Shown: positions 1 to 64,000 of the stretch, one piece after another
Position numbering within the stretch: the first letter of the stretch is position 1
How the letters are laid out: each line of letters begins with the position of its first letter
Source: Clostridium pasteurianum DSM 525 = ATCC 6013
GTDB taxonomy: Bacteria; Bacillota; Clostridia; Clostridiales; Clostridiaceae
Length of the DNA stretch: 64,000 bases
Direction: 5' to 3'
Assembly: GCF_000807255.1 (NCBI RefSeq)
Contig: NZ_CP009268.1
Span: 3,874,384-3,938,383 of the forward strand
Notes under the pieces: model-generated
Databases searched by the model: none
Told to the model about the DNA's origin: nothing
The model's input: the letters and a program-made list of their open reading frames with translations, nothing else
Position numbers and translations under genes: made by a program

Positions 1-1012
1 ATTGTAATTCATTATTCTCTATAGCTTCTCTAAGTCCATTTTCTATATTACTTCTTCTTATAATCTTTTTAGCTATTTTTTCATCATAAAATGAGTAATT
101 ATTTTTACCCATAGCCTTTGAATTATGCATAGCTGTATCTGCATTTTTTAATATTTCATTTACTGTCTTTCCATCATCGGGGAAAATAGCAATTCCAATA
201 CTTACAGTACAATATACTTGAATATCTTTAAGCTCAAAGGGATTTTTAAATATATTAATTATTTCATCACATATATTTTTCAATACTTCTTTTTCTTTTG
301 TATTATATAAAATTATTGAAAATATATCTCCACAAAATCGTGCTACCATTCCCTTATCCACAATTAAGGATTGAATTAGTTCTGAACATAATATTAATAA
401 TAGATCTCCATAATCGTGGCCTAAAGTATCATTTATATTTTTGAAATTATCTATTCCAATAAAAATAATAGCACCTTGTTCACTTTCCATAACTTTTTTT
501 AACTTTGAAGACAAATAAATATTATTTGGTAATCTAGTCAATAAATCATGGTATGCCAAATATTCAATACGTTCTTCCACCAATTTTCTTTGTGTAGTAT
601 CTGCTATTGACCCAGCCATCCAAATTGGTTTTCCAGAGGGACTCTTCAATGCTTTTCCTCTCATAAAAATCCATTTTTCCTCATTATTTTTTGTATGTAT
701 TTTAAATTCACTCTGAAAATATATAGATTTACCCTTTAAATATGATTGTAAATCTGATCTGACTTTATCCCTATATTCTAAACAAACTATCTTATTTATG
801 AATTCATTTATACTATTTATACCCTTCGCATCAAAATCAATAATAAATTTATAATTACCAAACATATTAAGTTTATTATTTTCTATATTCCATTCCCACA
901 TAATATCATTAACTGCTTCTAACATCAATTTATATTTAACTTCATTTTTTAAATTTAAAGATTCGGTTTTTCCAGTAAATGCTTTCCATAAATTTTCATC
1001 ATGCTTTTCCAC
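1..1012 (-). CDS. PAS-GGDEF(-EAL) signalling protein, 3' end outside window
   Basis: This is the first 337 residues of a cyclic-di-GMP signalling protein that runs off the window. It starts at a GTG six bases after a GGAGGTGG ribosome-binding site (1019-1026); the nearby ATG at 1014 is in a frame that stops after 19 codons. Residues about 30-145 look like a PAS sensor and 148-312 like a GGDEF domain. The signature at residues 227-231 reads CGDIF instead of GGDEF, and no RxxD inhibitory site is visible upstream. The last residues (GLREAIENNELQ) match the usual linker into an EAL phosphodiesterase domain. I infer an enzyme whose GGDEF part is inactive or regulatory and whose EAL part, if present, does the catalysis. 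No transmembrane segment is visible, so it is probably cytoplasmic. Confidence 0.85.
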   Translation of the reverse strand, partial: MEKHDENLWKAFTGKTESLNLKNEVKYKLMLEAVNDIMWEWNIENNKLNMFGNYKFIIDFDAKGINSINEFINKIVCLEYRDKVRSDLQSYLKGKSIYFQSEFKIHTKNNEEKWIFMRGKALKSPSGKPIWMAGSIADTTQRKLVEERIEYLAYHDLLTRLPNNIYLSSKLKKVMESEQGAIIFIGIDNFKNINDTLGHDYGDLLLILCSELIQSLIVDKGMVARFCGDIFSIILYNTKEKEVLKNICDEIINIFKNPFELKDIQVYCTVSIGIAIFPDDGKTVNEILKNADTAMHNSKAMGKNNYSFYDEKIAKKIIRRSNIENGLREAIENNELQ

Positions 1013-1179
1013 ATTTAACCACCTCCTTAATTTCTTTATATTATGTATTTTATTAATTAAATTCAACATAATATAACATATATTTAATTTTACTATATTC
1101 GTGATTTTATGGGAATATATAATTAATTATATATAAAATTCATTTACTTATTTTTATAATAAACTGATAATTTTAAAAT

Positions 1180-1219
1180 AAAAAAGCATGAAGAATTTAA
1201 TATAATAAATTCTTCATGT
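1180..1219 (-). terminator. Rho-independent terminator of dedA
   Basis: A 13-bp perfect stem (CATGAAGAATTTA and its complement) is followed on the minus strand by a run rich in T. It lies 20 bases beyond the dedA stop codon. Confidence 0.8.
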
Positions 1220-1238
1220 TTTAATTAAAATATTAGAT

Positions 1239-1898
1239 CTATTCTTCCATCATATCTAACACTTGAGTTTTACTATTTTTCTTCTCTCTGATAAATGCAA
1301 TAATTGCGGGAATAATTGATATTGCTATAATACTTATGACTACATAAGAAAAATTCTCTTCTACTATTGGCAAATTTCCAAAGAAATATCCACCTATTAA
1401 GAATAGAGATACCCATAAAGATCCCCCCAATATATTATAAACTATAAATTTAGAATAATGCATTTCTCCAATACCTGCTACAAAAGGCACGAATGTCCTT
1501 ATTATAGGTATAAATCTTCCCAATACTATAGTCATAGAACCATGTTTTTTATAAAAGCTTTCTGCTTTTTTAAGATGCTCTTTATTTATGTATTTTAAAT
1601 CTTCCCTTTCAAAAATCTTTATACCTATTTTTTTACCAATATGATAATTGACAGTATCTCCAATTATCGCAGCCGCTAAAAATATGATATAGAGTGTTAT
1701 TATACTAAGGGATCCTCTTGCTGCCAGTGCCCCTGTTGCAAAAATCAAAGAATCTCCTGGTAAAAAAGGAGTAACCACTAATCCCGTTTCACAAAATATA
1801 ATTAAGAAAAGTAAAACGTAAGTCCAAGAACCATAATTTTGAATAATTATATTTAGGTATTTGTCAAAATGGAGTACAGTATTAATTAATTTTTCCAT
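1239..1898 (-). CDS. DedA family membrane protein
   Basis: This 219-residue integral membrane protein belongs to the DedA/SNARE-associated family, whose bacterial members are implicated in undecaprenyl-phosphate or phospholipid flipping and envelope homeostasis. The family signature is present: FLPGDS at 45-50 in the first re-entrant region and GRFIPIIRT at 127-135, with the conserved Arg and Pro. Hydrophobic segments lie at roughly 26-46, 65-82, 136-158, 161-178 and 184-204. The ATG is preceded by a GGAGG site about ten bases upstream. It is flanked by its own terminator and by the pgi terminator, so it is probably monocistronic. Substrate specificity cannot be read from the sequence. Confidence 0.88.
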   Translation of the reverse strand: MEKLINTVLHFDKYLNIIIQNYGSWTYVLLFLIIFCETGLVVTPFLPGDSLIFATGALAARGSLSIITLYIIFLAAAIIGDTVNYHIGKKIGIKIFEREDLKYINKEHLKKAESFYKKHGSMTIVLGRFIPIIRTFVPFVAGIGEMHYSKFIVYNILGGSLWVSLFLIGGYFFGNLPIVEENFSYVVISIIAISIIPAIIAFIREKKNSKTQVLDMMEE

Positions 1899-1949
1899 AA
1901 TATTTATTTCCTCCTAATAATGAGAATTTAATCTTTTGCCATCTAATTA

Positions 1950-2024
1950 ATTTTTAAAAATAAAAATCAGAAATCTTAGTTATTTTCTATACAGTAAAAC
2001 ATAATTCAACTAAGCTTCCTGATT
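1950..2024 (-). terminator. Terminator of pgi
   Basis: An imperfect 15-16 bp stem (arms around 1965-1985 and 2007-2023) is followed on the minus strand by a T-rich run. It lies about 75 bases after the pgi stop. Confidence 0.7.
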
Positions 2025-2098
2025 TATTGTTAAAATTTATATAATATTATTTTAACAAAATCCTCTGATGGTAGCACTATCAGCAGAATTTGTCTTTA

Positions 2099-3454
2099 TT
2101 ACTTACCTAACCTTTTCTCCAGTTCTTCTTTTTTAGATTCATAACCTGGTTTTCCAAGAAGAGCAAACATATTTTTCTTATATTCTTCAACTCCTGGTTG
2201 ATCAAATGGATTTATTCCTAACAAATACCCACTGACCCCACAAGATTTTTCAAAGAAATATAGTAAGTATCCAAAATAATAATCAGTCAATTCTGGCACA
2301 TTAACCACAATATTTGGTACTCCTCCATCATTATGAGCTAAAACTGTTCCCTCAAATGCTCTTTTATTTACATAATCCATAGTCTGACCTGCTAAGAAAT
2401 TCAAACCATCGATATTCTCATCACTTTTCTCAATAATAATATTTTTTCTAGGAGTTTCTACATTAATTACAGTTTCATATATATTTCTCATTCCCTGTTG
2501 AATATATTGTCCCATAGAATGAAGGTCTGTTGAAAAGTCAACTGCTGCTGGGAATATTCCCTTACCATCTTTTCCTTCACTTTCACCATATAATTGCTTC
2601 CACCATTCACCAAAATAATGTAAACTTGGTTCATAATTAACAAGTATTTCTGTTGTCTTACCTTTTCTATATAGGGCATTTCTAGCTGCTGCATATCTAT
2701 AAGCATCATTTTCTTCTAATTTAGGAGAACTGTATGCTTCTCTTCCAGCTGCTGCACCTTTCATAAGTTCATCTATATTAATACCTGCAGTTGCAATTGG
2801 CAAAAGCCCAACGGGTGTTAATACACTAAATCTTCCTCCAACATCATCTGGAATAACAAAAGTTTCATAACCTTCTGCATCTGCTAAAGATTTTAAAGCA
2901 CCCTTTTCTTTATCAGTAGTAGCATATATTCTTTCTTTAGCACCATTCTTACCATATTTCTTTTCAAGATAATCTTTAAAGATTCTAAATGCTATAGCAG
3001 GTTCAGTAGTAGTACCTGATTTTGATATAACATTAACTGAAATATCCTTTCCTTCAATCGTTTCCAATAAATCCACCATATAAGTAGAACTTATATTATT
3101 TCCTACAAAAAATACATTTGGTGATTTTCTCTTATCCTTTGAAATAGTATTATAAAAAGTATGTGATAAAGTTTCTATAGCAGCTCTTGCCCCAAGATAT
3201 GATCCACCAATTCCAATTACTATAAGTACATCTGAATCATTTCTTATTTTTTCTGCAGATTTTTTTATCCTTTCAAATTCTTCTTTGTTATAATCTACCG
3301 GAAGGTCAATCCATCCTAAGAAATCGTTTCCTTGGCCAGTCTTACTGTGAAGCATATTATGTGCCTCTGTAACCATTGGCTGAAGATATGTAATCTCATT
3401 TTCATTTAAAAAAGAATCTAATTTAGTTAGGTCTAAAGATAATTTTTTTGTCAT
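2099..3454 (-). CDS. pgi: Glucose-6-phosphate isomerase
   Basis: This enzyme interconverts glucose 6-phosphate and fructose 6-phosphate in glycolysis in the cytoplasm. At 451 residues it has the usual length of the short Firmicute form. The phosphate-binding segment SKSGTTTEP is at 144-152, the family signature [14 protein letters not shown] at 206-219, and the catalytic Glu, His and Lys regions ([23 protein letters not shown]) follow in order. The start has a good AGGAGG site. Its neighbour glmM also works on hexose phosphates, but a terminator separates the two, so it is probably transcribed alone. Identification is secure. Confidence 0.97.
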
Positions 3455-3566
3455 AGTCCTACCTCCTAAAATATATTATACTCAAAGTTTGCATAATTTT
3501 ACTCTCGAACATAATTATATCTTATTTATTTAAATCTTTCAATACACATTTGCCATTATTTGTAAC

Positions 3567-3612
3567 AAAAAAGCCTTAATGAAAATTATAATTTTTACAT
3601 TCATTAAGACTT
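3567..3612 (-). terminator. Terminator of glmM
   Basis: A stem built on TTAATGAA and its complement with flanking G:C pairs runs into a T6 tract on the minus strand, about 30 bases past the glmM stop. Confidence 0.8.
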
Positions 3613-3643
3613 TCTAAGTAAATATATTTTATTGAATTAACCC

Positions 3644-5008
3644 TTAACTCTCAAATATAGCCTCTTTAGCCTTTTCTTCTATGAGATTTGCCAAGGAATG
3701 TGCCATGGTATCAAGTTCTACTTGATTTTCTCCTTCAAGCATTACTCTCACTAAAGGCTCAGTTCCAGAAGGTCTGATTAAAACCCTTCCTTTATCCTGA
3801 AGCTTTTCTTCTATTTTTTTTATTTCCTGTATAATTTCTTCATCCTCTTTGTATATGTTCTTTTTACTATTAGGTATAGTAGCATTTGCTAATACTTGAG
3901 GTAATTTTTTCATCATACCGGCAAGCTGTGACAGTGTATTATTGCTATTTTTTATTATAGATGATAATTGAAGCCCGGTAACTAGTCCATCTCCAGTAGT
4001 ATTATAATCAAGGAATATTATATGGCCTGATTGTTCACCACCAAGCTTGTAACCCTGTTTCAGCATCTCCTCTAATACATATCTATCTCCAACTTTTGTC
4101 TTAACTGTATTTATATTTTCTTTATCAAGTGCAATAAAAAGTCCCATATTACTCATTACAGTTACAACAACTACATTTTCATTTAATTTTCCTTTATCTT
4201 TTAAATATTTACCACATATAGCCATTATAAAATCACCGTCTATGAGGTTACCTCTTTCATCTACAGCAAGGCATCTATCTGCATCTCCATCAAAAGCCAA
4301 ACCTAAATCACATTTCTTTTTTACTACATATTCCATTAGTTCCTCAGGATGAGTAGATCCACAGCATTTATTTATGTTTATACCATCAGGATCATTATTT
4401 ATTACAACGATTTCCGCACCAAGATCTCTAAAAGTTTTAACCGCACTCTTATAACTAGCTCCATTAGCACAATCTAAAGCTATTTTCATTCCTTTAAGAT
4501 CACAATTAATTGTGCTTTTGGCAAATGCTACATAATCCTCCAATGCCGAATCCTCTATTACCTTTCTTCCTAAATTTGCACCAGAAGGTGATGGAATTCC
4601 CTCACATCCACTTTCTATAACATTTTGTATTTGATCTTCTAATTCATCTGAAAGCTTGTAACCTTGGGAATTAAAAAACTTTATACCATTATATTCTACA
4701 GGATTATGAGAAGCTGATATTACAATTCCAGCATCCAGTTTATATTTTCTTGTAAGATAGGCTATAGCTGGTGTAGGTATTACTCCAACACATACCGCCT
4801 CTGCACCTACAGAAAGTATTCCAGATACCAATGCTGACTCTAACATGTCTTTAGATATTCTCGTATCCGTTCCCACTAATATCCTTGGTTTATGTGATCC
4901 CTTTGATAATACATAAGCACCAGCTCTTCCAAGATTATATGCAATTTCTGGCGTTAATTCACAGTTAGCTACACCTCTTACACCATCTGTACCAAACATC
5001 CTACTCAT
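3644..5008 (-). CDS. glmM: Phosphoglucosamine mutase
   Basis: GlmM converts glucosamine 6-phosphate to glucosamine 1-phosphate for UDP-GlcNAc and peptidoglycan synthesis. The 454-residue protein has all four family sites: the phosphoserine loop ISASHNP with catalytic Ser100, the metal-binding DGDADR loop, the sugar-binding GGEQSGH loop, and the phosphate-binding RPSGTEP near the C terminus. In most Firmicutes glmM directly follows cdaA and cdaR, and GlmM can bind and inhibit CdaA. Here those genes are on the same strand but about 6 kb upstream, with five genes between. No glmS follows in this window. The ATG has a moderate ribosome-binding site (GAGTGAGG). Confidence 0.97.
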
Positions 5009-5538
5009 AATATTTTCTACCTCACTCTATAAATAAATCTTAATTTAATTTACATAATAAAAATATTCATGCATAACATTATATCATATTAATATTCGTC
5101 AAACAATTATAAGGTGACAGATGATAAAAGGAGAAAAGTTCCAAACACTTTTTTCAGTTGAAAGTTGATAGTTAACAGTGGAGAATTAAAAAAGTTCAAA
5201 TATCAAATTTATTTAGTTAAGAGTTAAAAATTAAGAGTTATTGATGCTTTTTCTTCGCTATGTTACGAAAAAAGCTTACAAACTAATAAATTAACAATTA
5301 TAGATGTCAATATACGTTTTTAGACCGTAGATCGAATAGATTAACTAGCTGTATAATTTTCTTTTTAATTTTAGATGTAACATTCATAGGTTCTATTACC
5401 TGCCCGTAGGACCTTTCCCCTGAATCTAACCATATTATATATTTCTATAGCCTATTTATAATTATGACTTAGCTTATTGATAATACAACAGATTTCTAAG
5501 AATCAGGTAAAATTAATTATAATTCACAATGACAGCCC
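5009..5538 (-). other. 530-base intergenic region with repeats and possible RNA structure
   Basis: I see no gene between the bactofilin gene and glmM. The stretch 5155-5245 holds imperfect repeats of a GTTRAnAGTTA-like unit. A hairpin with TTCG/CGAA at its tip lies at 5246-5275. A stem with one mismatch (AGGTTCTA at 5388-5395 against TAGGACCT at 5407-5414) sits in an island richer in G and C than its surroundings (about 5388-5430). The region probably holds the end of the ptb-buk-bactofilin transcript and the promoter or leader of glmM. No known riboswitch consensus was recognised. Confidence 0.5.
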
Positions 5539-6318
5539 CTATATTTTCACCTTTTTTTCAACTTTTCCATCATCTACAATTTTTATCTCTCCACTATATT
5601 CAACTATTTCTATATAACAGCCTTTACCTATTGCAACATTGTTTCCTCTAACTATCTTTGCCGTAGTTCCCTCAAGATAAATATTATCTCCTTCTATAGC
5701 TTCAGTAATAAGTTCTCTTCTATAGGAAAACATTGATTTTAAAAATTTAGCTACTATTGAGTCTCCAAAAGCAGATAACCTGACACTAATATTTTCTCCT
5801 CCAATTTCCTTTGCCCTGCATCTTCCATGCAAAGCTATATTTATTTCTCCTGCATTTAAAAGTCCTTCTATATTCATGCTGCCAGAAGCTTTAAAAATTT
5901 CACTTTCACAGTCTTTTTTTATATTTATGCTGCCTGATATATCAATTTCTTCTCCATGTAAATTTCCATCAATACTGCTGGTACCAGATATTTTTATTTT
6001 CTTAGTTTTTACATCTCCAATAATTTGTGATCCACCACTTACTTTAATTTCATCAGTATCCATGTTTCCATTAACTTTCACTGACCCGCTAACATCCATT
6101 GTTTCTGCTTTAATATTTCCTCTGATTTTAGCAGATCCGCTAAACTTTATATTCTTTGCTGCCACATTTCCTTCTATATCTGCTGAACCGCTGCATTTTA
6201 AAGTATTACATTCTAAATCACCATTAATGTTACCTGACCCACTAATTTTAACTTCATCATATATTCCTCCACCTGCAGATCCTGCTCCGGATATTTTAAG
6301 ATCTTGTTTAGCTTCCAT
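5539..6318 (-). CDS. Bactofilin-like polymer-forming cytoskeletal protein
   Basis: This 259-residue protein is made of about nine repeats of roughly 18-20 residues of the type SGS-x-x-I-x-GN, typical of the right-handed beta-helix of bactofilins. Bactofilins polymerise without nucleotide into membrane-associated filaments that position cell-wall or motility proteins. The protein lacks a transmembrane segment. It begins directly after the stop codon of the YhbD-like gene, and its ribosome-binding site lies inside that gene, so the two are translationally linked. The arrangement matches yhbD-yhbE-yhbF of Bacillus subtilis, where YhbE and YhbF are bactofilins. Only one bactofilin gene is present here, and it is longer than the typical 120-200 residues. 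Confidence 0.85.
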   Translation of the reverse strand: MEAKQDLKISGAGSAGGGIYDEVKISGSGNINGDLECNTLKCSGSADIEGNVAAKNIKFSGSAKIRGNIKAETMDVSGSVKVNGNMDTDEIKVSGGSQIIGDVKTKKIKISGTSSIDGNLHGEEIDISGSINIKKDCESEIFKASGSMNIEGLLNAGEINIALHGRCRAKEIGGENISVRLSAFGDSIVAKFLKSMFSYRRELITEAIEGDNIYLEGTTAKIVRGNNVAIGKGCYIEIVEYSGEIKIVDDGKVEKKVKI

Positions 6319-6951
6319 TTAAAACAGCTCCTTAATTTTTAATTTTAATTTTTCTATAATCTCATTAATACTTATTCTCATCACAATTTTTGATAATTTT
6401 TCAAAATAAATTTCATTGGAAGCGGATAACATAATAGCTATTCCTACACCCATTTTTCTTACAAATAATATTTCACAGCTTTTTCCTGCATATTTATTAT
6501 AATTGTCCTTCAGAGTCTGAAGAAGATTTTTACTTTCTTCAATTGAAATACTTCCCTCAATTAAAAATTCTTGTAGTATGGTCATATACAATATTTCATT
6601 AAATGAATAAACTGAACTCATTGAACTAAAATCCTTATATATATCTACAACATTCTCCATAATAATATTTTTTTCAATAATTTCATTATAAGAAATTTTA
6701 ATATCTGAAACTTCAGTTGAAAAAATTTGTGCTAAATCATCTAAAGATGTATCATCCTTCATATTTTTTATCTTTTCCACTCTATCAAGAATTTTCTCCC
6801 TAGGGAAAAAAGTTTCCTGTCCTGTAAAAGAAGATTTTTTTATAAACCATTCTTCAGGAATTAAATTTTTCCTCTTCCATCTATAAAGTTGACCATAAGA
6901 TATATCCGTTGATTCTAAAAGTTCTTTTTTAGAAATTAACTCTTCTTTCAT
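6319..6951 (-). CDS. YhbD family (DUF4004) helix-turn-helix protein
   Basis: The first 70 residues resemble a MerR-like winged helix (ISKKELLESTDISYGQLYRW, then KNLIPEEWF), as in the YhbD/DUF4004 family. The remaining 140 residues are helical and unassigned. YhbD homologues are encoded next to bactofilin genes and may be their regulator. The gene sits zero bases upstream of the bactofilin gene. Its promoter carries a dyad in the -35/-10 spacer, as MerR-type regulators require, which suggests autoregulation. The ATG has a GGAGG site eight bases upstream. Confidence 0.8.
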   Translation of the reverse strand: MKEELISKKELLESTDISYGQLYRWKRKNLIPEEWFIKKSSFTGQETFFPREKILDRVEKIKNMKDDTSLDDLAQIFSTEVSDIKISYNEIIEKNIIMENVVDIYKDFSSMSSVYSFNEILYMTILQEFLIEGSISIEESKNLLQTLKDNYNKYAGKSCEILFVRKMGVGIAIMLSASNEIYFEKLSKIVMRISINEIIEKLKLKIKELF

Positions 6952-6971
6952 AAGTACCCCTCCTTAAATTT

Positions 6972-7000
6972 AGTGTAACATAACATTGTTACGATGTAAA
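6972..7000 (-). promoter_or_regulatory. Promoter of yhbD-bactofilin with dyad in the spacer
   Basis: A -35 TTTACA (6995-7000) and -10 TACACT (6972-6977) are separated by exactly 17 bases. The inverted repeat GTAACA-N6-TGTTAC (6975-6992) fills the spacer and overlaps the -10. This is where a MerR-type protein binds, so the adjacent YhbD-like protein is the natural candidate. Confidence 0.6.
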
Positions 7001-7004
7001 GAAA

Positions 7005-7058
7005 ATAAAAAATAACCGATGTTATTCTTAGTTTTGTAAACTAAAGATAACATCGGCA
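7005..7058 (-). terminator. Strong terminator after buk
   Basis: An 18-20 bp near-perfect stem (arms 7014-7034 and 7038-7057) is followed by T-rich sequence on the minus strand. It lies 25 bases after the buk stop and separates ptb-buk from the yhbD promoter. Confidence 0.88.
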
Positions 7059-7081
7059 AATTAATACTGTATATTTATATT

Positions 7082-8149
7082 TTATACGTATTCTTTTGCT
7101 TTTTCCTCACCATTTAATACTCTAAGAGCACCCTGAGCTAAAGCTAAAAGTTCATCTTCTCCTGGATAAACTACTACTGGAGCTATAAATGAAACTCTCT
7201 CTGCTATTTTACCTGTAATTCCTTTATTATAAGCTATTCCACCTGTAAGAAGTATTGCATCTACTTTTCCTGATAATACTGCGGCATCTTGACCAATCTC
7301 TTTTGCTATTTGATAAATAAATGCATCATATATTAATTTAGCTTCCTTGTCTCCTGCATCTGCTTTATCAGCAACAACCTTAAAGTCATTTGTGTTAGCA
7401 TATGCAACAGCTCCACCTTTTCCGTTTATTTTCTTTTTCATTTCTTCATAACTTACTTTTCCGCTGTAAGCAATATCAATTAAATCTCCAGCTGGAACTC
7501 CACCACTTCTTTCTGGTGAAAATGGACCTTCTCCTGTAAGAGCATTATTTACATCAATTACTTTTCCCTTGCAGTGAGCACCCACGGATGTTCCACCACC
7601 CATATGAGTAACAATAAGATTTAAATTCTCGTATTTTACACCTTTTTCCTTTGCATATCTTTTGGCAACCGCTTTTTGATTTAGTGCATGGAAAATACTT
7701 CTTCTTTTTATTTCTGGTATTCCTGAAATTTTTGCTACTTCCTGCATTTCATCTACAGTAACAGGGTCTACTATATAAGATGGTATATTTAATTCTTTAG
7801 CTATTTCATTTGCTATTATACCGCCTAAATTTGATGCATGCTGTCCTTGAACTCCAACTTTTAAATCTTCAAGCATTGTGTCATTGACTGCATATGTACC
7901 ACTAACTATTGGTTTTAACAATCCACCTCTACCAACTACTGCACTTAAAGTACTAATATCTATATTTTTTTCTTTCAATACATTGAGAATAACTTCTTTT
8001 CTGAATGGGAATTGATCGTATATTGTATTATATTTAGCTATTTCCTCTGCTGAATGCTTTAGATTTTCCTCCAAAACTTGATTTTCATCTTCATATACCC
8101 CAATTTTTGTTGATGTAGAACCTGGATTGATTATTAATAATTTATACAT
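7082..8149 (-). CDS. buk: Butyrate kinase
   Basis: Butyrate kinase turns butyryl phosphate and ADP into butyrate and ATP, the energy-conserving last step of butyrate fermentation. The 355-residue protein has the ASKHA-fold acetokinase signatures: INPGSTSTK at 6-14 for the phosphate-binding loop, and the [10 protein letters not shown] region. Its length is typical for Buk rather than the longer acetate kinase (about 400). It lies 74 bases downstream of ptb, the enzyme that supplies its substrate, and shares the operon. The ATG has a purine-rich GGGGG site. A branched-chain acyl kinase activity is also common in this family. Confidence 0.95.
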
Positions 8150-8223
8150 TGTATTTCCCCCTTTTATAATCTAATTTATTCCATAAATCCAATTACTATA
8201 CTAATTATAGATATCCATTATAT

Positions 8224-9129
8224 TTATTTATGACCTGCAACTAATGATGCAAGTGCAATTGAATACATTTTTGTTTCATGACTATCTGCTCTTGATGTCA
8301 ATATAACTGGGGCTGCAGTTCCAACTAATATACCGCCATTTTTTGAATTAGTTGTATAAGTTAAAGTTTTATACATAACATTTGCCGTCTCTATATTTGG
8401 TAATAAAAGAACATCTGCTTTACCAGCTACTGTACCTTTTATATTTTTGTGTTTTGCTGCTTCTTCACTTAAAGCATTATCTAAAGCATATGGTCCATCA
8501 ACTATGCATCCTTTAAACTGTCCTCTATCGCTCATCTTTGAAAGCATAGCTGCATCCAAAGTTGCAGGCATATTTTCATTGACAACTTCAACAGCACAGA
8601 TAGGTGCTACTTTAGGTTCTTCAATTCCTACAGCATGTGCTACTTTTACTGCATTATTAATTATCTGTATTTTATCTTTTAATGTTGGATACATATTAAA
8701 TGCTGCATCTGTCAAAAATAGTAATCTATTAAATGCTTCTGTTTCAAAAACAGCCACATGTGACATAAGTTTCCCAGTTCTAAGACCTACTTCTTTGTTA
8801 AGTACTGATCTTAAAAAAGTTGCTGTATCTACTAATCCTTTCATAACCATATCGGCTTTTCCCTGTGAAACAACTTCTACGGCTTTTAGCGTAGCTTTTT
8901 TAACATCTGGTTCATCTATTATTTTAAACTGATTTATGTCCATTCCAATTTTAAGTGCGATAGAAGTTATTTCCTCTTTGTCTCCTACTAGAATTGCTTC
9001 TGCAATACCATTTTTTTTAGCATCTCTTATAGCTTCCAGTACTGGTATATCCTGTGCAACTGCAACAGATACCGTTTTAATGTCCTTACTTTTGACTTTT
9101 AATAAAACCTCTTCAAAACTTTTAATCAT
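8224..9129 (-). CDS. ptb: Phosphate butyryltransferase
   Basis: Ptb converts butyryl-CoA and phosphate to butyryl phosphate and CoA. The 301-residue protein has the phosphotransacetylase-fold features of the Ptb subfamily, including GKADMVMKGLVDTATFLR (about 90-107) and a C-terminal GGILVGTAAPVILTSRADS segment. It is the first gene of ptb-buk. The gene upstream on the same strand encodes a FAD oxidoreductase and lies 200 bases away. The same order (cdaA, cdaR, FAD protein, ptb, buk) is known in other butyrate-forming clostridia. Start choice is supported by AGAGGTG ten bases upstream. Confidence 0.95.
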   Translation of the reverse strand: MIKSFEEVLLKVKSKDIKTVSVAVAQDIPVLEAIRDAKKNGIAEAILVGDKEEITSIALKIGMDINQFKIIDEPDVKKATLKAVEVVSQGKADMVMKGLVDTATFLRSVLNKEVGLRTGKLMSHVAVFETEAFNRLLFLTDAAFNMYPTLKDKIQIINNAVKVAHAVGIEEPKVAPICAVEVVNENMPATLDAAMLSKMSDRGQFKGCIVDGPYALDNALSEEAAKHKNIKGTVAGKADVLLLPNIETANVMYKTLTYTTNSKNGGILVGTAAPVILTSRADSHETKMYSIALASLVAGHK

Positions 9130-9328
9130 ACTTTAGCACCTCTTCTTAATTATTTGGGATTGGATATTTTTAAAGAAATAGATTTTATATTTAGAAAATA
9201 TTTTCTTTAAATCGTTTATTATATTTTAATTATATACATTATATGATTTTATTGTAAATCTAAAAATTAACAAACTTATATTTCTATTTTATCAAATATT
9301 TTATAAAAATATGATTTTTTCAGAAAAT

Positions 9329-10966
9329 TCAATCTAGCGGCATATATTTTTTTATTACGGCTTCAGCACACTTTAATCCATCTACTGCAGCTGACATTAT
9401 ACCCCCAGCAAAACCTGCACCTTCGCCACAAGGAAATAGTCCTGATACCGATACACTTTCAAGATTATCCTTTCTCATTATTCTCACAGGAGCTGAAGTT
9501 CTGGTCTCTATACCAGTTAACACTGCATTATCATCTCCAAATCCTTGGATCTTTTTATTAAAATTCAGTATTCCCTCTTTCAGAGTATCTATTATGTAAA
9601 TTGGAAGACAGTCTTTTAAATTAGAGAGTTCATATCCAGGCTTATAGCTTGGAATAACACTACCAATTTTCTTACTGGTTTCATCTTTAAAGAAATCTCC
9701 TACAAGCTGTATTGGAGCATTAAAGTTACTTCCTCCAGCAATAAAAGCCCTGTTTTCATAATATCTTTGCATTTCCATACCTAGGAGAGGATGGTGCTGA
9801 TTTAAGGTCTCGTTGTTAAAATTATAACATTCCTTTCGAAAATCTTCTACCCCTACTGTTACTACTAAAGCTGAATTTGCATTTTCTTTATCCCTTTTAT
9901 AGTAGCTCATTCCATTTGTAGCTAACCTATTATCTTCAGAAGCTGCTGCCACTACTTCTCCACCTGGACACATACAAAAACTATATACAGATCTATTGGT
10001 AATATTTGAGGTGTAAGTTAATCTATAATCTGCTGTTTTTAATCTAGGATGATCTGCGTATTTTCCATACTGATTTTCATTTATCATGCTCTGTTTATGC
10101 TCAATCCTCACTCCCAATGCAAAAGGTTTAGCTTCCATAAAAATATTATTTTTATAAAGCATCTCATAAGTATCTCTTGAACTATGTCCTATAGCTAAAA
10201 TTAAAGCATTACAATTAATTTCTTCTCCATTTATAATTACCGATCTAATTTTTCCATTTCTAGTATTAATATCCTCTAATCTACTATTAAACCTGACCTC
10301 TCCACCAAGTTCTTTTACTTTTTGCCTTAAATTTTTAACTACATTCTTTAATATATCTGTACCTATATGAGGTTTTCCTATATATGATATTTCTTTTGGT
10401 GCACCAAAGCTTATAAATTTATCAATTACATAATTACATCTTTTATCCTTAATTCTAGTAGTAAGTTTTCCATCTGAGAAAGTACCTGCTCCCCCTTCTC
10501 CAAATTGAACATTTGACTCTGTGTTAAGTCTTCCTGTTCTCCAAAATTCTTCTACAGCATTAGTTCTTTTTTCTACACTTTCCCCTCTTTCTACAACTAA
10601 TGGTTTGTAACCTTTTTCCGCTAGCAACAGTGCTGCAAACATTCCTGCTGGTCCCATACCAACTATTACAGGTCTGTTATCCAAATGTAAATCTCCATAA
10701 ATAATTTCTTCTTTATTATCTTTTTCTTGAAAACTTACATCTCTATCATGAATTTTATTAATTATTTTTTTCTCCCTATCTAGACAAACTTCTACTACAT
10801 AATTAAATTTTATGTTATCTTTTTTTCTAGCATCAATGGATTCTTTTAATATTTTAAAATTCCTAAAATTCTTTTCCGATATCTTTAATTTTGAAGCAGC
10901 TTTCTTTTCTAATTGCGATATATCTTCTTCTATATTTAAACTTAAATTATTAATTCTAATTGACAT
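9329..10966 (-). CDS. FAD-dependent dehydrogenase (COG2509 type)
   Basis: A 545-residue flavoprotein with an N-terminal domain of about 95 residues followed by the Rossmann motif VIVGMGPAGMFAALLLAEKG at about 100-119 and a redox fold ending with CGEGAGFAGG, the usual FAD-binding C-terminal motif. It resembles NAD(FAD)-utilising dehydrogenases of unknown substrate that are widespread in Firmicutes. I chose the ATG at 10966 because it has AAGGA nine bases upstream; the ATG at 11002 would add 12 residues and has no ribosome-binding site. It follows cdaR by about 70 bases and may be cotranscribed. The substrate is not predictable from the sequence. Confidence 0.85.
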   Translation of the reverse strand: MSIRINNLSLNIEEDISQLEKKAASKLKISEKNFRNFKILKESIDARKKDNIKFNYVVEVCLDREKKIINKIHDRDVSFQEKDNKEEIIYGDLHLDNRPVIVGMGPAGMFAALLLAEKGYKPLVVERGESVEKRTNAVEEFWRTGRLNTESNVQFGEGGAGTFSDGKLTTRIKDKRCNYVIDKFISFGAPKEISYIGKPHIGTDILKNVVKNLRQKVKELGGEVRFNSRLEDINTRNGKIRSVIINGEEINCNALILAIGHSSRDTYEMLYKNNIFMEAKPFALGVRIEHKQSMINENQYGKYADHPRLKTADYRLTYTSNITNRSVYSFCMCPGGEVVAAASEDNRLATNGMSYYKRDKENANSALVVTVGVEDFRKECYNFNNETLNQHHPLLGMEMQRYYENRAFIAGGSNFNAPIQLVGDFFKDETSKKIGSVIPSYKPGYELSNLKDCLPIYIIDTLKEGILNFNKKIQGFGDDNAVLTGIETRTSAPVRIMRKDNLESVSVSGLFPCGEGAGFAGGIMSAAVDGLKCAEAVIKKYMPLD

Positions 10967-11035
10967 GTTTAACATTCCTTTTATAATTTTATTTAGACAC
11001 ATTAAAATAGATAATATTTTTTATATGTCTTACTT

Positions 11036-12244
11036 TTATTTTTTACTAACAGTTACATTTACATTACTAGGACTATCCGAAATATTAGCAACACCTTTGG
11101 GAAGTGCCACAGAAATCTGCAAATTATGAATTCCTTCTTGAAGTGAAGAACAATCTACATTGGCCTTTATATCTCCATCTTTTATGGAATTTACAATTGA
11201 TTTATCTCCTGATACAGTTATATCCGTACTTTTCTGCTCTAAAGACGCATTAAATTGTTGTGGAACATTTATTAAATTAATATTAACTGTAAATATTTTC
11301 TGTATTATGCCTTCTACATTTGTCTTTACATCTATAGATTCATCACCGTTAACTGTATTTATACCACTAGGGAGATTTAATTTTACCTTTATAGTTTTAT
11401 TCTCAGTTACTTTAGATAAATCTATAGGAACTGTATCTATCGCCGATACTTTGCTTAGATTATCACTATCTCCAATTATATCTATGGTTGGATATACGGG
11501 ATTTATCTCCTTTATATCAATTCCACTAATTGGTTGTCCTGTTGTTTTTATATTTACACCAACAGACTTAGCTTTTTTTATAGGAATTGTGACACTGGCA
11601 TTTTGAGGCTGTACCTTTACACCATTGACAATTTTACCTGAATCATCTACTGCTTCTAATGGTACACTTAAATCTACATCTTTATCTAGATCAGATATAT
11701 TAGCATCTACTATTACATTTTTAACTGTATTTACAAGCTTATCCGGTCCACTCACTATTGCATCTCCCGGACTTATTACTGCTTCTGAAGAATAATACCC
11801 TTCTTTAGGTGATCCTTCTATTTTAGCCTTTATGGGCACAGTTTTTTGATGTAAATCATCTAAATTTACATTTACCCACATAGTATTAGTGTTTTCTATA
11901 TTAATATTACTAGGATAGTGAATTATCTGAACTGGTATTCTATTCTCACCTTTTTTAACAGCATATTCACTCATATCTGCTACTATTTTAAAATCATCTG
12001 GTCTTGCTCGCATAACTTCTAAATCTGTTCCTCTTAAAGTCAATGTTACATTAAAATTTTGGCCTTGTGAAAGAGTAAGTCTAGATTGCGTTAATATATC
12101 TGTATTTATTAATTCTACAGAAACATTTCTTAATCTATAGGTTTTTATTGGATTTTCCCAATTTGAAATATATAGCCACAGGCAAAATGCAGCAATTACG
12201 CAACATATTTTTATTACTATTTGCTGTTTGGTTTTCTTCTCCAC
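11036..12244 (-). CDS. cdaR: CdaR, YbbR-domain regulator of diadenylate cyclase
   Basis: CdaR is a membrane-anchored extracytoplasmic protein that modulates CdaA. The 402-residue protein has one N-terminal membrane segment (about 9-25) and then several YbbR repeats of about 80 residues, recognisable by recurring VPIKAKIEG-like and DLSKV-like strands. It overlaps the 3' end of cdaA by 28 bases, so it is translationally coupled to it. In Bacillus and Listeria the next gene is glmM; here a FAD protein gene follows. The ATG is preceded by GAGAAGGTG inside cdaA. Confidence 0.92.
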   Translation of the reverse strand: MEKKTKQQIVIKICCVIAAFCLWLYISNWENPIKTYRLRNVSVELINTDILTQSRLTLSQGQNFNVTLTLRGTDLEVMRARPDDFKIVADMSEYAVKKGENRIPVQIIHYPSNINIENTNTMWVNVNLDDLHQKTVPIKAKIEGSPKEGYYSSEAVISPGDAIVSGPDKLVNTVKNVIVDANISDLDKDVDLSVPLEAVDDSGKIVNGVKVQPQNASVTIPIKKAKSVGVNIKTTGQPISGIDIKEINPVYPTIDIIGDSDNLSKVSAIDTVPIDLSKVTENKTIKVKLNLPSGINTVNGDESIDVKTNVEGIIQKIFTVNINLINVPQQFNASLEQKSTDITVSGDKSIVNSIKDGDIKANVDCSSLQEGIHNLQISVALPKGVANISDSPSNVNVTVSKK

Positions 12245-13062
12245 ATTTTCACCTTCTCTTTAAACGAATTATTCTTTGAAAATCTGATAAGAATTATTCT
12301 TATTAAAATATCTTTTAATTTATCTTTAGTATATCCTCTAGTTAATTTTCCGTTAATAGCAAGAGACACAACTCCAGTCTCCTCAGAAACTACAATTACA
12401 ATTGCATCAGAATTTTCAGATATTCCAAGTGCAGCTCTATGTCTTGTTCCAAGTTTTTTACTTATATCATAATTAGAAGAAAGAGGCAAAAAACATCCTG
12501 ATGCCAGTATTCTATCATTTCTAATTATTGTTGCGCCATCATGCAGCGGTGTATTAACTACAAATATATTTTCTAAAATGGCAGAAGATACAATTCCTTC
12601 AATTTTAGTTCCAGTACTCATTATATCTTCAAGTTTTGTTCTTTGCTCCATTACAATAAGTGCACCTGTTCTTGTTTTTGAAAGATTATAAACAGCATTC
12701 ACTATTTGAGTTATAACTTCTTCCATTTTTTCTTTATTCTCTAAAATATGTACATCATTAAAGGCAGTTCTTCCAAGATGTTCTAAGGCTCTCCTAATTT
12801 CAGGTTGAAATATTATAATTATGGATAGAACTCCAATTGTTATGGTCCTTTCAAGAATCCAATTAAGCATAGTAAGGTGTAAAAAATTACTAACCGGCAT
12901 TAATAACAATATTAATAATATACCTTTTAAAAGTTGCTCCGCTCTGGTTTCCTTTATTAACATATAGCCTTTATAAAATATGTATGTCACTACCATTATA
13001 TCCAATATAGACCATATGCTTAGAGATTTAACTGCAGCAACTAAAATATTTATAATATCCAT
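12217..13062 (-). CDS. cdaA: Diadenylate cyclase CdaA (DacA)
   Basis: CdaA condenses two ATP into cyclic di-AMP, the second messenger for potassium, osmotic and wall homeostasis. Three membrane helices fill residues 1-85, followed by the DAC domain with the catalytic motifs DGA (175-177) and RHR (207-209). Its 281 residues are normal for the family. It overlaps cdaR by 28 bases. A c-di-AMP riboswitch lies only about 2 kb away in front of a wall hydrolase on the other strand, giving a plausible local output. The ATG has a GGAGGTG site seven bases upstream. Confidence 0.96.
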   Translation of the reverse strand: MDIINILVAAVKSLSIWSILDIMVVTYIFYKGYMLIKETRAEQLLKGILLILLLMPVSNFLHLTMLNWILERTITIGVLSIIIIFQPEIRRALEHLGRTAFNDVHILENKEKMEEVITQIVNAVYNLSKTRTGALIVMEQRTKLEDIMSTGTKIEGIVSSAILENIFVVNTPLHDGATIIRNDRILASGCFLPLSSNYDISKKLGTRHRAALGISENSDAIVIVVSEETGVVSLAINGKLTRGYTKDKLKDILIRIILIRFSKNNSFKEKVKMWRRKPNSK

Positions 13063-13256
13063 AATTTCACCTCCATTAGCCTACTAACAATTATACACTA
13101 TTGTAACTCAATGTAGTATAACATGATAAAATTTTATAAAATATTAATATAAACTTTTGGAATACTATTTATAAATAGCTTTATTATAATATAATCAATA
13201 AAATTACAACATTTGTAGTTTGTGATAAAATTATACATTTAGAAAGGTTGTGTATT

Positions 13257-13928
13257 ATGGTGAAAATTAATGATGGATTAATTGAAGATACAATAAGGTC
13301 AGCATTGGCTAAATCTATGAATATCAGTTCAAAAGATATAAAAGTTAAATCTTTTAATGGAATAGTATCTATGCAAGGTTTTGTAAATGTACTTGCGGAA
13401 AAAAATAAGGCAGAAGAGATAGCCTATAAGGTGGGTGGTGTTAAAGAAGTAAGAAATAATATTACTATATCATTAGATGGCGATACAACAGATAAAGAAT
13501 TAACTGATCTTGTTAATTCCAATTTAAGAAATAGTGTTTTTAAAAATAGAATTTTATCAGTTACAGCAAAAGTATCTGGAGGAAATGTTCTTTTAGTAGG
13601 GGACGTAGAAACCGAAAGAGATAGACAAATAGCTATAAGTGAAGCCAATAAAACCTTTGGAATAAGAAGTGTAGTAAGTACAATAAATTTAGCTTCTTTT
13701 AAAGATGATGCTTCTTTAACTAATGATGTAAACATGATATTAATGCAATCTAAAATTAACGTAAATGATATTTCAGCTATTGTCATCCGTGGTAAAGTAA
13801 CTTTGTCAGGATATGCAGAAAAAGAAGAAGACATAAATAGATTAGTTACTATAATACAATCAGTACCTGGAATAAAAGAAGTAAATAATAAATTAAAATT
13901 GCATACAATTGAAACAGGAATTTCATAA
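13257..13928 (+). CDS. Protein with three BON domains
   Basis: This 223-residue protein consists of three BON domains at about 3-67, 75-142 and 148-217, each with the alpha-beta-beta pattern and the conserved hydrophobic-Gly (for example VSMQGFVNV, VLLVGDVE, VTLSGYAEK). BON domains bind lipid or are found in osmotic and envelope stress proteins. There is no signal peptide or membrane segment, so it is probably cytoplasmic. I prefer the ATG at 13257 with AGAAAGG nine bases upstream over a TTG at 13248 that overlaps that site. It is divergent from cdaA, so the two share a 190-base promoter region. Confidence 0.85.
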   Translation: MVKINDGLIEDTIRSALAKSMNISSKDIKVKSFNGIVSMQGFVNVLAEKNKAEEIAYKVGGVKEVRNNITISLDGDTTDKELTDLVNSNLRNSVFKNRILSVTAKVSGGNVLLVGDVETERDRQIAISEANKTFGIRSVVSTINLASFKDDASLTNDVNMILMQSKINVNDISAIVIRGKVTLSGYAEKEEDINRLVTIIQSVPGIKEVNNKLKLHTIETGIS

Positions 13929-14003
13929 ATTTAGAATAAATAATAAGTTTTACAAATATAAATATTAACATAGAATCTTCATTAGAATAATAAACTTAAC
14001 AAT

Positions 14004-14074
14004 TTAGTCTATTTTGTATTCTATTAAATTTTAATTATTTAAATTAATTTTATATGTAGTACAAAATAGACTAA
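14004..14074 (+). repeat. 15-bp perfect inverted repeat
   Basis: The arms TTAGTCTATTTTGTA (14004-14018) and its exact complement (14060-14074) enclose 41 AT-rich bases. No clear T tract follows. It may end the BON gene transcript or act as an operator or leader for the next gene, whose ribosome-binding site begins 27 bases downstream. Confidence 0.6.
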
Positions 14075-14114
14075 TTATCTTATATTTAAAAATATAAAAA
14101 GAGGTGGAATTTCT

Positions 14115-15104
14115 ATGTTTGATAAAAATACAAAGAAAATAATATTACTATCTGCTATCATTACCTTTAATATATTTTTATTAATATTTATATTTTTTAA
14201 TATTTCTACTTTAAGTAAATATAATAAATCTAAATATCAATTAAATACATATATTAAAAATATCAATATTATAAATTCTCAAACTGCATCTATTAATGAA
14301 GGACAAACTATTGACATAGAAAAAGCAAAAGATAAACTTCCTTCGGTCATAAATTCTCTAATAAAAATAAATAAAAATCTAGAAAACTATGATGCTGACT
14401 CCAGATATAAATATACATTTGATTCTCTTAAATCAGGTTTAGATAATAATATATTGATGTACAAGCAGCTACTTTCTATATTTAATAATTTAGAATCTAA
14501 TGATATAAATAACTCTATACAAAATTTTATTAATTACAAAAATAACTGTATTAAATATTATGGATACATAAAATCAAATCATAAATTTTTTAGTCTTTCT
14601 AAAGATAGCACTGTATTTATAAATAACTCTTACAATTATATATTAAACTTCACACGAATAAAAAATGACAAAGATATATTAAATACTCAAAATATGGAAT
14701 TTGAAAATAATATAAATGATATTCTAGCTAAATTCAATTCAGTTAGAGTAAACTTATACTATTACGCGGAAAGTGCAAGAAAAAATTCTATTTCCTATGA
14801 TAATGCTATTGTAAAAGTTCAAAATAATAAAGATAAATTTAATAATATATTAGAGCAATTTTCTCAAATAAATGTACCACAAAATCAAATTGAAGTATAT
14901 AGAAATTTTAATAAAGTTCTTAATGATTATAATACTTATATAAATAGTTTTTCATCGGCTTTAAAAAAAGAAAAGTATATATCAGAATCAAAAAATAGTT
15001 CCTTAGACATTTCAGATTTGTATAAAGATTCTGATACAAAGTACAATATTATGAATAAAAATTTTAATAATTTAAAAAATAATTTCAAAGATGTTTTTTA
15101 CTAA
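14115..15104 (+). CDS. Unknown membrane-anchored helical protein
   Basis: I do not recognise a family. The 329-residue protein has a short positively charged N terminus, one hydrophobic segment at about 10-33, and then nearly 300 Asn- and Lys-rich residues with helical periodicity. There are no cysteines and no enzyme motif. The layout (signal anchor plus an all-helical outside domain) is like the sensing part of a chemoreceptor without the signalling part. Codon use is very AT-rich even for this genome. It has a good AGAGGTGG site and lies between the BON gene and the c-di-AMP riboswitch. Confidence 0.65.
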   Translation: MFDKNTKKIILLSAIITFNIFLLIFIFFNISTLSKYNKSKYQLNTYIKNINIINSQTASINEGQTIDIEKAKDKLPSVINSLIKINKNLENYDADSRYKYTFDSLKSGLDNNILMYKQLLSIFNNLESNDINNSIQNFINYKNNCIKYYGYIKSNHKFFSLSKDSTVFINNSYNYILNFTRIKNDKDILNTQNMEFENNINDILAKFNSVRVNLYYYAESARKNSISYDNAIVKVQNNKDKFNNILEQFSQINVPQNQIEVYRNFNKVLNDYNTYINSFSSALKKEKYISESKNSSLDISDLYKDSDTKYNIMNKNFNNLKNNFKDVFY

Positions 15105-15184
15105 TTAAATCTACCATATTTCTATCTATTTTTAATTCAATATTAAATTTTTTGTTATTATTGTATTATTTTTTTTTAACTGGG

Positions 15185-15290
15185 AATAATACCTTTAGCC
15201 TAAGTCATACGGGGGAACCATATTTTGGGGTGAATCGCTTTTTGCGTAGGTTTTGCCTTTACCAAACCCGTCAGCTAACCTCGTATAATA
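15185..15290 (+). ncRNA. c-di-AMP riboswitch (ydaO-yuaA leader)
   Basis: The conserved blocks of the ydaO class occur in order: ACGGGGGAACCA near 15209, TTTGGGGTGAATCGC near 15225, GCGTAGG near 15244, and CCGTCAGCTAACCTCGTA near 15268. The class binds cyclic di-AMP and normally lowers expression when the ligand is abundant. The ribosome-binding site (15291-15298) follows directly with no obvious terminator, so control could be translational. The controlled gene is a cell wall hydrolase, the most typical target of this riboswitch class. Confidence 0.92.
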
Positions 15291-15309
15291 AAAGGAGGAA
15301 AGAATATAA

Positions 15310-15867
15310 ATGAAAAAAAGCATTTGGGCTATTGTGTTTATTCTGTTTTTAGGATTATTACCCTCAAGTATTGTAAATGCTAAAACCACAACACCCTCAG
15401 GAAATACTTCTTCATCTGCCAATAGAGGGGCTATAAATTTATATAATGAGAAATCTGATTCCATAAAAGTATTTAGCCCTGAGGGAAGGTCCTTCGCTGT
15501 AACAAAAGAAGATATTGATTTAATGGCAAAAGTAGTATATGCCGAAAGTAATGCTGAGCCTTATGAAGGAAAAGTGGCGGTAGCATCTGTAATACTCAAT
15601 AGACTTAGAGATAAAAGTTTTCCAAAGAGTATAAATGATGTTGTAAAACAAAAATACGCATTTTCCTGCGTAGTAGACGGAAATATTAATGTTACTGCAA
15701 ATAAAGATTGCTATAATGCAGTATTTGATGCTCTAGATGGAAAGGATCCTACTACTAATGCTCTATATTTTTATAATCCTAAAACAGCCCGTTCAAGTTG
15801 GATGATTAACATAAAAAAAACCAATGTAAAACCAATAGGCAATCATACTTTTTTTGTAGTAAATTAG
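15310..15867 (+). CDS. Secreted cell wall hydrolase, SleB-type (Hydrolase_2)
   Basis: The 185-residue protein has a signal peptide (cleavage near the Ala at 24) and a low-complexity Ser/Thr linker. A C-terminal domain at about 68-180 starts with the Hydrolase_2 signature VVYAESNAEPYEGKVAVA, whose Glu79 is the catalytic candidate. Such domains are lytic transglycosylases or muramidases used in spore cortex lysis (SleB, CwlJ) or growth. There is no separate peptidoglycan-binding domain. The c-di-AMP riboswitch just upstream suggests a role in wall turnover under osmotic control rather than only germination. Confidence 0.9.
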   Translation: MKKSIWAIVFILFLGLLPSSIVNAKTTTPSGNTSSSANRGAINLYNEKSDSIKVFSPEGRSFAVTKEDIDLMAKVVYAESNAEPYEGKVAVASVILNRLRDKSFPKSINDVVKQKYAFSCVVDGNINVTANKDCYNAVFDALDGKDPTTNALYFYNPKTARSSWMINIKKTNVKPIGNHTFFVVN

Positions 15868-15895
15868 TAAATAAAAAATTGTCTATTAAAACATA

Positions 15896-15930
15896 AAAGC
15901 CTCAACAAGCTATGAATTTTGTTGAGGCTT
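15896..15930 (-). terminator. Terminator between convergent genes
   Basis: The stem AGCCTCAACAA and its complement (arms 15898-15908 and 15920-15929) is followed on the minus strand by TTTTATGTTTT. It serves the thioredoxin reductase gene and may also stop the hydrolase transcript. Confidence 0.8.
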
Positions 15931-15958
15931 AAAATATATTCATATATATTTTTTTTTA

Positions 15959-16819
15959 TTATTTTAGTGAATCTAAGTATTTTACAGCACTTAAAGCAGC
16001 AATTTGACCTTCTCCTGCTGCCTTTATATATTGATATGGAAATCCCACACAATCTCCTGCTGCAAAGCATCCATCTATATTTGTCTTCATTGTTCTATCA
16101 ACTTTTATATGCTCATTCTCTATTAAAAGTCCTGGTACAAGCTGTGCTGGTGCCACACTTTCTTTTAATACAAAAACCCCATCAGTTTCTATCTCATTAG
16201 ACTTTAGAATAAGTTTTTCAACTTTATCTTGTCCTTTTATTTCTAAAGGCTTATCCTTTAAAATTTCTATTTTATCTACAAGATCATAGCTTTCATTATA
16301 CATAGGTACATAATATAATTTTGATGCAAGTTCACTAACATAATTTGCTTCTTTTTCAGCTTCTTGTGTATACCCTACTATTGTCACAATTTTATTTCTA
16401 TATAAAGGTGCATCACAAGTAGCACAATACCCTACTCCTTTACCAAGTAATTCCTCTTCACCTTTTAATGGCTTTGTATACTCCATTCCAGTAGCAAGTA
16501 TGAGAGCTTTTGATTCATAAACCTTTTCATTAACCATAAGTGTAAAATAATCACCCATAGCATAAACAGCATTTATTCTCTCTTCAGTAATTTCTATACC
16601 CATTTTATCAATATGTTCATTAAATTTATTTTTCAAATCTTCTCCAGATATATCATAGAAACCTAAAAAATTATTTATTTTAGGAGCTTTTGTCAGCTTA
16701 AAACTTAAATTTTTATTTCCGAATAAAATTATTCTCTTATTTCTTATTTTAGCATTAATAGCAGCAGATAGACCTGCTGGTCCACTACCTATTATAGCTA
16801 TATCGTAACGTTCTTCCAT
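15959..16819 (-). CDS. Flavin thioredoxin reductase, probably ferredoxin-dependent (FFTR-like)
   Basis: This 286-residue flavoprotein has the FAD motif GSGPAG (11-16), the redox pair CATC (Cys132, Cys135) and the C-terminal FAD segment CFAAGDCVGFP. The NADPH-binding signatures of classical TrxB are missing: the GGGxSA loop is replaced by GYTQEAE (149-155) and the HRRxxxR segment by VPMYNES (171-177). That pattern defines the pyridine-nucleotide-independent, ferredoxin-linked thioredoxin reductases known from Clostridium. It is also shorter than TrxB (about 310). It lies directly downstream of trxA. The alternative, a TrxB using NADPH, is made unlikely by the missing motifs. Confidence 0.82.
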   Translation of the reverse strand: MEERYDIAIIGSGPAGLSAAINAKIRNKRIILFGNKNLSFKLTKAPKINNFLGFYDISGEDLKNKFNEHIDKMGIEITEERINAVYAMGDYFTLMVNEKVYESKALILATGMEYTKPLKGEEELLGKGVGYCATCDAPLYRNKIVTIVGYTQEAEKEANYVSELASKLYYVPMYNESYDLVDKIEILKDKPLEIKGQDKVEKLILKSNEIETDGVFVLKESVAPAQLVPGLLIENEHIKVDRTMKTNIDGCFAAGDCVGFPYQYIKAAGEGQIAALSAVKYLDSLK

Positions 16820-16891
16820 TATATATCATCTCCTTAATACCTAAAATTAAAATTTACAATTGTAAGGCTTGATAAATTCACTAAAGAATCA

Positions 16892-16931
16892 GGTGTAGAA
16901 TTATTAAGTAAATCTATTATAATTCTACACC
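16892..16931 (-). repeat. 12-bp inverted repeat between trxA and the reductase gene
   Basis: The arms GGTGTAGAATTA and its complement (16892-16903 and 16920-16931) start 12 bases after the trxA stop. No T tract follows, so it is more likely a processing or attenuation hairpin that sets the trxA to reductase ratio than a full terminator. Confidence 0.6.
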
Positions 16932-16943
16932 CATTATAAAACC

Positions 16944-17255
16944 TTATATATGTTTTTGTAATACTTCTTTTAGTCCGGCTTTAGGTCTAAAACCAACTAG
17001 TGTCTCAGCTACATTTCCATCTTTAAATACTAACACAGTAGGAATGCTCGCTATTCTATATTGACTAGCTACTATTGGATTTTCGTCAACATTGACTTTT
17101 ACAAATTTAGCTTTATCATTTAATTCTTCTGATAAATCTTCAATTACAGGTCCAAGCATTTTACAAGGTCCACACCATGCTGCCCAAAAATCTACTACTA
17201 CCGTTCCAGCTTTAACCTCTTCTTGAAAATTACTATCATTAATATCTTTAACCAT
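16944..17255 (-). CDS. trxA: Thioredoxin
   Basis: A standard 103-residue thioredoxin. The active site WCGPC is at 27-31, and the cis-proline segment RIASIPTV and the GF-x-P end are present. It reduces protein disulfides in the cytoplasm and is itself reduced by the reductase encoded just downstream. The ATG has a GGGAGG site eight bases upstream. The order trxA then flavin reductase is the same as in other clostridia. Identification is secure. Confidence 0.97.
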   Translation of the reverse strand: MVKDINDSNFQEEVKAGTVVVDFWAAWCGPCKMLGPVIEDLSEELNDKAKFVKVNVDENPIVASQYRIASIPTVLVFKDGNVAETLVGFRPKAGLKEVLQKHI

Positions 17256-17767
17256 AAAAATTCCTCCCTAAATACACAAAGATTTAAAATTGTGTATACA
17301 GTTATTAATAAATTAAGCAATTTATTTATACAATTAGACTTTACTTATATAATATTATATATTATATAATATTAATTATCAATACAATAAAGCCTACAAA
17401 TAATTATCAGTTTAATTATACATCATATACACTTTTCCAACCAGTAATTATAAATTAATTACTGTGGTTATTTAACAAAAATAATTCAATCATTAAATAT
17501 ATCGCTAATTTTATTACCAATTACTATAATAAGTATCTTTTTTGTAGTTAGTTCATTGTTATAAAATACATAATATAAAAATATTATTTTAAATATTTTT
17601 AAAATAATTAACTATTGAAATTTGTTTATTTATAATTATAAAATTCTACGTATTATAAATATATTATTGCCTTATAGATTAAATATTATAGATTAATATT
17701 ATTATATATATAACTTAATTTTTCAATATATCCTTTATATTAGAATTATTATAAATGACACAGTATA
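17256..17767. other. AT-rich intergenic region of about 510 bases
   Basis: I see no gene. The part next to trxA should hold its promoter. A hairpin (AACCAGTAATTA against TAATTACTGtGGTT, 17439-17468) and palindromic TA-rich runs near 17345-17385 are visible but match no known element. Confidence 0.5.
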
Positions 17768-17827
17768 TTAATCCCCCATCTGAGATGGGGCGAATAGAAT
17801 AAGCAGTAGATTTGGCTAGAGTAAAAG

Positions 17828-17884
17828 AACCTCCAATGATATAATGATACAGGTTTCGCAGGCCGTATCAAATCAAAGGAGGTT
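17828..17884 (+). promoter_or_regulatory. Hairpin that sequesters the tnpA ribosome-binding site
   Basis: AACCTCC (17828-17834) is exactly complementary to GGAGGTT (17878-17884), which is the tnpA ribosome-binding site. An inner stem GATAC/GTATC (17846-17850, 17865-17869) supports the fold. This matches the 5' UTR structure that keeps IS200 transposase translation low. Confidence 0.8.
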
Positions 17885-17890
17885 ATCCAA

Positions 17891-18313
17891 ATGGATAATG
17901 CAAGTATAGCACATACTAGATGGAATTGCACATATCATATAGTGTTTATTCCAAAGTATAGAAGAAAAATAATGTATGGTGAAACAAAAAAAGATATAGT
18001 AGAAATTTTAAAGAAGTTATGTGAAATGAAGCAGATCACATTGATAGAAGGAAAGGTTTGTAAAGATCATGTTCATATGTATATAGCAATTCCACCAAAA
18101 TTATGTGTATCTGAGTGTATGGCATATTTAAAAGGAAAAAGTGCATTAATGTTGTTTGATAGGCATCCAGAGTATAGAAGTAGATGGGGAGAAAGACATT
18201 TCTGGGCAAGAGGTTATTATGTAGCAACGGTAGGAAATGTAAATGAAGATACAATAATAGAGTATATAAGGCAACAAGAAGAGAGTGATAAACTAGAAGA
18301 CGGAAGAAAATAG
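17891..18313 (+). CDS. tnpA: IS200-type transposase TnpA (HUH/Y1)
   Basis: The 140-residue protein is a Y1 transposase acting on single-stranded DNA. The HUH motif is His60-Val-His62 (DHVHMYI), and the catalytic Tyr is most likely Tyr125 in the helix IIEYIRQQ. Length and order of motifs fit the family, and all key residues are present, so it looks intact. Its translation start is behind a hairpin that hides the GGAGG. It points in the opposite direction to the flanking trxA and TPR genes. Confidence 0.93.
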   Translation: MDNASIAHTRWNCTYHIVFIPKYRRKIMYGETKKDIVEILKKLCEMKQITLIEGKVCKDHVHMYIAIPPKLCVSECMAYLKGKSALMLFDRHPEYRSRWGERHFWARGYYVATVGNVNEDTIIEYIRQQEESDKLEDGRK

Positions 18314-18429
18314 CAAAGGCCTCGCATGAGAGGTAACCAGTAAAAATGGCTTTGCGAAACCGCCTTTAGGCGTGCCAGTAACGTGTCCTGGAGGGACCAA
18401 AATTAAACCACCATTTGAAATGGTGGTTG

Positions 18430-19638
18430 CTAACTAGACTGACTATATTCTCTAGATAAACGTTTTGCATATTCTTTTGCTTTATTAATGTCTATATTTT
18501 TACTTATCATTGCCATATTATAGAGTACTATATCTTTATAATCGCCTTTATAAAACTTTTCATCATACATTGTATAAAACTTTACAGCATTTTCATAATC
18601 TCCTATATTTTTATAGCTTTCTCCTATAAAATATATTACATGAGGATACAGATAATTATCCTTACCATAGTTAAAGGCTCTTAAAAATTCATTAATGGCT
18701 TTACTATAATCTTTATTATCAAAAGCTAGTGTTCCTTGTCTATAAAAATAACCAATACCTTCTTCTTTTAAAAGTTTTTCTCCATGAGATAGCATTTCTT
18801 TATAATTCAACCTTAAATCGCTATTCTTCCACTGCTCAACATAAATATATAGATTTTCAAAATCTTTATTATCAACAGCTTTTTTAAATTTGTCATATGG
18901 AAATTGTATATTTTCAGAATTTTCATTTTTACCTTTAGCTGAATTAATCTGTAAAGATTTATTAGATACTTTTTCATTAGTTTTATTATTACTTAAAGGA
19001 ATACTTTTTTTAGACTCTAAAAAAGACATATTAAATAATTTTGTATTTAAATTGACTATAAATACTATAGCTAAACAAATAGTTATTATTGCTAAACCAT
19101 AAAAATATTTTTTATTAAAAACTTTATTTTTAAATTCTTCGTATTTTACTAATATCCTTTTATTTTCCAAAGCCATAGAATTATTTTTATCCAAAGATAT
19201 AACTTTTTCCAACTTTTCTCTTGCCTTTTCAAAATCTCCCTGTTTTATATAACAAATACATAGATAATTATTTACATTAATAGTGTTAAAATCACTATTA
19301 TCACATTCCAATAGAAGTTCCAAAGCTTCATTTATTCTCATACTATTAATCTCTTTTATTGCTTTCACATAGACTTTTAACCTTTTTTCATCCTTTTCTA
19401 ATCCTTCAAGATATTTTTTTGCAACCTTATCATCATTTAACTGTAAATTAAGTTTCCAAAGAGTTTTACAATTTTTTATATCACCTTTTAAATAATACAA
19501 AAGTCCTTTTAAATCTATGGCAGCTCTATTTTTTATATTTTCGGAAATGTTTCTTTCACATAATTCTATGGCTCTATCTATGTACCCTTTATGGTAATAA
19601 TTTAATGCTTTTTCATAATATGTATTTGTTTTATCCAT
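18430..19638 (-). CDS. TPR protein with a single membrane segment
   Basis: This 402-residue protein has TPR-like repeats at about 5-160, one hydrophobic segment at about 178-197, a Ser/Asn-rich linker, and more TPR-like repeats at about 280-395. TPRs mediate protein-protein contacts; the topology places one TPR set inside and the other outside the cell. The function is unknown. The last codons and stop sit against the right end of the IS200 element, so the C terminus may have been changed by that insertion. The ATG has a GGGG-type site nine bases upstream. Confidence 0.78.
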   Translation of the reverse strand: MDKTNTYYEKALNYYHKGYIDRAIELCERNISENIKNRAAIDLKGLLYYLKGDIKNCKTLWKLNLQLNDDKVAKKYLEGLEKDEKRLKVYVKAIKEINSMRINEALELLLECDNSDFNTINVNNYLCICYIKQGDFEKAREKLEKVISLDKNNSMALENKRILVKYEEFKNKVFNKKYFYGLAIITICLAIVFIVNLNTKLFNMSFLESKKSIPLSNNKTNEKVSNKSLQINSAKGKNENSENIQFPYDKFKKAVDNKDFENLYIYVEQWKNSDLRLNYKEMLSHGEKLLKEEGIGYFYRQGTLAFDNKDYSKAINEFLRAFNYGKDNYLYPHVIYFIGESYKNIGDYENAVKFYTMYDEKFYKGDYKDIVLYNMAMISKNIDINKAKEYAKRLSREYSQSS

Positions 19639-19752
19639 AATATCCCCTTTTAACTAATTACTTTATTTCATAAGTATATAATACTATATCTGTTTTTTAT
19701 AATATACCACAATTATATCTACAATATTTTAGGATATTACTAAATTAGTTTA

Positions 19753-21465
19753 TTAAATTTTAAACTTCTGAACCATATTATTAAGCCTCTCTGCAAGTTC
19801 AGCCTGACTTTGGGCAGATTTTGCTACTTCATTAACAGCCATTGATATTTCATTTATACCACTTAGTACTCCTTCAGAACCTGATGCTGATTCTTCCGCT
19901 GTAGTAGAAACACTTTGTATAGCACTATTTACCTGTTCTATAACTTCATTCATCTGTTTAGAGGAAGTTGCAATCTCCTCAGACATATTACGTACAAATT
20001 CTGAATCTTTTTCATAGTGAACACCAGTATCCATAAGCAGCTCATAACTTGGTTTTACATTGTTTACAATATATTCTAACACTCCACGTCCGCTCTGAGA
20101 TAAGTTATCAAATGCTTCCTCTACCTGGGATACCATATTTTGAATATTTAGAACCGTTTGTGAAGATTGCTCAGCAAGCTTCCTTACCTCCTCTGCAACT
20201 ACAGCAAAGCCTTTACCTTGTTCACCTGCTCTTGCAGCCTCTATAGCTGCATTCAACGCAAGAAGATTAGTTTGAGCTGCTATATCTCCAATAGAGTCAG
20301 CCATAGTCTTTACTTCTTCAACAACTTTGCCTTCTTCTATAGACTTTATAATATCTGAATATTTTTCGTTATAAATCAAGTTTCCCTCTTCTATGTTTTT
20401 TGTAGCTTTTTCCTTTATATCAAAAGCACGTTTTTTTATATTATTTACGGAAATAGTAGCATCCTTTGCCTTACTTGCAAATTCATTTGTAGTTGCACTA
20501 ATTTCTTGCACTGAAGCATTTACTTCTTCAGTAGTAGCACTTAAATCTTGTGCTCCTCTGGCTATTTGCTCAGTTGATTCACTAACTATTTCCACCTTGG
20601 AAGAAACCTCTTCAGTAATAGCAGATAATTCTTCACCGCCCGCACTAATATCACTGGCACTGTCTATTATTTCAGATATTAATTTTCTTACATTAGAGCC
20701 TGCTTGATTTAAGGCCTTAGCAAGATTACCCATTTCATCTTTTGAATTTATATTTATAGATTGCGTTAAATCACCATTTCCAAGGGCCTTAGCAAATGTT
20801 AAAACCTGATTTGCTTGTCTTGAAATCATAGTTGATATTAATGTCCCAAATACAATAGCAATAATTAAACCTAAAGCAGCCACAAAAATTGCACTATATA
20901 AAGAGCTTTTATAGGTTACATTATTTTCTTTATAGGAATTGTCTGCCTGATTAGTATTTATTTCAATTAATTTATTTAAATCATTATATAATTTTTCTCT
21001 TACTTCAGATTTTGAAAAAATATCTCCTGCAGCATCATAGTTATTTTCGTCAACATGCTTTATGACAGCTTCAATAATGGCTCTATAGGAATCCACATCT
21101 TTTTTTAGCTGTGAAAAAGCTGGTTTTTCCTCATCAGATAGTATTGTTGTTTCATACTTTTGTATAATTGATTTATTCTTATTTATGAAATCGTTAATTT
21201 CTTTTTTAAGATCTTCATTACTTTGACTTTTATTTTTTTGATAAACAAGTTTTAATAAATCTGCCCGTGCTTCGGAAAAATTCTGCTTTAAAGTGGTTAA
21301 ATTCTTTATGGATTCTAAATTATAATCATGCATTGAAATAGCATTTGAATTTATTATCCTCATATTATTTATTCCCATAAATCCAACAATTCCAATAAAT
21401 AATGCTACTAAAATAAATGCTGATACTAATTTTTGTGAAATTCTTAAATCATTAAAGCATTTCAT
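19753..21465 (-). CDS. Methyl-accepting chemotaxis protein
   Basis: A 570-residue chemoreceptor. A membrane segment at about 8-30, an extracellular four-helix bundle, and a second membrane segment at about 185-210 are followed by a HAMP domain (to about 265) and a long signalling coiled coil. The hairpin tip contains the invariant [18 protein letters not shown] segment. It would signal through CheA and CheW. The start at 21465 has GGAGAG seven bases upstream; the upstream ATG at 21480 would overlap that site. A sigma-D-like promoter lies about 35 bases upstream, as expected for a chemotaxis gene. The ligand is unknown. Confidence 0.94.
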
Positions 21466-21499
21466 AAATACACTCTCCATTCAGTTAATATAATATTAT

Positions 21500-21526
21500 A
21501 TATCGACACCATCTTATATTAATTGA
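21500..21526 (-). promoter_or_regulatory. Sigma-D (motility) type promoter of the chemoreceptor gene
   Basis: TCAA, 15 bases, then GTCGATAT on the minus strand differs at one position per box from the motility-sigma consensus TAAA-N15-GCCGATAT. It ends 35 bases before the start codon. Confidence 0.6.
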
Positions 21527-21630
21527 CATGGCATTATTTGATTTAACCTACTCTTAACATTATTTTAATATTATTTTAATATTTTGTTAACACAAAGCAA
21601 CAATATTACACATACTCATTTATTGCTTCT

Positions 21631-22734
21631 TCAATTCGTATTACAATCCGAAACTTTCTTAAAAATATTCCCAATTTGTTCTTCCAGTTTACAATTTTCA
21701 ATTAAAAGTTCCCTTAAATTTTTTATGCCCTCATCATTACTGTTATTTTTAATTATTTTAAGTGCTTTTTCATAATTTTCACTTGCCATCTTGAATAACT
21801 TTGACGCCTTAATTATTTCATCATTATTCTTAAAAAAATTTTCAAGAAACTTTGCATTATCTTCCCTTGTATATGCTAAGGTTTGAAGTACCCATTCATT
21901 GTTAAAAGACTTTGTCTCTTCTATATATTTTCCAAACTCTGCTATTGCCTGTACACCAGAAAAAACAGATTTAACCTTTTCTCCAATTAAACTATTGCCA
22001 TTTCTCTTTAAAATCTTATTGATATTTTTCTTCTTCTCTCTAGTAGTAAAAATGCAAAACCCATATCTCCAAGGCTTTCTAAATTTAGCGTTTAATTTAT
22101 TTGTTGCATCTATCAACTTCTGCTTAGAAATATATTTTCTTTCCCTGTTGTCCTTCCCCATAGTTTCATAATAATAAAAGCCTGCTCTATTATAACCCAC
22201 CAAAAGTTCACTGTTTGAATAAAAACCCTTTGTTCCTAATAGAGTAGCCATATCTATTTGAACTAATACAAGATAACCTTGTGAAATATATTCTTTCATA
22301 GTACTGATAAAAGCATTTGGACTGTAGGTTGTAAAATAATCCATATGAAGTCCTATAAACGGTGCAGCAATTCTCAATCCCTCTATAGGTTCCCTAAAGG
22401 GTATAAAATCTTTTTTTATTGTATTAAAAGTAACTCCATAGGTATACCCCATAAGAAAGTTAATATTTTCTATAGATATATCTTCCTTAGGATAAATCCT
22501 ATCATTTATCATTTTAAGGGCTGCTGCCTCTTGATACTGCTTTTCACTGGATAACCCTACTATTCCTTCTATAATACATTTTTCAGGATATCTTGGAATT
22601 CTTCCAAACTTTATAGCCCTAGGTCTATATGCCTGATCATAATACTTTTTCTGATAAAAATTAATAATTAATAAGTATAAAAATATAATAATTATTATTG
22701 CTACCACAATAATAATCATAATATTGAGTATCAT
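21631..22734 (-). CDS. Unknown membrane-anchored protein, possibly with a papain-like fold
   Basis: I do not recognise this 367-residue protein with confidence. It has one N-terminal hydrophobic segment (about 3-25). A central domain at about 60-240 contains GYLVLVQIDMATLLG and SELLVGYN-x-x-GFYYYET, which by eye recalls BtrH/C39-like folds but lacks an obvious catalytic Cys. A charged helical tail (about 255-365) follows. I chose the ATG at 22734, which has GGAGGAGG upstream, over one 23 codons earlier. It precedes the chemoreceptor gene on the same strand, with 150 bases and a separate promoter between them. Confidence 0.6.
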   Translation of the reverse strand: MILNIMIIIVVAIIIIIFLYLLIINFYQKKYYDQAYRPRAIKFGRIPRYPEKCIIEGIVGLSSEKQYQEAAALKMINDRIYPKEDISIENINFLMGYTYGVTFNTIKKDFIPFREPIEGLRIAAPFIGLHMDYFTTYSPNAFISTMKEYISQGYLVLVQIDMATLLGTKGFYSNSELLVGYNRAGFYYYETMGKDNRERKYISKQKLIDATNKLNAKFRKPWRYGFCIFTTREKKKNINKILKRNGNSLIGEKVKSVFSGVQAIAEFGKYIEETKSFNNEWVLQTLAYTREDNAKFLENFFKNNDEIIKASKLFKMASENYEKALKIIKNNSNDEGIKNLRELLIENCKLEEQIGNIFKKVSDCNTN

Positions 22735-22921
22735 ACTATAATACCCTCCTCCGTCTAATATTGATGCCTTGCAGCTCCCCACTTTCATTGTAGATAACAA
22801 CATAACACCGTTAACAAAGACTTCTAAGACTTATGAATTGCACCGACTCCCTAGATAATCAATTCTAAAATTTAAAAAGAAACTTTACTTCCTGAATCAT
22901 ATAGGTGTGTTTATATAAATC

Positions 22922-22952
22922 AAGGCTACCTCTTATAATATGAGATAGCCTT
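22922..22952 (-). terminator. Terminator of the PTS operon
   Basis: The stem AAGGCTAtCTC / GAGgTAGCCTT lies about 67 bases past the IID stop and is followed by moderately T-rich sequence on the minus strand. Confidence 0.7.
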
Positions 22953-23018
22953 AACTTATATTACAAACTCCTCTTTAATGACTATTCTACAAAATAAAGC
23001 TTTTCTAAATTATAACAC

Positions 23019-23843
23019 TTATTTTAAGAATCCACCAATATATCCAAGTATACCTAGAGCAAACATTCCAAATATTATTACAATAGCACTAACCTTTTTC
23101 TTTAATAGATGCATGCATAGGAATGTCAATAATAATGGTAATAATCCTGGAATTAATGAATCTAACATATTCTGAACAGTAGTTACAACCATCTTTCCAT
23201 CTGAACCTTTAACTGAAGAAATTACTAATGGTACATTTATATTAGTCCATTTGCAAACTAAAGCACCCATTATGAAAAGTCCTACTATTGCAGCACCTTC
23301 TGTAATTTTTTGAAGTGTATTTCCGGCTGCTTCTGATACTATAGATGTTCCTTTTTCGTATCCATAATGTACACCAAACCATAGTGTTAATATTCTCAAT
23401 ATATTAAATGGTATGAAAAATAGCAAGGGTCCAATTATACTTCCTGTAAGAGCTACTGATGCACCTAATGCTGCAAAAACCGGTCTTAAAGTTCCCCAGA
23501 ATATAGGGTCACCTACACCTGCAAGCGGTCCTATAAGTCCTATCTTTACACCACTGATAGCTGCGTCATCGATTGGAGCTCCATTGGATTTTTGTTCTTC
23601 CATAGCTGCTGTAACCCCCATAATAGGTGCAGCCATATATGGTTGTGTGTTAAAAAATTCTAAATGTCTTTTTAACGCTGCTGATTGATCTTTTTTGTCT
23701 TTATATAATCTCTTTATAGCTGGAATCATTGATACGCAAAATCCCATACTTTGCATTCTTTCAAAGTTAAAGGAACCAAGTAACCACCATGAACGCCAGA
23801 ACATACTCTTTAAATCGCCTTTAGTTAATTTATTTTCACTCAT
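23019..23843 (-). CDS. PTS system mannose/fructose/sorbose family IID component
   Basis: IID is one of the two membrane proteins of mannose-family phosphotransferase permeases. The 274-residue sequence has the family start LTKGDLKSMFWRSWWLLGSF, GPLAGVGDPIFWGT in the conserved glycine-rich loop, and C-terminal hydrophobic segments. It lies 24 bases after IIC and ends the operon before a terminator. The sugar (mannose, glucose, fructose or an amino sugar) cannot be decided from sequence. The start has a GGGGG site. Confidence 0.95.
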   Translation of the reverse strand: MSENKLTKGDLKSMFWRSWWLLGSFNFERMQSMGFCVSMIPAIKRLYKDKKDQSAALKRHLEFFNTQPYMAAPIMGVTAAMEEQKSNGAPIDDAAISGVKIGLIGPLAGVGDPIFWGTLRPVFAALGASVALTGSIIGPLLFFIPFNILRILTLWFGVHYGYEKGTSIVSEAAGNTLQKITEGAAIVGLFIMGALVCKWTNINVPLVISSVKGSDGKMVVTTVQNMLDSLIPGLLPLLLTFLCMHLLKKKVSAIVIIFGMFALGILGYIGGFLK

Positions 23844-23867
23844 ATTACAACCCCCTTACTTTCTTAA

Positions 23868-24638
23868 TTATAGATCATCTAATTCATCGTAAACTTGAGC
23901 CTGCTGACTATATTTAGGATTTAATTGTATATAGAATATAGCTGCACATAGACCAATTATACCGAATCCAACAAGAGTAAATGTAGTAAATGCTGCTATT
24001 ACAAACCCAACAAAGAAGAATGGCATTAGATATTTTGCCTCCATCATGTTAATAACCATAGCATAACCAACAACAACTATCATACCACCAGCAATTTGAA
24101 GTCCTCTTGTAATTGGTACTGGTATTGCTGCAAGCATTGCTTCAACTCCACTGGTTCCAGCTACTGCCGCTACTAGTGCAGCTGGGATTGCAATACGAAG
24201 TCCCTGAAGCAAAAGTGCTGTGAAATGAGCTATTTCTATCCCTCTAAAATTGGCATCTTCAGCATATTTGTCTGAAAGATGCTGAAAGAACACAGCTATA
24301 GTTCTTACAAATATAGTTAAAACCTGACCTGCTGCTGCAATTGGTATTGCTATAGCTATACCAGATGCTATAGGCTGATGTCCGGTTATTACAAGTATAG
24401 TAGCAACTACACTGGCAAGAGCACTATCTGGTCCCATAGCTGCTCCAACATTCATCCACCCCAAGGCTAGAAGTTCTAGCGTTCCTCCTAAAATAATTCC
24501 TGTTTTTACATCTCCTAGTACAAGTCCAATTAATGTACAAGCAATTATTGGTCTATGAGTTTCCATAGAATCAAGTACACTTCCCATACCAGTTATCATT
24601 GCAACAACAAGTACTAAAATAAATTGAATAGTAGACAT
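23868..24638 (-). CDS. PTS system mannose/fructose/sorbose family IIC component
   Basis: This 256-residue membrane protein forms the translocation channel with IID. It has about six to seven hydrophobic segments and the signatures RPIIACTLIGLVLGD and LGGTLELLALGWMNVGAAM. It lies about 180 bases downstream of IIB; that gap is longer than usual within such operons and contains no clear terminator. Gene order IIB-IIC-IID matches the lev and man operons of Firmicutes. Confidence 0.95.
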   Translation of the reverse strand: MSTIQFILVLVVAMITGMGSVLDSMETHRPIIACTLIGLVLGDVKTGIILGGTLELLALGWMNVGAAMGPDSALASVVATILVITGHQPIASGIAIAIPIAAAGQVLTIFVRTIAVFFQHLSDKYAEDANFRGIEIAHFTALLLQGLRIAIPAALVAAVAGTSGVEAMLAAIPVPITRGLQIAGGMIVVVGYAMVINMMEAKYLMPFFFVGFVIAAFTTFTLVGFGIIGLCAAIFYIQLNPKYSQQAQVYDELDDL

Positions 24639-24818
24639 GTATAATCCCCCTTTTAATATATTTTATTTTTTCCTATCCTCTTCCTTATTCTTTAAATCTA
24701 AGGATTAGAAATATATCAGAAAAGATTTCTCCCTTAATATATCCTAATAAATATTATTACTAATTAATTTAAATCAGAGAGATATCTTTTTTGACTAACT
24801 ATAATTTCAAAACTATTT

Positions 24819-25301
24819 CTATAGATCTTTGATTTTACTCATTACATCAACTTTTGAATCACTTGCAATTTTTCTAAGTTCAAGCTCAATATCCATTTCA
24901 TGCATTTTCTTTAGAGCACTAATATCCTCAGGTCCAAGAGATACTGCACTGCTAATTTGTGTTCTTCCTTCCTTATAGCACATTCCTCCAAGATTTACAG
25001 ATTTAATATCCATCCCCCCCTCTACAAGTCTTAAAACATCCACTGGATTTGTGCAAAGTATTAACGCTTTAAAAGAGTCATATTTAGGATTTTTATAGAC
25101 TTCAAGGGCTTTTTCAATAGGTAATACATAAGCTTTTATTCCTGGAGGCGCTACCTGTAAAACTAATGTCTTTCTTAGAGTATCTTTAGCAACCTCATCA
25201 CTGCAAATTATTATTTTGTTACATTTTGTTTCCTTTACCCAAACGGTAGCTACCTGACCATGTATTAATCTGTCATCAACTCTTACAAAATTTATATTCA
25301 T
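24819..25301 (-). CDS. PTS system mannose/fructose/sorbose family IIB component
   Basis: The 160-residue cytoplasmic IIB carries the phosphoryl group from IIA to the sugar. The phosphorylated His is in the canonical start FVRVDDRLIHGQVATVW at about 5-21. I chose the ATG at 25301, with AAGGAGG eight bases upstream; an in-frame ATG at 25370 would add 23 residues unlike any IIB and lacks a site. Upstream lies an IS110-type element that separates this gene from its IIA partner, so its transcription may have been altered. Confidence 0.94.
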   Translation of the reverse strand: MNINFVRVDDRLIHGQVATVWVKETKCNKIIICSDEVAKDTLRKTLVLQVAPPGIKAYVLPIEKALEVYKNPKYDSFKALILCTNPVDVLRLVEGGMDIKSVNLGGMCYKEGRTQISSAVSLGPEDISALKKMHEMDIELELRKIASDSKVDVMSKIKDL

Positions 25302-25439
25302 TTTTAATTCCTCCTTGTATAATGTAGTCATAACATTCAATAGAAAACTATCTTGAATTCTAACGAACATTACAACTCATTTCTTTTAATTTATTCGAAG
25401 ATTTTCTACCCGATAGGGTGTACTAATCTCATCTAACTT

Positions 25440-25640
25440 AGTTTTCTATTTTTCCCAAGTGGGAATCCATACTAGTAAATATTGATGTATAATATCTCCT
25501 GAATAGAAGATAGATGTATTCCTCCTGGGAAGTAACTCTAACGAGTCATTGATACCCGAAAATTAGCGTATCATTCCATCAGTGAGAGTTCTATGTTTAG
25601 CTGGTTGGGTTTCCCTTTGGGAATTACCCGTGTCACAAAC
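25440..25640 (+). ncRNA. Candidate bridge RNA region of the IS110 element
   Basis: Three hairpins follow each other: TTCCC/GGGAA at 25452-25465; a two-part stem with internal loops, AACTCT (25534-25539) with AGAGTT (25585-25590) and TGATAC (25550-25555) with GTATCA (25568-25573); and TTCCC/GGGAA inside GGGT/ACCC at 25607-25629. In IS110 elements the non-coding end upstream of the transposase encodes a bridge RNA whose internal loops pair with target and donor DNA. The middle stem with large loops has that look. The assignment is inference from position and folding. Confidence 0.5.
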
Positions 25641-25709
25641 AAGGTTATAGAATTACTGATAGAAATGGAATATCTATTCTATCTCACAAAGCAAAGGAGA
25701 TATTATTTT

Positions 25710-27005
25710 ATGAGTAAATTTTTTTATAGACCAATAGTTGGAATCGATGTATCAGCAGACTTTTCAGTAGTTGCTATACTAGCACCTGACGGTGAAGTTT
25801 ATAGAAAGCCTTTTAAAATTAAGCACAATAGAAATGGTTTTGATTACCTAGTAGATCAAATAAAAAAAGCGGAAGAAGAGTTTAACATGAAAACGGCAAT
25901 TTTCATGGAATCTACTGGTGTATACCATCTTACTCTTTTCCACTTTCTTAGGGATACATTTGAAACATGTATCTTAAATCCACTCATTACTAATTGTAAC
26001 AAGAATGGAGACATAAGAAAAGTGAAAAATGATAAAAAAGATGCATTAACCATTGCTAAAATAGGCAAATTTCAAAATGTTAAATATACTTCTGCATTTG
26101 ATATTGAAATTTATACCTTAAAAGCTCTCTGTAGAGATTACTATAAGTTTACTGATAGTAAATCTACTTTTAAGAAAAAGCTTTCTACCGACTTAAAAAT
26201 TATTTTTCCTAGCTATAGCTCTGTTTTTTCAAACATTACTTGCAAAACATCAATAGCAATTTTAAAAGAATATTCAAGTCCTAAAGCTATCTTAAATGCT
26301 GATAAAAATGAGTTAATAGATCTTATTCGCAGTCATTCAAGAAAAGGACTAACATATAGTGAAAAAATCTATAAAAAGCTAATTGATGCTGCTGAAGAAG
26401 CTATTTACATTGGTCTTAAATCGCCTAGCCTGTTTGTAAAAATCATGAACACAATTTCTGTAATAGAAACTTTAGAAAATCAGCTTAACAATTTATTAAA
26501 TGAAATTCATTCATTGATGAAAAGCAATAGGATTTCAGAGCAATTTAAGAAAAATGTTCAATTGATTTACTCAATACCAGGTATTGGTGAATTAACTGCC
26601 ATCACAATAATGAGTGAAATAGGCAATATTAAAGGTTTTGTAAAAGCTAAACATTTAGTTGCTTACTTTGGTATTGACCCATCTGTCAATCAATCTGGTA
26701 AGTTTAACAGTAATAAAAATACTATGTCTAAACGTGGTACCAGAATAGGCAGAAGAGCCTTATATGCTGTGGCATTAGCATCCATACGAACCAGTAGAAG
26801 CGGTGAACCTATAAACAAAGTTTTACTTACCTACTATAAAGAAAACCTAAATGGTAAAAGCAAAAAGGTTGCTTTAGTGGCAATAATGCATAAACTTGTT
26901 AATTACATATTCTCCGTCCTAAGGAACCAAAAAGAGTATGAAATACGTGATCCTAAAATACATATTAAAATGTATCTTAATAATGGTTCTACTACAGCAG
27001 CCTAA
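25710..27005 (+). CDS. IS110-family transposase (DEDD recombinase)
   Basis: This 431-residue recombinase has the N-terminal RuvC-like DEDD domain (VGIDVSADFSVVAI at about 10-23, MESTGVY near 68, and NDKKDALTIAK near 110). The C-terminal Tnp_20 domain has IPGIGELTAITIMSEIG, and a downstream Ser-containing region completes it. The reading frame is open further upstream, but I start at 25710 because AAAGGAG lies nine bases before it and the upstream codons overlap the non-coding RNA region. It appears complete. It is convergent to the flanking PTS genes. Confidence 0.93.
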   Translation: MSKFFYRPIVGIDVSADFSVVAILAPDGEVYRKPFKIKHNRNGFDYLVDQIKKAEEEFNMKTAIFMESTGVYHLTLFHFLRDTFETCILNPLITNCNKNGDIRKVKNDKKDALTIAKIGKFQNVKYTSAFDIEIYTLKALCRDYYKFTDSKSTFKKKLSTDLKIIFPSYSSVFSNITCKTSIAILKEYSSPKAILNADKNELIDLIRSHSRKGLTYSEKIYKKLIDAAEEAIYIGLKSPSLFVKIMNTISVIETLENQLNNLLNEIHSLMKSNRISEQFKKNVQLIYSIPGIGELTAITIMSEIGNIKGFVKAKHLVAYFGIDPSVNQSGKFNSNKNTMSKRGTRIGRRALYAVALASIRTSRSGEPINKVLLTYYKENLNGKSKKVALVAIMHKLVNYIFSVLRNQKEYEIRDPKIHIKMYLNNGSTTAA

Positions 27006-27250
27006 CGGCTAAAAACTTAAAGACTAATCATCTTACAATTAATTCCATTGTTCGTGCTTTTTCAATGGATTATTTGCTATGCAAATTTTTACTCATAAAT
27101 TATTTTTTTAATTTTTATTGACTTTTACTAGCTGGTCTTATAACTTTTCATCAGATTATTTAAACGTTATCATTAAATATAAAATTTAGTATGATTGCTT
27201 AAAATCAAGATAATATTACTTTCATTCATTTAATTTTATGGTTTTATTTA

Positions 27251-27670
27251 TTACAGTTCTTCATCATCTTGCTGCAACAAAGCCTCTTTTAAAGATTTTA
27301 TTCCTTCACAAGCTGACTGTTTAGCTATATTAACCAGTTCTTCAATACTTGAAAAACTTCTAGCACCATATACCTCTAAAAGCATTGGCAGATTAATTCC
27401 TGTTACAATATCCATATTTTCATTTTCTGCTACTATTCTACTGGCTGCATTAAATGGACTTCCCCCAAATAAATCTACCATAAAAAGTGTTCCCTCTTTT
27501 GAATCCAATTGTTCTAATTCTTTCTTATACTTTTCTAAAAGATCATCTGGTCCTTCTCCTGGTTCAAAAGTAACCGCTGAAACGTTTTCTTGTTTTCCAA
27601 AAATCATTTCTGATGATCTTAATATTTCCTTTGAGAACTTACCATGTGTTCCTATAATTATTGCTGTCAT
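27251..27670 (-). CDS. PTS system mannose/fructose family IIA component
   Basis: This 139-residue cytoplasmic IIA accepts phosphate from HPr on the His in IIIGTHGKFS (about residue 8). The VDLFGGSPFNAASR segment is the other family signature. I chose ATG 27670, giving the usual MTAIII start, over the ATG six bases earlier, which is too close to the GGGGGG site. It is the first gene after the sigma-54 promoter and is now separated from the IIB gene by the IS110 element. Confidence 0.94.
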   Translation of the reverse strand: MTAIIIGTHGKFSKEILRSSEMIFGKQENVSAVTFEPGEGPDDLLEKYKKELEQLDSKEGTLFMVDLFGGSPFNAASRIVAENENMDIVTGINLPMLLEVYGARSFSSIEELVNIAKQSACEGIKSLKEALLQQDDEEL

Positions 27671-27723
27671 TCCCATTCCCCCCTTTAAGTTTTTTAATAT
27701 TAAATTGTTTACACTTATTTATA

Positions 27724-27741
27724 TAGCAACTACCATGCCAA
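27724..27741 (-). promoter_or_regulatory. Sigma-54 (-24/-12) promoter of the PTS operon
   Basis: TTGGCATG-N4-TTGCTA matches the sigma-54 consensus at the essential GG and GC. It lies about 55 bases before the IIA start codon, and the upstream gene encodes the matching type of activator (LevR). Confidence 0.88.
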
Positions 27742-27746
27742 TTTTG

Positions 27747-27850
27747 TGTATCAAAAAATATTTTTTACAACTTGGCTATTTTACTGATTTTATACATAAT
27801 ATTTTGTATCAAAAACTCAATAATTGATACACTTATTTCATTTTTGATAC
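27747..27850 (-). promoter_or_regulatory. Candidate LevR upstream activating sites
   Basis: TGTATCAA (27805-27812) and TTGATACA (27824-27831) form an 8-bp inverted repeat. Further half-sites are TGTATCAA at 27747-27754 and TTTTTGATAC at 27841-27850. They lie just upstream of the sigma-54 promoter, where an enhancer-binding activator should bind. Confidence 0.6.
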
Positions 27851-27871
27851 TCTATAGATACTTTAATACAT

Positions 27872-30652
27872 TTATTTAATCATTTCTGATATATAATAAA
27901 TCTCATCTTCACTAAGTTTCACATTTATTGTGCTTTTAAAAATATTACTTGCTCTATTTATGCTTTCAATAACTTTTTTATCTAATATGCTTTTATCATA
28001 CTTATACACTAATGGATCTCTTATTATAGCTCTTTCCAGTGCACAGCCTACATGTACCATCAATCTGATACTCATAGAATTATTAAATTTTATATTTAAA
28101 TTTTTTTCCAATACACTTATAAAATCAAATAATACACTTATTATTTTAGATGGATTAAGATAAGTTAAAAATTGATTTAAACTATCTTCACATATTTTTT
28201 TTGATACTATATTATGTTGTTTTTCTTCTATAAAAGTAAATTTGTTTTTTATTATATTTGATAATAATTCTTCTCCATTACCCCCAATTAAAGATTCAAT
28301 AGAAATAAAAGGTACTTGAATTTTAGGATCAATGATACCAACAGAAGCTATAATTTTATATTTTTTTTCTATGGATTTTATATTCTCCTGCAGATTTCTT
28401 ACACCAACAGGAATAACCTCTATTTCATCACTGGTTATATTCATAATAATATTTTCTATAAGTTCTCTCAGTTTCTCTGCGGTTCCCTCACCAGTGGAAC
28501 AAATAGTAACTATTGCCTTTAAATTGTTATCTTCACTTCTTATTAATTCTGATCGCCCATAACCTTTAAAATCTTTTATTGAATGATAAACGCTGTCTAT
28601 ATCCATATCTAAAATATTAACTTTTCTAATAGCCTCTAACACTATAGGCGTAGACACCATATCTATAGTTTTTACCTTTATTCCTGTTCTCTCAGATATT
28701 ACTGTATCAAAATTTGCTAGTGATCCCATGTCTACTAATAATAAAACTCCCTTACCTGTATCAAGCTCTCTTGCTTTTTCTATTATTCTTTCAAGAATTT
28801 CCGTAGGATTAACATCCAGCGGCATATCTAGAGCCTCTATACTGCTATTCCCTAAGAGTTGCTTTGCTACATCAACCATGCTGCTAGCAGTACTGCTCCC
28901 ATGAGCGGCTACAATAATGCCAACATGGCCATTACTCTTCTCTTCTTGAATGGAATTTAATAACAAAGTTAAATATACTACCTCAATTTCCGGAACTATT
29001 ACATTAAACTTCTTCTCTACCATACCTTTTATATTTAGTGCTATATTAAACTGCTCTCTTTTATCATCAATAATTCCATCCATATTTGTATATTTTAAAG
29101 CCCTTTTATTCTTTAATCTATTTAGAAAAGAACTTAAATGTAAACTCAATGCATATAAAAACCTGTCAGATAGTTTTTTATTAATTTCTTTCTCAACCAT
29201 ATGAATTACTTCTTCTGAAAATTTTAATATATCCTCATCTACTATTTTTAAAATCTTATTCCTATCATTTTCATTATTCTTAACTTTATTATAAAAAGAT
29301 TTAATGTGAATATTGATATCTGTAGTTATAAAATTATTTATATATTCTTTATCTGCTCCACCTTCCTTTAATATAGCAGCTTTATCTTCTATAATTTTAT
29401 ACAGATTAAAGGGTAAATCATAGGAGTCTATATGGCTTAATTCATTATAACCATCTGGTGTTACTACTAACTGTGACTCTAGGTAATTAGATATTTCTTC
29501 CATCTCCTTCCTTTTACCGGTTAAATAGAATAATCCATTTTTAATATCTGAAGGAAGACTTTTAAATTGAATTTCAATATACTCCTTATTAGCCATACTA
29601 TTCAAAAAACCCTTGGCACATATGAGTTGTATATTGGATTTTAACTGACCAACATTGCCATAAGTAGTACTACCTATGAGAGCTTTTACTACTTCCTCTT
29701 CAATTTTTATAGCTTTATTCACTCTGTGTGCTTCGTTAGAAAATAAAAATTTTATTAAGTCAACTTTATCTTTTGAAGCTCTTTCTTCAAAACTTGGTAT
29801 AGTTATAATAATAGGTATTCTTCTTATAAACGTTTTCAATAAAGATGAATTGGGATCTTCAGTAGTGGCTCCAATTATCAGAATACATGATTTTCTATTT
29901 CTCTCTGTTTCACCTAACCTGTTAAAATTGCCTGTATCCATAAAGTAAAACAGCATTTCTTGACCTTCTGGAGGTAATCTGTGTATTTCATCTAAAAATA
30001 GAATCCCTCCATTTGCCTTTTCAATTATTCCAGCTTTATCTGCATCCGCTCCAGTATATGCACCTTTAACATGACCAAATAAGTGGGATATTAAAAGTTG
30101 CGGATTATTATAATAGTCTGCACAGTTAAATACAATAAAAGGTGAATCTTTACCAATTTTCTCTACATGTTTTGCTTGATTATACATCATATTGGCAAAT
30201 AATGTTTTTCCAACCCCTGTCTGACCTACAATCAAAGTATTTAATCCATTAGGTGGATATAAAATTGCAGCTTTAGCCTGCTCAATTTGATTTTTAAGAC
30301 TAGTTTTAGCTCCTATAAGTTTATCAAAAGGAGAGCTTTCACTATTTATTGCATTACCTTGTAATAAAATATCATCTATACTATTTATTTCAATAGACTT
30401 ATTCTCTAATTTCTTATCTAGAATTCTTTCAACACATCTTTTGTCTAGATATAACACAGGTCTAGATTTTATCTTTATTATCTTGTCATTTCTAAGTAAT
30501 TGATTTAATTCCATACTTACATTATTTCTAAGTATATTAAGTTTTTTAGATATTTCCATTGCACTAAAGCCCGAATTATTTTTTAGTTCTTCTAAAGTGA
30601 ACTTTTCGGTTTGTTGTATAATGTATTCGTATATTCTATCTATTCTTTTCAA
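27872..30652 (-). CDS. levR: LevR-type sigma-54 activator with PTS regulatory domains
   Basis: This 926-residue protein couples PTS phosphorylation to sigma-54 transcription. An N-terminal helix-turn-helix (about 1-70) precedes an AAA+ domain with Walker A GQTGVGKT, the sigma-54 contact loop GAYTGA, and Walker B GGILFLDEIHRL. A first PRD, a mannose-type IIA-like domain with IIVAAHGSSTASS, a IIB(gat)-like domain with AIVTICSTGEGTA, and a C-terminal PRD follow. The order equals LevR. In the family, phosphorylation by HPr and by the cognate IIB sets activity. It lies 200 bases upstream of its target operon on the same strand. Confidence 0.94.
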   Translation of the reverse strand: MKRIDRIYEYIIQQTEKFTLEELKNNSGFSAMEISKKLNILRNNVSMELNQLLRNDKIIKIKSRPVLYLDKRCVERILDKKLENKSIEINSIDDILLQGNAINSESSPFDKLIGAKTSLKNQIEQAKAAILYPPNGLNTLIVGQTGVGKTLFANMMYNQAKHVEKIGKDSPFIVFNCADYYNNPQLLISHLFGHVKGAYTGADADKAGIIEKANGGILFLDEIHRLPPEGQEMLFYFMDTGNFNRLGETERNRKSCILIIGATTEDPNSSLLKTFIRRIPIIITIPSFEERASKDKVDLIKFLFSNEAHRVNKAIKIEEEVVKALIGSTTYGNVGQLKSNIQLICAKGFLNSMANKEYIEIQFKSLPSDIKNGLFYLTGKRKEMEEISNYLESQLVVTPDGYNELSHIDSYDLPFNLYKIIEDKAAILKEGGADKEYINNFITTDINIHIKSFYNKVKNNENDRNKILKIVDEDILKFSEEVIHMVEKEINKKLSDRFLYALSLHLSSFLNRLKNKRALKYTNMDGIIDDKREQFNIALNIKGMVEKKFNVIVPEIEVVYLTLLLNSIQEEKSNGHVGIIVAAHGSSTASSMVDVAKQLLGNSSIEALDMPLDVNPTEILERIIEKARELDTGKGVLLLVDMGSLANFDTVISERTGIKVKTIDMVSTPIVLEAIRKVNILDMDIDSVYHSIKDFKGYGRSELIRSEDNNLKAIVTICSTGEGTAEKLRELIENIIMNITSDEIEVIPVGVRNLQENIKSIEKKYKIIASVGIIDPKIQVPFISIESLIGGNGEELLSNIIKNKFTFIEEKQHNIVSKKICEDSLNQFLTYLNPSKIISVLFDFISVLEKNLNIKFNNSMSIRLMVHVGCALERAIIRDPLVYKYDKSILDKKVIESINRASNIFKSTINVKLSEDEIYYISEMIK

Positions 30653-30972
30653 TATATAACTCCTCCATTCTTTAATACACTAATACTATTTTGTATCATT
30701 ATCTACATTATAAACTGTATTACTATATTCTTTCAAATATAATATAACTACTTTTTAAAAATTATATAATTGAAAATATAATATATCTTTTATATTTAAC
30801 ATAATCTATTGTAGTATATATTTATTTCATTGTTTAAACTGTAAATCATAAATAAATACAATAACCCATTGCATAATACTGAAAATAAAGTATAATACTT
30901 TTAACGACTATTAATTAATATTATCTATTTATTATTACAATTTGATAATATTAATTACTTTAGGAGGTAATT
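30653..30972. other. Divergent promoter region of levR and msrB
   Basis: There is no gene in these 320 AT-rich bases. A perfect 12-bp inverted repeat (ATTAATATTATC at 30914-30925, complement at 30944-30955) ends seven bases before the msrB ribosome-binding site. It could be an operator or a 5' UTR stem. Confidence 0.5.
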
Positions 30973-31425
30973 ATGAAAAAATTTAGCTATATTAAAAATA
31001 ATACAGATTTACTAAGAACAAAGCTTACAAAATTACAATATAAAGTTACACAAGAAAATTTTACAGAAAAAGCCTTTGAAAATGAATACTGGAATTTCTA
31101 TGAAGATGGATTATATGTAGACGTCTGTAGCGGTGAGCCTCTATTTACTTCAAGAGACAAATTTGATTCAGGATGTGGATGGCCTAGTTTCTCAAAACCT
31201 GTAGATATGGAAAATATAAAAGAAAATCTGGATACCTCTCATGGAGTAATAAGAACAGAGGTAAGAAGCAAATACGCAAATTCTCATTTAGGACATGTTT
31301 TTAATGATGGTCCTGCCAAAAAAGGTGGATTAAGATATTGTATAAATAGTGCTTCTATAAAATTTATACCTAAGGATAAACTTAAAGAAGAAGGATATGA
31401 AGAATATATGTATTTTTTTGATTAA
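30973..31425 (+). CDS. msrB: Peptide-methionine (R)-S-oxide reductase
   Basis: MsrB reduces methionine-R-sulfoxide in proteins using thioredoxin. The 150-residue protein has the family segments [22 protein letters not shown] and [10 protein letters not shown], and the catalytic Cys in [12 protein letters not shown] near the C terminus. The N-terminal MsrA domain found in some fusions is absent. The AGGAGG site is seven bases from the ATG. It stands alone, divergent from levR. Confidence 0.96.
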
Positions 31426-31460
31426 TATTCCTTGTGAAAAATACCGTTTCACAAGGAATA
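31426..31460 (+). terminator. Hairpin after msrB
   Basis: A 14-bp perfect stem (TATTCCTTGTGAAA and complement) starts at the msrB stop codon. It has no strong T tract, so it may need the next hairpin (31527-31573) to complete termination. Confidence 0.6.
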
Positions 31461-31526
31461 AACATTATTAAATTTAGGAATATTCCTATCCATAATTATT
31501 AAAAATAAGAACCTAATAGTATAAAT

Positions 31527-31573
31527 GAAAAGCCGGTTTTATAACCTATATAAGTTATAAAACCGCTTTTTCT
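31527..31573 (-). terminator. Bidirectional terminator between msrB and ptsI
   Basis: An 18-bp stem (AAAAGCcGGTTTTATAAC and complement) is flanked by T tracts in both directions. It lies 17 bases past the ptsI stop. Confidence 0.85.
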
Positions 31574-31589
31574 ATATAATAATAATTAA

Positions 31590-33203
31590 TTAATTATTCA
31601 TTATATATTTTTTAGCACTTAATATAGAAGATGCACTCATTGAGAACTCATCTAAGCCATACTGAGTAAGTGTAGGAATAGCTTTTTCATCTCCAGCCAT
31701 TTCACCACACATTCCACACCATTTTCCTTCTTTGTGTGCTGCTTCTATTGTCATCTTTATTAATCTAAGTACTGCTGGATGCATTGGATTATAAAGATAA
31801 GATACATTTTCATTCATTCTATCTGCTGCCAATGTATATTGAATTAAATCATTAGTTCCAATACTAAAGAAATCTACATATTTAGCAAGTTCATCGGCCA
31901 TAACAGCAGCTGCTGGTATTTCTACCATTATTCCAGTTTCAAGTTCAGCATTAAATTCTTTTCCCTCAGCTTTAAGTTCTTCCATACACTCTGATAAAAC
32001 TTCCTTTGCTGCTAAAAATTCTTCTAATGAAGAAATCATTGGGAACATTATCTTTAGGTTACCAAAAGCAGAAGCTCTAAGTAATGCTCTTAACTGTACT
32101 TTAAATATATCTTTTCTTCCAAGACATAGTCTTATAGCTCTATATCCAAGGAAAGGATTCATTTCTTCTGGCAATGGTAAATAAGGTAGTTTTTTATCTC
32201 CTCCTATATCAAGAGTTCTTATAACTACAGGTCTTCCCTCCATTTTTTCTACAACATATTTATAAGATTCAAATTGTTCTTCTTCTGTTGGTATTGAATC
32301 TCTATCCATATACAAGAATTCAGTTCTAAATAATCCTATACCATCTCCTCCATTAGCTAAGACTCCTTCTACATCTTGAGCTTTACCTATATTTCCACAA
32401 ACCTCTACACGTTTTCCTGCCTTAGTTTTGGTTTCTACATCTATTAATTTTTTAAGCTCTTCTCTTTCTTTCTCAAACTTATCTTTTTTCTCAGTATATA
32501 TCTTAAGTGTAGATTCATCAGGATTTATTATTACTTCACCTTCGATACCATCTACAATAACTAAATCACCATCTTTAACACTTTCTGTTATATCATTAAG
32601 GCCAACTACTGCTGGTATTTCAAGAGTTCTAGCCATTATTGCACTATGAGAAGTTCTTCCTCCTATATTAGTTAAAAAACCAATAACTTTACTTCTATCA
32701 AGCTGTGCTGTATCTGACGGTGTCAAATCATGAGCTACTATTACAGTATTTTCATTTAAATCACCATCTCCAGTTATTGTTCCTGCTAAATTTCCTATTA
32801 TTCTCTTTCCTACATCTTTAACATCTGCTGCTCTTTCTCTCATATATTCATCTTCAATAGCTGCAAAAATTCCCATATACATTTCTACCACTTCTGAAAC
32901 AGCTTTTTCTGCATTTGTTGATTCTGAAGCTACTTTACCTTCAACAGCTCCAGTAAATTCTGGATCATCTAAAAGCATAATGTGACTTTCAAAAACAGCT
33001 GCTTTGTCAGCGCCTAATTCTTTTTCTGCTTTTTCCTTAATCTTTTGTAATTGTGCTCTAGAATTCTCAATAGCAGTACTTAATCTCTTCTTTTCAACAT
33101 CTATATCATCCACTTTTTTATCAGTAATCTCAATTTCAATGTTAGCCTTTATTACAACATTACCTATTGCATATCCTTTTGAAGCCGCAATTCCTTTTTT
33201 CAT
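31590..33203 (-). CDS. ptsI: Phosphoenolpyruvate-protein phosphotransferase (enzyme I)
   Basis: Enzyme I takes phosphate from PEP and passes it to HPr for all PTS sugars. The 537-residue protein has the phospho-His domain GGRTSHSAIMARTLEIPAV, the PEP-binding GGDGIGLFRTEFLYM region and the CGEMAGD active-site loop with Cys. I start at the ATG 33203; a GTG five codons earlier overlaps the ribosome-binding site. ptsH is not adjacent, which is unusual. Its promoter is of the sigma-54 type, and the divergent neighbour is a sigma-54 activator with an HPr domain. Confidence 0.96.
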   Translation of the reverse strand: MKKGIAASKGYAIGNVVIKANIEIEITDKKVDDIDVEKKRLSTAIENSRAQLQKIKEKAEKELGADKAAVFESHIMLLDDPEFTGAVEGKVASESTNAEKAVSEVVEMYMGIFAAIEDEYMRERAADVKDVGKRIIGNLAGTITGDGDLNENTVIVAHDLTPSDTAQLDRSKVIGFLTNIGGRTSHSAIMARTLEIPAVVGLNDITESVKDGDLVIVDGIEGEVIINPDESTLKIYTEKKDKFEKEREELKKLIDVETKTKAGKRVEVCGNIGKAQDVEGVLANGGDGIGLFRTEFLYMDRDSIPTEEEQFESYKYVVEKMEGRPVVIRTLDIGGDKKLPYLPLPEEMNPFLGYRAIRLCLGRKDIFKVQLRALLRASAFGNLKIMFPMISSLEEFLAAKEVLSECMEELKAEGKEFNAELETGIMVEIPAAAVMADELAKYVDFFSIGTNDLIQYTLAADRMNENVSYLYNPMHPAVLRLIKMTIEAAHKEGKWCGMCGEMAGDEKAIPTLTQYGLDEFSMSASSILSAKKYIMNN

Positions 33204-33245
33204 ATTTTTTCCTCCCACTAGATAAATAATTTTATATATTTATAA

Positions 33246-33262
33246 AGCAAAAATCGTGCCAA
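33246..33262 (-). promoter_or_regulatory. Sigma-54 (-24/-12) promoter of ptsI
   Basis: TTGGCACG-N4-TTGCT on the minus strand is a full match to the sigma-54 consensus, about 45 bases upstream of the ptsI start codon. No convincing sigma-A promoter competes with it. Confidence 0.88.
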
Positions 33263-33334
33263 TTAAAACAAAAATTTATAAGCCTTATAAATAGTAGTTT
33301 TCTATATAAAATAAATTTTTATGTACATAATTTA

Positions 33335-33475
33335 TTGATATTTTTTATCAACATATTTCTACATTAATTTTACATTCTTTTAAAATAAACCTCTAGATTT
33401 ATCATCATATAAGGTGTACAATTGAATTGATAAAAAATATCAAACAATTTATGCTGTTTTGATATTTTTTATCAA
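33335..33475. promoter_or_regulatory. Three copies of the palindrome TTGATA-N5-TATCAA
   Basis: Exact copies of TTGATA-N5-TATCAA lie at 33335-33351, 33427-33443 and 33459-33475, with the five central bases all T or all A. They sit 75-210 bases upstream of the ptsI sigma-54 promoter, the normal place for enhancer sites, and the last one is 21 bases before the start of the divergent activator gene. I infer binding sites of that activator, giving control of ptsI and autoregulation. Confidence 0.75.
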
Positions 33476-33496
33476 CAACAAGTAAAGGAGATTATC

Positions 33497-35500
33497 ATGT
33501 TTAAAAATTGTATTATTGTGAATTGTAAAAATGGTATTCATACAAGAATAGCTGCTATGATAGTTCATAAATCTTCAGAACTTAAAGATAAATATAATAT
33601 AAATTTGTATATAAAAAAAATTGATGCTACAGAACCTATGGCAATAAGCATACTTGCTTTAATTTCTCAAAGAATACAAAACGGGGAAATGATTCAAATA
33701 TCCTGTAAGGAAGACACTAATTTAGGTCAAAAAGCGGTTCTTGAACTATGTGATTTTATAACTGCAGGAATAGATCTTGATGATACTCCTATATCAAATT
33801 TAGATGATATAATTGAGCAAAATACTATTGCAAAAGAACAAATACTTGAGAATATCCCTTTAGGAATAATAGTAATAGACACTCATTCATATATTATTTC
33901 AATGAATCAATATGCACTTAATCTAATTGAAAAAAAATCCGAAGAAGTACTTGGGAAATCTGTTTCAGATATTATACCAACTTCTGAACTTCCCTTTATT
34001 CTTTCTTCTAAGGAAAAACAACTTGGTAAAACTCAACATATAAACAATAAAATTGTTCTTGTAAATCGCTCTCCAATAATTTCAAATGGAGAATTAATAG
34101 GTGCTATTGGAGTGTTTCAAGATATTTCGGAAGTACTTGGTATGAAAGAATTAAATGAAAAATTCAAAAAAATATTAGAAGCTTCTCATGATTTAATATG
34201 TTTTGTAGATGAACACAGAAAAATAAGTTACGTAAACCCTCCCTATGAAACCATCTTTAACCTAAAATCTTCTGACATACTGGGTAAAGATCTCATAGAT
34301 ATTTCACCAAATGGATATAGAATGAAGGTTTTTAATACAAAAAATCCTATGGAAAATCAATTATACAGTAAAAATGATGTGGATATAATATCTACAGTAG
34401 AACCAATATTTATAGACAACTATTTTAAAGGGGTTATTTCTATATCTAAAAGTGTAAATGAAATAAAAGATATGGCCAATAAACTGGAGAAATCTGAAGA
34501 AGAATTAAATTATTACAAATCTGAATTAAAAAGACATACTATGCTTAGTGGAAACTTTAATAATATTATTGGTAATTCAAGAGTTCTAAAAGATGCCCTT
34601 ATTATAGCAGATAAAGCTTCAGCTACTACCTCTACTGTTTTGATAAGAGGTGAAAGTGGTACTGGTAAGGAATTAGTAGCAAAAGCTATACACAATAATA
34701 GTTCAAGAAAAGATAAACCTTTTGTTAGAATAAATTGTGCTGCTATACCAGAAAACTTATTTGAAAGTGAACTATTTGGATATGAAAAAGGTGCTTTTAC
34801 TGGAGCATTAAAAAATAAACCTGGAAAATTCAGCATAGCTAATGATGGAACAATTTTTTTAGACGAAATTGGAGACATGCCCAAGCCTATGCAGGTAAAA
34901 TTATTAAGAGTAATACAAGAAAAAGAATTTGAAAGTGTTGGAGGATTATTTACACATAAAGTAGATGTAAGAATAATAGCTGCAACTAATAGAAATTTAG
35001 AAGAAATGATCAAAACAGGTGATTTTAGAGAGGATCTTTATTATAGATTGAATGTCATCACAATCCCTCTGCCACCTTTAAGAAAAAGAATAGAAGACAT
35101 AAATTTACTAGTAGAACATTTTATAAAAAAGCTTACTTTAAAATTAAATAAGCCTATGTATTCTATTGACAGTGAAAGTCTACAATATCTTCAAAACTAT
35201 CATTGGCCAGGAAACATAAGAGAACTTGAAAACATCATAGAAAGAGCCATTAACATGTGTGATAAAAATATTATTACTGCAAAAGATTTACCTATGTATA
35301 TTACAAATATAACACCTGAAAATATGGGCCTAATTAATTTTAAAGAAAATGATGATTTAATGAAGCTTGAAGATTATGAAAAAGAAATAATAATCTTAGC
35401 AATGAAAAAATATAAAAGTTATAATAAAGCTGGAAAGGCTCTCGGAATTACTCACAGAACAGTAGCTTTAAAATGTAAAAAATATAATATAGAGATTTAA
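33497..35500 (+). CDS. Sigma-54 activator with HPr-like, two PAS, AAA+ and HTH domains
   Basis: This 667-residue regulator begins with an HPr-like domain (about 1-88) with GIHTR, so His15 aligns with the phosphorylated His of HPr. Ser46 of HPr aligns by eye with Glu46. Two PAS domains follow (about 115-212 and 222-335). The AAA+ domain (about 352-590) has GESGTGKE, GAFTGA and GTIFLDEIGDM. The C-terminal helix-turn-helix is TyrR/Fis-like (KAGKALGITHRTVALKCKKY). I infer that PTS phosphorylation and a PAS ligand tune sigma-54 transcription of the divergent ptsI. The AAAGGAG site is seven bases before the ATG. Confidence 0.88.
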   Translation: MFKNCIIVNCKNGIHTRIAAMIVHKSSELKDKYNINLYIKKIDATEPMAISILALISQRIQNGEMIQISCKEDTNLGQKAVLELCDFITAGIDLDDTPISNLDDIIEQNTIAKEQILENIPLGIIVIDTHSYIISMNQYALNLIEKKSEEVLGKSVSDIIPTSELPFILSSKEKQLGKTQHINNKIVLVNRSPIISNGELIGAIGVFQDISEVLGMKELNEKFKKILEASHDLICFVDEHRKISYVNPPYETIFNLKSSDILGKDLIDISPNGYRMKVFNTKNPMENQLYSKNDVDIISTVEPIFIDNYFKGVISISKSVNEIKDMANKLEKSEEELNYYKSELKRHTMLSGNFNNIIGNSRVLKDALIIADKASATTSTVLIRGESGTGKELVAKAIHNNSSRKDKPFVRINCAAIPENLFESELFGYEKGAFTGALKNKPGKFSIANDGTIFLDEIGDMPKPMQVKLLRVIQEKEFESVGGLFTHKVDVRIIAATNRNLEEMIKTGDFREDLYYRLNVITIPLPPLRKRIEDINLLVEHFIKKLTLKLNKPMYSIDSESLQYLQNYHWPGNIRELENIIERAINMCDKNIITAKDLPMYITNITPENMGLINFKENDDLMKLEDYEKEIIILAMKKYKSYNKAGKALGITHRTVALKCKKYNIEI

Positions 35501-35540
35501 TACTGAAAATAATATTATTTTCAGTATTAAATCTCTATAT
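35487..35540. terminator. Perfect 54-bp palindrome between convergent genes
   Basis: Two 27-base arms (35487-35513 and 35514-35540) are exact reverse complements with no spacer. The left arm includes the last codons and stop of the activator gene. It lies between convergent genes and probably works as a bidirectional terminator or a transcript-end stabiliser. Confidence 0.75.
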
Positions 35541-35569
35541 AAATTCATTATATTTTCATTCTATAATAT

Positions 35570-36331
35570 TTATTTACCAATTATAAATTCAATGCCTTGT
35601 CTTATAAAATCATTAACTACTTCTCTAGGAACATCTCCACTAGTAACAATTGTAGATATTTCTGTAATAGAACACATTACAGAAAGGCATATCTTTTCAA
35701 GTTTAGAATTATCTATTACAAGTATCACCTTATTAGCTGAGTTTATCATGGCCTTTTTAGTTTGAGCTTCCGTTATATCCGGTGTAGTTACTCCCTCAGT
35801 TAATGACACTCCATTAGCACCAATAAATGCTTTATCCACTCTAAAATCTTTCAACATCCCTTCACATATATGCCCTACCATGGCCCTAGTTCTACATCTT
35901 AATTCCCCTCCTGTTAAAATTAACTTTATTCCACTGTTATTAGATAATTCAGCTGCTATATCTATTGAATTTGTTATAACAGTTATATCTTCTGATGTTA
36001 TATTTTTAGCTAATTCTAAAGTAGTAGTACCAGAATCAAGAATTATAGTATCCCCATTTTTAATCATACTAGCTGCATATTTTGCTATAGATTGTTTTTC
36101 TTCATTTCTTTCATCTTTTTTATCCATAAAAGATGGTTCAAAATTTGTAATGTCAATTTTTACTGCACCACCATGAGTTTTCTTCAAAAGCCTTTTACTA
36201 TCCATTTCTTGAAGATCTCGTCTTATTGTAGCTTCAGAAACATTAAAATGCTCAGAAAGTTCATTTACCTTTACGCTGCCGTTTTCATTTAAGATTAAAC
36301 TAATTTCTCTCTGTCGTTCTTCTGCAAACAT
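35570..36331 (-). CDS. DeoR-family transcriptional repressor
   Basis: A 253-residue DeoR-type repressor. The N-terminal winged helix reads RQREISLILNENGSVKVNEL, then VSEATIRRDLQEM (about 20-45) and KKTHGGAV. The C-terminal sensor domain has DSGTTTLELAKN and FIGANGVS, which bind sugar phosphates in this family. I prefer ATG 36331, giving the canonical MFAEERQREI start, over one eight codons upstream. The usual downstream partner (for example fructose PTS or phosphofructokinase genes) is absent, so its target is not obvious. TTGATCA repeats in its own promoter suggest autoregulation. Confidence 0.88.
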   Translation of the reverse strand: MFAEERQREISLILNENGSVKVNELSEHFNVSEATIRRDLQEMDSKRLLKKTHGGAVKIDITNFEPSFMDKKDERNEEKQSIAKYAASMIKNGDTIILDSGTTTLELAKNITSEDITVITNSIDIAAELSNNSGIKLILTGGELRCRTRAMVGHICEGMLKDFRVDKAFIGANGVSLTEGVTTPDITEAQTKKAMINSANKVILVIDNSKLEKICLSVMCSITEISTIVTSGDVPREVVNDFIRQGIEFIIGK

Positions 36332-36347
36332 ACCTATCACTCTCATC

Positions 36348-36411
36348 TTGATCAATTTTTATTTATGTTACTTTATGCTTTTATTGTAAACCTTTACTGA
36401 TCAACTGTCAA
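36348..36411 (-). promoter_or_regulatory. Sigma-A promoter of the deoR-type gene with TTGATCA repeats
   Basis: TTGACA (36406-36411) and TACAAT (36383-36388) are separated by 17 bases. The heptamer TTGATCA occurs in the spacer (within 36398-36405) and again at 36348-36355 just before the gene, fitting operator pairs. Confidence 0.6.
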
Positions 36412-36584
36412 TATATTTTTTGTTTATTTGTAATTATTTTATAAAATATAATGTATTGTAATCATATTCCTACATATTTAAATTTTTATTTGTTTATACT
36501 AATAAAGACAAATCCTATAATCCTTGTTTTATCAAAAAACAAAATAATTTTTTACATACTCTATGTAGATTGTTAGACTAATAT

Positions 36585-37277
36585 TTAATTTACTAATTGC
36601 TTAAATTCATAACTATCTCTTACATTATCGAAGTCAGTTTCTTCTTTTGCTACATCCTTTATATTGTTTTGCATGTCTATGGCTATTTTTAGATTTTTTA
36701 CTGTATTAGTAACATCTCCTCTTCTACCATATATAGAAGCCTTACCATAATAACTCCATACCCTATTTTCTACAGCTAAATCTTTATCATACCAAATTAA
36801 CGCCTCATCGTAATATCCATATAGCTCAAATGCTAAAGCTTTATTAAAAAGTGCATATCCATAATCCGATTTAATTTCTAATGCCTTATCAATTTCCTTT
36901 ATTCCTTCCTTATAATTTTCAGAAGTAAGTTTTGAATAACAAATAGCTATACCTTTTATAGTATACGCTCTATAATTATCAGGATCCTGAGTTAGAACTT
37001 GATTTTCTTTCTCTATAGCTTCAGCATATTTTTTTGCTTCAAAATCATTATATCCCTGTTCACACAAATCATCTAATTCTTTTCTTTTTGCATCTAATTG
37101 TTTTTTATTTTTATCTTCTTTATTTTTACTTTCTTCTCTAACAGAATTTATATTTTTATTAACAATATATTTGTTTTTGTAATTAATTTTCCCATTATAA
37201 ACTAATATACCAATACCTATTATACAAAATACAATTAATACTATTAATTTAATTTTAAATTTATGATTTTTATACAT
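36585..37277 (-). CDS. TPR-repeat protein with N-terminal membrane anchor
   Basis: This 230-residue protein has a hydrophobic anchor at about 8-26, a Lys/Glu-rich coiled segment (about 45-72), and three to four TPR repeats (about 72-205; for example NYRAYTIKGIAICYSKL and GYALFNKALAFELYGYYDEA). It probably faces the outside and binds another protein. The function is unknown. It stands alone between the DeoR gene and a 600-base gap. The GGAGG site is suitably placed. Confidence 0.75.
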   Translation of the reverse strand: MYKNHKFKIKLIVLIVFCIIGIGILVYNGKINYKNKYIVNKNINSVREESKNKEDKNKKQLDAKRKELDDLCEQGYNDFEAKKYAEAIEKENQVLTQDPDNYRAYTIKGIAICYSKLTSENYKEGIKEIDKALEIKSDYGYALFNKALAFELYGYYDEALIWYDKDLAVENRVWSYYGKASIYGRRGDVTNTVKNLKIAIDMQNNIKDVAKEETDFDNVRDSYEFKQLVN

Positions 37278-37821
37278 ATTTTCCTCCTTTAATCATTCCA
37301 CATTGAGTGATTTTAATAGGTTAAAATTTATAATTTTAAATGAATTATTATACACATATTCATTCATTTCTTTAGCACATATTATATCATATATGCTAAT
37401 TTATTAAATGAATACTTTTACTGAATTTATAATAAATATTTTTAATTTAAATTCATACAAATTATTATAAATATCATCCTTTTTTTAACTTTTATACATG
37501 ATTTTTTATAGGATATAAAAATTATATAATTTAGTTTCAATTTCTATTGACGTTTTATGTAGAAATATAGGCATTATAGTATATTTTTGTATATAACTAT
37601 ATATTGTAATACTTCTAAAATAATATTACAATATATAGTGTCAAGTAATTTATAAACGTAATAATATATTTTTTTATTAAACTAAAGTAAAAGTATGCTA
37701 AATTATAATTAAATATTATTTAATTACAAAAAATATATTATTAGATCTTTTTTATTTAATTAGATAATAAGTATTTATATATATATAGAAAACTTACTTA
37801 TTACAAATTACCCCTTATTTA
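37278..37821. other. AT-rich gap of about 540 bases with one strong hairpin
   Basis: I see no gene. A 16-bp perfect inverted repeat (ACTATATATTGTAATA at 37596-37611, complement at 37624-37639, 12-base loop) stands alone, with no T tract and no adjacent gene. Its role is unknown. Confidence 0.5.
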
Positions 37822-37850
37822 TAAAAGCACGCTTTTTAGCGTGCTTTTAT
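37822..37850 (-). terminator. Terminator of the fumA-fumB-citX-like transcript
   Basis: A compact stem AAAAGCACGC/GCGTGCTTTT with a six-base loop has a T tract on both sides. It lies 24 bases past the stop of the CitX-like gene. Confidence 0.88.
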
Positions 37851-37873
37851 ATAATCTACTTATAACAAATTCA

Positions 37874-38392
37874 TTATTTATTAAATCTACTAGAGTAATA
37901 TTTATTTACATATGATAAATATATTTTTCTCATTTTTTCTAATATTTCAATATCAGTATGTATTTTATATTTAACACAGTAATCAATTAGATTATTACAT
38001 ATAAAACATCTTCTCTTCTCATACCCAAAATCCTTTCGGCTTATAAGCTTATGATTTGAATTATATACACAGACATCTATACATCCACCCAACATATGTT
38101 TATCTTCTATCTCCATACAAACTTTTTTAGCCTCTATCTCATCAATATTTAAAAGAATAATAACAACAGGACCTTCTAAAGTAATTCTAAAAATTTTCAA
38201 ATAAATTTTATCATTAAAAATATCTGTTATTATATCATCCATGGACTTAATTATATTTACAGTAGTAGTGTTATTACTAGGATGGTTTACTTTAATTGAT
38301 AAAAGTGTCTTTTTATACTTATCTATCAGTTTTTTCTGAAAAACATATCTTTTCTTTCTATCTAAAAATATTTCACGTTTATCATATTCCAT
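37874..38392 (-). CDS. CitX-like protein with altered active site
   Basis: This 172-residue protein resembles CitX, which transfers the phosphoribosyl-dephospho-CoA group to citrate lyase acyl carrier protein. Matching segments are IFLDRKKR (8-15), EGPVVIILLNID (73-84), HMLGG (99-103) and the C-terminal CFICNN cysteine pair. The catalytic GRLxDxDV of CitX is changed here to GGCIDVCV (102-109): the Arg and the second Asp are missing. No citrate lyase genes are in the window. It lies 73 bases after fumB and ends the operon. The ATG has a weak ribosome-binding site. It may be a relic or have a new role. Confidence 0.7.
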   Translation of the reverse strand: MEYDKREIFLDRKKRYVFQKKLIDKYKKTLLSIKVNHPSNNTTTVNIIKSMDDIITDIFNDKIYLKIFRITLEGPVVIILLNIDEIEAKKVCMEIEDKHMLGGCIDVCVYNSNHKLISRKDFGYEKRRCFICNNLIDYCVKYKIHTDIEILEKMRKIYLSYVNKYYSSRFNK

Positions 38393-38465
38393 ATCTACCG
38401 AAGAATTAATTCTTAATATATTCTCCTCTATCTCCCTTCCAACATCCCCATTATAAAACTAATTA

Positions 38466-39029
38466 TTAGACCATTTTTGTATATTTCAAATATTCTTCTT
38501 GACCATATTCATATAGATTGTTTCCTAAACTATCGATTACTACAATAGCAGGGAAATTTTCTACTTGAAGCTTCCTTATAGCTTCGGACCCCAAGTCTTC
38601 ATAAGCTATTATTTCTGATTTTTTTATACATTTAGATATTAAGGCAGCCGCCCCACCTATAGCTCCAAAATAAATAGCTTTATTTTTTACGATAGATTCC
38701 ACAACCTCTTTTGATCTTAATCCTTTTCCTATCATTCCTTTTAGCCCCATATCCAAAAGCTTTGGAGTATAAGAATCCATTCTATAACTAGTAGTTGGTC
38801 CCGCTGACCCAATTATTTTATCCGGTTTTGCAGGTGTTGGACCTACATAATATATAATTTGATTTTTTATTTCTATTGGTAAATCTTTATTCCTATCCAA
38901 AAGCTCAATTAATCTTTTATGAGCAGCATCTCTAGCAGTATATATTGTTCCTGAGATCAATACTTTATCTCCTACTTTTAATTTACATATTTCTTCCTCA
39001 GTAAATGGAATATTAATACTTATAGCCAT
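38466..39029 (-). CDS. fumB: Fumarate hydratase, beta subunit (or tartrate dehydratase beta)
   Basis: This is the C-terminal-domain subunit of the two-part class I fumarase, which converts fumarate and malate. The 187-residue protein has the family segments VLISGTIYTARDAAHKR, YVGPTPAKPDKIIGSAGPTTSYRMD and KGMIGKG. The second ATG (39029) has a better distance (six bases) to GGAGG than the first (39032). The gene follows fumA by about 125 bases. Sequence alone does not separate fumarase from L-tartrate dehydratase; in clostridia fumarase is more common. Confidence 0.9.
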   Translation of the reverse strand: MAISINIPFTEEEICKLKVGDKVLISGTIYTARDAAHKRLIELLDRNKDLPIEIKNQIIYYVGPTPAKPDKIIGSAGPTTSYRMDSYTPKLLDMGLKGMIGKGLRSKEVVESIVKNKAIYFGAIGGAAALISKCIKKSEIIAYEDLGSEAIRKLQVENFPAIVVIDSLGNNLYEYGQEEYLKYTKMV

Positions 39030-39157
39030 CATATCCCTCCTAAATATTAACCTTATTACAATAAATCTAATAACTTATTTTATAATTTACACTTCTATTA
39101 TAGTTACATTTATACAACTCTGAAATTAATCTAATCATACTGATATTTATTATAAAC

Positions 39158-40000
39158 TTATAAGATTCTACTTATATGCCTAGTTACATGACAACTTATA
39201 TTTATTGCTACAGGTAACCCTGCAATATGAGTCGGAAATGTTTCTATATTTAGACCTAATGCAGTAGTTTTTCCTCCAAATCCTTGTGGTCCTATACCAA
39301 TCTCATTTATTTTTTCTAACATTTCTTCTTCAAGTTTTTTATAAAATAAATTTTTATTTCTAACATCTATAGGCCTTAGAAGTGCCTTCTTAGCTAATAG
39401 GGCAGCTTTCTCAAAAGTACCACCAATTCCTACCCCAACAACAATTGGTGGACATGGATTAGGTCCTGCCTCTTTTACTGTATCCAATATGAAATTTTTA
39501 ACACCCTCCAGCCCATCTGAAGGTTTTAACATTTTAATTTTACTCATATTTTCAGAACCAAATCCTTTAGGTGCCACAGTAATTTTTATATTTTCACCTT
39601 TTACAAATTCATAATAAATTACAGCAGGTGTATTGTCTTTAGTATTTATTCTTTCAATTGGATCTTTTACTACAGATTTTCTTAAATAACCCTCTTCATA
39701 TCCTAATCTTACCCCTTTGTTAATAGCATCATCTATTAAATCACCTACAATATGTACATCTTGTCCTATTTCTATAAATACACAAGTCATTCCAGTATCC
39801 TGACATATAGGTACCTTATCATCTTTAGCTATATTGCTATTTTTTATTATTATTTCAAGAGTATCTTTAGCTATAGGAAATGTTTCATCAAAGTATGATT
39901 TTTCAACTTTATCAAAAATATCTTGTGGAAGATAATAATTAGCCTCCATACAGAGACTTTTCACAACATTGGTTATTTCTTTAGAATCTATTTGTCTCAT
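39158..40000 (-). CDS. fumA: Fumarate hydratase, alpha subunit (Fe-S)
   Basis: This 280-residue subunit carries the oxygen-sensitive [4Fe-4S] cluster of class I fumarase. The likely ligands are Cys in VPICQDTG (about 63), in PNPCPP (about 183) and in ISCHVTRH (about 272), each in its conserved context. [18 protein letters not shown] is another family signature. It is the first gene of the fumA-fumB-citX-like set. The same fold includes TtdA, L-tartrate dehydratase, which cannot be excluded. Confidence 0.92.
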
Positions 40001-40344
40001 ATGCTTCTACCTTTCATTTTCCTATTCTATATTTATCATATATTCATTACACTATATATAGTAAAGAATTGCAATAACTAATTTAAATTATTAATAATAC
40101 CATATTATTTATTTATATAATTATACACTTTTATAAAACTTATTTAAATTTAATAATCAATTAAAAAATTAGTTTTATTATACATGTTAATAAATATAAT
40201 AAACTGCATAATAGTACTTTATACAGTTTATTATATTTAATCTTATGAAGTACATATTGTTTAAATTCTATATATTAAAGTTTATTTCTATTAATAAATT
40301 ACTAAATTAAATACTTGCTAAAAAACTTTTTCTATTATTATCTA
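40001..40344. other. Gap of about 340 bases with fumA promoter region and cwlD terminator
   Basis: No gene is visible. A stem AATAAACTG/CAGTTTATT (40198-40232), with further pairs inside, followed by T-rich sequence on the minus strand, probably ends cwlD transcription. The rest is AT-rich and should hold the fumA promoter. Confidence 0.6.
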
Positions 40345-41055
40345 TTATTTACTATTATTATAATATACTTTTATGGATTTTAATAATGAATCAGCTATTT
40401 TTTGTTGATAATCTTCAGTTTTTAGCTTACTTTCATCTGATGGATTTGATAGAAACCCACATTCTACGATGACAGAAGGTATATCTTTACCACATCTTAA
40501 AATTTTATATGAATTTAATGCTGCCTTCTCAATTCTTTTACTATCATCTTTTAAATCACCTCTAAAGTTTTCTTGTATTATATGTGCAAGTTTTTCACTA
40601 TTTGGATTAGATGAATACCAAACTTGTGATCCATAATATTTACTCTGAGGGAACATGTTAAGATGTATACTTATAAACATATCACAATTACTATCCTCTT
40701 TCATCTTGCACCTATTTTCTAAATCTTCATTCTTTTTCTTTCTGATTTTACCAGAATCACTGTATAATCCTTTATCTTCTTCACGGGTCATTACTACCTT
40801 GAAGCCCTCTTTTTCTAAATGTTTTTTCAATTTCAAACTTATACTTAAATTAATATTTTTTTCTACAGTGCCATTTTTAGATATAGCTCCTCCATCCATT
40901 CCTCCATGCCCAGGATCTATTAATATTATTTTTTTATCATCAACTTTAAATTCTGAATCTTTTTCAATTTCAAGGGCATTAATAGAATCATTCATTAAAA
41001 AAAATATGGCTATTAATAATAAAGCTATGTTAAAAAATTGTAATTTCTTTTTCAT
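40345..41055 (-). CDS. cwlD: N-acetylmuramoyl-L-alanine amidase CwlD
   Basis: A 236-residue Amidase_3 enzyme. A signal peptide or anchor (about 4-24) is followed by the zinc-amidase motifs IDPGHGGMDGG, SLKLKKHLEKEGFKVVMTRE, SIHLN with the second His, and VECGFLSNPSDE with the catalytic Glu. CwlD acts in making muramic-delta-lactam of the spore cortex, and its length fits. The start at 41055 has AGAGGTG six bases upstream; the next upstream ATG has none. It appears monocistronic. A growth-phase amidase is a less likely alternative. Confidence 0.88.
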   Translation of the reverse strand: MKKKLQFFNIALLLIAIFFLMNDSINALEIEKDSEFKVDDKKIILIDPGHGGMDGGAISKNGTVEKNINLSISLKLKKHLEKEGFKVVMTREEDKGLYSDSGKIRKKKNEDLENRCKMKEDSNCDMFISIHLNMFPQSKYYGSQVWYSSNPNSEKLAHIIQENFRGDLKDDSKRIEKAALNSYKILRCGKDIPSVIVECGFLSNPSDESKLKTEDYQQKIADSLLKSIKVYYNNSK

Positions 41056-41264
41056 TATGTTCACCTCTATAAAAAATATATAATTTTTAGTCAAATTTTA
41101 TTATTTACTATATTAAATACTTTTAATCTGAAATTTTATAGCAATTTTATCCGGACTAATTTAATTTATAACCTTAATATAAAATCTAATTAATAAATAT
41201 ACTTTCATCATTACATCCATAAAACAATAATCTCATAAATATTTTTACCTAATACACATATTTT

Positions 41265-41318
41265 TATATAAAAAAATAATAAGCATTAAATAGATTAAAT
41301 TTCTACTTATGCTTATTA
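41265..41318 (-). terminator. Terminator of the DUF47-pit operon
   Basis: The stem AATAAGCA / TGCTTATT (41278-41285, 41310-41317) is followed on the minus strand by ATTTTTTTATA, 27 bases past the pit stop. Confidence 0.75.
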
Positions 41319-41344
41319 AATATAAAAAATTATTTTTGCATTAA

Positions 41345-42343
41345 TTATAACATTTTTATTACTAAAGATATTATACTTGAAATTAAAATACACACAGGTA
41401 TAGTAATTATCCATGCCCATAATATATTTTTTGCAATTATCCATCTAACAGATGACAACCTATGAGATGCAGCTACGCCCATAATAGATGATGATATAAT
41501 TTGAGTAGTACTAACCGGAGCATTCATCATTGTAGATGAAAAAATAACGGCTGCTGCACTGGTTTCAGCTGCAAATCCATTTACAGGTGCAAGCTTTGCC
41601 ATATTCATCCCCATTGTTTTTATTATTTTATACCCACCAATAGAAGTCCCCAATGCCATTGCTAAAGCACAAGATCCCTTTACCCAAGTAGGAATATAAA
41701 AATTACTAATTAATCCTCCGCTTACTAATGCCATAGATATAACTCCCATTGATTTTTGAGCATCATTTCCTCCATGGTTTAATGCCATAAGCATTGCTGA
41801 TGTTATTTGTGCTTTTGCAAAAAAGCTAGAAACAGTTGATGGTTTTATACCTCTAAGTATCCACTGAAGAATAATCATACATAAATATCCAAAAATAAAT
41901 CCTACTATTGGAGATAAAAATAACGGTATAATAACTCTAATAAGGAAGGTTGTCCAATTGACTACTGAAAAAGATGTTTGATAAACAATAGAAGCTCCTA
42001 TCAAACTTCCTATTAATGCGTGTGAAGAACTACTTGGAATAGCTATATACCAAGTTAATAAATCCCAAATTATAGCACTACAAATTGCTATAATTATAAC
42101 ACTAGGTGATATCAAGTTAGTATTTACTATACCATCTCCTATAGTTTTTGCCACCTTTTCATTCATAAAAGCCCCTATAAAATTAAGTACCGCTGACATA
42201 ATTATAGCCCATTTCATACTCAATACTCTAGTAGATACAGAAGTTGCAATTGCATTTGCACTATCATGGAATCCATTTATAAAATCAAAGATTAAGGCTA
42301 AAACTACAATAATCACAGATAAATATATTATCGAACTATGCAT
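41345..42343 (-). CDS. pit: Inorganic phosphate transporter, Pit family
   Basis: A 332-residue low-affinity phosphate or metal-phosphate carrier with about ten hydrophobic segments. Both halves carry the PiT signature: DFINGFHDSANAIATSVSTR (about 20-39) and ALNHGGNDAQKSMGVI (about 182-197). It overlaps the DUF47 gene by 8 bases, so translation is coupled. The pairing with DUF47/PhoU-like regulators is usual. Confidence 0.95.
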   Translation of the reverse strand: MHSSIIYLSVIIVVLALIFDFINGFHDSANAIATSVSTRVLSMKWAIIMSAVLNFIGAFMNEKVAKTIGDGIVNTNLISPSVIIIAICSAIIWDLLTWYIAIPSSSSHALIGSLIGASIVYQTSFSVVNWTTFLIRVIIPLFLSPIVGFIFGYLCMIILQWILRGIKPSTVSSFFAKAQITSAMLMALNHGGNDAQKSMGVISMALVSGGLISNFYIPTWVKGSCALAMALGTSIGGYKIIKTMGMNMAKLAPVNGFAAETSAAAVIFSSTMMNAPVSTTQIISSSIMGVAASHRLSSVRWIIAKNILWAWIITIPVCILISSIISLVIKML

Positions 42344-42959
42344 TCTTCATAGCAACTCCTTCAATAATATTTGCAACCGCCTCACAAGCATCCAAAGTAT
42401 TTTCTATATACTGATATATTTCTCTCCACTTAATTACATCTAAAACTGGTATATCATCTATAAATAACTCTCTTACTGCATTTCTAAATAAATAATCTCC
42501 CTCTTCTTCAATTTTATTTATTTCTATAATGATTTCTGTAAGCTTATCATTATTCTTCATATTTTTAAATTCTTCCATTAACTTTATTATGTAAAAGCAA
42601 CAACTAACCACAAAATCCACTAACTTTTTTGATTCATCTTTTACTACATCTACGTTAAACATGACAAATCTGCTAGCACTTGCTTCTATAAAATCTACTA
42701 TATCATCCATTTCTTTAGATATAGAATATATATCTTCTCTATCAAAGGGTGTTATAAACGTTTTATTAAGTTCATTTAATATATTATGTTGCTGATTGTC
42801 ACTTATTTTTTCCATTTGCTTTATTTCTTTTAATTTTTCATCTGGATCAGAAACGTCTTCTACAAAATTCTTAAATAATAAAGAAGTTTCATAAATAGTA
42901 CGTGCATTTTCAATAAATAAATCATAAAATTTTTCATCTTTTGGAGATAAACTAAACAT
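42336..42959 (-). CDS. DUF47/PhoU-like protein, partner of Pit
   Basis: A 207-residue all-helical protein of the YkaA/DUF47 family, related to PhoU. It has the metal-binding type motifs in FIEASASRFVMF, EISDN-like (EKISDNQQHNI) and EIIIEINKIEEEGD. It probably regulates or stabilises the Pit transporter encoded immediately downstream. It is the first gene of this two-gene operon and has a GGAGG site. Confidence 0.92.
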   Translation of the reverse strand: MFSLSPKDEKFYDLFIENARTIYETSLLFKNFVEDVSDPDEKLKEIKQMEKISDNQQHNILNELNKTFITPFDREDIYSISKEMDDIVDFIEASASRFVMFNVDVVKDESKKLVDFVVSCCFYIIKLMEEFKNMKNNDKLTEIIIEINKIEEEGDYLFRNAVRELFIDDIPVLDVIKWREIYQYIENTLDACEAVANIIEGVAMKNA

Positions 42960-43289
42960 ACTAACCCTCCTATATTAATATCAATAAATAACAAGCTATT
43001 CTAAATAAATTTAAATTCATTCCTCACAAATCCATTACTATCGTCTATAAAATTCATTATAATATCAACTGTTATTGAATAAATATTTCATAACTGAATA
43101 ATTATATCATACAATTATATAAATTATAAGAGTATGATAATCATACCTAAACTATGTAATATGTAATTTTATTTTAATAAAATAACTTATCTTTTATAGT
43201 AATATAAGTAAAAATTCATGAATAACTATTATATATAAATTAGGAAATATACTTAATAAATAATATATAATATATTTATTTTTAACAAT
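42960..43289. other. AT-rich gap between rpsI and the pit operon
   Basis: I see no gene or clear structure in these 330 bases. They must contain the promoter of the DUF47-pit operon. Confidence 0.5.
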
Positions 43290-43314
43290 AAAAAAAGAGA
43301 GGATATTCCTCCCC
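43290..43314 (-). terminator. Terminator of the rplM-rpsI operon
   Basis: A short stem GAGGA/TCCTC with a three-base loop is followed by TCTTTTTTTATTG on the minus strand, 14 bases past the rpsI stop. Confidence 0.85.
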
Positions 43315-43327
43315 TTTAAAAGTCCGA

Positions 43328-43720
43328 TTATCTCTTTGAAAATTGTGGAGATCTTCTTGCCTTTTTTAGACCGTATTTCTTTCTTTCTTTCATTCTTGGA
43401 TCTCTTGTTAAGAAACCTGCCTTTTTAAGTTCTCCTCTTAATGACTCATCAGCTTTTAATAATGCTCTTGATATACCATGTCTAATAGCTCCAGCTTGAC
43501 CTGTAAAGCCACCACCATTTACATTTACAAGAACATCAAATTTATCCTTTGTATCAGTTAAAACCAATGGTTGATTAACTATAACTCTTAAAGTTTCTAA
43601 TCCAAAATAATTTTCTATTTCTCTCTTATTTACTATAACTTTACCTTCTCCTGGTACAAGTCTAACTCTTGCAATAGATTTTTTTCTTCTACCTGTTCCA
43701 ATATATTGTACTTTAGCCAT
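43328..43720 (-). CDS. rpsI: 30S ribosomal protein S9 (uS9)
   Basis: A standard 130-residue S9, starting [14 protein letters not shown] and ending with the basic tail [12 protein letters not shown] whose last Arg reaches the P-site tRNA. I start at 43720, seven bases after AGGAGG; an in-frame ATG six codons upstream lies before the ribosome-binding site. It is the last gene of the rplM-rpsI pair (26-base gap) and is followed by a terminator. Confidence 0.98.
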
Positions 43721-43745
43721 TTTACATCCTCCTTTCAATCACAAA

Positions 43746-44180
43746 TTAATATGTCAATTTTAATATTTCTGGTTTTTGTGCTTCATGGTTATGTTCATTT
43801 CCTCTATATACTTTAAGCTTTTTAAGAACTTCTCTTCCTAATACTCCACTTGGAATCATTCTTCTAACAGCTTCCTGAAAAACAAATTCAGGCTTTTTAG
43901 CTAATGCTTCTTTATAAGAAATCTCTTTTAATCCACCTGGATATAATGAATGATGTCTTAACATTTTTTGGTCTAATTTTTTACCTGTTAAAACTACCTT
44001 TTCAGCATTTATAACAATAACAAAATCTCCAGTATCTACATTAGGTGTAAATATTGGCTTATTTTTACCTCTTAATATTGATGCAATTTGACTTGCTGCT
44101 CTACCTAAAGTTAATCCATCAACGTCAACAACATACCATTTTCTTTCAATTTCCTGCGGTTTTGCAATGTATGATTTCAT
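43746..44180 (-). CDS. rplM: 50S ribosomal protein L13 (uL13)
   Basis: A 144-residue L13 with the segments [35 protein letters not shown] and [18 protein letters not shown]. It is an early-assembly 23S rRNA binding protein. The L13 leader RNA lies directly upstream, so the protein probably represses its own operon, which includes rpsI. It follows truA by about 137 bases. Confidence 0.98.
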
Positions 44181-44203
44181 TTTTTTCCCTCCCTGAACTT
44201 TAC

Positions 44204-44263
44204 ATAAATTACGTTCTATGTCAAAGATCCGGGGCTAGTGGATCTTTTTTAAGCAACGTTATA
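44204..44263 (-). ncRNA. L13 ribosomal protein leader
   Basis: An outer stem ACGTT/AACGT encloses a perfect 8-bp stem AAAGATCC/GGATCTTT with the loop ACTAGCCCC. This fits the L13 leader family that lies before rplM in Firmicutes, where it is thought to bind L13 for feedback control. The distance to the rplM start is about 30 bases. Confidence 0.85.
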
Positions 44264-44316
44264 CAAACATATATATTATAATACAATCTGCCAGGTGTGT
44301 CAATAATTATATATAT

Positions 44317-45051
44317 TTAATAATATACCTTTTCTAAGCATAAGCCCCCAGGCGGAACACATGGTCCAGCCATATTTCTATTCCTTGACAAAAGTATAGT
44401 TTTAATATTTTTAGGACTAATTTTCTCCAAACCGACTTCAATTAAAGTACCTATAATTATCCTAACCATATTATATAAAAATCCATCACCCGTTATAGTA
44501 AATATTATGTAGTCATCTCTTTTTATAATTTCTAAATTACTTATTGTTCTTACTGTAGTTTTTGTATTTCCACCGCTACTCTTAAAAGCCGCAAAATCAT
44601 GAGTTCCAATAAACTCCTTACTTGCTTCTAGTATTAATCCTAGATCTAAATTTTTTCTAAAATGATATACATAATTTCTTCCTATTGCTGGTCTCTGTGG
44701 TGTACTTAAAATAGTATAGCTATATGTTTTACCTCTACTATCAAATCTTGAATTAAAACTCAATTGTACTTCTTCTGAATTTAAAATTACAATGTCTTTA
44801 GGTAATTTGCCATTTAAAATATTCCTAAATCTATCACAAGGTATTTTACTCTCAGTAAAAAAATTCCCCACAAAACCTTTTGCATGAACCCCGGCATCAG
44901 TCCTACTGGATCCTATAATTTTTATATTTTCACCAGTTATATCATTTAGACTTTTTTCAATGACTTGCTCAACAGTTATAACATTTTTTTGTATTTGCCA
45001 TCCTGAGTAATTAGTTCCATCATATTCAATAATAAGTTTAACATTTTTCAT
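44317..45051 (-). CDS. truA: tRNA pseudouridine(38-40) synthase
   Basis: TruA modifies uridines 38-40 in tRNA anticodon arms. The 244-residue protein has the catalytic Asp in SSRTDAGVHAKG (about 46-57) and the conserved YDGTNYSGWQIQ start and FLYNMVRIIIGTL helix. It follows ecfT by about 73 bases, in the standard Firmicute order ecfA1-ecfA2-ecfT-truA-rplM-rpsI. The start codon context is weak (no strong GGAGG), so translation may be low. Confidence 0.96.
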   Translation of the reverse strand: MKNVKLIIEYDGTNYSGWQIQKNVITVEQVIEKSLNDITGENIKIIGSSRTDAGVHAKGFVGNFFTESKIPCDRFRNILNGKLPKDIVILNSEEVQLSFNSRFDSRGKTYSYTILSTPQRPAIGRNYVYHFRKNLDLGLILEASKEFIGTHDFAAFKSSGGNTKTTVRTISNLEIIKRDDYIIFTITGDGFLYNMVRIIIGTLIEVGLEKISPKNIKTILLSRNRNMAGPCVPPGGLCLEKVYY

Positions 45052-45124
45052 ACTTTATACCTTAGATTTTAAATAAATTTTTAATTAACTAATTTATAGT
45101 TCTATAGTACTGATATTAGAATTG

Positions 45125-45934
45125 TTAATAATAAAATCTACTCCAAATTGACAATGAAACAAGCACAATAATTACTAGTACTGCTATTCCATCTCTAGGA
45201 TGAAATTTTAGCACTTTCATTCTAGTTCTTCCTTCTCCACCTCTATAACATCGAGCCTCCATAGCCATAGCTAAGTCATCTGCTCTTCTAAAAGAACTTA
45301 TAAATAATGGTACTAATACTGGTATAAAATTTTTTGCTCTTTGCAATAAATTTCCTGATTCAAATTCTGCTCCTCTTGCCATTTGTGCCTTCATAATCTT
45401 ATCAGTTTCATCTATAAGTGTTGGAATAAATCTTAATGCTATAGTCATCATCATTGCTAAATCATGTGATGATATTCCTATTCTTTTAAGAGGACTCATT
45501 AATTTTTCCAATCCGTCAGTAAGTTCTATAGGTGATGTAGTCAATGTAAGTAATGATGTACCTATAATTAAAAATACCAATCTTAAAATCATAAAACCAG
45601 CTATATTAAGACCTTCTCTATAAATCTTAATAATGCCATATTGAAAAATTAAATTTTGTCCTTGAGTCATAAATACATTTAATAAAGCTGTGATAATTAA
45701 TAGTATAAATATTGGTTTAAGTCCTTTATATATATATATAAATTTCATTTTAGAAGCTAATATAGTTATCCCAATAAATAAAACTACAAATATATATCCA
45801 AAATATTGATTTATCAAAAATAAATCAATTATATAAACCATACATAATATTATCTTTATCCTTGGGTCTAATTTATGAATAAAAGAATCCTCTGGTACAT
45901 ATTGCCCAATTGTTATATCTTTAAGCATTTTCAC
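45125..45934 (-). CDS. ecfT: ECF transporter transmembrane component EcfT
   Basis: EcfT couples the two ATPases to exchangeable vitamin-binding S subunits. The 269-residue protein has five to six membrane helices and the two Ala-Arg-Gly coupling motifs (AQMARGAEF near 183 and [10 protein letters not shown] near 222, where the second is the degenerate form). It overlaps ecfA2 by 14 bases. Together with EcfA1 and EcfA2 it forms the shared group II energising module. Confidence 0.95.
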
Positions 45935-46784
45935 CGCCCCTTAAAATCTTTAAAATATTTGTTTTTGCGTCTTCAACAGTGAAAATATCTTCTGATATAT
46001 CAAATCCATTTTTTCTTAATTTCTTAATTAAATAAGTTACTTGTGGGACTGCCAATCCGACGCTTTCAAGAGTATTTATCTCTTTAAATACATCACTTGG
46101 TTTTCCATCTAAAATACATTTTCCCTTATTCATAACTAGAATTCTACTAGCTACTTTTGCAACATCTTCCATACTATGAGATACCAATATTACTGTCATT
46201 CTGTATTCTTTTTGAAGTTTTAGAATTTGCTCTAAAATATCATCTCTACCTTTTGGATCAAGACCCGCAGTAGGTTCATCTAAAATTAAAATTTTAGGTT
46301 CCATAGCAACAACTCCAGCTATAGCAACCCTTCTTTTCTGACCTCCGCTTAATTCAAAAGGAGATTTATCTTTAAAAGTCTCATAGTCTAATCCAACTAG
46401 ATTCATAGCCTTTTTTACACGATTTTTAACTTCATCTTCAGTAAGTTTTAAATTTATTGGTCCATACGCTATATCTTTTTCAATCGTTTCTTCAAAAAGC
46501 TGATATTCCGGATACTGAAATACTAATCCAACTTTTTTTCTAATATCAGATAATTTAATATTTTTTAATGTTATATCAAAATTATCTATAATTATTTTAC
46601 CCTCAGTAGGCTTTAATAATCCATTTATATGTTGTATCAAAGTAGATTTTCCCGATCCTGTATGACCTATTAGTGCAACAAATTCACCATCACTAATATT
46701 TATATTGACATTATCTAAAGCTTTTTTTTGAAAAGGCGTACCAGGCATATAAATATGTGTCAAATTATCTATTTTAATCGGCAT
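45921..46784 (-). CDS. ecfA2: ECF transporter ATPase EcfA2
   Basis: A 287-residue ABC ATPase with Walker [11 protein letters not shown]-loop [10 protein letters not shown], signature LSGGQKRR and Walker [14 protein letters not shown]. It pairs with EcfA1 and energises vitamin and metal uptake. It overlaps ecfA1 by 16 bases and ecfT by 14, showing tight translational coupling of the module. Confidence 0.95.
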
Positions 46785-47614
46785 AATTCATTCACCATCT
46801 CATCTATAGTTAATATATCATTCCTTATATCAATGCCACTTTTCCTTAGTTCATATGCAAGTTCAGTCATTTGTGGAACATCTAAACCAATATTTTTCAT
46901 AATCTCTACTTCTCTAAATACTTCTCTAGGAGATCCTTGCTTTATGATTTTTCCTTTATCCATAACTATTATTCTATCAGCAGCAATTGCTTCCTCCATA
47001 TAATGAGTTATAAGAATTATAGTCATATTACTATTAGCATTTAAACTTTTTATTGTATTAATAACTTCATTTCTTCCAAGAGGATCTAACATAGCTGTAG
47101 ACTCATCAAATATTATACATTCTGGCTCCATAGCTAATATACCAGCAATAGCAACTCTCTGTTTTTGGCCTCCCGACAATAGATGGGGTGCATGTTTTCT
47201 ATAGGCATACATATCTACCTTTTTAAGAGAATTATCAACTCTTCTTCTTATTTCGTCTGGAGTAATTCCTAAATTTTCAGGTCCAAAAGCTACATCTTCT
47301 TCCACAATAGTTGCAACTAATTGGTTATCTGGATTTTGAAAAACCATGCCTGCTTTGTTTCTTATAGTCCATACATTATTATCATCTGAAGTATCTAATC
47401 CATCAACAATTATATTACCGCTTGTTGGAATCATAAGTGCATTTATATGCTTAGCAAAAGTTGATTTTCCAGATCCATTTCTACCTAATATAACTAAAAA
47501 TTCTCCTTTAGAAACATTAACATTTATATTATCTAAAGCCAAATTAAATGTTTTAGTCTCAGTATCTTCATATTTATATGTAACATTTCTACATTCTACC
47601 ATGTTATTTTTCAT
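46769..47614 (-). CDS. ecfA1: ECF transporter ATPase EcfA1
   Basis: A 281-residue ABC ATPase with Walker [11 protein letters not shown]-loop [10 protein letters not shown], signature LSGGQKQR and Walker [14 protein letters not shown]. In Walker B the catalytic Glu is followed by Ser rather than Pro, normal for EcfA1. It is the first gene of the ECF module. Its ribosome-binding site is only GGGG (47622-47625), seven bases before ATG, and can pair with an upstream CCCC tract, so its translation may be regulated. Confidence 0.95.
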
Positions 47615-47621
47615 AATAATA

Positions 47622-47671
47622 CCCCAAAATTTAATAAAATGGGGACTAAGCTAGAATTCTAGTTAATCCCC
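47622..47671 (-). promoter_or_regulatory. Two mutually exclusive stems before ecfA1
   Basis: On the minus strand GGGGA (47671-47667) can pair with TCCCC (47645-47641), enclosing the palindrome CTAGAATTCTAG. The same CCCCA (47644-47640) can instead pair with TGGGG (47626-47622), which is the ecfA1 ribosome-binding site. This is the layout of a translational switch or of a terminator/anti-terminator. It is inferred from pairing only. Confidence 0.55.
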
Positions 47672-47682
47672 TTTTCACCTGA

Positions 47683-47840
47683 CTAACTTGGCGTAAATCT
47701 CCAATGCACTCTGTACAGCCCTCACACAAAATCAAAAAAAAGATTTTGGCTCTCTACTTGCACTCTGTGAAAGTGATTCGCACCAAATTAAAATTTGGGC
47801 TCTCTACTTTTCTTCAAGTGGGAGTTCAACGCCAAGTTAG
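47683..47840 (-). ncRNA. Structured element: 12-bp inverted repeat around two tandem hairpin modules
   Basis: CTAACTTGGCGT (47683-47694) and its exact complement (47829-47840) close a region. Inside it are two direct repeats 54 bases apart, each starting with CACTCTGT (47707 and 47761) and ending with GCTCTCTACTT, and each containing its own hairpin (CAAAATC/GATTTTG and CCAAATT/AATTTGG). It is transcribed between rplQ and ecfA1. I recognise no known RNA family. It could be a cis-regulatory RNA of the ECF genes or a small mobile repeat. Confidence 0.6.
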
Positions 47841-47860
47841 CCATGCATTTGCAGTTCTAA

Positions 47861-47895
47861 AATTCAGATGGAGTAAAAGAATTCCCACCTGAATT
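47861..47895 (-). terminator. Hairpin after rplQ
   Basis: The stem AATTCAG/CTGAATT with a partly paired interior starts 16 bases past the rplQ stop, followed by TTTTAG on the minus strand. It is a weak terminator candidate at the end of the alpha operon. Confidence 0.5.
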
Positions 47896-47910
47896 AAGAA
47901 CTTGCTTCAA

Positions 47911-48252
47911 TTATACTAATTCTAATATAACTATTTCAGCTCCGTCGCCTCGTCTTGGACCCATTTTCAGTATTCTAGTATATCCGCCATTTCTGTCAAC
48001 ATACTTAGGTGCTACTGTATCAAACAATTCATTAACTACCTTTTCTTCTCTTACAAATGAAAGCACTTGTCTTCTAGAGTGTAAATCCCCTCTTTTTGCA
48101 AGAGTAACCATCTTTTCTGCTAAGTTTCTTGTTTCTTTAGCTCTTGTTTCAGTAGTTTCTATTTTACCATATTTCAAAAGACTAGTAACAAGATTTCTTA
48201 ACATTGCTTTTCTTTGGTCAGTTGGACGACCAAGTTTACGATATCCTGCCAT
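47911..48252 (-). CDS. rplQ: 50S ribosomal protein L17 (bL17)
   Basis: A 113-residue L17 with the conserved start [21 protein letters not shown] and the ending [16 protein letters not shown]. It lines the peptide exit tunnel region. It is the last ribosomal gene of the alpha operon, 12 bases after rpoA, with an AGGAGG-type site. Confidence 0.98.
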
Positions 48253-48264
48253 ATACTTACCTCC

Positions 48265-49212
48265 TTACTCTTCACTTTGTTTTAATGATAGTTCCAAAGC
48301 TTCAAGCTTTTGTTCAACTTCCTCAAGTGATTTTTTACCTAAATTTCTTACCTTCATCATATCTTCCATAGATCTTTCTGTTAATTCTTGAACCGTATTA
48401 ATACCAGCTCTCTTTAAACAGTTATAGCTCCTCACTGAAAGATCCAGTTCTTCTATGGTCATTTCAAGTACTTTTTCTTTTTTGTCTTCTTCTTTTTCTA
48501 CCATAATTTCAACATCATCTGCATGATCTGTTAAAGTCATAAATAATTTAAAATGTTCAATAAGTATTTTAGCTGATAAGCTTATAGCTTCTTCAGGTCT
48601 TATAGTTCCATTAGTCCATATTTCAATAGTTAGCTTATCATAGTCAGTTATCTGACCTACTCTTGTATTTTCAACACTAAAATTAACTCTCTTTATTGGT
48701 GTATATATTGAATCCACTGGAATAGTTCCTATAGGCATATCTTCTCGTTTATTTCTATTTTGAGTAACATATCCCCTGCCTCTGTTAACTTCAATTTCCA
48801 TATATAATTTTCCGTCATTATCAAGAGTAGCTATATGTAAATCTTTATTAACAACCTCTACATCTTCATCTGTTTTTATATCTCCAGCAGTAACTTCTCC
48901 ATTTCCTTCTGAATCAATATAAATAACTTTAGGACCATCACCACTCATCTTCAAAGCTAAAGATTTAATGTTAAGTATTATTTCTGTGACGTCTTCTTTA
49001 ACACCTTTTATAGTTGAAAATTCATGAAGTACACCTTCTATTTTAATAGAATTGGCTGCAACTCCAGGTAGTGATGAGAGTAAAATTCTTCTGAGGGAAT
49101 TTCCTAAAGTAATTCCATAACCTCTTTCCAAAGGTTCAATAACAAACTTACCATAAGAACCATCCTCAGTAGATTCTACACATTCAATTTTTGGCTTTTC
49201 TATTTCTAACAT
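48265..49212 (-). CDS. rpoA: RNA polymerase alpha subunit
   Basis: A 315-residue alpha subunit. The N-terminal dimerisation domain has [20 protein letters not shown], and the C-terminal domain (about 240-310) has the helix-hairpin-helix [14 protein letters not shown] with [13 protein letters not shown], which binds UP elements and activators. It is encoded between rpsD and rplQ as in all Firmicutes. Length and motifs are normal. Confidence 0.98.
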
Positions 49213-49272
49213 CTATGACCCTCCTTTATTATAAAGTGGCAACCTATTTGAGGGCAACTGATTCTATGTCAA

Positions 49273-49893
49273 CTATTTGCTATATAACTCAACTATCAAT
49301 GTTTCATTTACAGGAACATCTATATCTGATCTAGTTGGTTCAGCAATAACTTTTCCTTCGAAGTTTTCTACATTTGAAGTAAGCCAAGCTGGTAACGCTT
49401 TAGGATTTTCAACAAACGTTTTGAACTTTTCAGTTCCTCTACTTTTTTCTGATACAGTTATTACATCATTAACACTTAATTTGTATGATGCAATATCTAC
49501 TTTATGTCCGTTCACTAAAAAGTGACCATGGGTAACTAATTGTCTTGCTTCATTTCTTGAATCTCCATATCCTAATCTATAAACGACATTATCAAGTCTT
49601 AATTCAAGAAGTCTTAATAAATTTTCACCTGTTATTCCCTTTATTCTTTCAGACTTTTCATAATAAGTTCTGAATTGTCCTTCTAACACTCCATATATTC
49701 TCTTAGCTTTTTGTTTTTCTCTTAATTGAAGTCCATAGTTAGAAAGTTTCTTTCTTCCTTGTCCATGCTGTCCTGGTGCATATCCCCTTCTAGCGAACGC
49801 ACATTTATCTGTAAAGCATCTATCTCCTTTAAGAAATAGTTTTAACCCTTCTCTTCTGCATAATCTGCAAACTGCTCCAGTATATCTTGCCAT
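49273..49893 (-). CDS. rpsD: 30S ribosomal protein S4 (uS4), zinc-binding form
   Basis: A 206-residue S4, a primary 16S binding protein. The N terminus has the zinc ligands Cys in CRLC (about 9-12) and CFTDKC (about 26-31). The S4 RNA-binding domain follows ([30 protein letters not shown]). In this organism rpsD lies inside the alpha operon, unlike Bacillus subtilis, where it is separate. S4 is the known autoregulator of alpha operons in other bacteria. Confidence 0.98.
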
Positions 49894-49922
49894 TAATTAA
49901 TTACACCTCCTGTACTCTAAAA

Positions 49923-50318
49923 TTAAACTCTTCTTCTTTTAGGTGGTCTACACCCATTATGAGGAATAGGAGTAACATCTTTTATTAATGTAACTTCTAA
50001 ACCAGCTGCTTGAAGAGATCTTATAGCAGCTTCTCTACCTGATCCAGGTCCTTTTACATAAACATCAACACTCTTTAAACCATGCTCCATAGCAGCCTTT
50101 GCAGCTGTTTCTGCAGCCATCTGTGCAGCAAAAGGAGTGCTTTTTCTTGATCCTCTAAATCCTAATCCACCCGCACTAGACCATGAAAGTGCATTACCAA
50201 CACTATCAGTTAAAGTTACAATTGAATTATTAAATGTTGACTTTATATGTGCACAGCCATGTTCAATGTTTTTTCTTTCTTTTCTTCTTCTTGTTTTTTT
50301 ACCTTTTTGAACTGCCAT
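49923..50318 (-). CDS. rpsK: 30S ribosomal protein S11 (uS11)
   Basis: A 131-residue S11 with [16 protein letters not shown] and the C-terminal [13 protein letters not shown] start at ATG 50318, six bases after GGAGGG; the ATG two codons upstream touches the ribosome-binding site. It lies in the platform of the 30S subunit and is cotranscribed with rpsM (18-base gap) and rpsD. Confidence 0.98.
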
Positions 50319-50335
50319 TATCATCCCTCCTTATA

Positions 50336-50707
50336 TTATTTTTTCTTTTTAGCACCTATTGCTCTTTTTGGACCTTTTCTAGTTCTTGCATTTGTTTTAG
50401 TTTTTTGTCCTCTTACTGGAAGACCTCTTCTATGTCTTATACCTCTATAACATCCTATTTCTACTAATCTTTTGATATTAAGAGCTACATCTCTTCTTAA
50501 ATCACCTTCAACTTTGAAGTTCTTATTAATATAATCTCTTATAGCATTAACTTCTTCTTCAGTTAAATCTTTAACTCTAGTATCAGGATTTACATTTGTA
50601 GCCTTTAGCACTTCTTGTGATTTTGATAGTCCTATACCAAATATATATGTTAGCCCTATCTCTACTCTTTTTTCCTTTGGTAGATCAACACCAGATATTC
50701 TTGCCAT
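50336..50707 (-). CDS. rpsM: 30S ribosomal protein S13 (uS13)
   Basis: A 123-residue S13, starting [20 protein letters not shown], with [14 protein letters not shown] and a Lys-rich tail that contacts P-site tRNA. It begins the alpha operon proper; a structured 146-base gap before it separates it from rpmJ. The AGGAGG-like site (GGGAGG) is 10 bases upstream. Confidence 0.98.
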
Positions 50708-50775
50708 TAAAATTTACACCTCCCAGGTATTAATAAATCAAATTTAAAACTAATATTTTAACAATTATATATAAA

Positions 50776-50818
50776 GTTTTAGGCAATAAAATATTTTTAT
50801 TGGCAGCCGTCCTAAAAC
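50776..50818 (-). ncRNA. Structured leader between rpmJ and rpsM
   Basis: GTTTTAGG/CCTAAAAC (50811-50818 and 50776-50783) encloses a second stem CAATAAAA/TTTTATTG. In gamma-proteobacteria the S4-binding alpha-operon leader lies at this same place, before rpsM. The fold here is not the known one, but a role in feedback by S4 is plausible because rpsD is in this operon. A terminator is less likely, since the following bases are not a T tract. Confidence 0.5.
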
Positions 50819-50853
50819 ACATTTTAACAACAACTTAAATATTTTTCAACATG

Positions 50854-50979
<126 letters not shown>

Positions 50980-50985
50980 TTATTT

Positions 50986-51204
50986 TTACTTAGCTCTCCA
51001 AGTTATTCTCCCACGACTTAAATCATAGGGTGACAACTCAACTGTTACTTTATCTCCAGGCAATATTCTTATAAAATTCATTCTTAGTTTTCCTGAAATA
51101 TGTGCTAATATTTTTTGCCCACTTTCAAGTTCAACTTCAAACATAGTATTGGGCAGGGCTTCCAAAACTGTTCCCTGCATTTCAATTACATCATCTTTTG
51201 ACAT
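50986..51204 (-). CDS. infA: Translation initiation factor IF-1
   Basis: A 72-residue OB-fold protein with [37 protein letters not shown] and [13 protein letters not shown]. It binds the 30S A site during initiation. It follows the KOW-domain gene by 7 bases and precedes rpmJ. Identification is secure. Confidence 0.98.
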
Positions 51205-51211
51205 AAGGTAA

Positions 51212-51490
51212 TCAAACCTCCTTATTAGTGCATAGTGACTGCAGAAACTTTCTTATCTGAGAATTACTAACTTCTACATCAGACATTAAACATTTTCTAA
51301 TGTCCTCTGCAACTATTTCGGTAAACATTAAATGTCTGATTTTTTTCTTTTTAGGCTTTTCAACTTTTCTCAAATCACCATCACAAATATAAACATATTC
51401 CTTATCTATTATATCCATAATAATAAATTTTCTATCTACATCTCTACCAGCCTTTGAATACACAACTGTACCCAAATAATCTCTATTCAT
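51212..51490 (-). CDS. KOW-domain RNA-binding protein (L14e-like)
   Basis: This 92-residue protein has a KOW-like beta fold at its N terminus ([23 protein letters not shown]) and a basic patch KPKKKKIRH. It is found in clostridia and other Firmicutes between map and infA and resembles ribosomal L14e/YlxQ-like proteins. A ribosome-associated or regulatory role is inferred. I start at 51490 (AGAGGTG five bases upstream, overlapping the end of map); the longer frame would overlap map by 41 bases. Confidence 0.82.
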
Positions 51491-51494
51491 CAGT

Positions 51495-52253
51495 TCACCT
51501 CTGTTGACTAAAAGTAAGTATTTCCGGTCCATCATCCAAAATAGCTACAGTATTTTCATAATGTGATGATAAACTACCATCTTCAGTAACTACTGTCCAA
51601 TTGTTTGACTTTACACTAACATAATATTCTCCAACATTAACCATAGGTTCTATAGCTAAAACCATACCATGAAGTAATTTAGGGCCTCTATTTGGTCTTC
51701 CAAAATTAGGGACTTCTGGTTCCTCATGCATATCTTTTCCGATACCATGACCTACATAATCTCTAACAATAGAATATCCAAAACTTTCTACATAAGTCTG
51801 AATAGCTGAAGATATATCTGAAAGTCTATTACCTACAACTGCTTTTTCTACACCTTTAAAAAAGCTATTTCTAGTTATATTTATAAGATCTTTTGCTTTA
51901 TCAGACACTTTCCCCACTGGAAAAGTTCTAGCTGCATCACCTTGATAGCCATTAAAAATAGCTCCACAATCTATACTTATTATATCACCTTCATGTAATA
52001 CTCTATCTCTAGATGGAATTCCATGGACAACCTCTTCATTTATTGATGTACATATTGAAGCGGGAAATCCATAGTATCCTTTAAATGATGGAATTGCACT
52101 ACATGATATTATAAAATCTTCGGCTACTTTATCTAAATCTGCAGTTGTTATTCCAGGTTTTATAACTTCTTCTATTTTCAACAAGGCTTCCTCTACAATA
52201 TTTCCTGCTCGCCTCATATAGTCAATTTCTTTATCGTTTTTAATTATTATCAT
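51495..52253 (-). CDS. map: Methionine aminopeptidase, type I
   Basis: Map removes the initiator Met. The 252-residue enzyme has the metal ligands in ISIDCGAIFNGYQGDAARTF (two Asp), the His in YVGHGIGKDMHEEP, Glu in AIEPMV and Glu in VVTEDGSLSSHYENT. It lies two bases after adk and four before the KOW gene. There is no N-terminal zinc finger extension. Confidence 0.97.
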   Translation of the reverse strand: MIIIKNDKEIDYMRRAGNIVEEALLKIEEVIKPGITTADLDKVAEDFIISCSAIPSFKGYYGFPASICTSINEEVVHGIPSRDRVLHEGDIISIDCGAIFNGYQGDAARTFPVGKVSDKAKDLINITRNSFFKGVEKAVVGNRLSDISSAIQTYVESFGYSIVRDYVGHGIGKDMHEEPEVPNFGRPNRGPKLLHGMVLAIEPMVNVGEYYVSVKSNNWTVVTEDGSLSSHYENTVAILDDGPEILTFSQQR

Positions 52254-52255
52254 TT

Positions 52256-52903
52256 TTAATTATCTCCCAAAATATCAGAAATACTTTTAAATACCACTTC
52301 TATATCTTGGGTACCATCAACAGAATGCATAATTTTTTTATCATCATAATACTCTATTAATGGCTCAGTTTGTTTATTATAAACATCTATTCTTTCTTTG
52401 ACAGTTTCCTCACTATCATCTTTTCTCTGTATTATATCACTATTACAAGCATCGCATTTTCCTAGAACTTTAGGTGGATTAAACTTAATATGGTAACTAG
52501 CACCACATTTTAAGCAAACCCTTCTTCCAGTCATTCTTTCAAGTATACTAGATTCTGGAACCTTGACTAAAAGAACATAATCAATCTTATCTCCTTTTTG
52601 GTTAAGGAATAACTCTAAAGCTTCTGCCTGTTTAACAGTTCTTGGAAATCCATCAAGTAAAAATCCATTTTTACAATCTTCATTATCTAATCTATCTTTA
52701 ATAATATCTATTGTTAATTCATCTGGTACCAATAATCCCTTATCAATGTAACTTTGAGCTTTTACTCCAAGTTCTGTTTTCTCGGATATATTCTTTCTAA
52801 ATATATCTCCAGTTGATATATGTGGTATGTTATATTTAGTGCTTATTTGCTTTGCTTGAGTTCCTTTTCCTGCTCCTGGAGGACCTAATAGTATAATTTT
52901 CAT
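52256..52903 (-). CDS. adk: Adenylate kinase
   Basis: Adk interconverts ATP, AMP and ADP. The 215-residue long form has the P-loop [10 protein letters not shown] (7-16), [11 protein letters not shown] for AMP binding, and a zinc-type lid with two Cys pairs (CLKCGASYH and CDACNSD). It lies between secY and map, as in all Firmicutes. A GGAGATGA site precedes the ATG. Confidence 0.98.
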
Positions 52904-52923
52904 TTAATCATCTCCAAATATTA

Positions 52924-54207
52924 TTATTCACTCAAGAAACCTTCATAATGTTTCATAACTAATTGGGCTTCAATAGCTTTCATAGTTTCAATAGCAACTC
53001 CCACCACTATTAATAATCCCGTTCCACCAAAGTATAATCCTTGGAATTTAGTATAGGATTGAAGAATCATTGGAGCTATAGCTATTACTCCTGCAAAAAC
53101 TCCCCATAATATTGAAACTTTATCAAGTATTTTTTCAATATATCTTGCAGTTTGTTCTCCTGGTCTAATACCTGGAATAAATCCTGAGGATTTATGCATA
53201 TTCTCTGCCATTTCATCAGGTTTTAAAGTTATCTGTGTATAAAACCAAGTAAAAAATATAATAAATATAAAGCTTGCAGCTGCATATTCCCAACTACCCT
53301 GCCTAAAAATACTATATTGTCCAGATACAATAGATTTATATATCCATGAATTTGGCCAAAATTGAACAATTATCATGGGAAACTGCATAACTGCCATAGC
53401 AAAAATTATTGCAATAATTGCTGAAGCATTAATATTTATTGGTATATGAGATGATTGACCTTTTAATGCCTTACTGTTAACAGCTTTACCTGCATACTGA
53501 ACTGGTATACGCCTTTCAGCCAAGCATGCCATTATAACAGCTAAAAACAATGCTAAAATTATTACTATTAATACAGTAATCTGTACAACATCAACAGTAC
53601 CGGTCTGCTGCAAAGTTATAATTTGATAGATAGTACTTGGAATTCTAGAAACAATGTTTACAAACATTATCAAAGAAATTCCATTTCCTATTCCTTTAAC
53701 TGTAATCTGTTCTCCTAACCACATTAAAAATACAGAAGCAGTTGTTAATGTTAATGCTATCAAAAACATATTAAGCTTCGAAGTATCTCTAAGAGCTCCT
53801 TGACTATTTATTATGGCATACATTGCAAAAGTTTGAAATGCAGCAAGAAATACAGAACTATATCTAGTTAACTTTTGTATTTTCTTTCTGCCTTCTTCAC
53901 CTTCTTTTTGCATCTGTTCAAGAGATGGAATTGCAATTGTCAAAAGTTGTACAATGATGGATGCATTAATATATGGCATTACACTCATAGAAAATATGCT
54001 GAAATTACTAAATGCTCCACCTGACATCAAATCATAAAATCCAGCTAAAGAACCAGATTGTGATGATAAACTTACAAGTTTTGAAGTATCAACTCCTGGT
54101 ACTGGAATATGTATTCCTATCCTATAAATTATAACTAAAACAAGTGTCCACAATAGTCTTTTCCTTAAATCTGGAACTTTCCAAGCATTACGTAAGGTCG
54201 ATAACAT
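52924..54207 (-). CDS. secY: Protein translocase subunit SecY
   Basis: The 427-residue channel protein of the Sec translocon has ten membrane helices. It has the signatures GIHIPVPGVDTS and PYINASIIVQLL, the plug-region glycines, and the cytoplasmic loop VQYAGK involved in SecA contact. It follows rplO by one base, typical of tight coupling in the spc operon. Confidence 0.98.
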   Translation of the reverse strand: MLSTLRNAWKVPDLRKRLLWTLVLVIIYRIGIHIPVPGVDTSKLVSLSSQSGSLAGFYDLMSGGAFSNFSIFSMSVMPYINASIIVQLLTIAIPSLEQMQKEGEEGRKKIQKLTRYSSVFLAAFQTFAMYAIINSQGALRDTSKLNMFLIALTLTTASVFLMWLGEQITVKGIGNGISLIMFVNIVSRIPSTIYQIITLQQTGTVDVVQITVLIVIILALFLAVIMACLAERRIPVQYAGKAVNSKALKGQSSHIPININASAIIAIIFAMAVMQFPMIIVQFWPNSWIYKSIVSGQYSIFRQGSWEYAAASFIFIIFFTWFYTQITLKPDEMAENMHKSSGFIPGIRPGEQTARYIEKILDKVSILWGVFAGVIAIAPMILQSYTKFQGLYFGGTGLLIVVGVAIETMKAIEAQLVMKHYEGFLSE

Positions 54208-54208
54208 T

Positions 54209-54649
54209 TTATACCACCTCTACTTTTCCTCCAGCTGCTTCAATCTTTTCAGCTGCCGCTTTTGAAAATTTATTGACTTTAACAGTTAATTTTTTTGTAA
54301 TCTCTCCATTACCAAGTATTTTAACTCCATCATTAACTTTTCCTATTACACCCTTTTCAAGCAGCTTTTCTATTGTAACTTCTGTTCCATCATCAAATAC
54401 ATTTAATCTATCTACATTTATGCTAACTATATCTTTAGCAAATATATTTGTAAATCCTCTTTTAGGTAATCTTCTATATAACGGCATTTGACCACCTTCA
54501 AATCCTGGTCTTACACCACCGCCAGATCTTGCTTTTTGTCCTTTTTCTCCTTTACCAGCATTCCTTCCAAGACCAGAACCAGTACCTCTACCAATTCTTT
54601 TAGGTGCCTTTCTAGAACCTGCTGCTGGCTTTAATTCATGAAGTTTCAT
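54209..54649 (-). CDS. rplO: 50S ribosomal protein L15 (uL15)
   Basis: A 146-residue L15 with [21 protein letters not shown], the Gly/Arg/Lys-rich loop ([13 protein letters not shown]) and [11 protein letters not shown]. It is a late-assembly 50S protein. It lies one base upstream of secY and about 26 bases after rpmD. Confidence 0.98.
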
Positions 54650-54675
54650 AATTTTGCACCTCCTCGTTTTATATT

Positions 54676-54855
54676 TTAAACTTCTTCTATTTTTAGAAGA
54701 TAATTAACTTTATTTATCATACCTCTTATTTGAGGAGTATCTTCTTTTTCAACCTTTTTACCAATTTTACGTAGTCCAAGAGCATTAACAGTAGCTATGT
54801 GGTCCTTTTTTCTACCAATTAAACTCTTTTGTAATGTTATTGAAAGTTTAGCCAT
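54676..54855 (-). CDS. rpmD: 50S ribosomal protein L30 (uL30)
   Basis: A 59-residue L30, [19 protein letters not shown] followed by [10 protein letters not shown] and ending KIEEV. It lies between rpsE (12-base gap) and rplO, the usual spc order, with a GGAGG site. It was found by reading the gap and is complete. Confidence 0.97.
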
Positions 54856-54867
54856 TGTTAACTCCTC

Positions 54868-55365
54868 CTATCCTAATATTTCTTCAACAGTTTTTCCTCT
54901 AAGCTCTGCAATATCTTCTACAGTTCTCAGTCTTGATAAACCATTTATTGTAGCATTTACCACGTTTCTTGCGTTATTGCTTCCTAAAGACTTAGCTCTA
55001 ACATCTTTTAATCCTGCAAGTTCAAGTACCGCTCTTGAAGGTCCACCAGCTATAACTCCTGTACCTTCACTAGCTGGCATTATAAGAACTTTACCAGTTC
55101 CAAATATTCCTTCAATAGCATGTGGAGTAGTCGTTCCTACCATTGCTACTTTAACAATATTCTTTTTAGCATCTTCAATTCCTTTTCTTATAGCTTCAGG
55201 TATTTCAACTGATTTTCCTGTTCCTACTCCTACATGACCATTTTCATCTCCAACTACCACTAAGACGCTAAATCTAAAATTTCTTCCGCCCTTTACAACT
55301 TTAGCAACTCTATTAATAAATACAACTTTTTCTTTAAGCTCTAATGTACTAGGATCTATTCTCAT
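54868..55365 (-). CDS. rpsE: 30S ribosomal protein S5 (uS5)
   Basis: A 165-residue S5 with the N-terminal RNA-binding domain ([30 protein letters not shown]) and a C-terminal fold with [21 protein letters not shown]. It takes part in translational fidelity. It sits between rplR and rpmD with short gaps. Confidence 0.98.
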
Positions 55366-55381
55366 TTATTTCCCTCCTTCT

Positions 55382-55744
55382 CTAGAATTCTAAACCTGAA
55401 GATCTTGCACCTTCTGCAAGTTCTTGCACTCTTCCATGATATACAAATCCGCCTCTATCAAAAACTATGTTCTTTATACCTTTTTCTATAGCTTTTTTTC
55501 CAATAATTTCGCCGACAAGTCTTGCTGCTGCCTTATTGCTTCCTACTCCACCAGAAAAATTTTTATCTTTACTTGAAGCTGAAACAATAGTGTTACCTAC
55601 AGTATCATCAATTAATTGAGCATATATGTTTTTTTCACTTCTAAAAACTGCAAGTCTTGGTCTTTCAGTAGTACCAAAAATCTTATTACGTACTCTTTTA
55701 TGACGTTTATTTCTAGCTGCACTTCTATCCTGTTTTTTAAACAT
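55382..55744 (-). CDS. rplR: 50S ribosomal protein L18 (uL18)
   Basis: A 120-residue L18, a 5S rRNA binding protein, with [23 protein letters not shown] and the [20 protein letters not shown] end. I start at the ATG 55744; a GTG four codons earlier lies within the ribosome-binding site. It lies between rplF and rpsE. Confidence 0.97.
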
Positions 55745-55768
55745 ATATTTTTTCACTCCTTTCTTATA

Positions 55769-56308
55769 TTACTTACCTGTTTTACCTTCTTTACGTCTTA
55801 TATGTTCGTCAATATATTTAATACCTTTTCCTTTATAAGGCTCAGGTTTTCTCCAATTTCTTATATCTGCTGCTACAGATCCTACTAATTCTTTATCAAT
55901 ACCTTTTACTGTTATCTTATTCGCATCAGGAGTTTCAAATTGAATACCTTCTACAGAATTTATTTCAACTGGATGTGAATATCCAAGACTTAATATTAAT
56001 TTATTACCTTTTAATTGTGCTCTATAACCTACACCTACTAATTCAAGTGTTTTAGAAAAACCTTCTGTTACTCCAGTAACCATATTTTGCACTAATGCTC
56101 TTGTTAATCCATGAAGTGCTCTATGATTTCTATCTTCACTAGGTCTAGTAACAATTACATTATTATCTTCTACAGCTATTTTAATATCTTTATGCATATT
56201 CTTAACAAGTTGACCCTTTGAGCCCTTAACAGTAACAACGTTGTCTGGTGTTACTGAAACAGTTACACCATTAGGTATTACTACAGGCGCTTTTCCTATT
56301 CTTGACAT
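55769..56308 (-). CDS. rplF: 50S ribosomal protein L6 (uL6)
   Basis: A 179-residue L6 made of two similar domains, starting [16 protein letters not shown], with the C-terminal signature [12 protein letters not shown]. It binds near the factor-binding site of the 50S subunit. It has an AGGAGG site and normal spc-operon neighbours. Confidence 0.98.
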
Positions 56309-56331
56309 AATTACACCTCCTGTTCATCTAA

Positions 56332-56730
56332 CTACCAGATATAGCAGATAACCTCTCCACCTAATCCTAGTTTTCTAGCTTCTTTATCAGTAACTATACC
56401 TTTAGAAGTTGATATTACTGCAACTCCTAGTCCATTCAACACTTTAGGAGTTTCCTCTTTTCTACAATAAACTCTAAGACCTGGCTTTGATATTCTTCTA
56501 AGTCCAGTTATAACTCTTGTCTTATTTTGGCCATATTTCATTCCAAGTCTTAACATAGGAACTGATCCATCATTATATTCCTCTATATTCCTTATATATC
56601 CTTCTTGAAGCATTATATTTACTATTGCTTTCTTTATATTTGAAGAAGGTACTTCTACTACTTCGTGTTTAACTACGTTTGCATTTCTTATACGAGTTAG
56701 CAAATCTGCAATTGGGTCTGTCATAACCAT
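56332..56730 (-). CDS. rpsH: 30S ribosomal protein S8 (uS8)
   Basis: A 132-residue S8 with [16 protein letters not shown] and the C-terminal [20 protein letters not shown]8 is the feedback repressor of the spc operon in Escherichia coli; no such site was looked for in detail here. Two ATGs (MVM) are possible, and I keep the first, as in other clostridia. Confidence 0.98.
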
Positions 56731-56759
56731 GATTTATGCCTCCTTTCATTCAATAACAA

Positions 56760-56945
56760 TTACCAACTTGCTTTCTTACAACCAGGTATTTCACCCTTAT
56801 AAGCAAGTTCTCTAAAACAAATACGGCAAATACCATATTTTTTTAATACTGCATGTGGTCTTCCACATATTCTACATCTAGTGTAAGCTCTAGTTGAAAA
56901 TTTCGGTTCTTTTTTCCATTTTTCGATCATCGCCTTACGTGCCAC
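56760..56945 (-). CDS. rpsN: 30S ribosomal protein S14 type Z (uS14)
   Basis: A 61-residue zinc form of S14 with [20 protein letters not shown], giving two CxxC pairs. This short type Z is typical of Firmicutes. It lies 15 bases after rplE, its usual position in the spc operon. Confidence 0.98.
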
Positions 56946-56960
56946 GTTATTCCCTCCTTA

Positions 56961-57503
56961 TTATTGAGCAAATGGCATACCAAGGAATCTCAATAATTCT
57001 CTTGCTTCCTCGTCACTTTTTGCTGTAGTAACAAATATTATATCCATACCTCTAACTTTATCTATCTTATCATATTCAACCTCTGGAAATATTAACTGTT
57101 CTTTAATTCCTAAAGCATAATTTCCTCTTCCGTCAAATGCTTTACTTGAAATTCCTCTAAAATCTCTAACTCTTGGTAATGCTACATTCATAAGCTTATC
57201 TGCAAATTCATACATTTGTTGCTTTCTTAATGTGACTTTACAACCAATTGGCATATTCTCTCTTATCTTAAAATTTGCAATTGATTTCTTAGCTCTAGTT
57301 AAAATTGGTTTTTGACCAGTTATTAATTCTAAATCAGCTGTTGCAGATTCTAAAACTTTTGAATTTTCTTTAGCTTCTCCTACACCCATATTAATAACTA
57401 TCTTTTCCAATTTAGGTATTTCCATAACATTTTTATATCCGAATTTTTCTACTAATGCTGGAATAACTTCTTTTTCATACTTTTCTTTTAGTCTTGCAGT
57501 CAT
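56961..57503 (-). CDS. rplE: 50S ribosomal protein L5 (uL5)
   Basis: A 180-residue L5 with [30 protein letters not shown] and the [18 protein letters not shown] end. It binds 5S rRNA and the P-site tRNA loop. It is positioned between rplX and rpsN with a GGAGGG-type site. Confidence 0.98.
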
Positions 57504-57525
57504 TCATTAGCCCTCCTTTCAAAAT

Positions 57526-57849
57526 CTAAAATGTTTCTCCACACTTTTTGCATACTCTTACTTTTGTTCCGTCATCTAATATTTTATTACTTATCCTTGT
57601 AGCTGAGTTACATTTTGTACAATAAAGCATAACTTTTGAACTATTAATTGGAGCTTCTTTTTTTATAATTCCACCTTGAACATTAGCCTTATTAGGTTTT
57701 TGATGTTTAGTAACAACATTTACATCTTTAATTAATACAGTTGATTTTTTAGGATATACAGCTAAAACCTCTCCTGTTTTACCTTTATCTTTTCCTGAAA
57801 TAATAACAACTGTATCTGTTTTTCTAACATGAATTTTATTTATTGTCAT
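57526..57849 (-). CDS. rplX: 50S ribosomal protein L24 (uL24) with zinc-ribbon tail
   Basis: A 107-residue L24. The KOW motif is in VVIISGKDKGKTGEVLAVYP. The C-terminal extension carries two CxxC pairs (CTKC at about 77-80 and CKKC at about 100-103), a zinc ribbon found in clostridial L24. It starts 50S assembly at the tunnel exit. Gaps to rplN and rplE are about 20 bases. Confidence 0.98.
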   Translation of the reverse strand: MTINKIHVRKTDTVVIISGKDKGKTGEVLAVYPKKSTVLIKDVNVVTKHQKPNKANVQGGIIKKEAPINSSKVMLYCTKCNSATRISNKILDDGTKVRVCKKCGETF

Positions 57850-57867
57850 TTAAAGCCACCTCCTATC

Positions 57868-58236
57868 TTATAGAACTTCAGGTGCTAGTGATAAAATTTT
57901 ATTAAATTCTTTATCTCTTAACTCCCTAGCAACAGGTCCGAAAATACGAGTTCCTCTTGGCTGTTTGTCATCTTTTATAACTACAGCCGCATTTTCATCA
58001 AATCTTATATATGAACCATCTGCTCTTCTTAAGCCTTTTACAGATCTAACAATTACTGCTTTAACTACTTCACCTTTTTTGACAACACCGCCTGGTGTTG
58101 CACTTTTAACGCTAGCAACTATCACATCACCGATGTTTCCCCATTTTCTTTTGGATCCACCTAATACTCTTATGCACATAATTTCTTTCGCACCAGAATT
58201 ATCTGCTATTTTTAATACAGTTTGCTGTTGTATCAT
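57868..58236 (-). CDS. rplN: 50S ribosomal protein L14 (uL14)
   Basis: A 122-residue L14, starting [18 protein letters not shown] and containing [14 protein letters not shown]. It forms part of the inter-subunit surface and the binding site of the silencing factor RsfS. It lies between rpsQ and rplX and is normal in length. Confidence 0.98.
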
Positions 58237-58264
58237 CTAAATACCCTCCTTTCAATTCAAAAGA

Positions 58265-58519
58265 CTATTTAGCCTTTTCAACTATTTCCACAAGTCTCCA
58301 TCTTTTATCTTTTGATAATGGTCTTGTTTCCATTATTAATACTTTATCATTGATATTAGCCTCATTATTTTCATCATGTGCTTTAAACTTGGTAGTTCTA
58401 TTAACAGTCTTACCATATAAAGGATGACGAACTTTAGTTTCAACGGCAACTACCACAGTTTTATCCATTTTATCTGAAACAACTTTACCAATTCTTGTCT
58501 TTCTATTTCCTCTTTCCAC
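58265..58519 (-). CDS. rpsQ: 30S ribosomal protein S17 (uS17)
   Basis: An 84-residue OB-fold S17 with [20 protein letters not shown] and [13 protein letters not shown]. It binds 16S rRNA helix 11. It follows rpmC by about 20 bases and has an AAAGGAGG site. Confidence 0.98.
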
Positions 58520-58539
58520 AAGATAACCTCCTTTCAGCT

Positions 58540-58743
58540 TTACTGTTCAAACGCCCTTAGTTCTTCTTCTCTAAGGATGGTTTTAATCTGGGCTATAGAT
58601 TTTTTAACTTCTCTTATTCTCATAGGATTTTCAAGTTGACCTGTAGCCAATTGAAACCTAAGTCTAAATAATTCTGCTTTTAAATCAACTAATTGAGTTT
58701 GTAAATCTTGAGGAGTCTTTTCTCTTAATTCTTTAGCCTTCAT
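58540..58743 (-). CDS. rpmC: 50S ribosomal protein L29 (uL29)
   Basis: A 67-residue two-helix L29 with [19 protein letters not shown] and [21 protein letters not shown] start at ATG 58743, within the last codons of rplP (11-base overlap), because the coding start KAKELRE is canonical; the longer frame would add 14 residues from the rplP region. Confidence 0.97.
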
Positions 58744-59176
58744 TAATTTCACCACCCATTTCCTCAAAGTCTTTCCTAGTAACAAATTTAGTGCTTACTG
58801 GAAGTTTATGTGAAGCAAGTCTCATAGCTTCTCTCGCTTGTGCTTCTGTTACTCCTGATATTTCAAATAGTACTCTACCTGGCTTAACTACTGCAACCCA
58901 ATATTCTGGTGAACCTTTACCAGAACCCATACGAGTTTCTGCTGGTTTTTCAGTAACTGGCTTATCTGGGAAAATCTTTATCCAAAGTTTTCCTCCTCTT
59001 TTAACATATCTATTTATAGCTATTCTGGCAGCTTCAATTTGATTACTTGTTATCCAGCAACATCCTGTAGCTTGTAATCCGTAATCACCATAAGCAATAA
59101 AGTTACCCCTTGTTGCTTTACCTTTCATCCTACCACGTTGCACTTTACGACGTTTAACTCTTTTAGGCATTAACAT
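58733..59176 (-). CDS. rplP: 50S ribosomal protein L16 (uL16)
   Basis: A 147-residue L16 with [39 protein letters not shown] and [19 protein letters not shown]. It organises the A-site region of the 50S subunit. Its 3' end overlaps rpmC by 11 bases, indicating translational coupling. Confidence 0.98.
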
Positions 59177-59193
59177 ATCGTATTCCTCCTTCC

Positions 59194-59862
59194 CTATGCG
59201 TTTACTTCTTCCTTCTTTTCATTATTCTTTGTAGGAAGAACTTCACCTTTATATACCCATACTTTTACACCGATTTTTCCGTATGTAGTATCTGCTTCTG
59301 CAAAACCATAATCTATATCAGCTCTCAAAGTTTGAAGTGGAATTGTTCCTTCATGATACTGCTCAGTTCTTGCTATTTCAGCTCCAGCAAGTCTTCCTGC
59401 GCATGCAGTCTTAACACCCTTTACTCCAAATTTCATAGCTCTTTGAATAGTTTGCTTCATAGCTCTTCTAAAAGAAATTCTTCTTTCTAATTGTGATGCT
59501 ATATTTTCAGCCATAAGTTGAGCATTACTATCTGCATTCTTAACTTCTACAATATTAATAAGAATATTTTTATCAGAAATTAAATTTTTAGCTTCTTTCT
59601 TTAAAGCTTCAATACCTTGACCGCCTTTTCCTATAACCATTCCTGGCTTAGCAGTATGTATATTTAGCTTTATTCTTTTTGCTGCTCTTTCAATTTCAAC
59701 TTTTGAAACTCCTGAATTGTGAAGCTTTTTACTAATAAATTCTCTAATTTTATTATCTTCAACTAAATAATCTGCAAAATTTTTATTATCAGCATACCAT
59801 TTAGCATTCCAATCTTTTATTACGCCAACTCTTAGTCCATGCGGATTAACTTTTTGTCCCAA
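59194..59862 (-). CDS. rpsC: 30S ribosomal protein S3 (uS3)
   Basis: A 222-residue S3 with the KH domain ([18 protein letters not shown]) and the C-terminal [19 protein letters not shown], part of the mRNA entry helicase region. It begins [18 protein letters not shown]. It lies between rplV and rplP. Confidence 0.98.
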
Positions 59863-59878
59863 ACTATTTCCCTCCTTC

Positions 59879-60214
59879 TTATTCTCTTTCTTTTACAACT
59901 AGAGTGATATGACTAGTTCTTTTCTTAATTCTAAATGCTCTTCCCTGTGCATGAGGTCTAAATCTCTTTAAAGTTGAACCCTGACCAGTAAATGCATCAG
60001 ATACATATAATCTATTAGCATCTAAATTTAAGTTATTTTCAGCATTTGCAACTGCTGATTTTAAGACCTTACTTACAACAACAGCTGCATCCTTTGGAGT
60101 ATATTGTAATATAGCAAAAGCTTCATTTACATTTTTACCTCTTATTAAATCAAGAACAATACCTATCTTCATTGAAGACATTCTTACATACTTAGCTATT
60201 GATCTAGCTTCCAT
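59879..60214 (-). CDS. rplV: 50S ribosomal protein L22 (uL22)
   Basis: A 111-residue L22 with [24 protein letters not shown] and the beta-hairpin end [15 protein letters not shown], which lines the exit tunnel and is the site of macrolide resistance changes; nothing unusual is seen. It follows rpsS by about 22 bases. Confidence 0.98.
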
Positions 60215-60236
60215 AAATAATTACCTCCCTTCTAAG

Positions 60237-60521
60237 CTATTTAAGTCTTGATGACTTTTCAGTGTTATCTCCGTGTCCTTTGAAAGTTCTTGTTAGGACG
60301 AATTCTCCTAATTTATGTCCAACCATATCTTCACTAACATATACTGGAACATGTTTTCTTCCATCATGAACAGCTATAGTATGACCTACCATCTGTGGAA
60401 AAATTGTTGAACTTCTTGACCAAGTCTTTATTACTTTCTTTTCACCACTTTTATTCATTTCATTAATTCTTTTTAAAAGTGCTTCTTGCACAAAAGGTCC
60501 TTTTTTTACTGATCTACTCAC
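60237..60521 (-). CDS. rpsS: 30S ribosomal protein S19 (uS19)
   Basis: A 94-residue S19 with [18 protein letters not shown] and [22 protein letters not shown]. It sits in the 30S head and contacts S13. It follows rplB by about 60 bases, a slightly longer gap that holds a small AGAAGAG/CTCTTCT hairpin (about 60558-60582). Confidence 0.98.
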
Positions 60522-60583
60522 CTTGTTGGCCTCCCTTCACATAACTTAACTTTAAATTAGAAGAGAATTTTGTTCTCTTCTAA

Positions 60584-61417
60584 TTATTTAGTTTTTCTTC
60601 CCTTAATAATAAATCTATCTGAATATTTCTTATTTTTTCTTGTTTTATAACCAAGTGCTGGTTTACCCCATGGTGTAAGAGGTCCTGGATGTCCTACTGG
60701 TGATTTACCTTCACCACCACCATGTGGATGGTCATTAGGGTTCATAACAGAACCTCTAACTGTTGGTCTTACGCCCATGTGTCTCTTTCTTCCCGCTTTA
60801 CCTATATTTACAATTTCATGTGTTAAGTTAGAAACTGTTCCGATAGTAGCTCTACACTCAATTCTTACATATCTCATTTCACCGCTTGGAAGTCTTAATG
60901 TTGCATAATCTCCTTCCTTAGCCATAAGCTGAGCACTAGCACCCGCTGATCTAACTAATTGAGCACCTTTTCCTACTGACAATTCAACATTATGAACCAC
61001 AGTACCTACAGGTATATTTTTAAGTGGTAATGTATTACCTATTTTTATATCTGATTCTGGTCCTGATACAATTGTATCTCCAACTTTTAAACCAACAGGA
61101 GCAATTATGTATCTTTTTTCACCATCAATATAAGAAACAAGAGCAATGAATGCAGATCTGTTAGGATCATATTCTATTGTTGATACCTTTGCTGGTATAT
61201 TATCCTTATTTCTCTTAAAATCAATCAATCTATATTTTTGTTTAGCTCCTCCACCTATGTGGCGAACAGTTATTTTACCCTGAGCATTTCTTCCACCTTT
61301 TCTCTTCTTTTCCACAAGAAGAGATTTTTCAGGTACATTTGTTGTAATTTCTTCAAATGTACATACTGTCATATGTCTTCTGGAAGGTGAAGTAGGGTTA
61401 AATCCCTTAACTGCCAT
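60584..61417 (-). CDS. rplB: 50S ribosomal protein L2 (uL2)
   Basis: A 277-residue L2, with [20 protein letters not shown] and the C-terminal [16 protein letters not shown] that carries the conserved His near the peptidyl transferase centre. It is among the most conserved 50S proteins. It lies between rplW and rpsS. Confidence 0.98.
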
Positions 61418-61475
61418 TTTCTTTTCTCCTCCTTTTTTCGCTTATCTGGTCATCAACCAATACTAGCTTTTTTAA

Positions 61476-61772
61476 CTATTGTAATCCTTCAAAAAACTCA
61501 ATTGCTTTACTTTCAGCTGTAAGTTTTACAATAGCTTTTTTATAATCAGCTCTTTTACCTACATGTACTCCAACTCTTTTAGTTTTTCCTAATATATTAG
61601 CTGTTTTTACATCTTCAACTTTAACTCCAAAGACTTCTTCAACCGCTCTTTTAATCTGGCTTTTATTTGCGTGCACATCAACAGCAAAGGTGTACTTTTT
61701 ATCTGACATTTCAGCCATACTTTTTTCAGTTATTATTGGTTTTCTTATAATATCATGGCTAGTTAAATTCAT
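61476..61772 (-). CDS. rplW: 50S ribosomal protein L23 (uL23)
   Basis: A 98-residue L23 with [17 protein letters not shown] and [17 protein letters not shown]. It is the docking site for trigger factor and the signal recognition particle at the tunnel exit. It shares one base with the end of rplD, so translation is coupled. Confidence 0.98.
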
Positions 61773-62392
61773 TATGCATACACCTCCTCAATTTTTGACA
61801 CAGCATCCTTAGTTATTATAAAATTATCATATTTCAAAATATCATAAACATTTAGATTATTAGCTGGAATCACTGTAACTCCTTGAATATTTCTAACTGA
61901 TTTATATACATTTTGATTAGACTCAGCTACAACAATTAAAGCTTTTTTTGAATTGAATGCATTCAATAATTTTACTACTTCTTTTGTCTTTGGAACTTCA
62001 AATTCTAAGTCTTCTAAAACAATAATTTCATTTTCTGCCACTTTACTACTAAGTGCAGATTTCATTGCTACTCTTCTCATAGATTTTGGAACTGACATTC
62101 TATAATCTCTTGGCTTTGGTGCAAAAACAATTCCACCGTGTATCCATTGTGGAGATCTAATTGAACCCTGTCTTGCTCTACCCGTTCCTTTTTGTCTCCA
62201 AGGCTTAATTCCGCCTCCAGAAACCTCTGATCTAGTCTTAGCACTTTGATTTCCTTGTCTTTTATTTGCAAGCAACGCTACTACAACTTGATGTAAAGCA
62301 TCACTATTTACTTCTGTTCCAAAAACTTCAGATGATAATTCAATATCTCCAACTTTTTTTCCTTCTTTATTAAACAATCCTACTGTAGGCAT
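61772..62392 (-). CDS. rplD: 50S ribosomal protein L4 (uL4)
   Basis: A 206-residue L4 with the tunnel loop [20 protein letters not shown] and [15 protein letters not shown]4 is the feedback regulator of the S10 operon in several bacteria, and the structured leader before rpsJ is a possible target here. It lies between rplC and rplW. Confidence 0.98.
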
Positions 62393-62416
62393 TCTGTATC
62401 CTCCTTTCCAATAAAA

Positions 62417-63046
62417 CTAGGCTTTAACAGAGTTTCTTATTACAAGAAAACCCTTGTTTGGTCCAGGAACTCCACCTTTAATTAAAATTACGTTCTTCTC
62501 TGGAATTACCTTTGCTACTTCTAGATTTAATACTGTTGTATTAACATGCCCCATATGACCTGGCATTTTTTTATTTTTAAATGTTCTTGATGGATCTGAT
62601 GAAGCTCCCATAGAACCTACTGCTCTGTGAAACTTTGAACCATGAGTAGTTGGTCCCCTGTGTCCATTCCATCTTCTTATTGTACCTTGAAATCCCTTAC
62701 CTTTAGAAATCCCTGAAACATCTACCTTTTCTCCGGCTGTAAAAGTATCAACTTTTATTTCAGCACCTAATTCATAAGCATTTATATCTTCCAGTCTAAA
62801 TTCTTTTATGAATTTTTTTACAGATGATCCTGACTTTTCAAAGTGTCCTTTTAAAGGTTTATTAATTAATTTTTCTCTTGTATCATAAAAACCAACTTGT
62901 ATTGCTTGATATCCATCATTTTCAATTGTTTTTTTCTGTAAAACAACGCACGGACCCGCTTCTATAACTGTTACAGGAACTATCTTCCCTGCTTCATTAA
63001 ATATTTGAGTCATACCAAGTTTTTTACCCAGTATAGCTTTTTTCAT
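62417..63046 (-). CDS. rplC: 50S ribosomal protein L3 (uL3)
   Basis: A 209-residue L3 with [35 protein letters not shown] and KKMPGHMGH, whose central loop reaches the peptidyl transferase centre. I start at ATG 63046, six bases after GGAGGTG; a GTG three codons earlier is within that site. It is the second gene of the S10 operon. Confidence 0.98.
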
Positions 63047-63118
63047 ATATAGCACCTCCTAAACTCATTAGTGGATTACCTTCTGGCAATCATAATGGTC
63101 AAAACTATTTTTTACAAT

Positions 63119-63427
63119 TTATAACTTTATTTCAATATCAACACCTGCTGGTAAATCTAGCCTCATTAGGGCATCAACAGTTTTAGGTGAAGGACTTAAT
63201 ATGTCTATAAGTCTTTTATGTGTTCTTATTTCAAATTGTTCTCTTGAATCTTTATACTTATGTGGTGCTCTTAATATTGTAACCACATCTTTTTCTGTTG
63301 GTAATGGTACAGGACCTGCCACCTTTGCTCCTGTAGTTTTAGCAGTCTCAACTATTCTTTCAGCTGATTGATCAAGTATTGTATGATCAAATGCTTTCAA
63401 TCTAATTCTTATTTTTTGTTTTGCCAT
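63119..63427 (-). CDS. rpsJ: 30S ribosomal protein S10 (uS10)
   Basis: A 102-residue S10 (also the antitermination factor NusE), with [20 protein letters not shown] and [12 protein letters not shown]. It is the first gene of the S10-spc-alpha superoperon, preceded by a structured leader of about 200 bases and a strong promoter. It has a GGAGGG site nine bases upstream. Confidence 0.98.
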
Positions 63428-63440
63428 TTTATTTCCCTCC

Positions 63441-63637
63441 TTTTCATCGCACGCTCATCTTCTTACGTACAACAGCGGACGTTCTATAAACTGTTCCACG
63501 TGTTGCATAAATTATGCAAATATATGACGTGAAATTTATAGACTACCCGTCGCCCGGTTCAAGACCGTGACATGCTCAGTAAGAATTCCCCGTAAGTGCG
63601 GCTACCTCTTACCTCATCACTGTTTTCACATAACAAC
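63441..63637 (-). ncRNA. Structured leader of the S10 operon
   Basis: About 200 transcribed bases between promoter and rpsJ are less AT-rich than other gaps and fold well. A three-part coaxial helix has CTATAAA/TTTATAG outside, then TTCACGT/ACGTGGAA, then TTGCATAA/TTATGCAA (63483-63546). An upstream stem is GTAAGA/TCTTAC (63579-63613), with ACGGTctTGAACCGG between. Such leaders act in feedback control of S10 operons, in some bacteria through L4. The exact family was not identified. Confidence 0.65.
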
Positions 63638-63643
63638 TCTTAT

Positions 63644-63672
63644 ATTATACAACTAAATTTATAATTTGACAA
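63644..63672 (-). promoter_or_regulatory. Sigma-A promoter of the S10 operon
   Basis: TTGTCA (63667-63672) and TATAAT (63644-63649) are separated by exactly 17 bases. This near-consensus promoter would start transcription near 63637, giving the leader described. Confidence 0.88.
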
Positions 63673-63700
63673 GTATTTTATTTTTAAATATAGATTACAA

Positions 63701-63734
63701 TTAAAAAGAGAAGAGCGTCCTCTTCCCTTTTTAA
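63701..63734 (-). terminator. Terminator of tuf
   Basis: A stem AAAGGGAAGAG/CTCTTCtCTTT with a four-base loop is followed by TTTTTAATT on the minus strand, about 65 bases past the tuf stop. Confidence 0.85.
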
Positions 63735-63796
63735 AATAAAGCTTTATTTTATATGTGTAATGTCTGACATTATTTAAATTTTAATATATTAAAAAA

Positions 63797-64000
63797 CTAT
63801 TCAACAATAGAAGTAACAACACCTGAACCAACTGTTCTTCCGCCTTCTCTTATAGCAAATCTTAAATTATCTGTCATTGCTACTGGGCTGATTAATTCAA
63901 CTGTCATATCTATATGGTCTCCTGGCATTACCATTTCCATTCCTTCTGGTAATTTGATTAATCCTGTTACGTCTGTTGTTCTGAAATAAAATTGTGGTCT
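63797..64000 (-). CDS. tuf: Elongation factor Tu, 3' end
   Basis: The last 67 codons of EF-Tu domain III are present ([51 protein letters not shown], ending IVE). The start lies beyond the window. It delivers aminoacyl-tRNA to the ribosome. The order tuf then S10 operon is standard. Its own terminator separates it from the S10 promoter. Confidence 0.97.

Follow-up and report, generated by a model that had tools for sequence, protein, structure and literature searches.

The repeat between rplQ and ecfA1

We analyzed a 64,000-nucleotide stretch of the genome of Clostridium pasteurianum DSM 525 (the window). Between rplQ and ecfA1, the window contains a folded element whose sense is on the minus strand, which is also the strand of both genes. 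(The gene names are those of a first-pass annotation, and by eye they agree with the translations of the open reading frames.) The first base of the element is the base right after the stop codon of rplQ. The first-pass annotation placed a structured element at 47683-47840, with perfect 12-bp arms (CTAACTTGGCGT at 47683-47694 and ACGCCAAGTTAG at 47829-47840) that close 134 bases. Inside these, it described two tandem modules, with CACTCTGT at 47707 and 47761 (54 apart) and GCTCTCTACTT at 47749 and 47799, and two hairpins that differ in sequence (CAAAATC/GATTTTG at 47727/47742 and CCAAATT/AATTTGG at 47783/47792). These features are all present as described, but the element is longer than was proposed: it continues to 47910 and includes an additional 5' hairpin. 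Its parts are:

47673..47910, minus strand: the whole element, a two-module copy; ends set from 90 copies with both ends and from the empty site in relatives
47853..47903, minus strand: 5' hairpin (AAGTTCTTAATTCAGG...CTGAATTTTAGAACT); pairing tabulated over 89 copies
47818..47842, minus strand: 5' strand of the closing frame, which takes in the right arm at 47829-47840; from the pairing table, and the frame covaries across genera
47760..47809, minus strand: module 1, of the CCAAATT/AATTTGG type; 74.7 bits with the module model (R1)
47706..47759, minus strand: module 2, of the CAAAATC/GATTTTG type; 29.5 bits with R1
47681..47705, minus strand: 3' strand of the closing frame, which takes in the left arm at 47683-47694; from the pairing table
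47673..47683, minus strand: conserved 3' end GTCAGGTGAAA; most of the 90 copies listed have GTCAGGT[TG]AAA here

For 47660-47860, the predicted folding energies are -61.7 kcal/mol on the minus strand (z = -3.94) and -49.4 kcal/mol on the plus strand (z = -3.78). For each strand, 0 of 200 shuffles were as stable. Because of these z-scores, and because the arm recurs across the genome (see below), we consider the element to be beyond chance.

There is another hairpin between rplQ and ecfA1, beyond the element (GGGGACTAAGCTAGAATTCTAGTTAATCCCC on the plus strand, 47641-47671). A similar form is present in 4/4 same-genus relatives; this hairpin is the older, conserved feature of the interval.

Copies in the source genome

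If one mismatch is allowed, the arm CTAACTTGGCGT occurs 121 times forward and 121 times in reverse across the genome, while a reversed control pattern occurs 3 and 2 times. With a 201-base query, we obtained at least 44 match rows from the source genome (the best 40 of 162 candidates were scored), and with a 261-base query, the similarity continues to about position 47911 of the window. In the copies that show a second arm, it is mostly ACGCCAAGTAAG; therefore, the window copy, with its perfect inverted repeat, is a variant. Full-length BLAST matches share 81-95% identity with the copy in the window, so recent activity in this genome does not follow.

In loci and stretches taken from the source genome, we found 98 matches to the 5' end and 95 matches to the 3' end, of which 90 were paired and 8 and 5, respectively, were left unpaired. 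In the sense direction, a copy begins with TTGAAGCAAG, which is followed by the long 5' hairpin, by the frame strand (GGCTTACTTGGCGT..ACTCCCAC), and by TTGAAGAA; then come the modules, the returning frame strand, and GTCAGGT[TG]AAA. The lengths of the copies cluster near 135, 185, 240, 293, and 345 nt, which correspond to 0, 1, 2, 3, and 4 modules. Among the 90 copies with both ends, 28, 20, 36, 3, and 2 fall into these classes, and the other is a truncated copy of 90 nt. (Modules were counted by length; one copy in the zero class, 325147, is truncated yet contains a module, and there are a few degenerate modules.) Thus, the module of about 50 nt is present in tandem, 0-4 times per copy, as in BOX-type repeats with variable modules. 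The copy in the window has two.

The nearest open reading frames flank the ends of the copies or slightly overlap them (89 copies), as would be expected for a dispersed, mainly intergenic repeat. Relative to the sense of the element, the orientations of the neighbors were ++ for 34 copies, -- for 29, -+ for 14, and +- for 12 (89 of 90 copies scored, with a simple ORF caller built for this analysis). Because the sample of 90 was fixed by listing order and BLAST rank, these counts are not a random draw; they give no clear preference, and both orientations are used.

Copies seem to be denser on the 0-2.2 Mb replichore: by a hand count among the matches listed, exact CTAACTTGGCGT on the plus strand occurs 45 times there and 9 times beyond it, with replichores taken from GC skew.

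Empty sites, ends, and target

In four of four same-genus genomes, the interval between rplQ and ecfA1 lacks the element, and there is a near-exact empty site. For instance, G003 has GTGTAA-CTAAAAGGGG (GTGTAACTAAAAGGGGATTAAG) where the source genome has GTATAA, then the element ending in GTGAAA, and then AGGGG (AGGGGATTAAC). This comparison gives no target duplication at the site, and the target differs by a few bases at most.

For 14 copies from G100 and G102, we joined the flanks and searched the relatives; there were junction-spanning matches for 2. The copy at L156 is missing from five aligned loci (L310-L314, from G098, G099, G101, G103, and G104), and the copy at L149 is missing from two (L321 and L333, from G101 and G103, at 68-69% identity).

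Across 84 of the 90 copies, flanking repeats of 2-9 nt were as frequent as expected from shuffling, which gives no sign of target site duplications. Only 7 of the 20 terminal consensus bases match, so the ends are not inverted repeats. As neither terminal inverted repeats nor target site duplications were found, we rejected a MITE of the DDE type. The copies lie in AT-rich sites, and A is enriched at position -1 (82% of 84 copies); beyond this A, the 84 copies have no fixed target word of 4-5 nt.

Conserved folding

We aligned 17 modules from three genomes, and 97.3% of the cells in this alignment were paired. The covariation score was 0.262, versus 0.123 for shuffled alignments and at most 0.051 if the structure was slid along the alignment. 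For the module alone, 4 pairs change on both sides (3.5 in shuffles) and there are 5 pair types (7.6 in shuffles), neither of which is above the shuffles. Typical changes are AAGC/GCTT versus AAGT/ACTT, the CCAAAT versus CAAAAT stems, and RCC/GGUGY, with R-Y as A-U or G-C.

We also aligned the frame together with one module, using 26 sequences from across genera. (These are single-module copies chosen by hand, leaving out copies that were truncated, had several modules, or lacked the signature; L070 and L073 were put in manually, and L059 (own genome) was kept though it is visibly misaligned by one base.) In this alignment, 93.2% of the cells were paired, and 17 of 35 pairs had compensatory changes on both sides, versus 11.0 in shuffles. 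The covariation score was 0.303, versus 0.118 ± 0.009 for shuffles and at most 0.060 for slid versions, over which the scored structure is favored because it was drawn from these same sequences. The number of pair types (39, versus 35.9 in shuffles) is not outstanding, as 56 of 500 shuffles reached it. Unaided, RNAalifold returned nearly the same structure. The frames differ strongly in sequence: for instance, GAC/GTC is replaced by GTC/GAC, and GAGCGG/CCGCTC by CGGATG/CATCCG. Judging from these alignments, the folded structure is real and is conserved across genera. The first-pass annotation had read the difference between the two hairpins in the window as compensatory change, and the covariation across genomes bears this out.

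Within the source genome, the copies have 52 G-U and 50 A-C mismatches (setting aside two positions where G-U is the consensus). In the cross-genus tables, too, no clear difference between G-U and A-C is visible by eye. The departures from pairing in the source genome would be what neutral decay of resident copies gives. From the equal numbers of G-U and A-C, we infer that the structure matters for propagation and not for each resident copy.

Distribution of the module

With the model of the module (R1), we found matches in 77 of 206 genomes of the family, from 22 of 46 genera (E 1e-4), and in 16 of 391 genomes of the class (E 1e-5), with 5 outside the family. The module extends to two further families. 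Because at most 15, 30, or 40 candidates were scored per genome, the counts per genome are minimum numbers; in the family and class searches with the model, the filters were stricter. Collections of plasmids and phages had no match to one query element (L066 from G139) at E 1e-5.

Different frames surround the same module. In G003, the modules at L055 are inverted relative to the frame, and L057 is an array with no recognizable frame. At L133 in G102, a module lies inside the apical loop of another, and the host stem (CCCAAAT...GATTTGG) is intact around it; L130, L131, L132, L135, and L139 begin like L133. In G031, the 5' hairpin carries a module in its loop (L071, L167, and L168). Apparently, modules came to sit in the loops of other hairpins by insertion without target duplication.

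Other inserts are found as well. At L067, L146, and L147 in G125, the 5' strand of the frame has an extra hairpin of about 50 nt between its stems. At L133, L135, and L156 (G102 and G100), the loop of the 5' hairpin holds a different hairpin unit (CTACGACCAC...GGCATTTAACC). Thus, loops are also occupied by other small units.

In the two other families, 15 of the 20 loci that we fetched have 1-2 units upstream of a cognate tRNA gene (L288-L295, L300-L302, and L304-L307, from G293, G423, G458, G489, and G573; the tRNAs are Lys, Thr, Phe, Gly, and Leu). Each unit comprises the 5' piece of a tRNA gene, cut in the D-loop; next come a module whose ends read TAAGY/RCTTA and a stretch of about 60 nt. 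At L300, the tRNA piece is only short, and at L302, the end of the contig cuts the tRNA. Of the other five loci, L297-L299 have no tRNA, and L296 and L303 hold tRNAs but are loci that the pattern used here did not resolve.

Similarity to known repeats and RNA families

In the available parts of the paper that describes them, the BOX repeats of Streptococcus pneumoniae and S. suis have two outer parts around a variable number of tandem folding modules and a predicted RNA fold; in S. suis, boxA/C and boxE/F surround the same module, and repeats are inserted into each other (PMC3049150). The terminal inverted repeats of BOX are said there to resemble those of ISSpn2 (PMC3049150). By description, the clostridial element is similar in its composite build, in having several outer types around one module, and in mutual insertion. 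Unlike BOX, it lacks terminal inverted repeats and duplication, and its module spans many genera and also adjoins 5' pieces of tRNAs.

The BrickBuilt MITE of Porphyromonas gingivalis, as far as the accessible parts of its description go, is an intergenic element with 23-nt tandem units between a leader and a tail, with small inverted-repeat ends, and is reported from strains of one species (PMC4596501). Both are intergenic mobile elements that contain a minisatellite of tandem units; the 23-nt units, the inverted-repeat ends, and the description from strains of one species set BrickBuilt apart. Clop-1 from C. perfringens (93 bp) and Clot-1 from C. tetani (74 bp) are described, in the parts available, as intergenic stem-loop repeats (PMC2267715). 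We compared these by description and not by sequence: they too are clostridial, lie between genes, and are predicted to have a common structure. In C. autoethanogenum, a putative extra CRISPR array with three 55-bp repeats and 16-bp spacers has been described (PMC4022347, seen in part). Going by that description, these repeats could be candidate modules.

At gathering scores, the only match to Rfam 15 in the window was a c-di-AMP riboswitch, away from the element. (This is a ydaO/yuaA leader at 15171-15302, with 68.7 bits.) In the region of the element, searching up to E 10 gave four matches, all sub-threshold, and 20 loci from other genomes, searched up to E 1, gave three sub-threshold matches, none of them on the element. 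As these sub-threshold matches are not credible, we rejected a known RNA family. In a library that lacks most subscription papers, none of the papers listed describes the element family by title or abstract. Nor is the element shown in the available parts of two surveys of structured RNAs, supplementary motif tables aside (PMC6429828, which includes Clostridium novyi among others, and PMC2864571).

Probably a mobile repeat, not a riboswitch

The first-pass annotation proposed that tandem aptamers at this locus form a cis-regulatory RNA that controls the operon of an ECF vitamin transporter, and it named a small mobile repeat as the main alternative. The covarying structure is real, and the element does lie between rplQ and ecfA1 on the same strand as these genes. 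But there are about 120 copies scattered across the genome with no clear orientation preference, Rfam matches in the region do not rise above the chance level, and the position before ecfA1 is not conserved: the element is absent from this site in all four same-genus relatives. Similarly, none of the 15 rplQ loci of named relatives that we scanned contain the module (80 loci were found, in a collection that may leave out the source genome and those very near it). Scattered copies and a lack of conserved pairing in relatives had both been named as grounds against the regulatory proposal; the copies are scattered, and the pairing is conserved. Control of the transporter by tandem aptamers is thus extremely unlikely. 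A dedicated regulator of ecfA1 is ruled out by the scatter, the orientations, and the absence from orthologous loci. The copy between rplQ and ecfA1 has no dedicated regulatory role; if it did affect the transcript, this would be a side effect.

Given the scattered copies and the empty sites, the mobile repeat was the correct alternative. The dispersal, the presence or absence between species, the modular build, and the folding across genera together indicate that the element between rplQ and ecfA1 is very probably a copy of a non-autonomous, mobile, interspersed repeat with a composite, BOX-like build. It consists of the 5' hairpin and the closing stem (the frame), whose apical loop holds 0-4 tandem hairpin modules of about 50 nt. 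We propose that one strand, as either RNA or single-stranded DNA, would fold and be recognized by a trans-acting enzyme, most likely via the very conserved module, which would allow the copy to move. If so, the structure would be selected during spreading, and resident copies would then decay. Insertion would occur at AT-rich sites, mostly after an A, and without target duplication.

What moves the element?

IS200/IS605-type (Y1) transposases and reverse transcriptases are both common in the family. Y1_Tnp is found in 156 of 200 family genomes, with 6 matches in the source genome, and RVT_1 is found in 129 of 194. Among the genomes listed, however, several that carry the module have no match to one or the other: Y1_Tnp has no match in G027 (which is a single contig), G153, or G099, and RVT_1 has none in G125, G099, G001, G002, and others. 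G027 has five modules of identical score, and G125 has at least 16 module matches, of which five are listed at identical score. These identical scores suggest recent movement in both genomes. If those copies did move recently, then neither Y1_Tnp nor RVT_1 alone is required. As neither is found in every carrier, we rejected the idea of a single obligatory helper. Also, at two loci (L144, by open reading frames and sequence, and L133, by sequence), no transposase was seen between the ends of an element, as an autonomous copy would have.

Several features of these regions are worth recording. The gene between the two copies of the element at L133 resembles a protease by eye. Beside the element at L144 (G108), positions 1300-3150 have, by eye, CRISPR-like arrays interleaved with repeated segments hundreds of nucleotides apart. 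And the window itself encodes a Y1 transposase of the IS200 type at 17918-18277 (G000:C1:3892301-3892660), and two other copies in the genome score equally.

REP/RAYT and IS200/IS605-derived elements consist of hairpin units and have neither terminal inverted repeats nor target site duplications. The clostridial element shares these properties: its hairpins are subterminal, it is rich in hairpins, and its structure is strongly conserved. Together with the frequency of Y1_Tnp, this makes movement of single-stranded DNA by a Y1 transposase a tentative possibility. But elements derived from IS200/IS605 have a fixed target of 4-5 nt at their left end, whereas the target word of the clostridial copies is only the A at -1, and some carriers have no Y1 match, including the genome with five modules of identical score (G027). 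The strand bias is also weak, with 43 versus 24 copies having their sense opposite to the leading strand. (These numbers were counted by hand from exact and one-mismatch arms among the matches listed for 0-1.29 and 3.06-4.35 Mb; GC skew defined the leading strand.)

It is doubtful that the element is instead SINE-like, with an RNA that is copied by a group II intron or another reverse transcriptase. This would fit with the RNA-like covariation, the A-rich 3' ends, the lack of terminal inverted repeats and target site duplications, and the frequency of RVT_1, as well as with the modules in hairpin loops and behind tRNA 5' pieces that are cut in the D-loop. On the other hand, G-U is not in excess of A-C mismatches in the source genome, and RVT_1 has no match in carriers such as G099 and G125, the latter with its many module matches. 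It is quite unlikely that a folded RNA or protein-binding site that is useful to the host (for instance, in transcript processing) spread and was then kept. The module is highly conserved and is found in two further families, but mismatches in resident copies show no strand preference, both orientations are used, and copies are missing from orthologous sites. At some sites, the folded RNA may nevertheless serve the host.

Implications

Returning to the mobile repeat, it is conceivable, if unlikely, that what moves is the module of about 50 nt itself, and that it is directed to the loops of folded nucleic acids. It would target the apical loops of frames, the loops of other modules and of the 5' hairpin, and, in the two other families, the D-loop of tRNA genes. 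If this is true, then the module is mobile and the large elements are the hosts of a tiny hairpin parasite. It would also imply loop-directed insertion, at the level of single strands or of RNA, by a mechanism that has not yet been described; the position of modules within hairpin loops, and behind tRNA pieces cut in the D-loop, may be a hint of this.

More broadly, more than a third of the genomes in the family (77/206), and some in other families, contain a structured, many-copy element that has no above-threshold match in Rfam. This element can mislead searches for riboswitches as well as annotation. Since genera share its structure while individual resident copies appear to be decaying, the nature of the molecule that is moved, RNA or single-stranded DNA, is testable.
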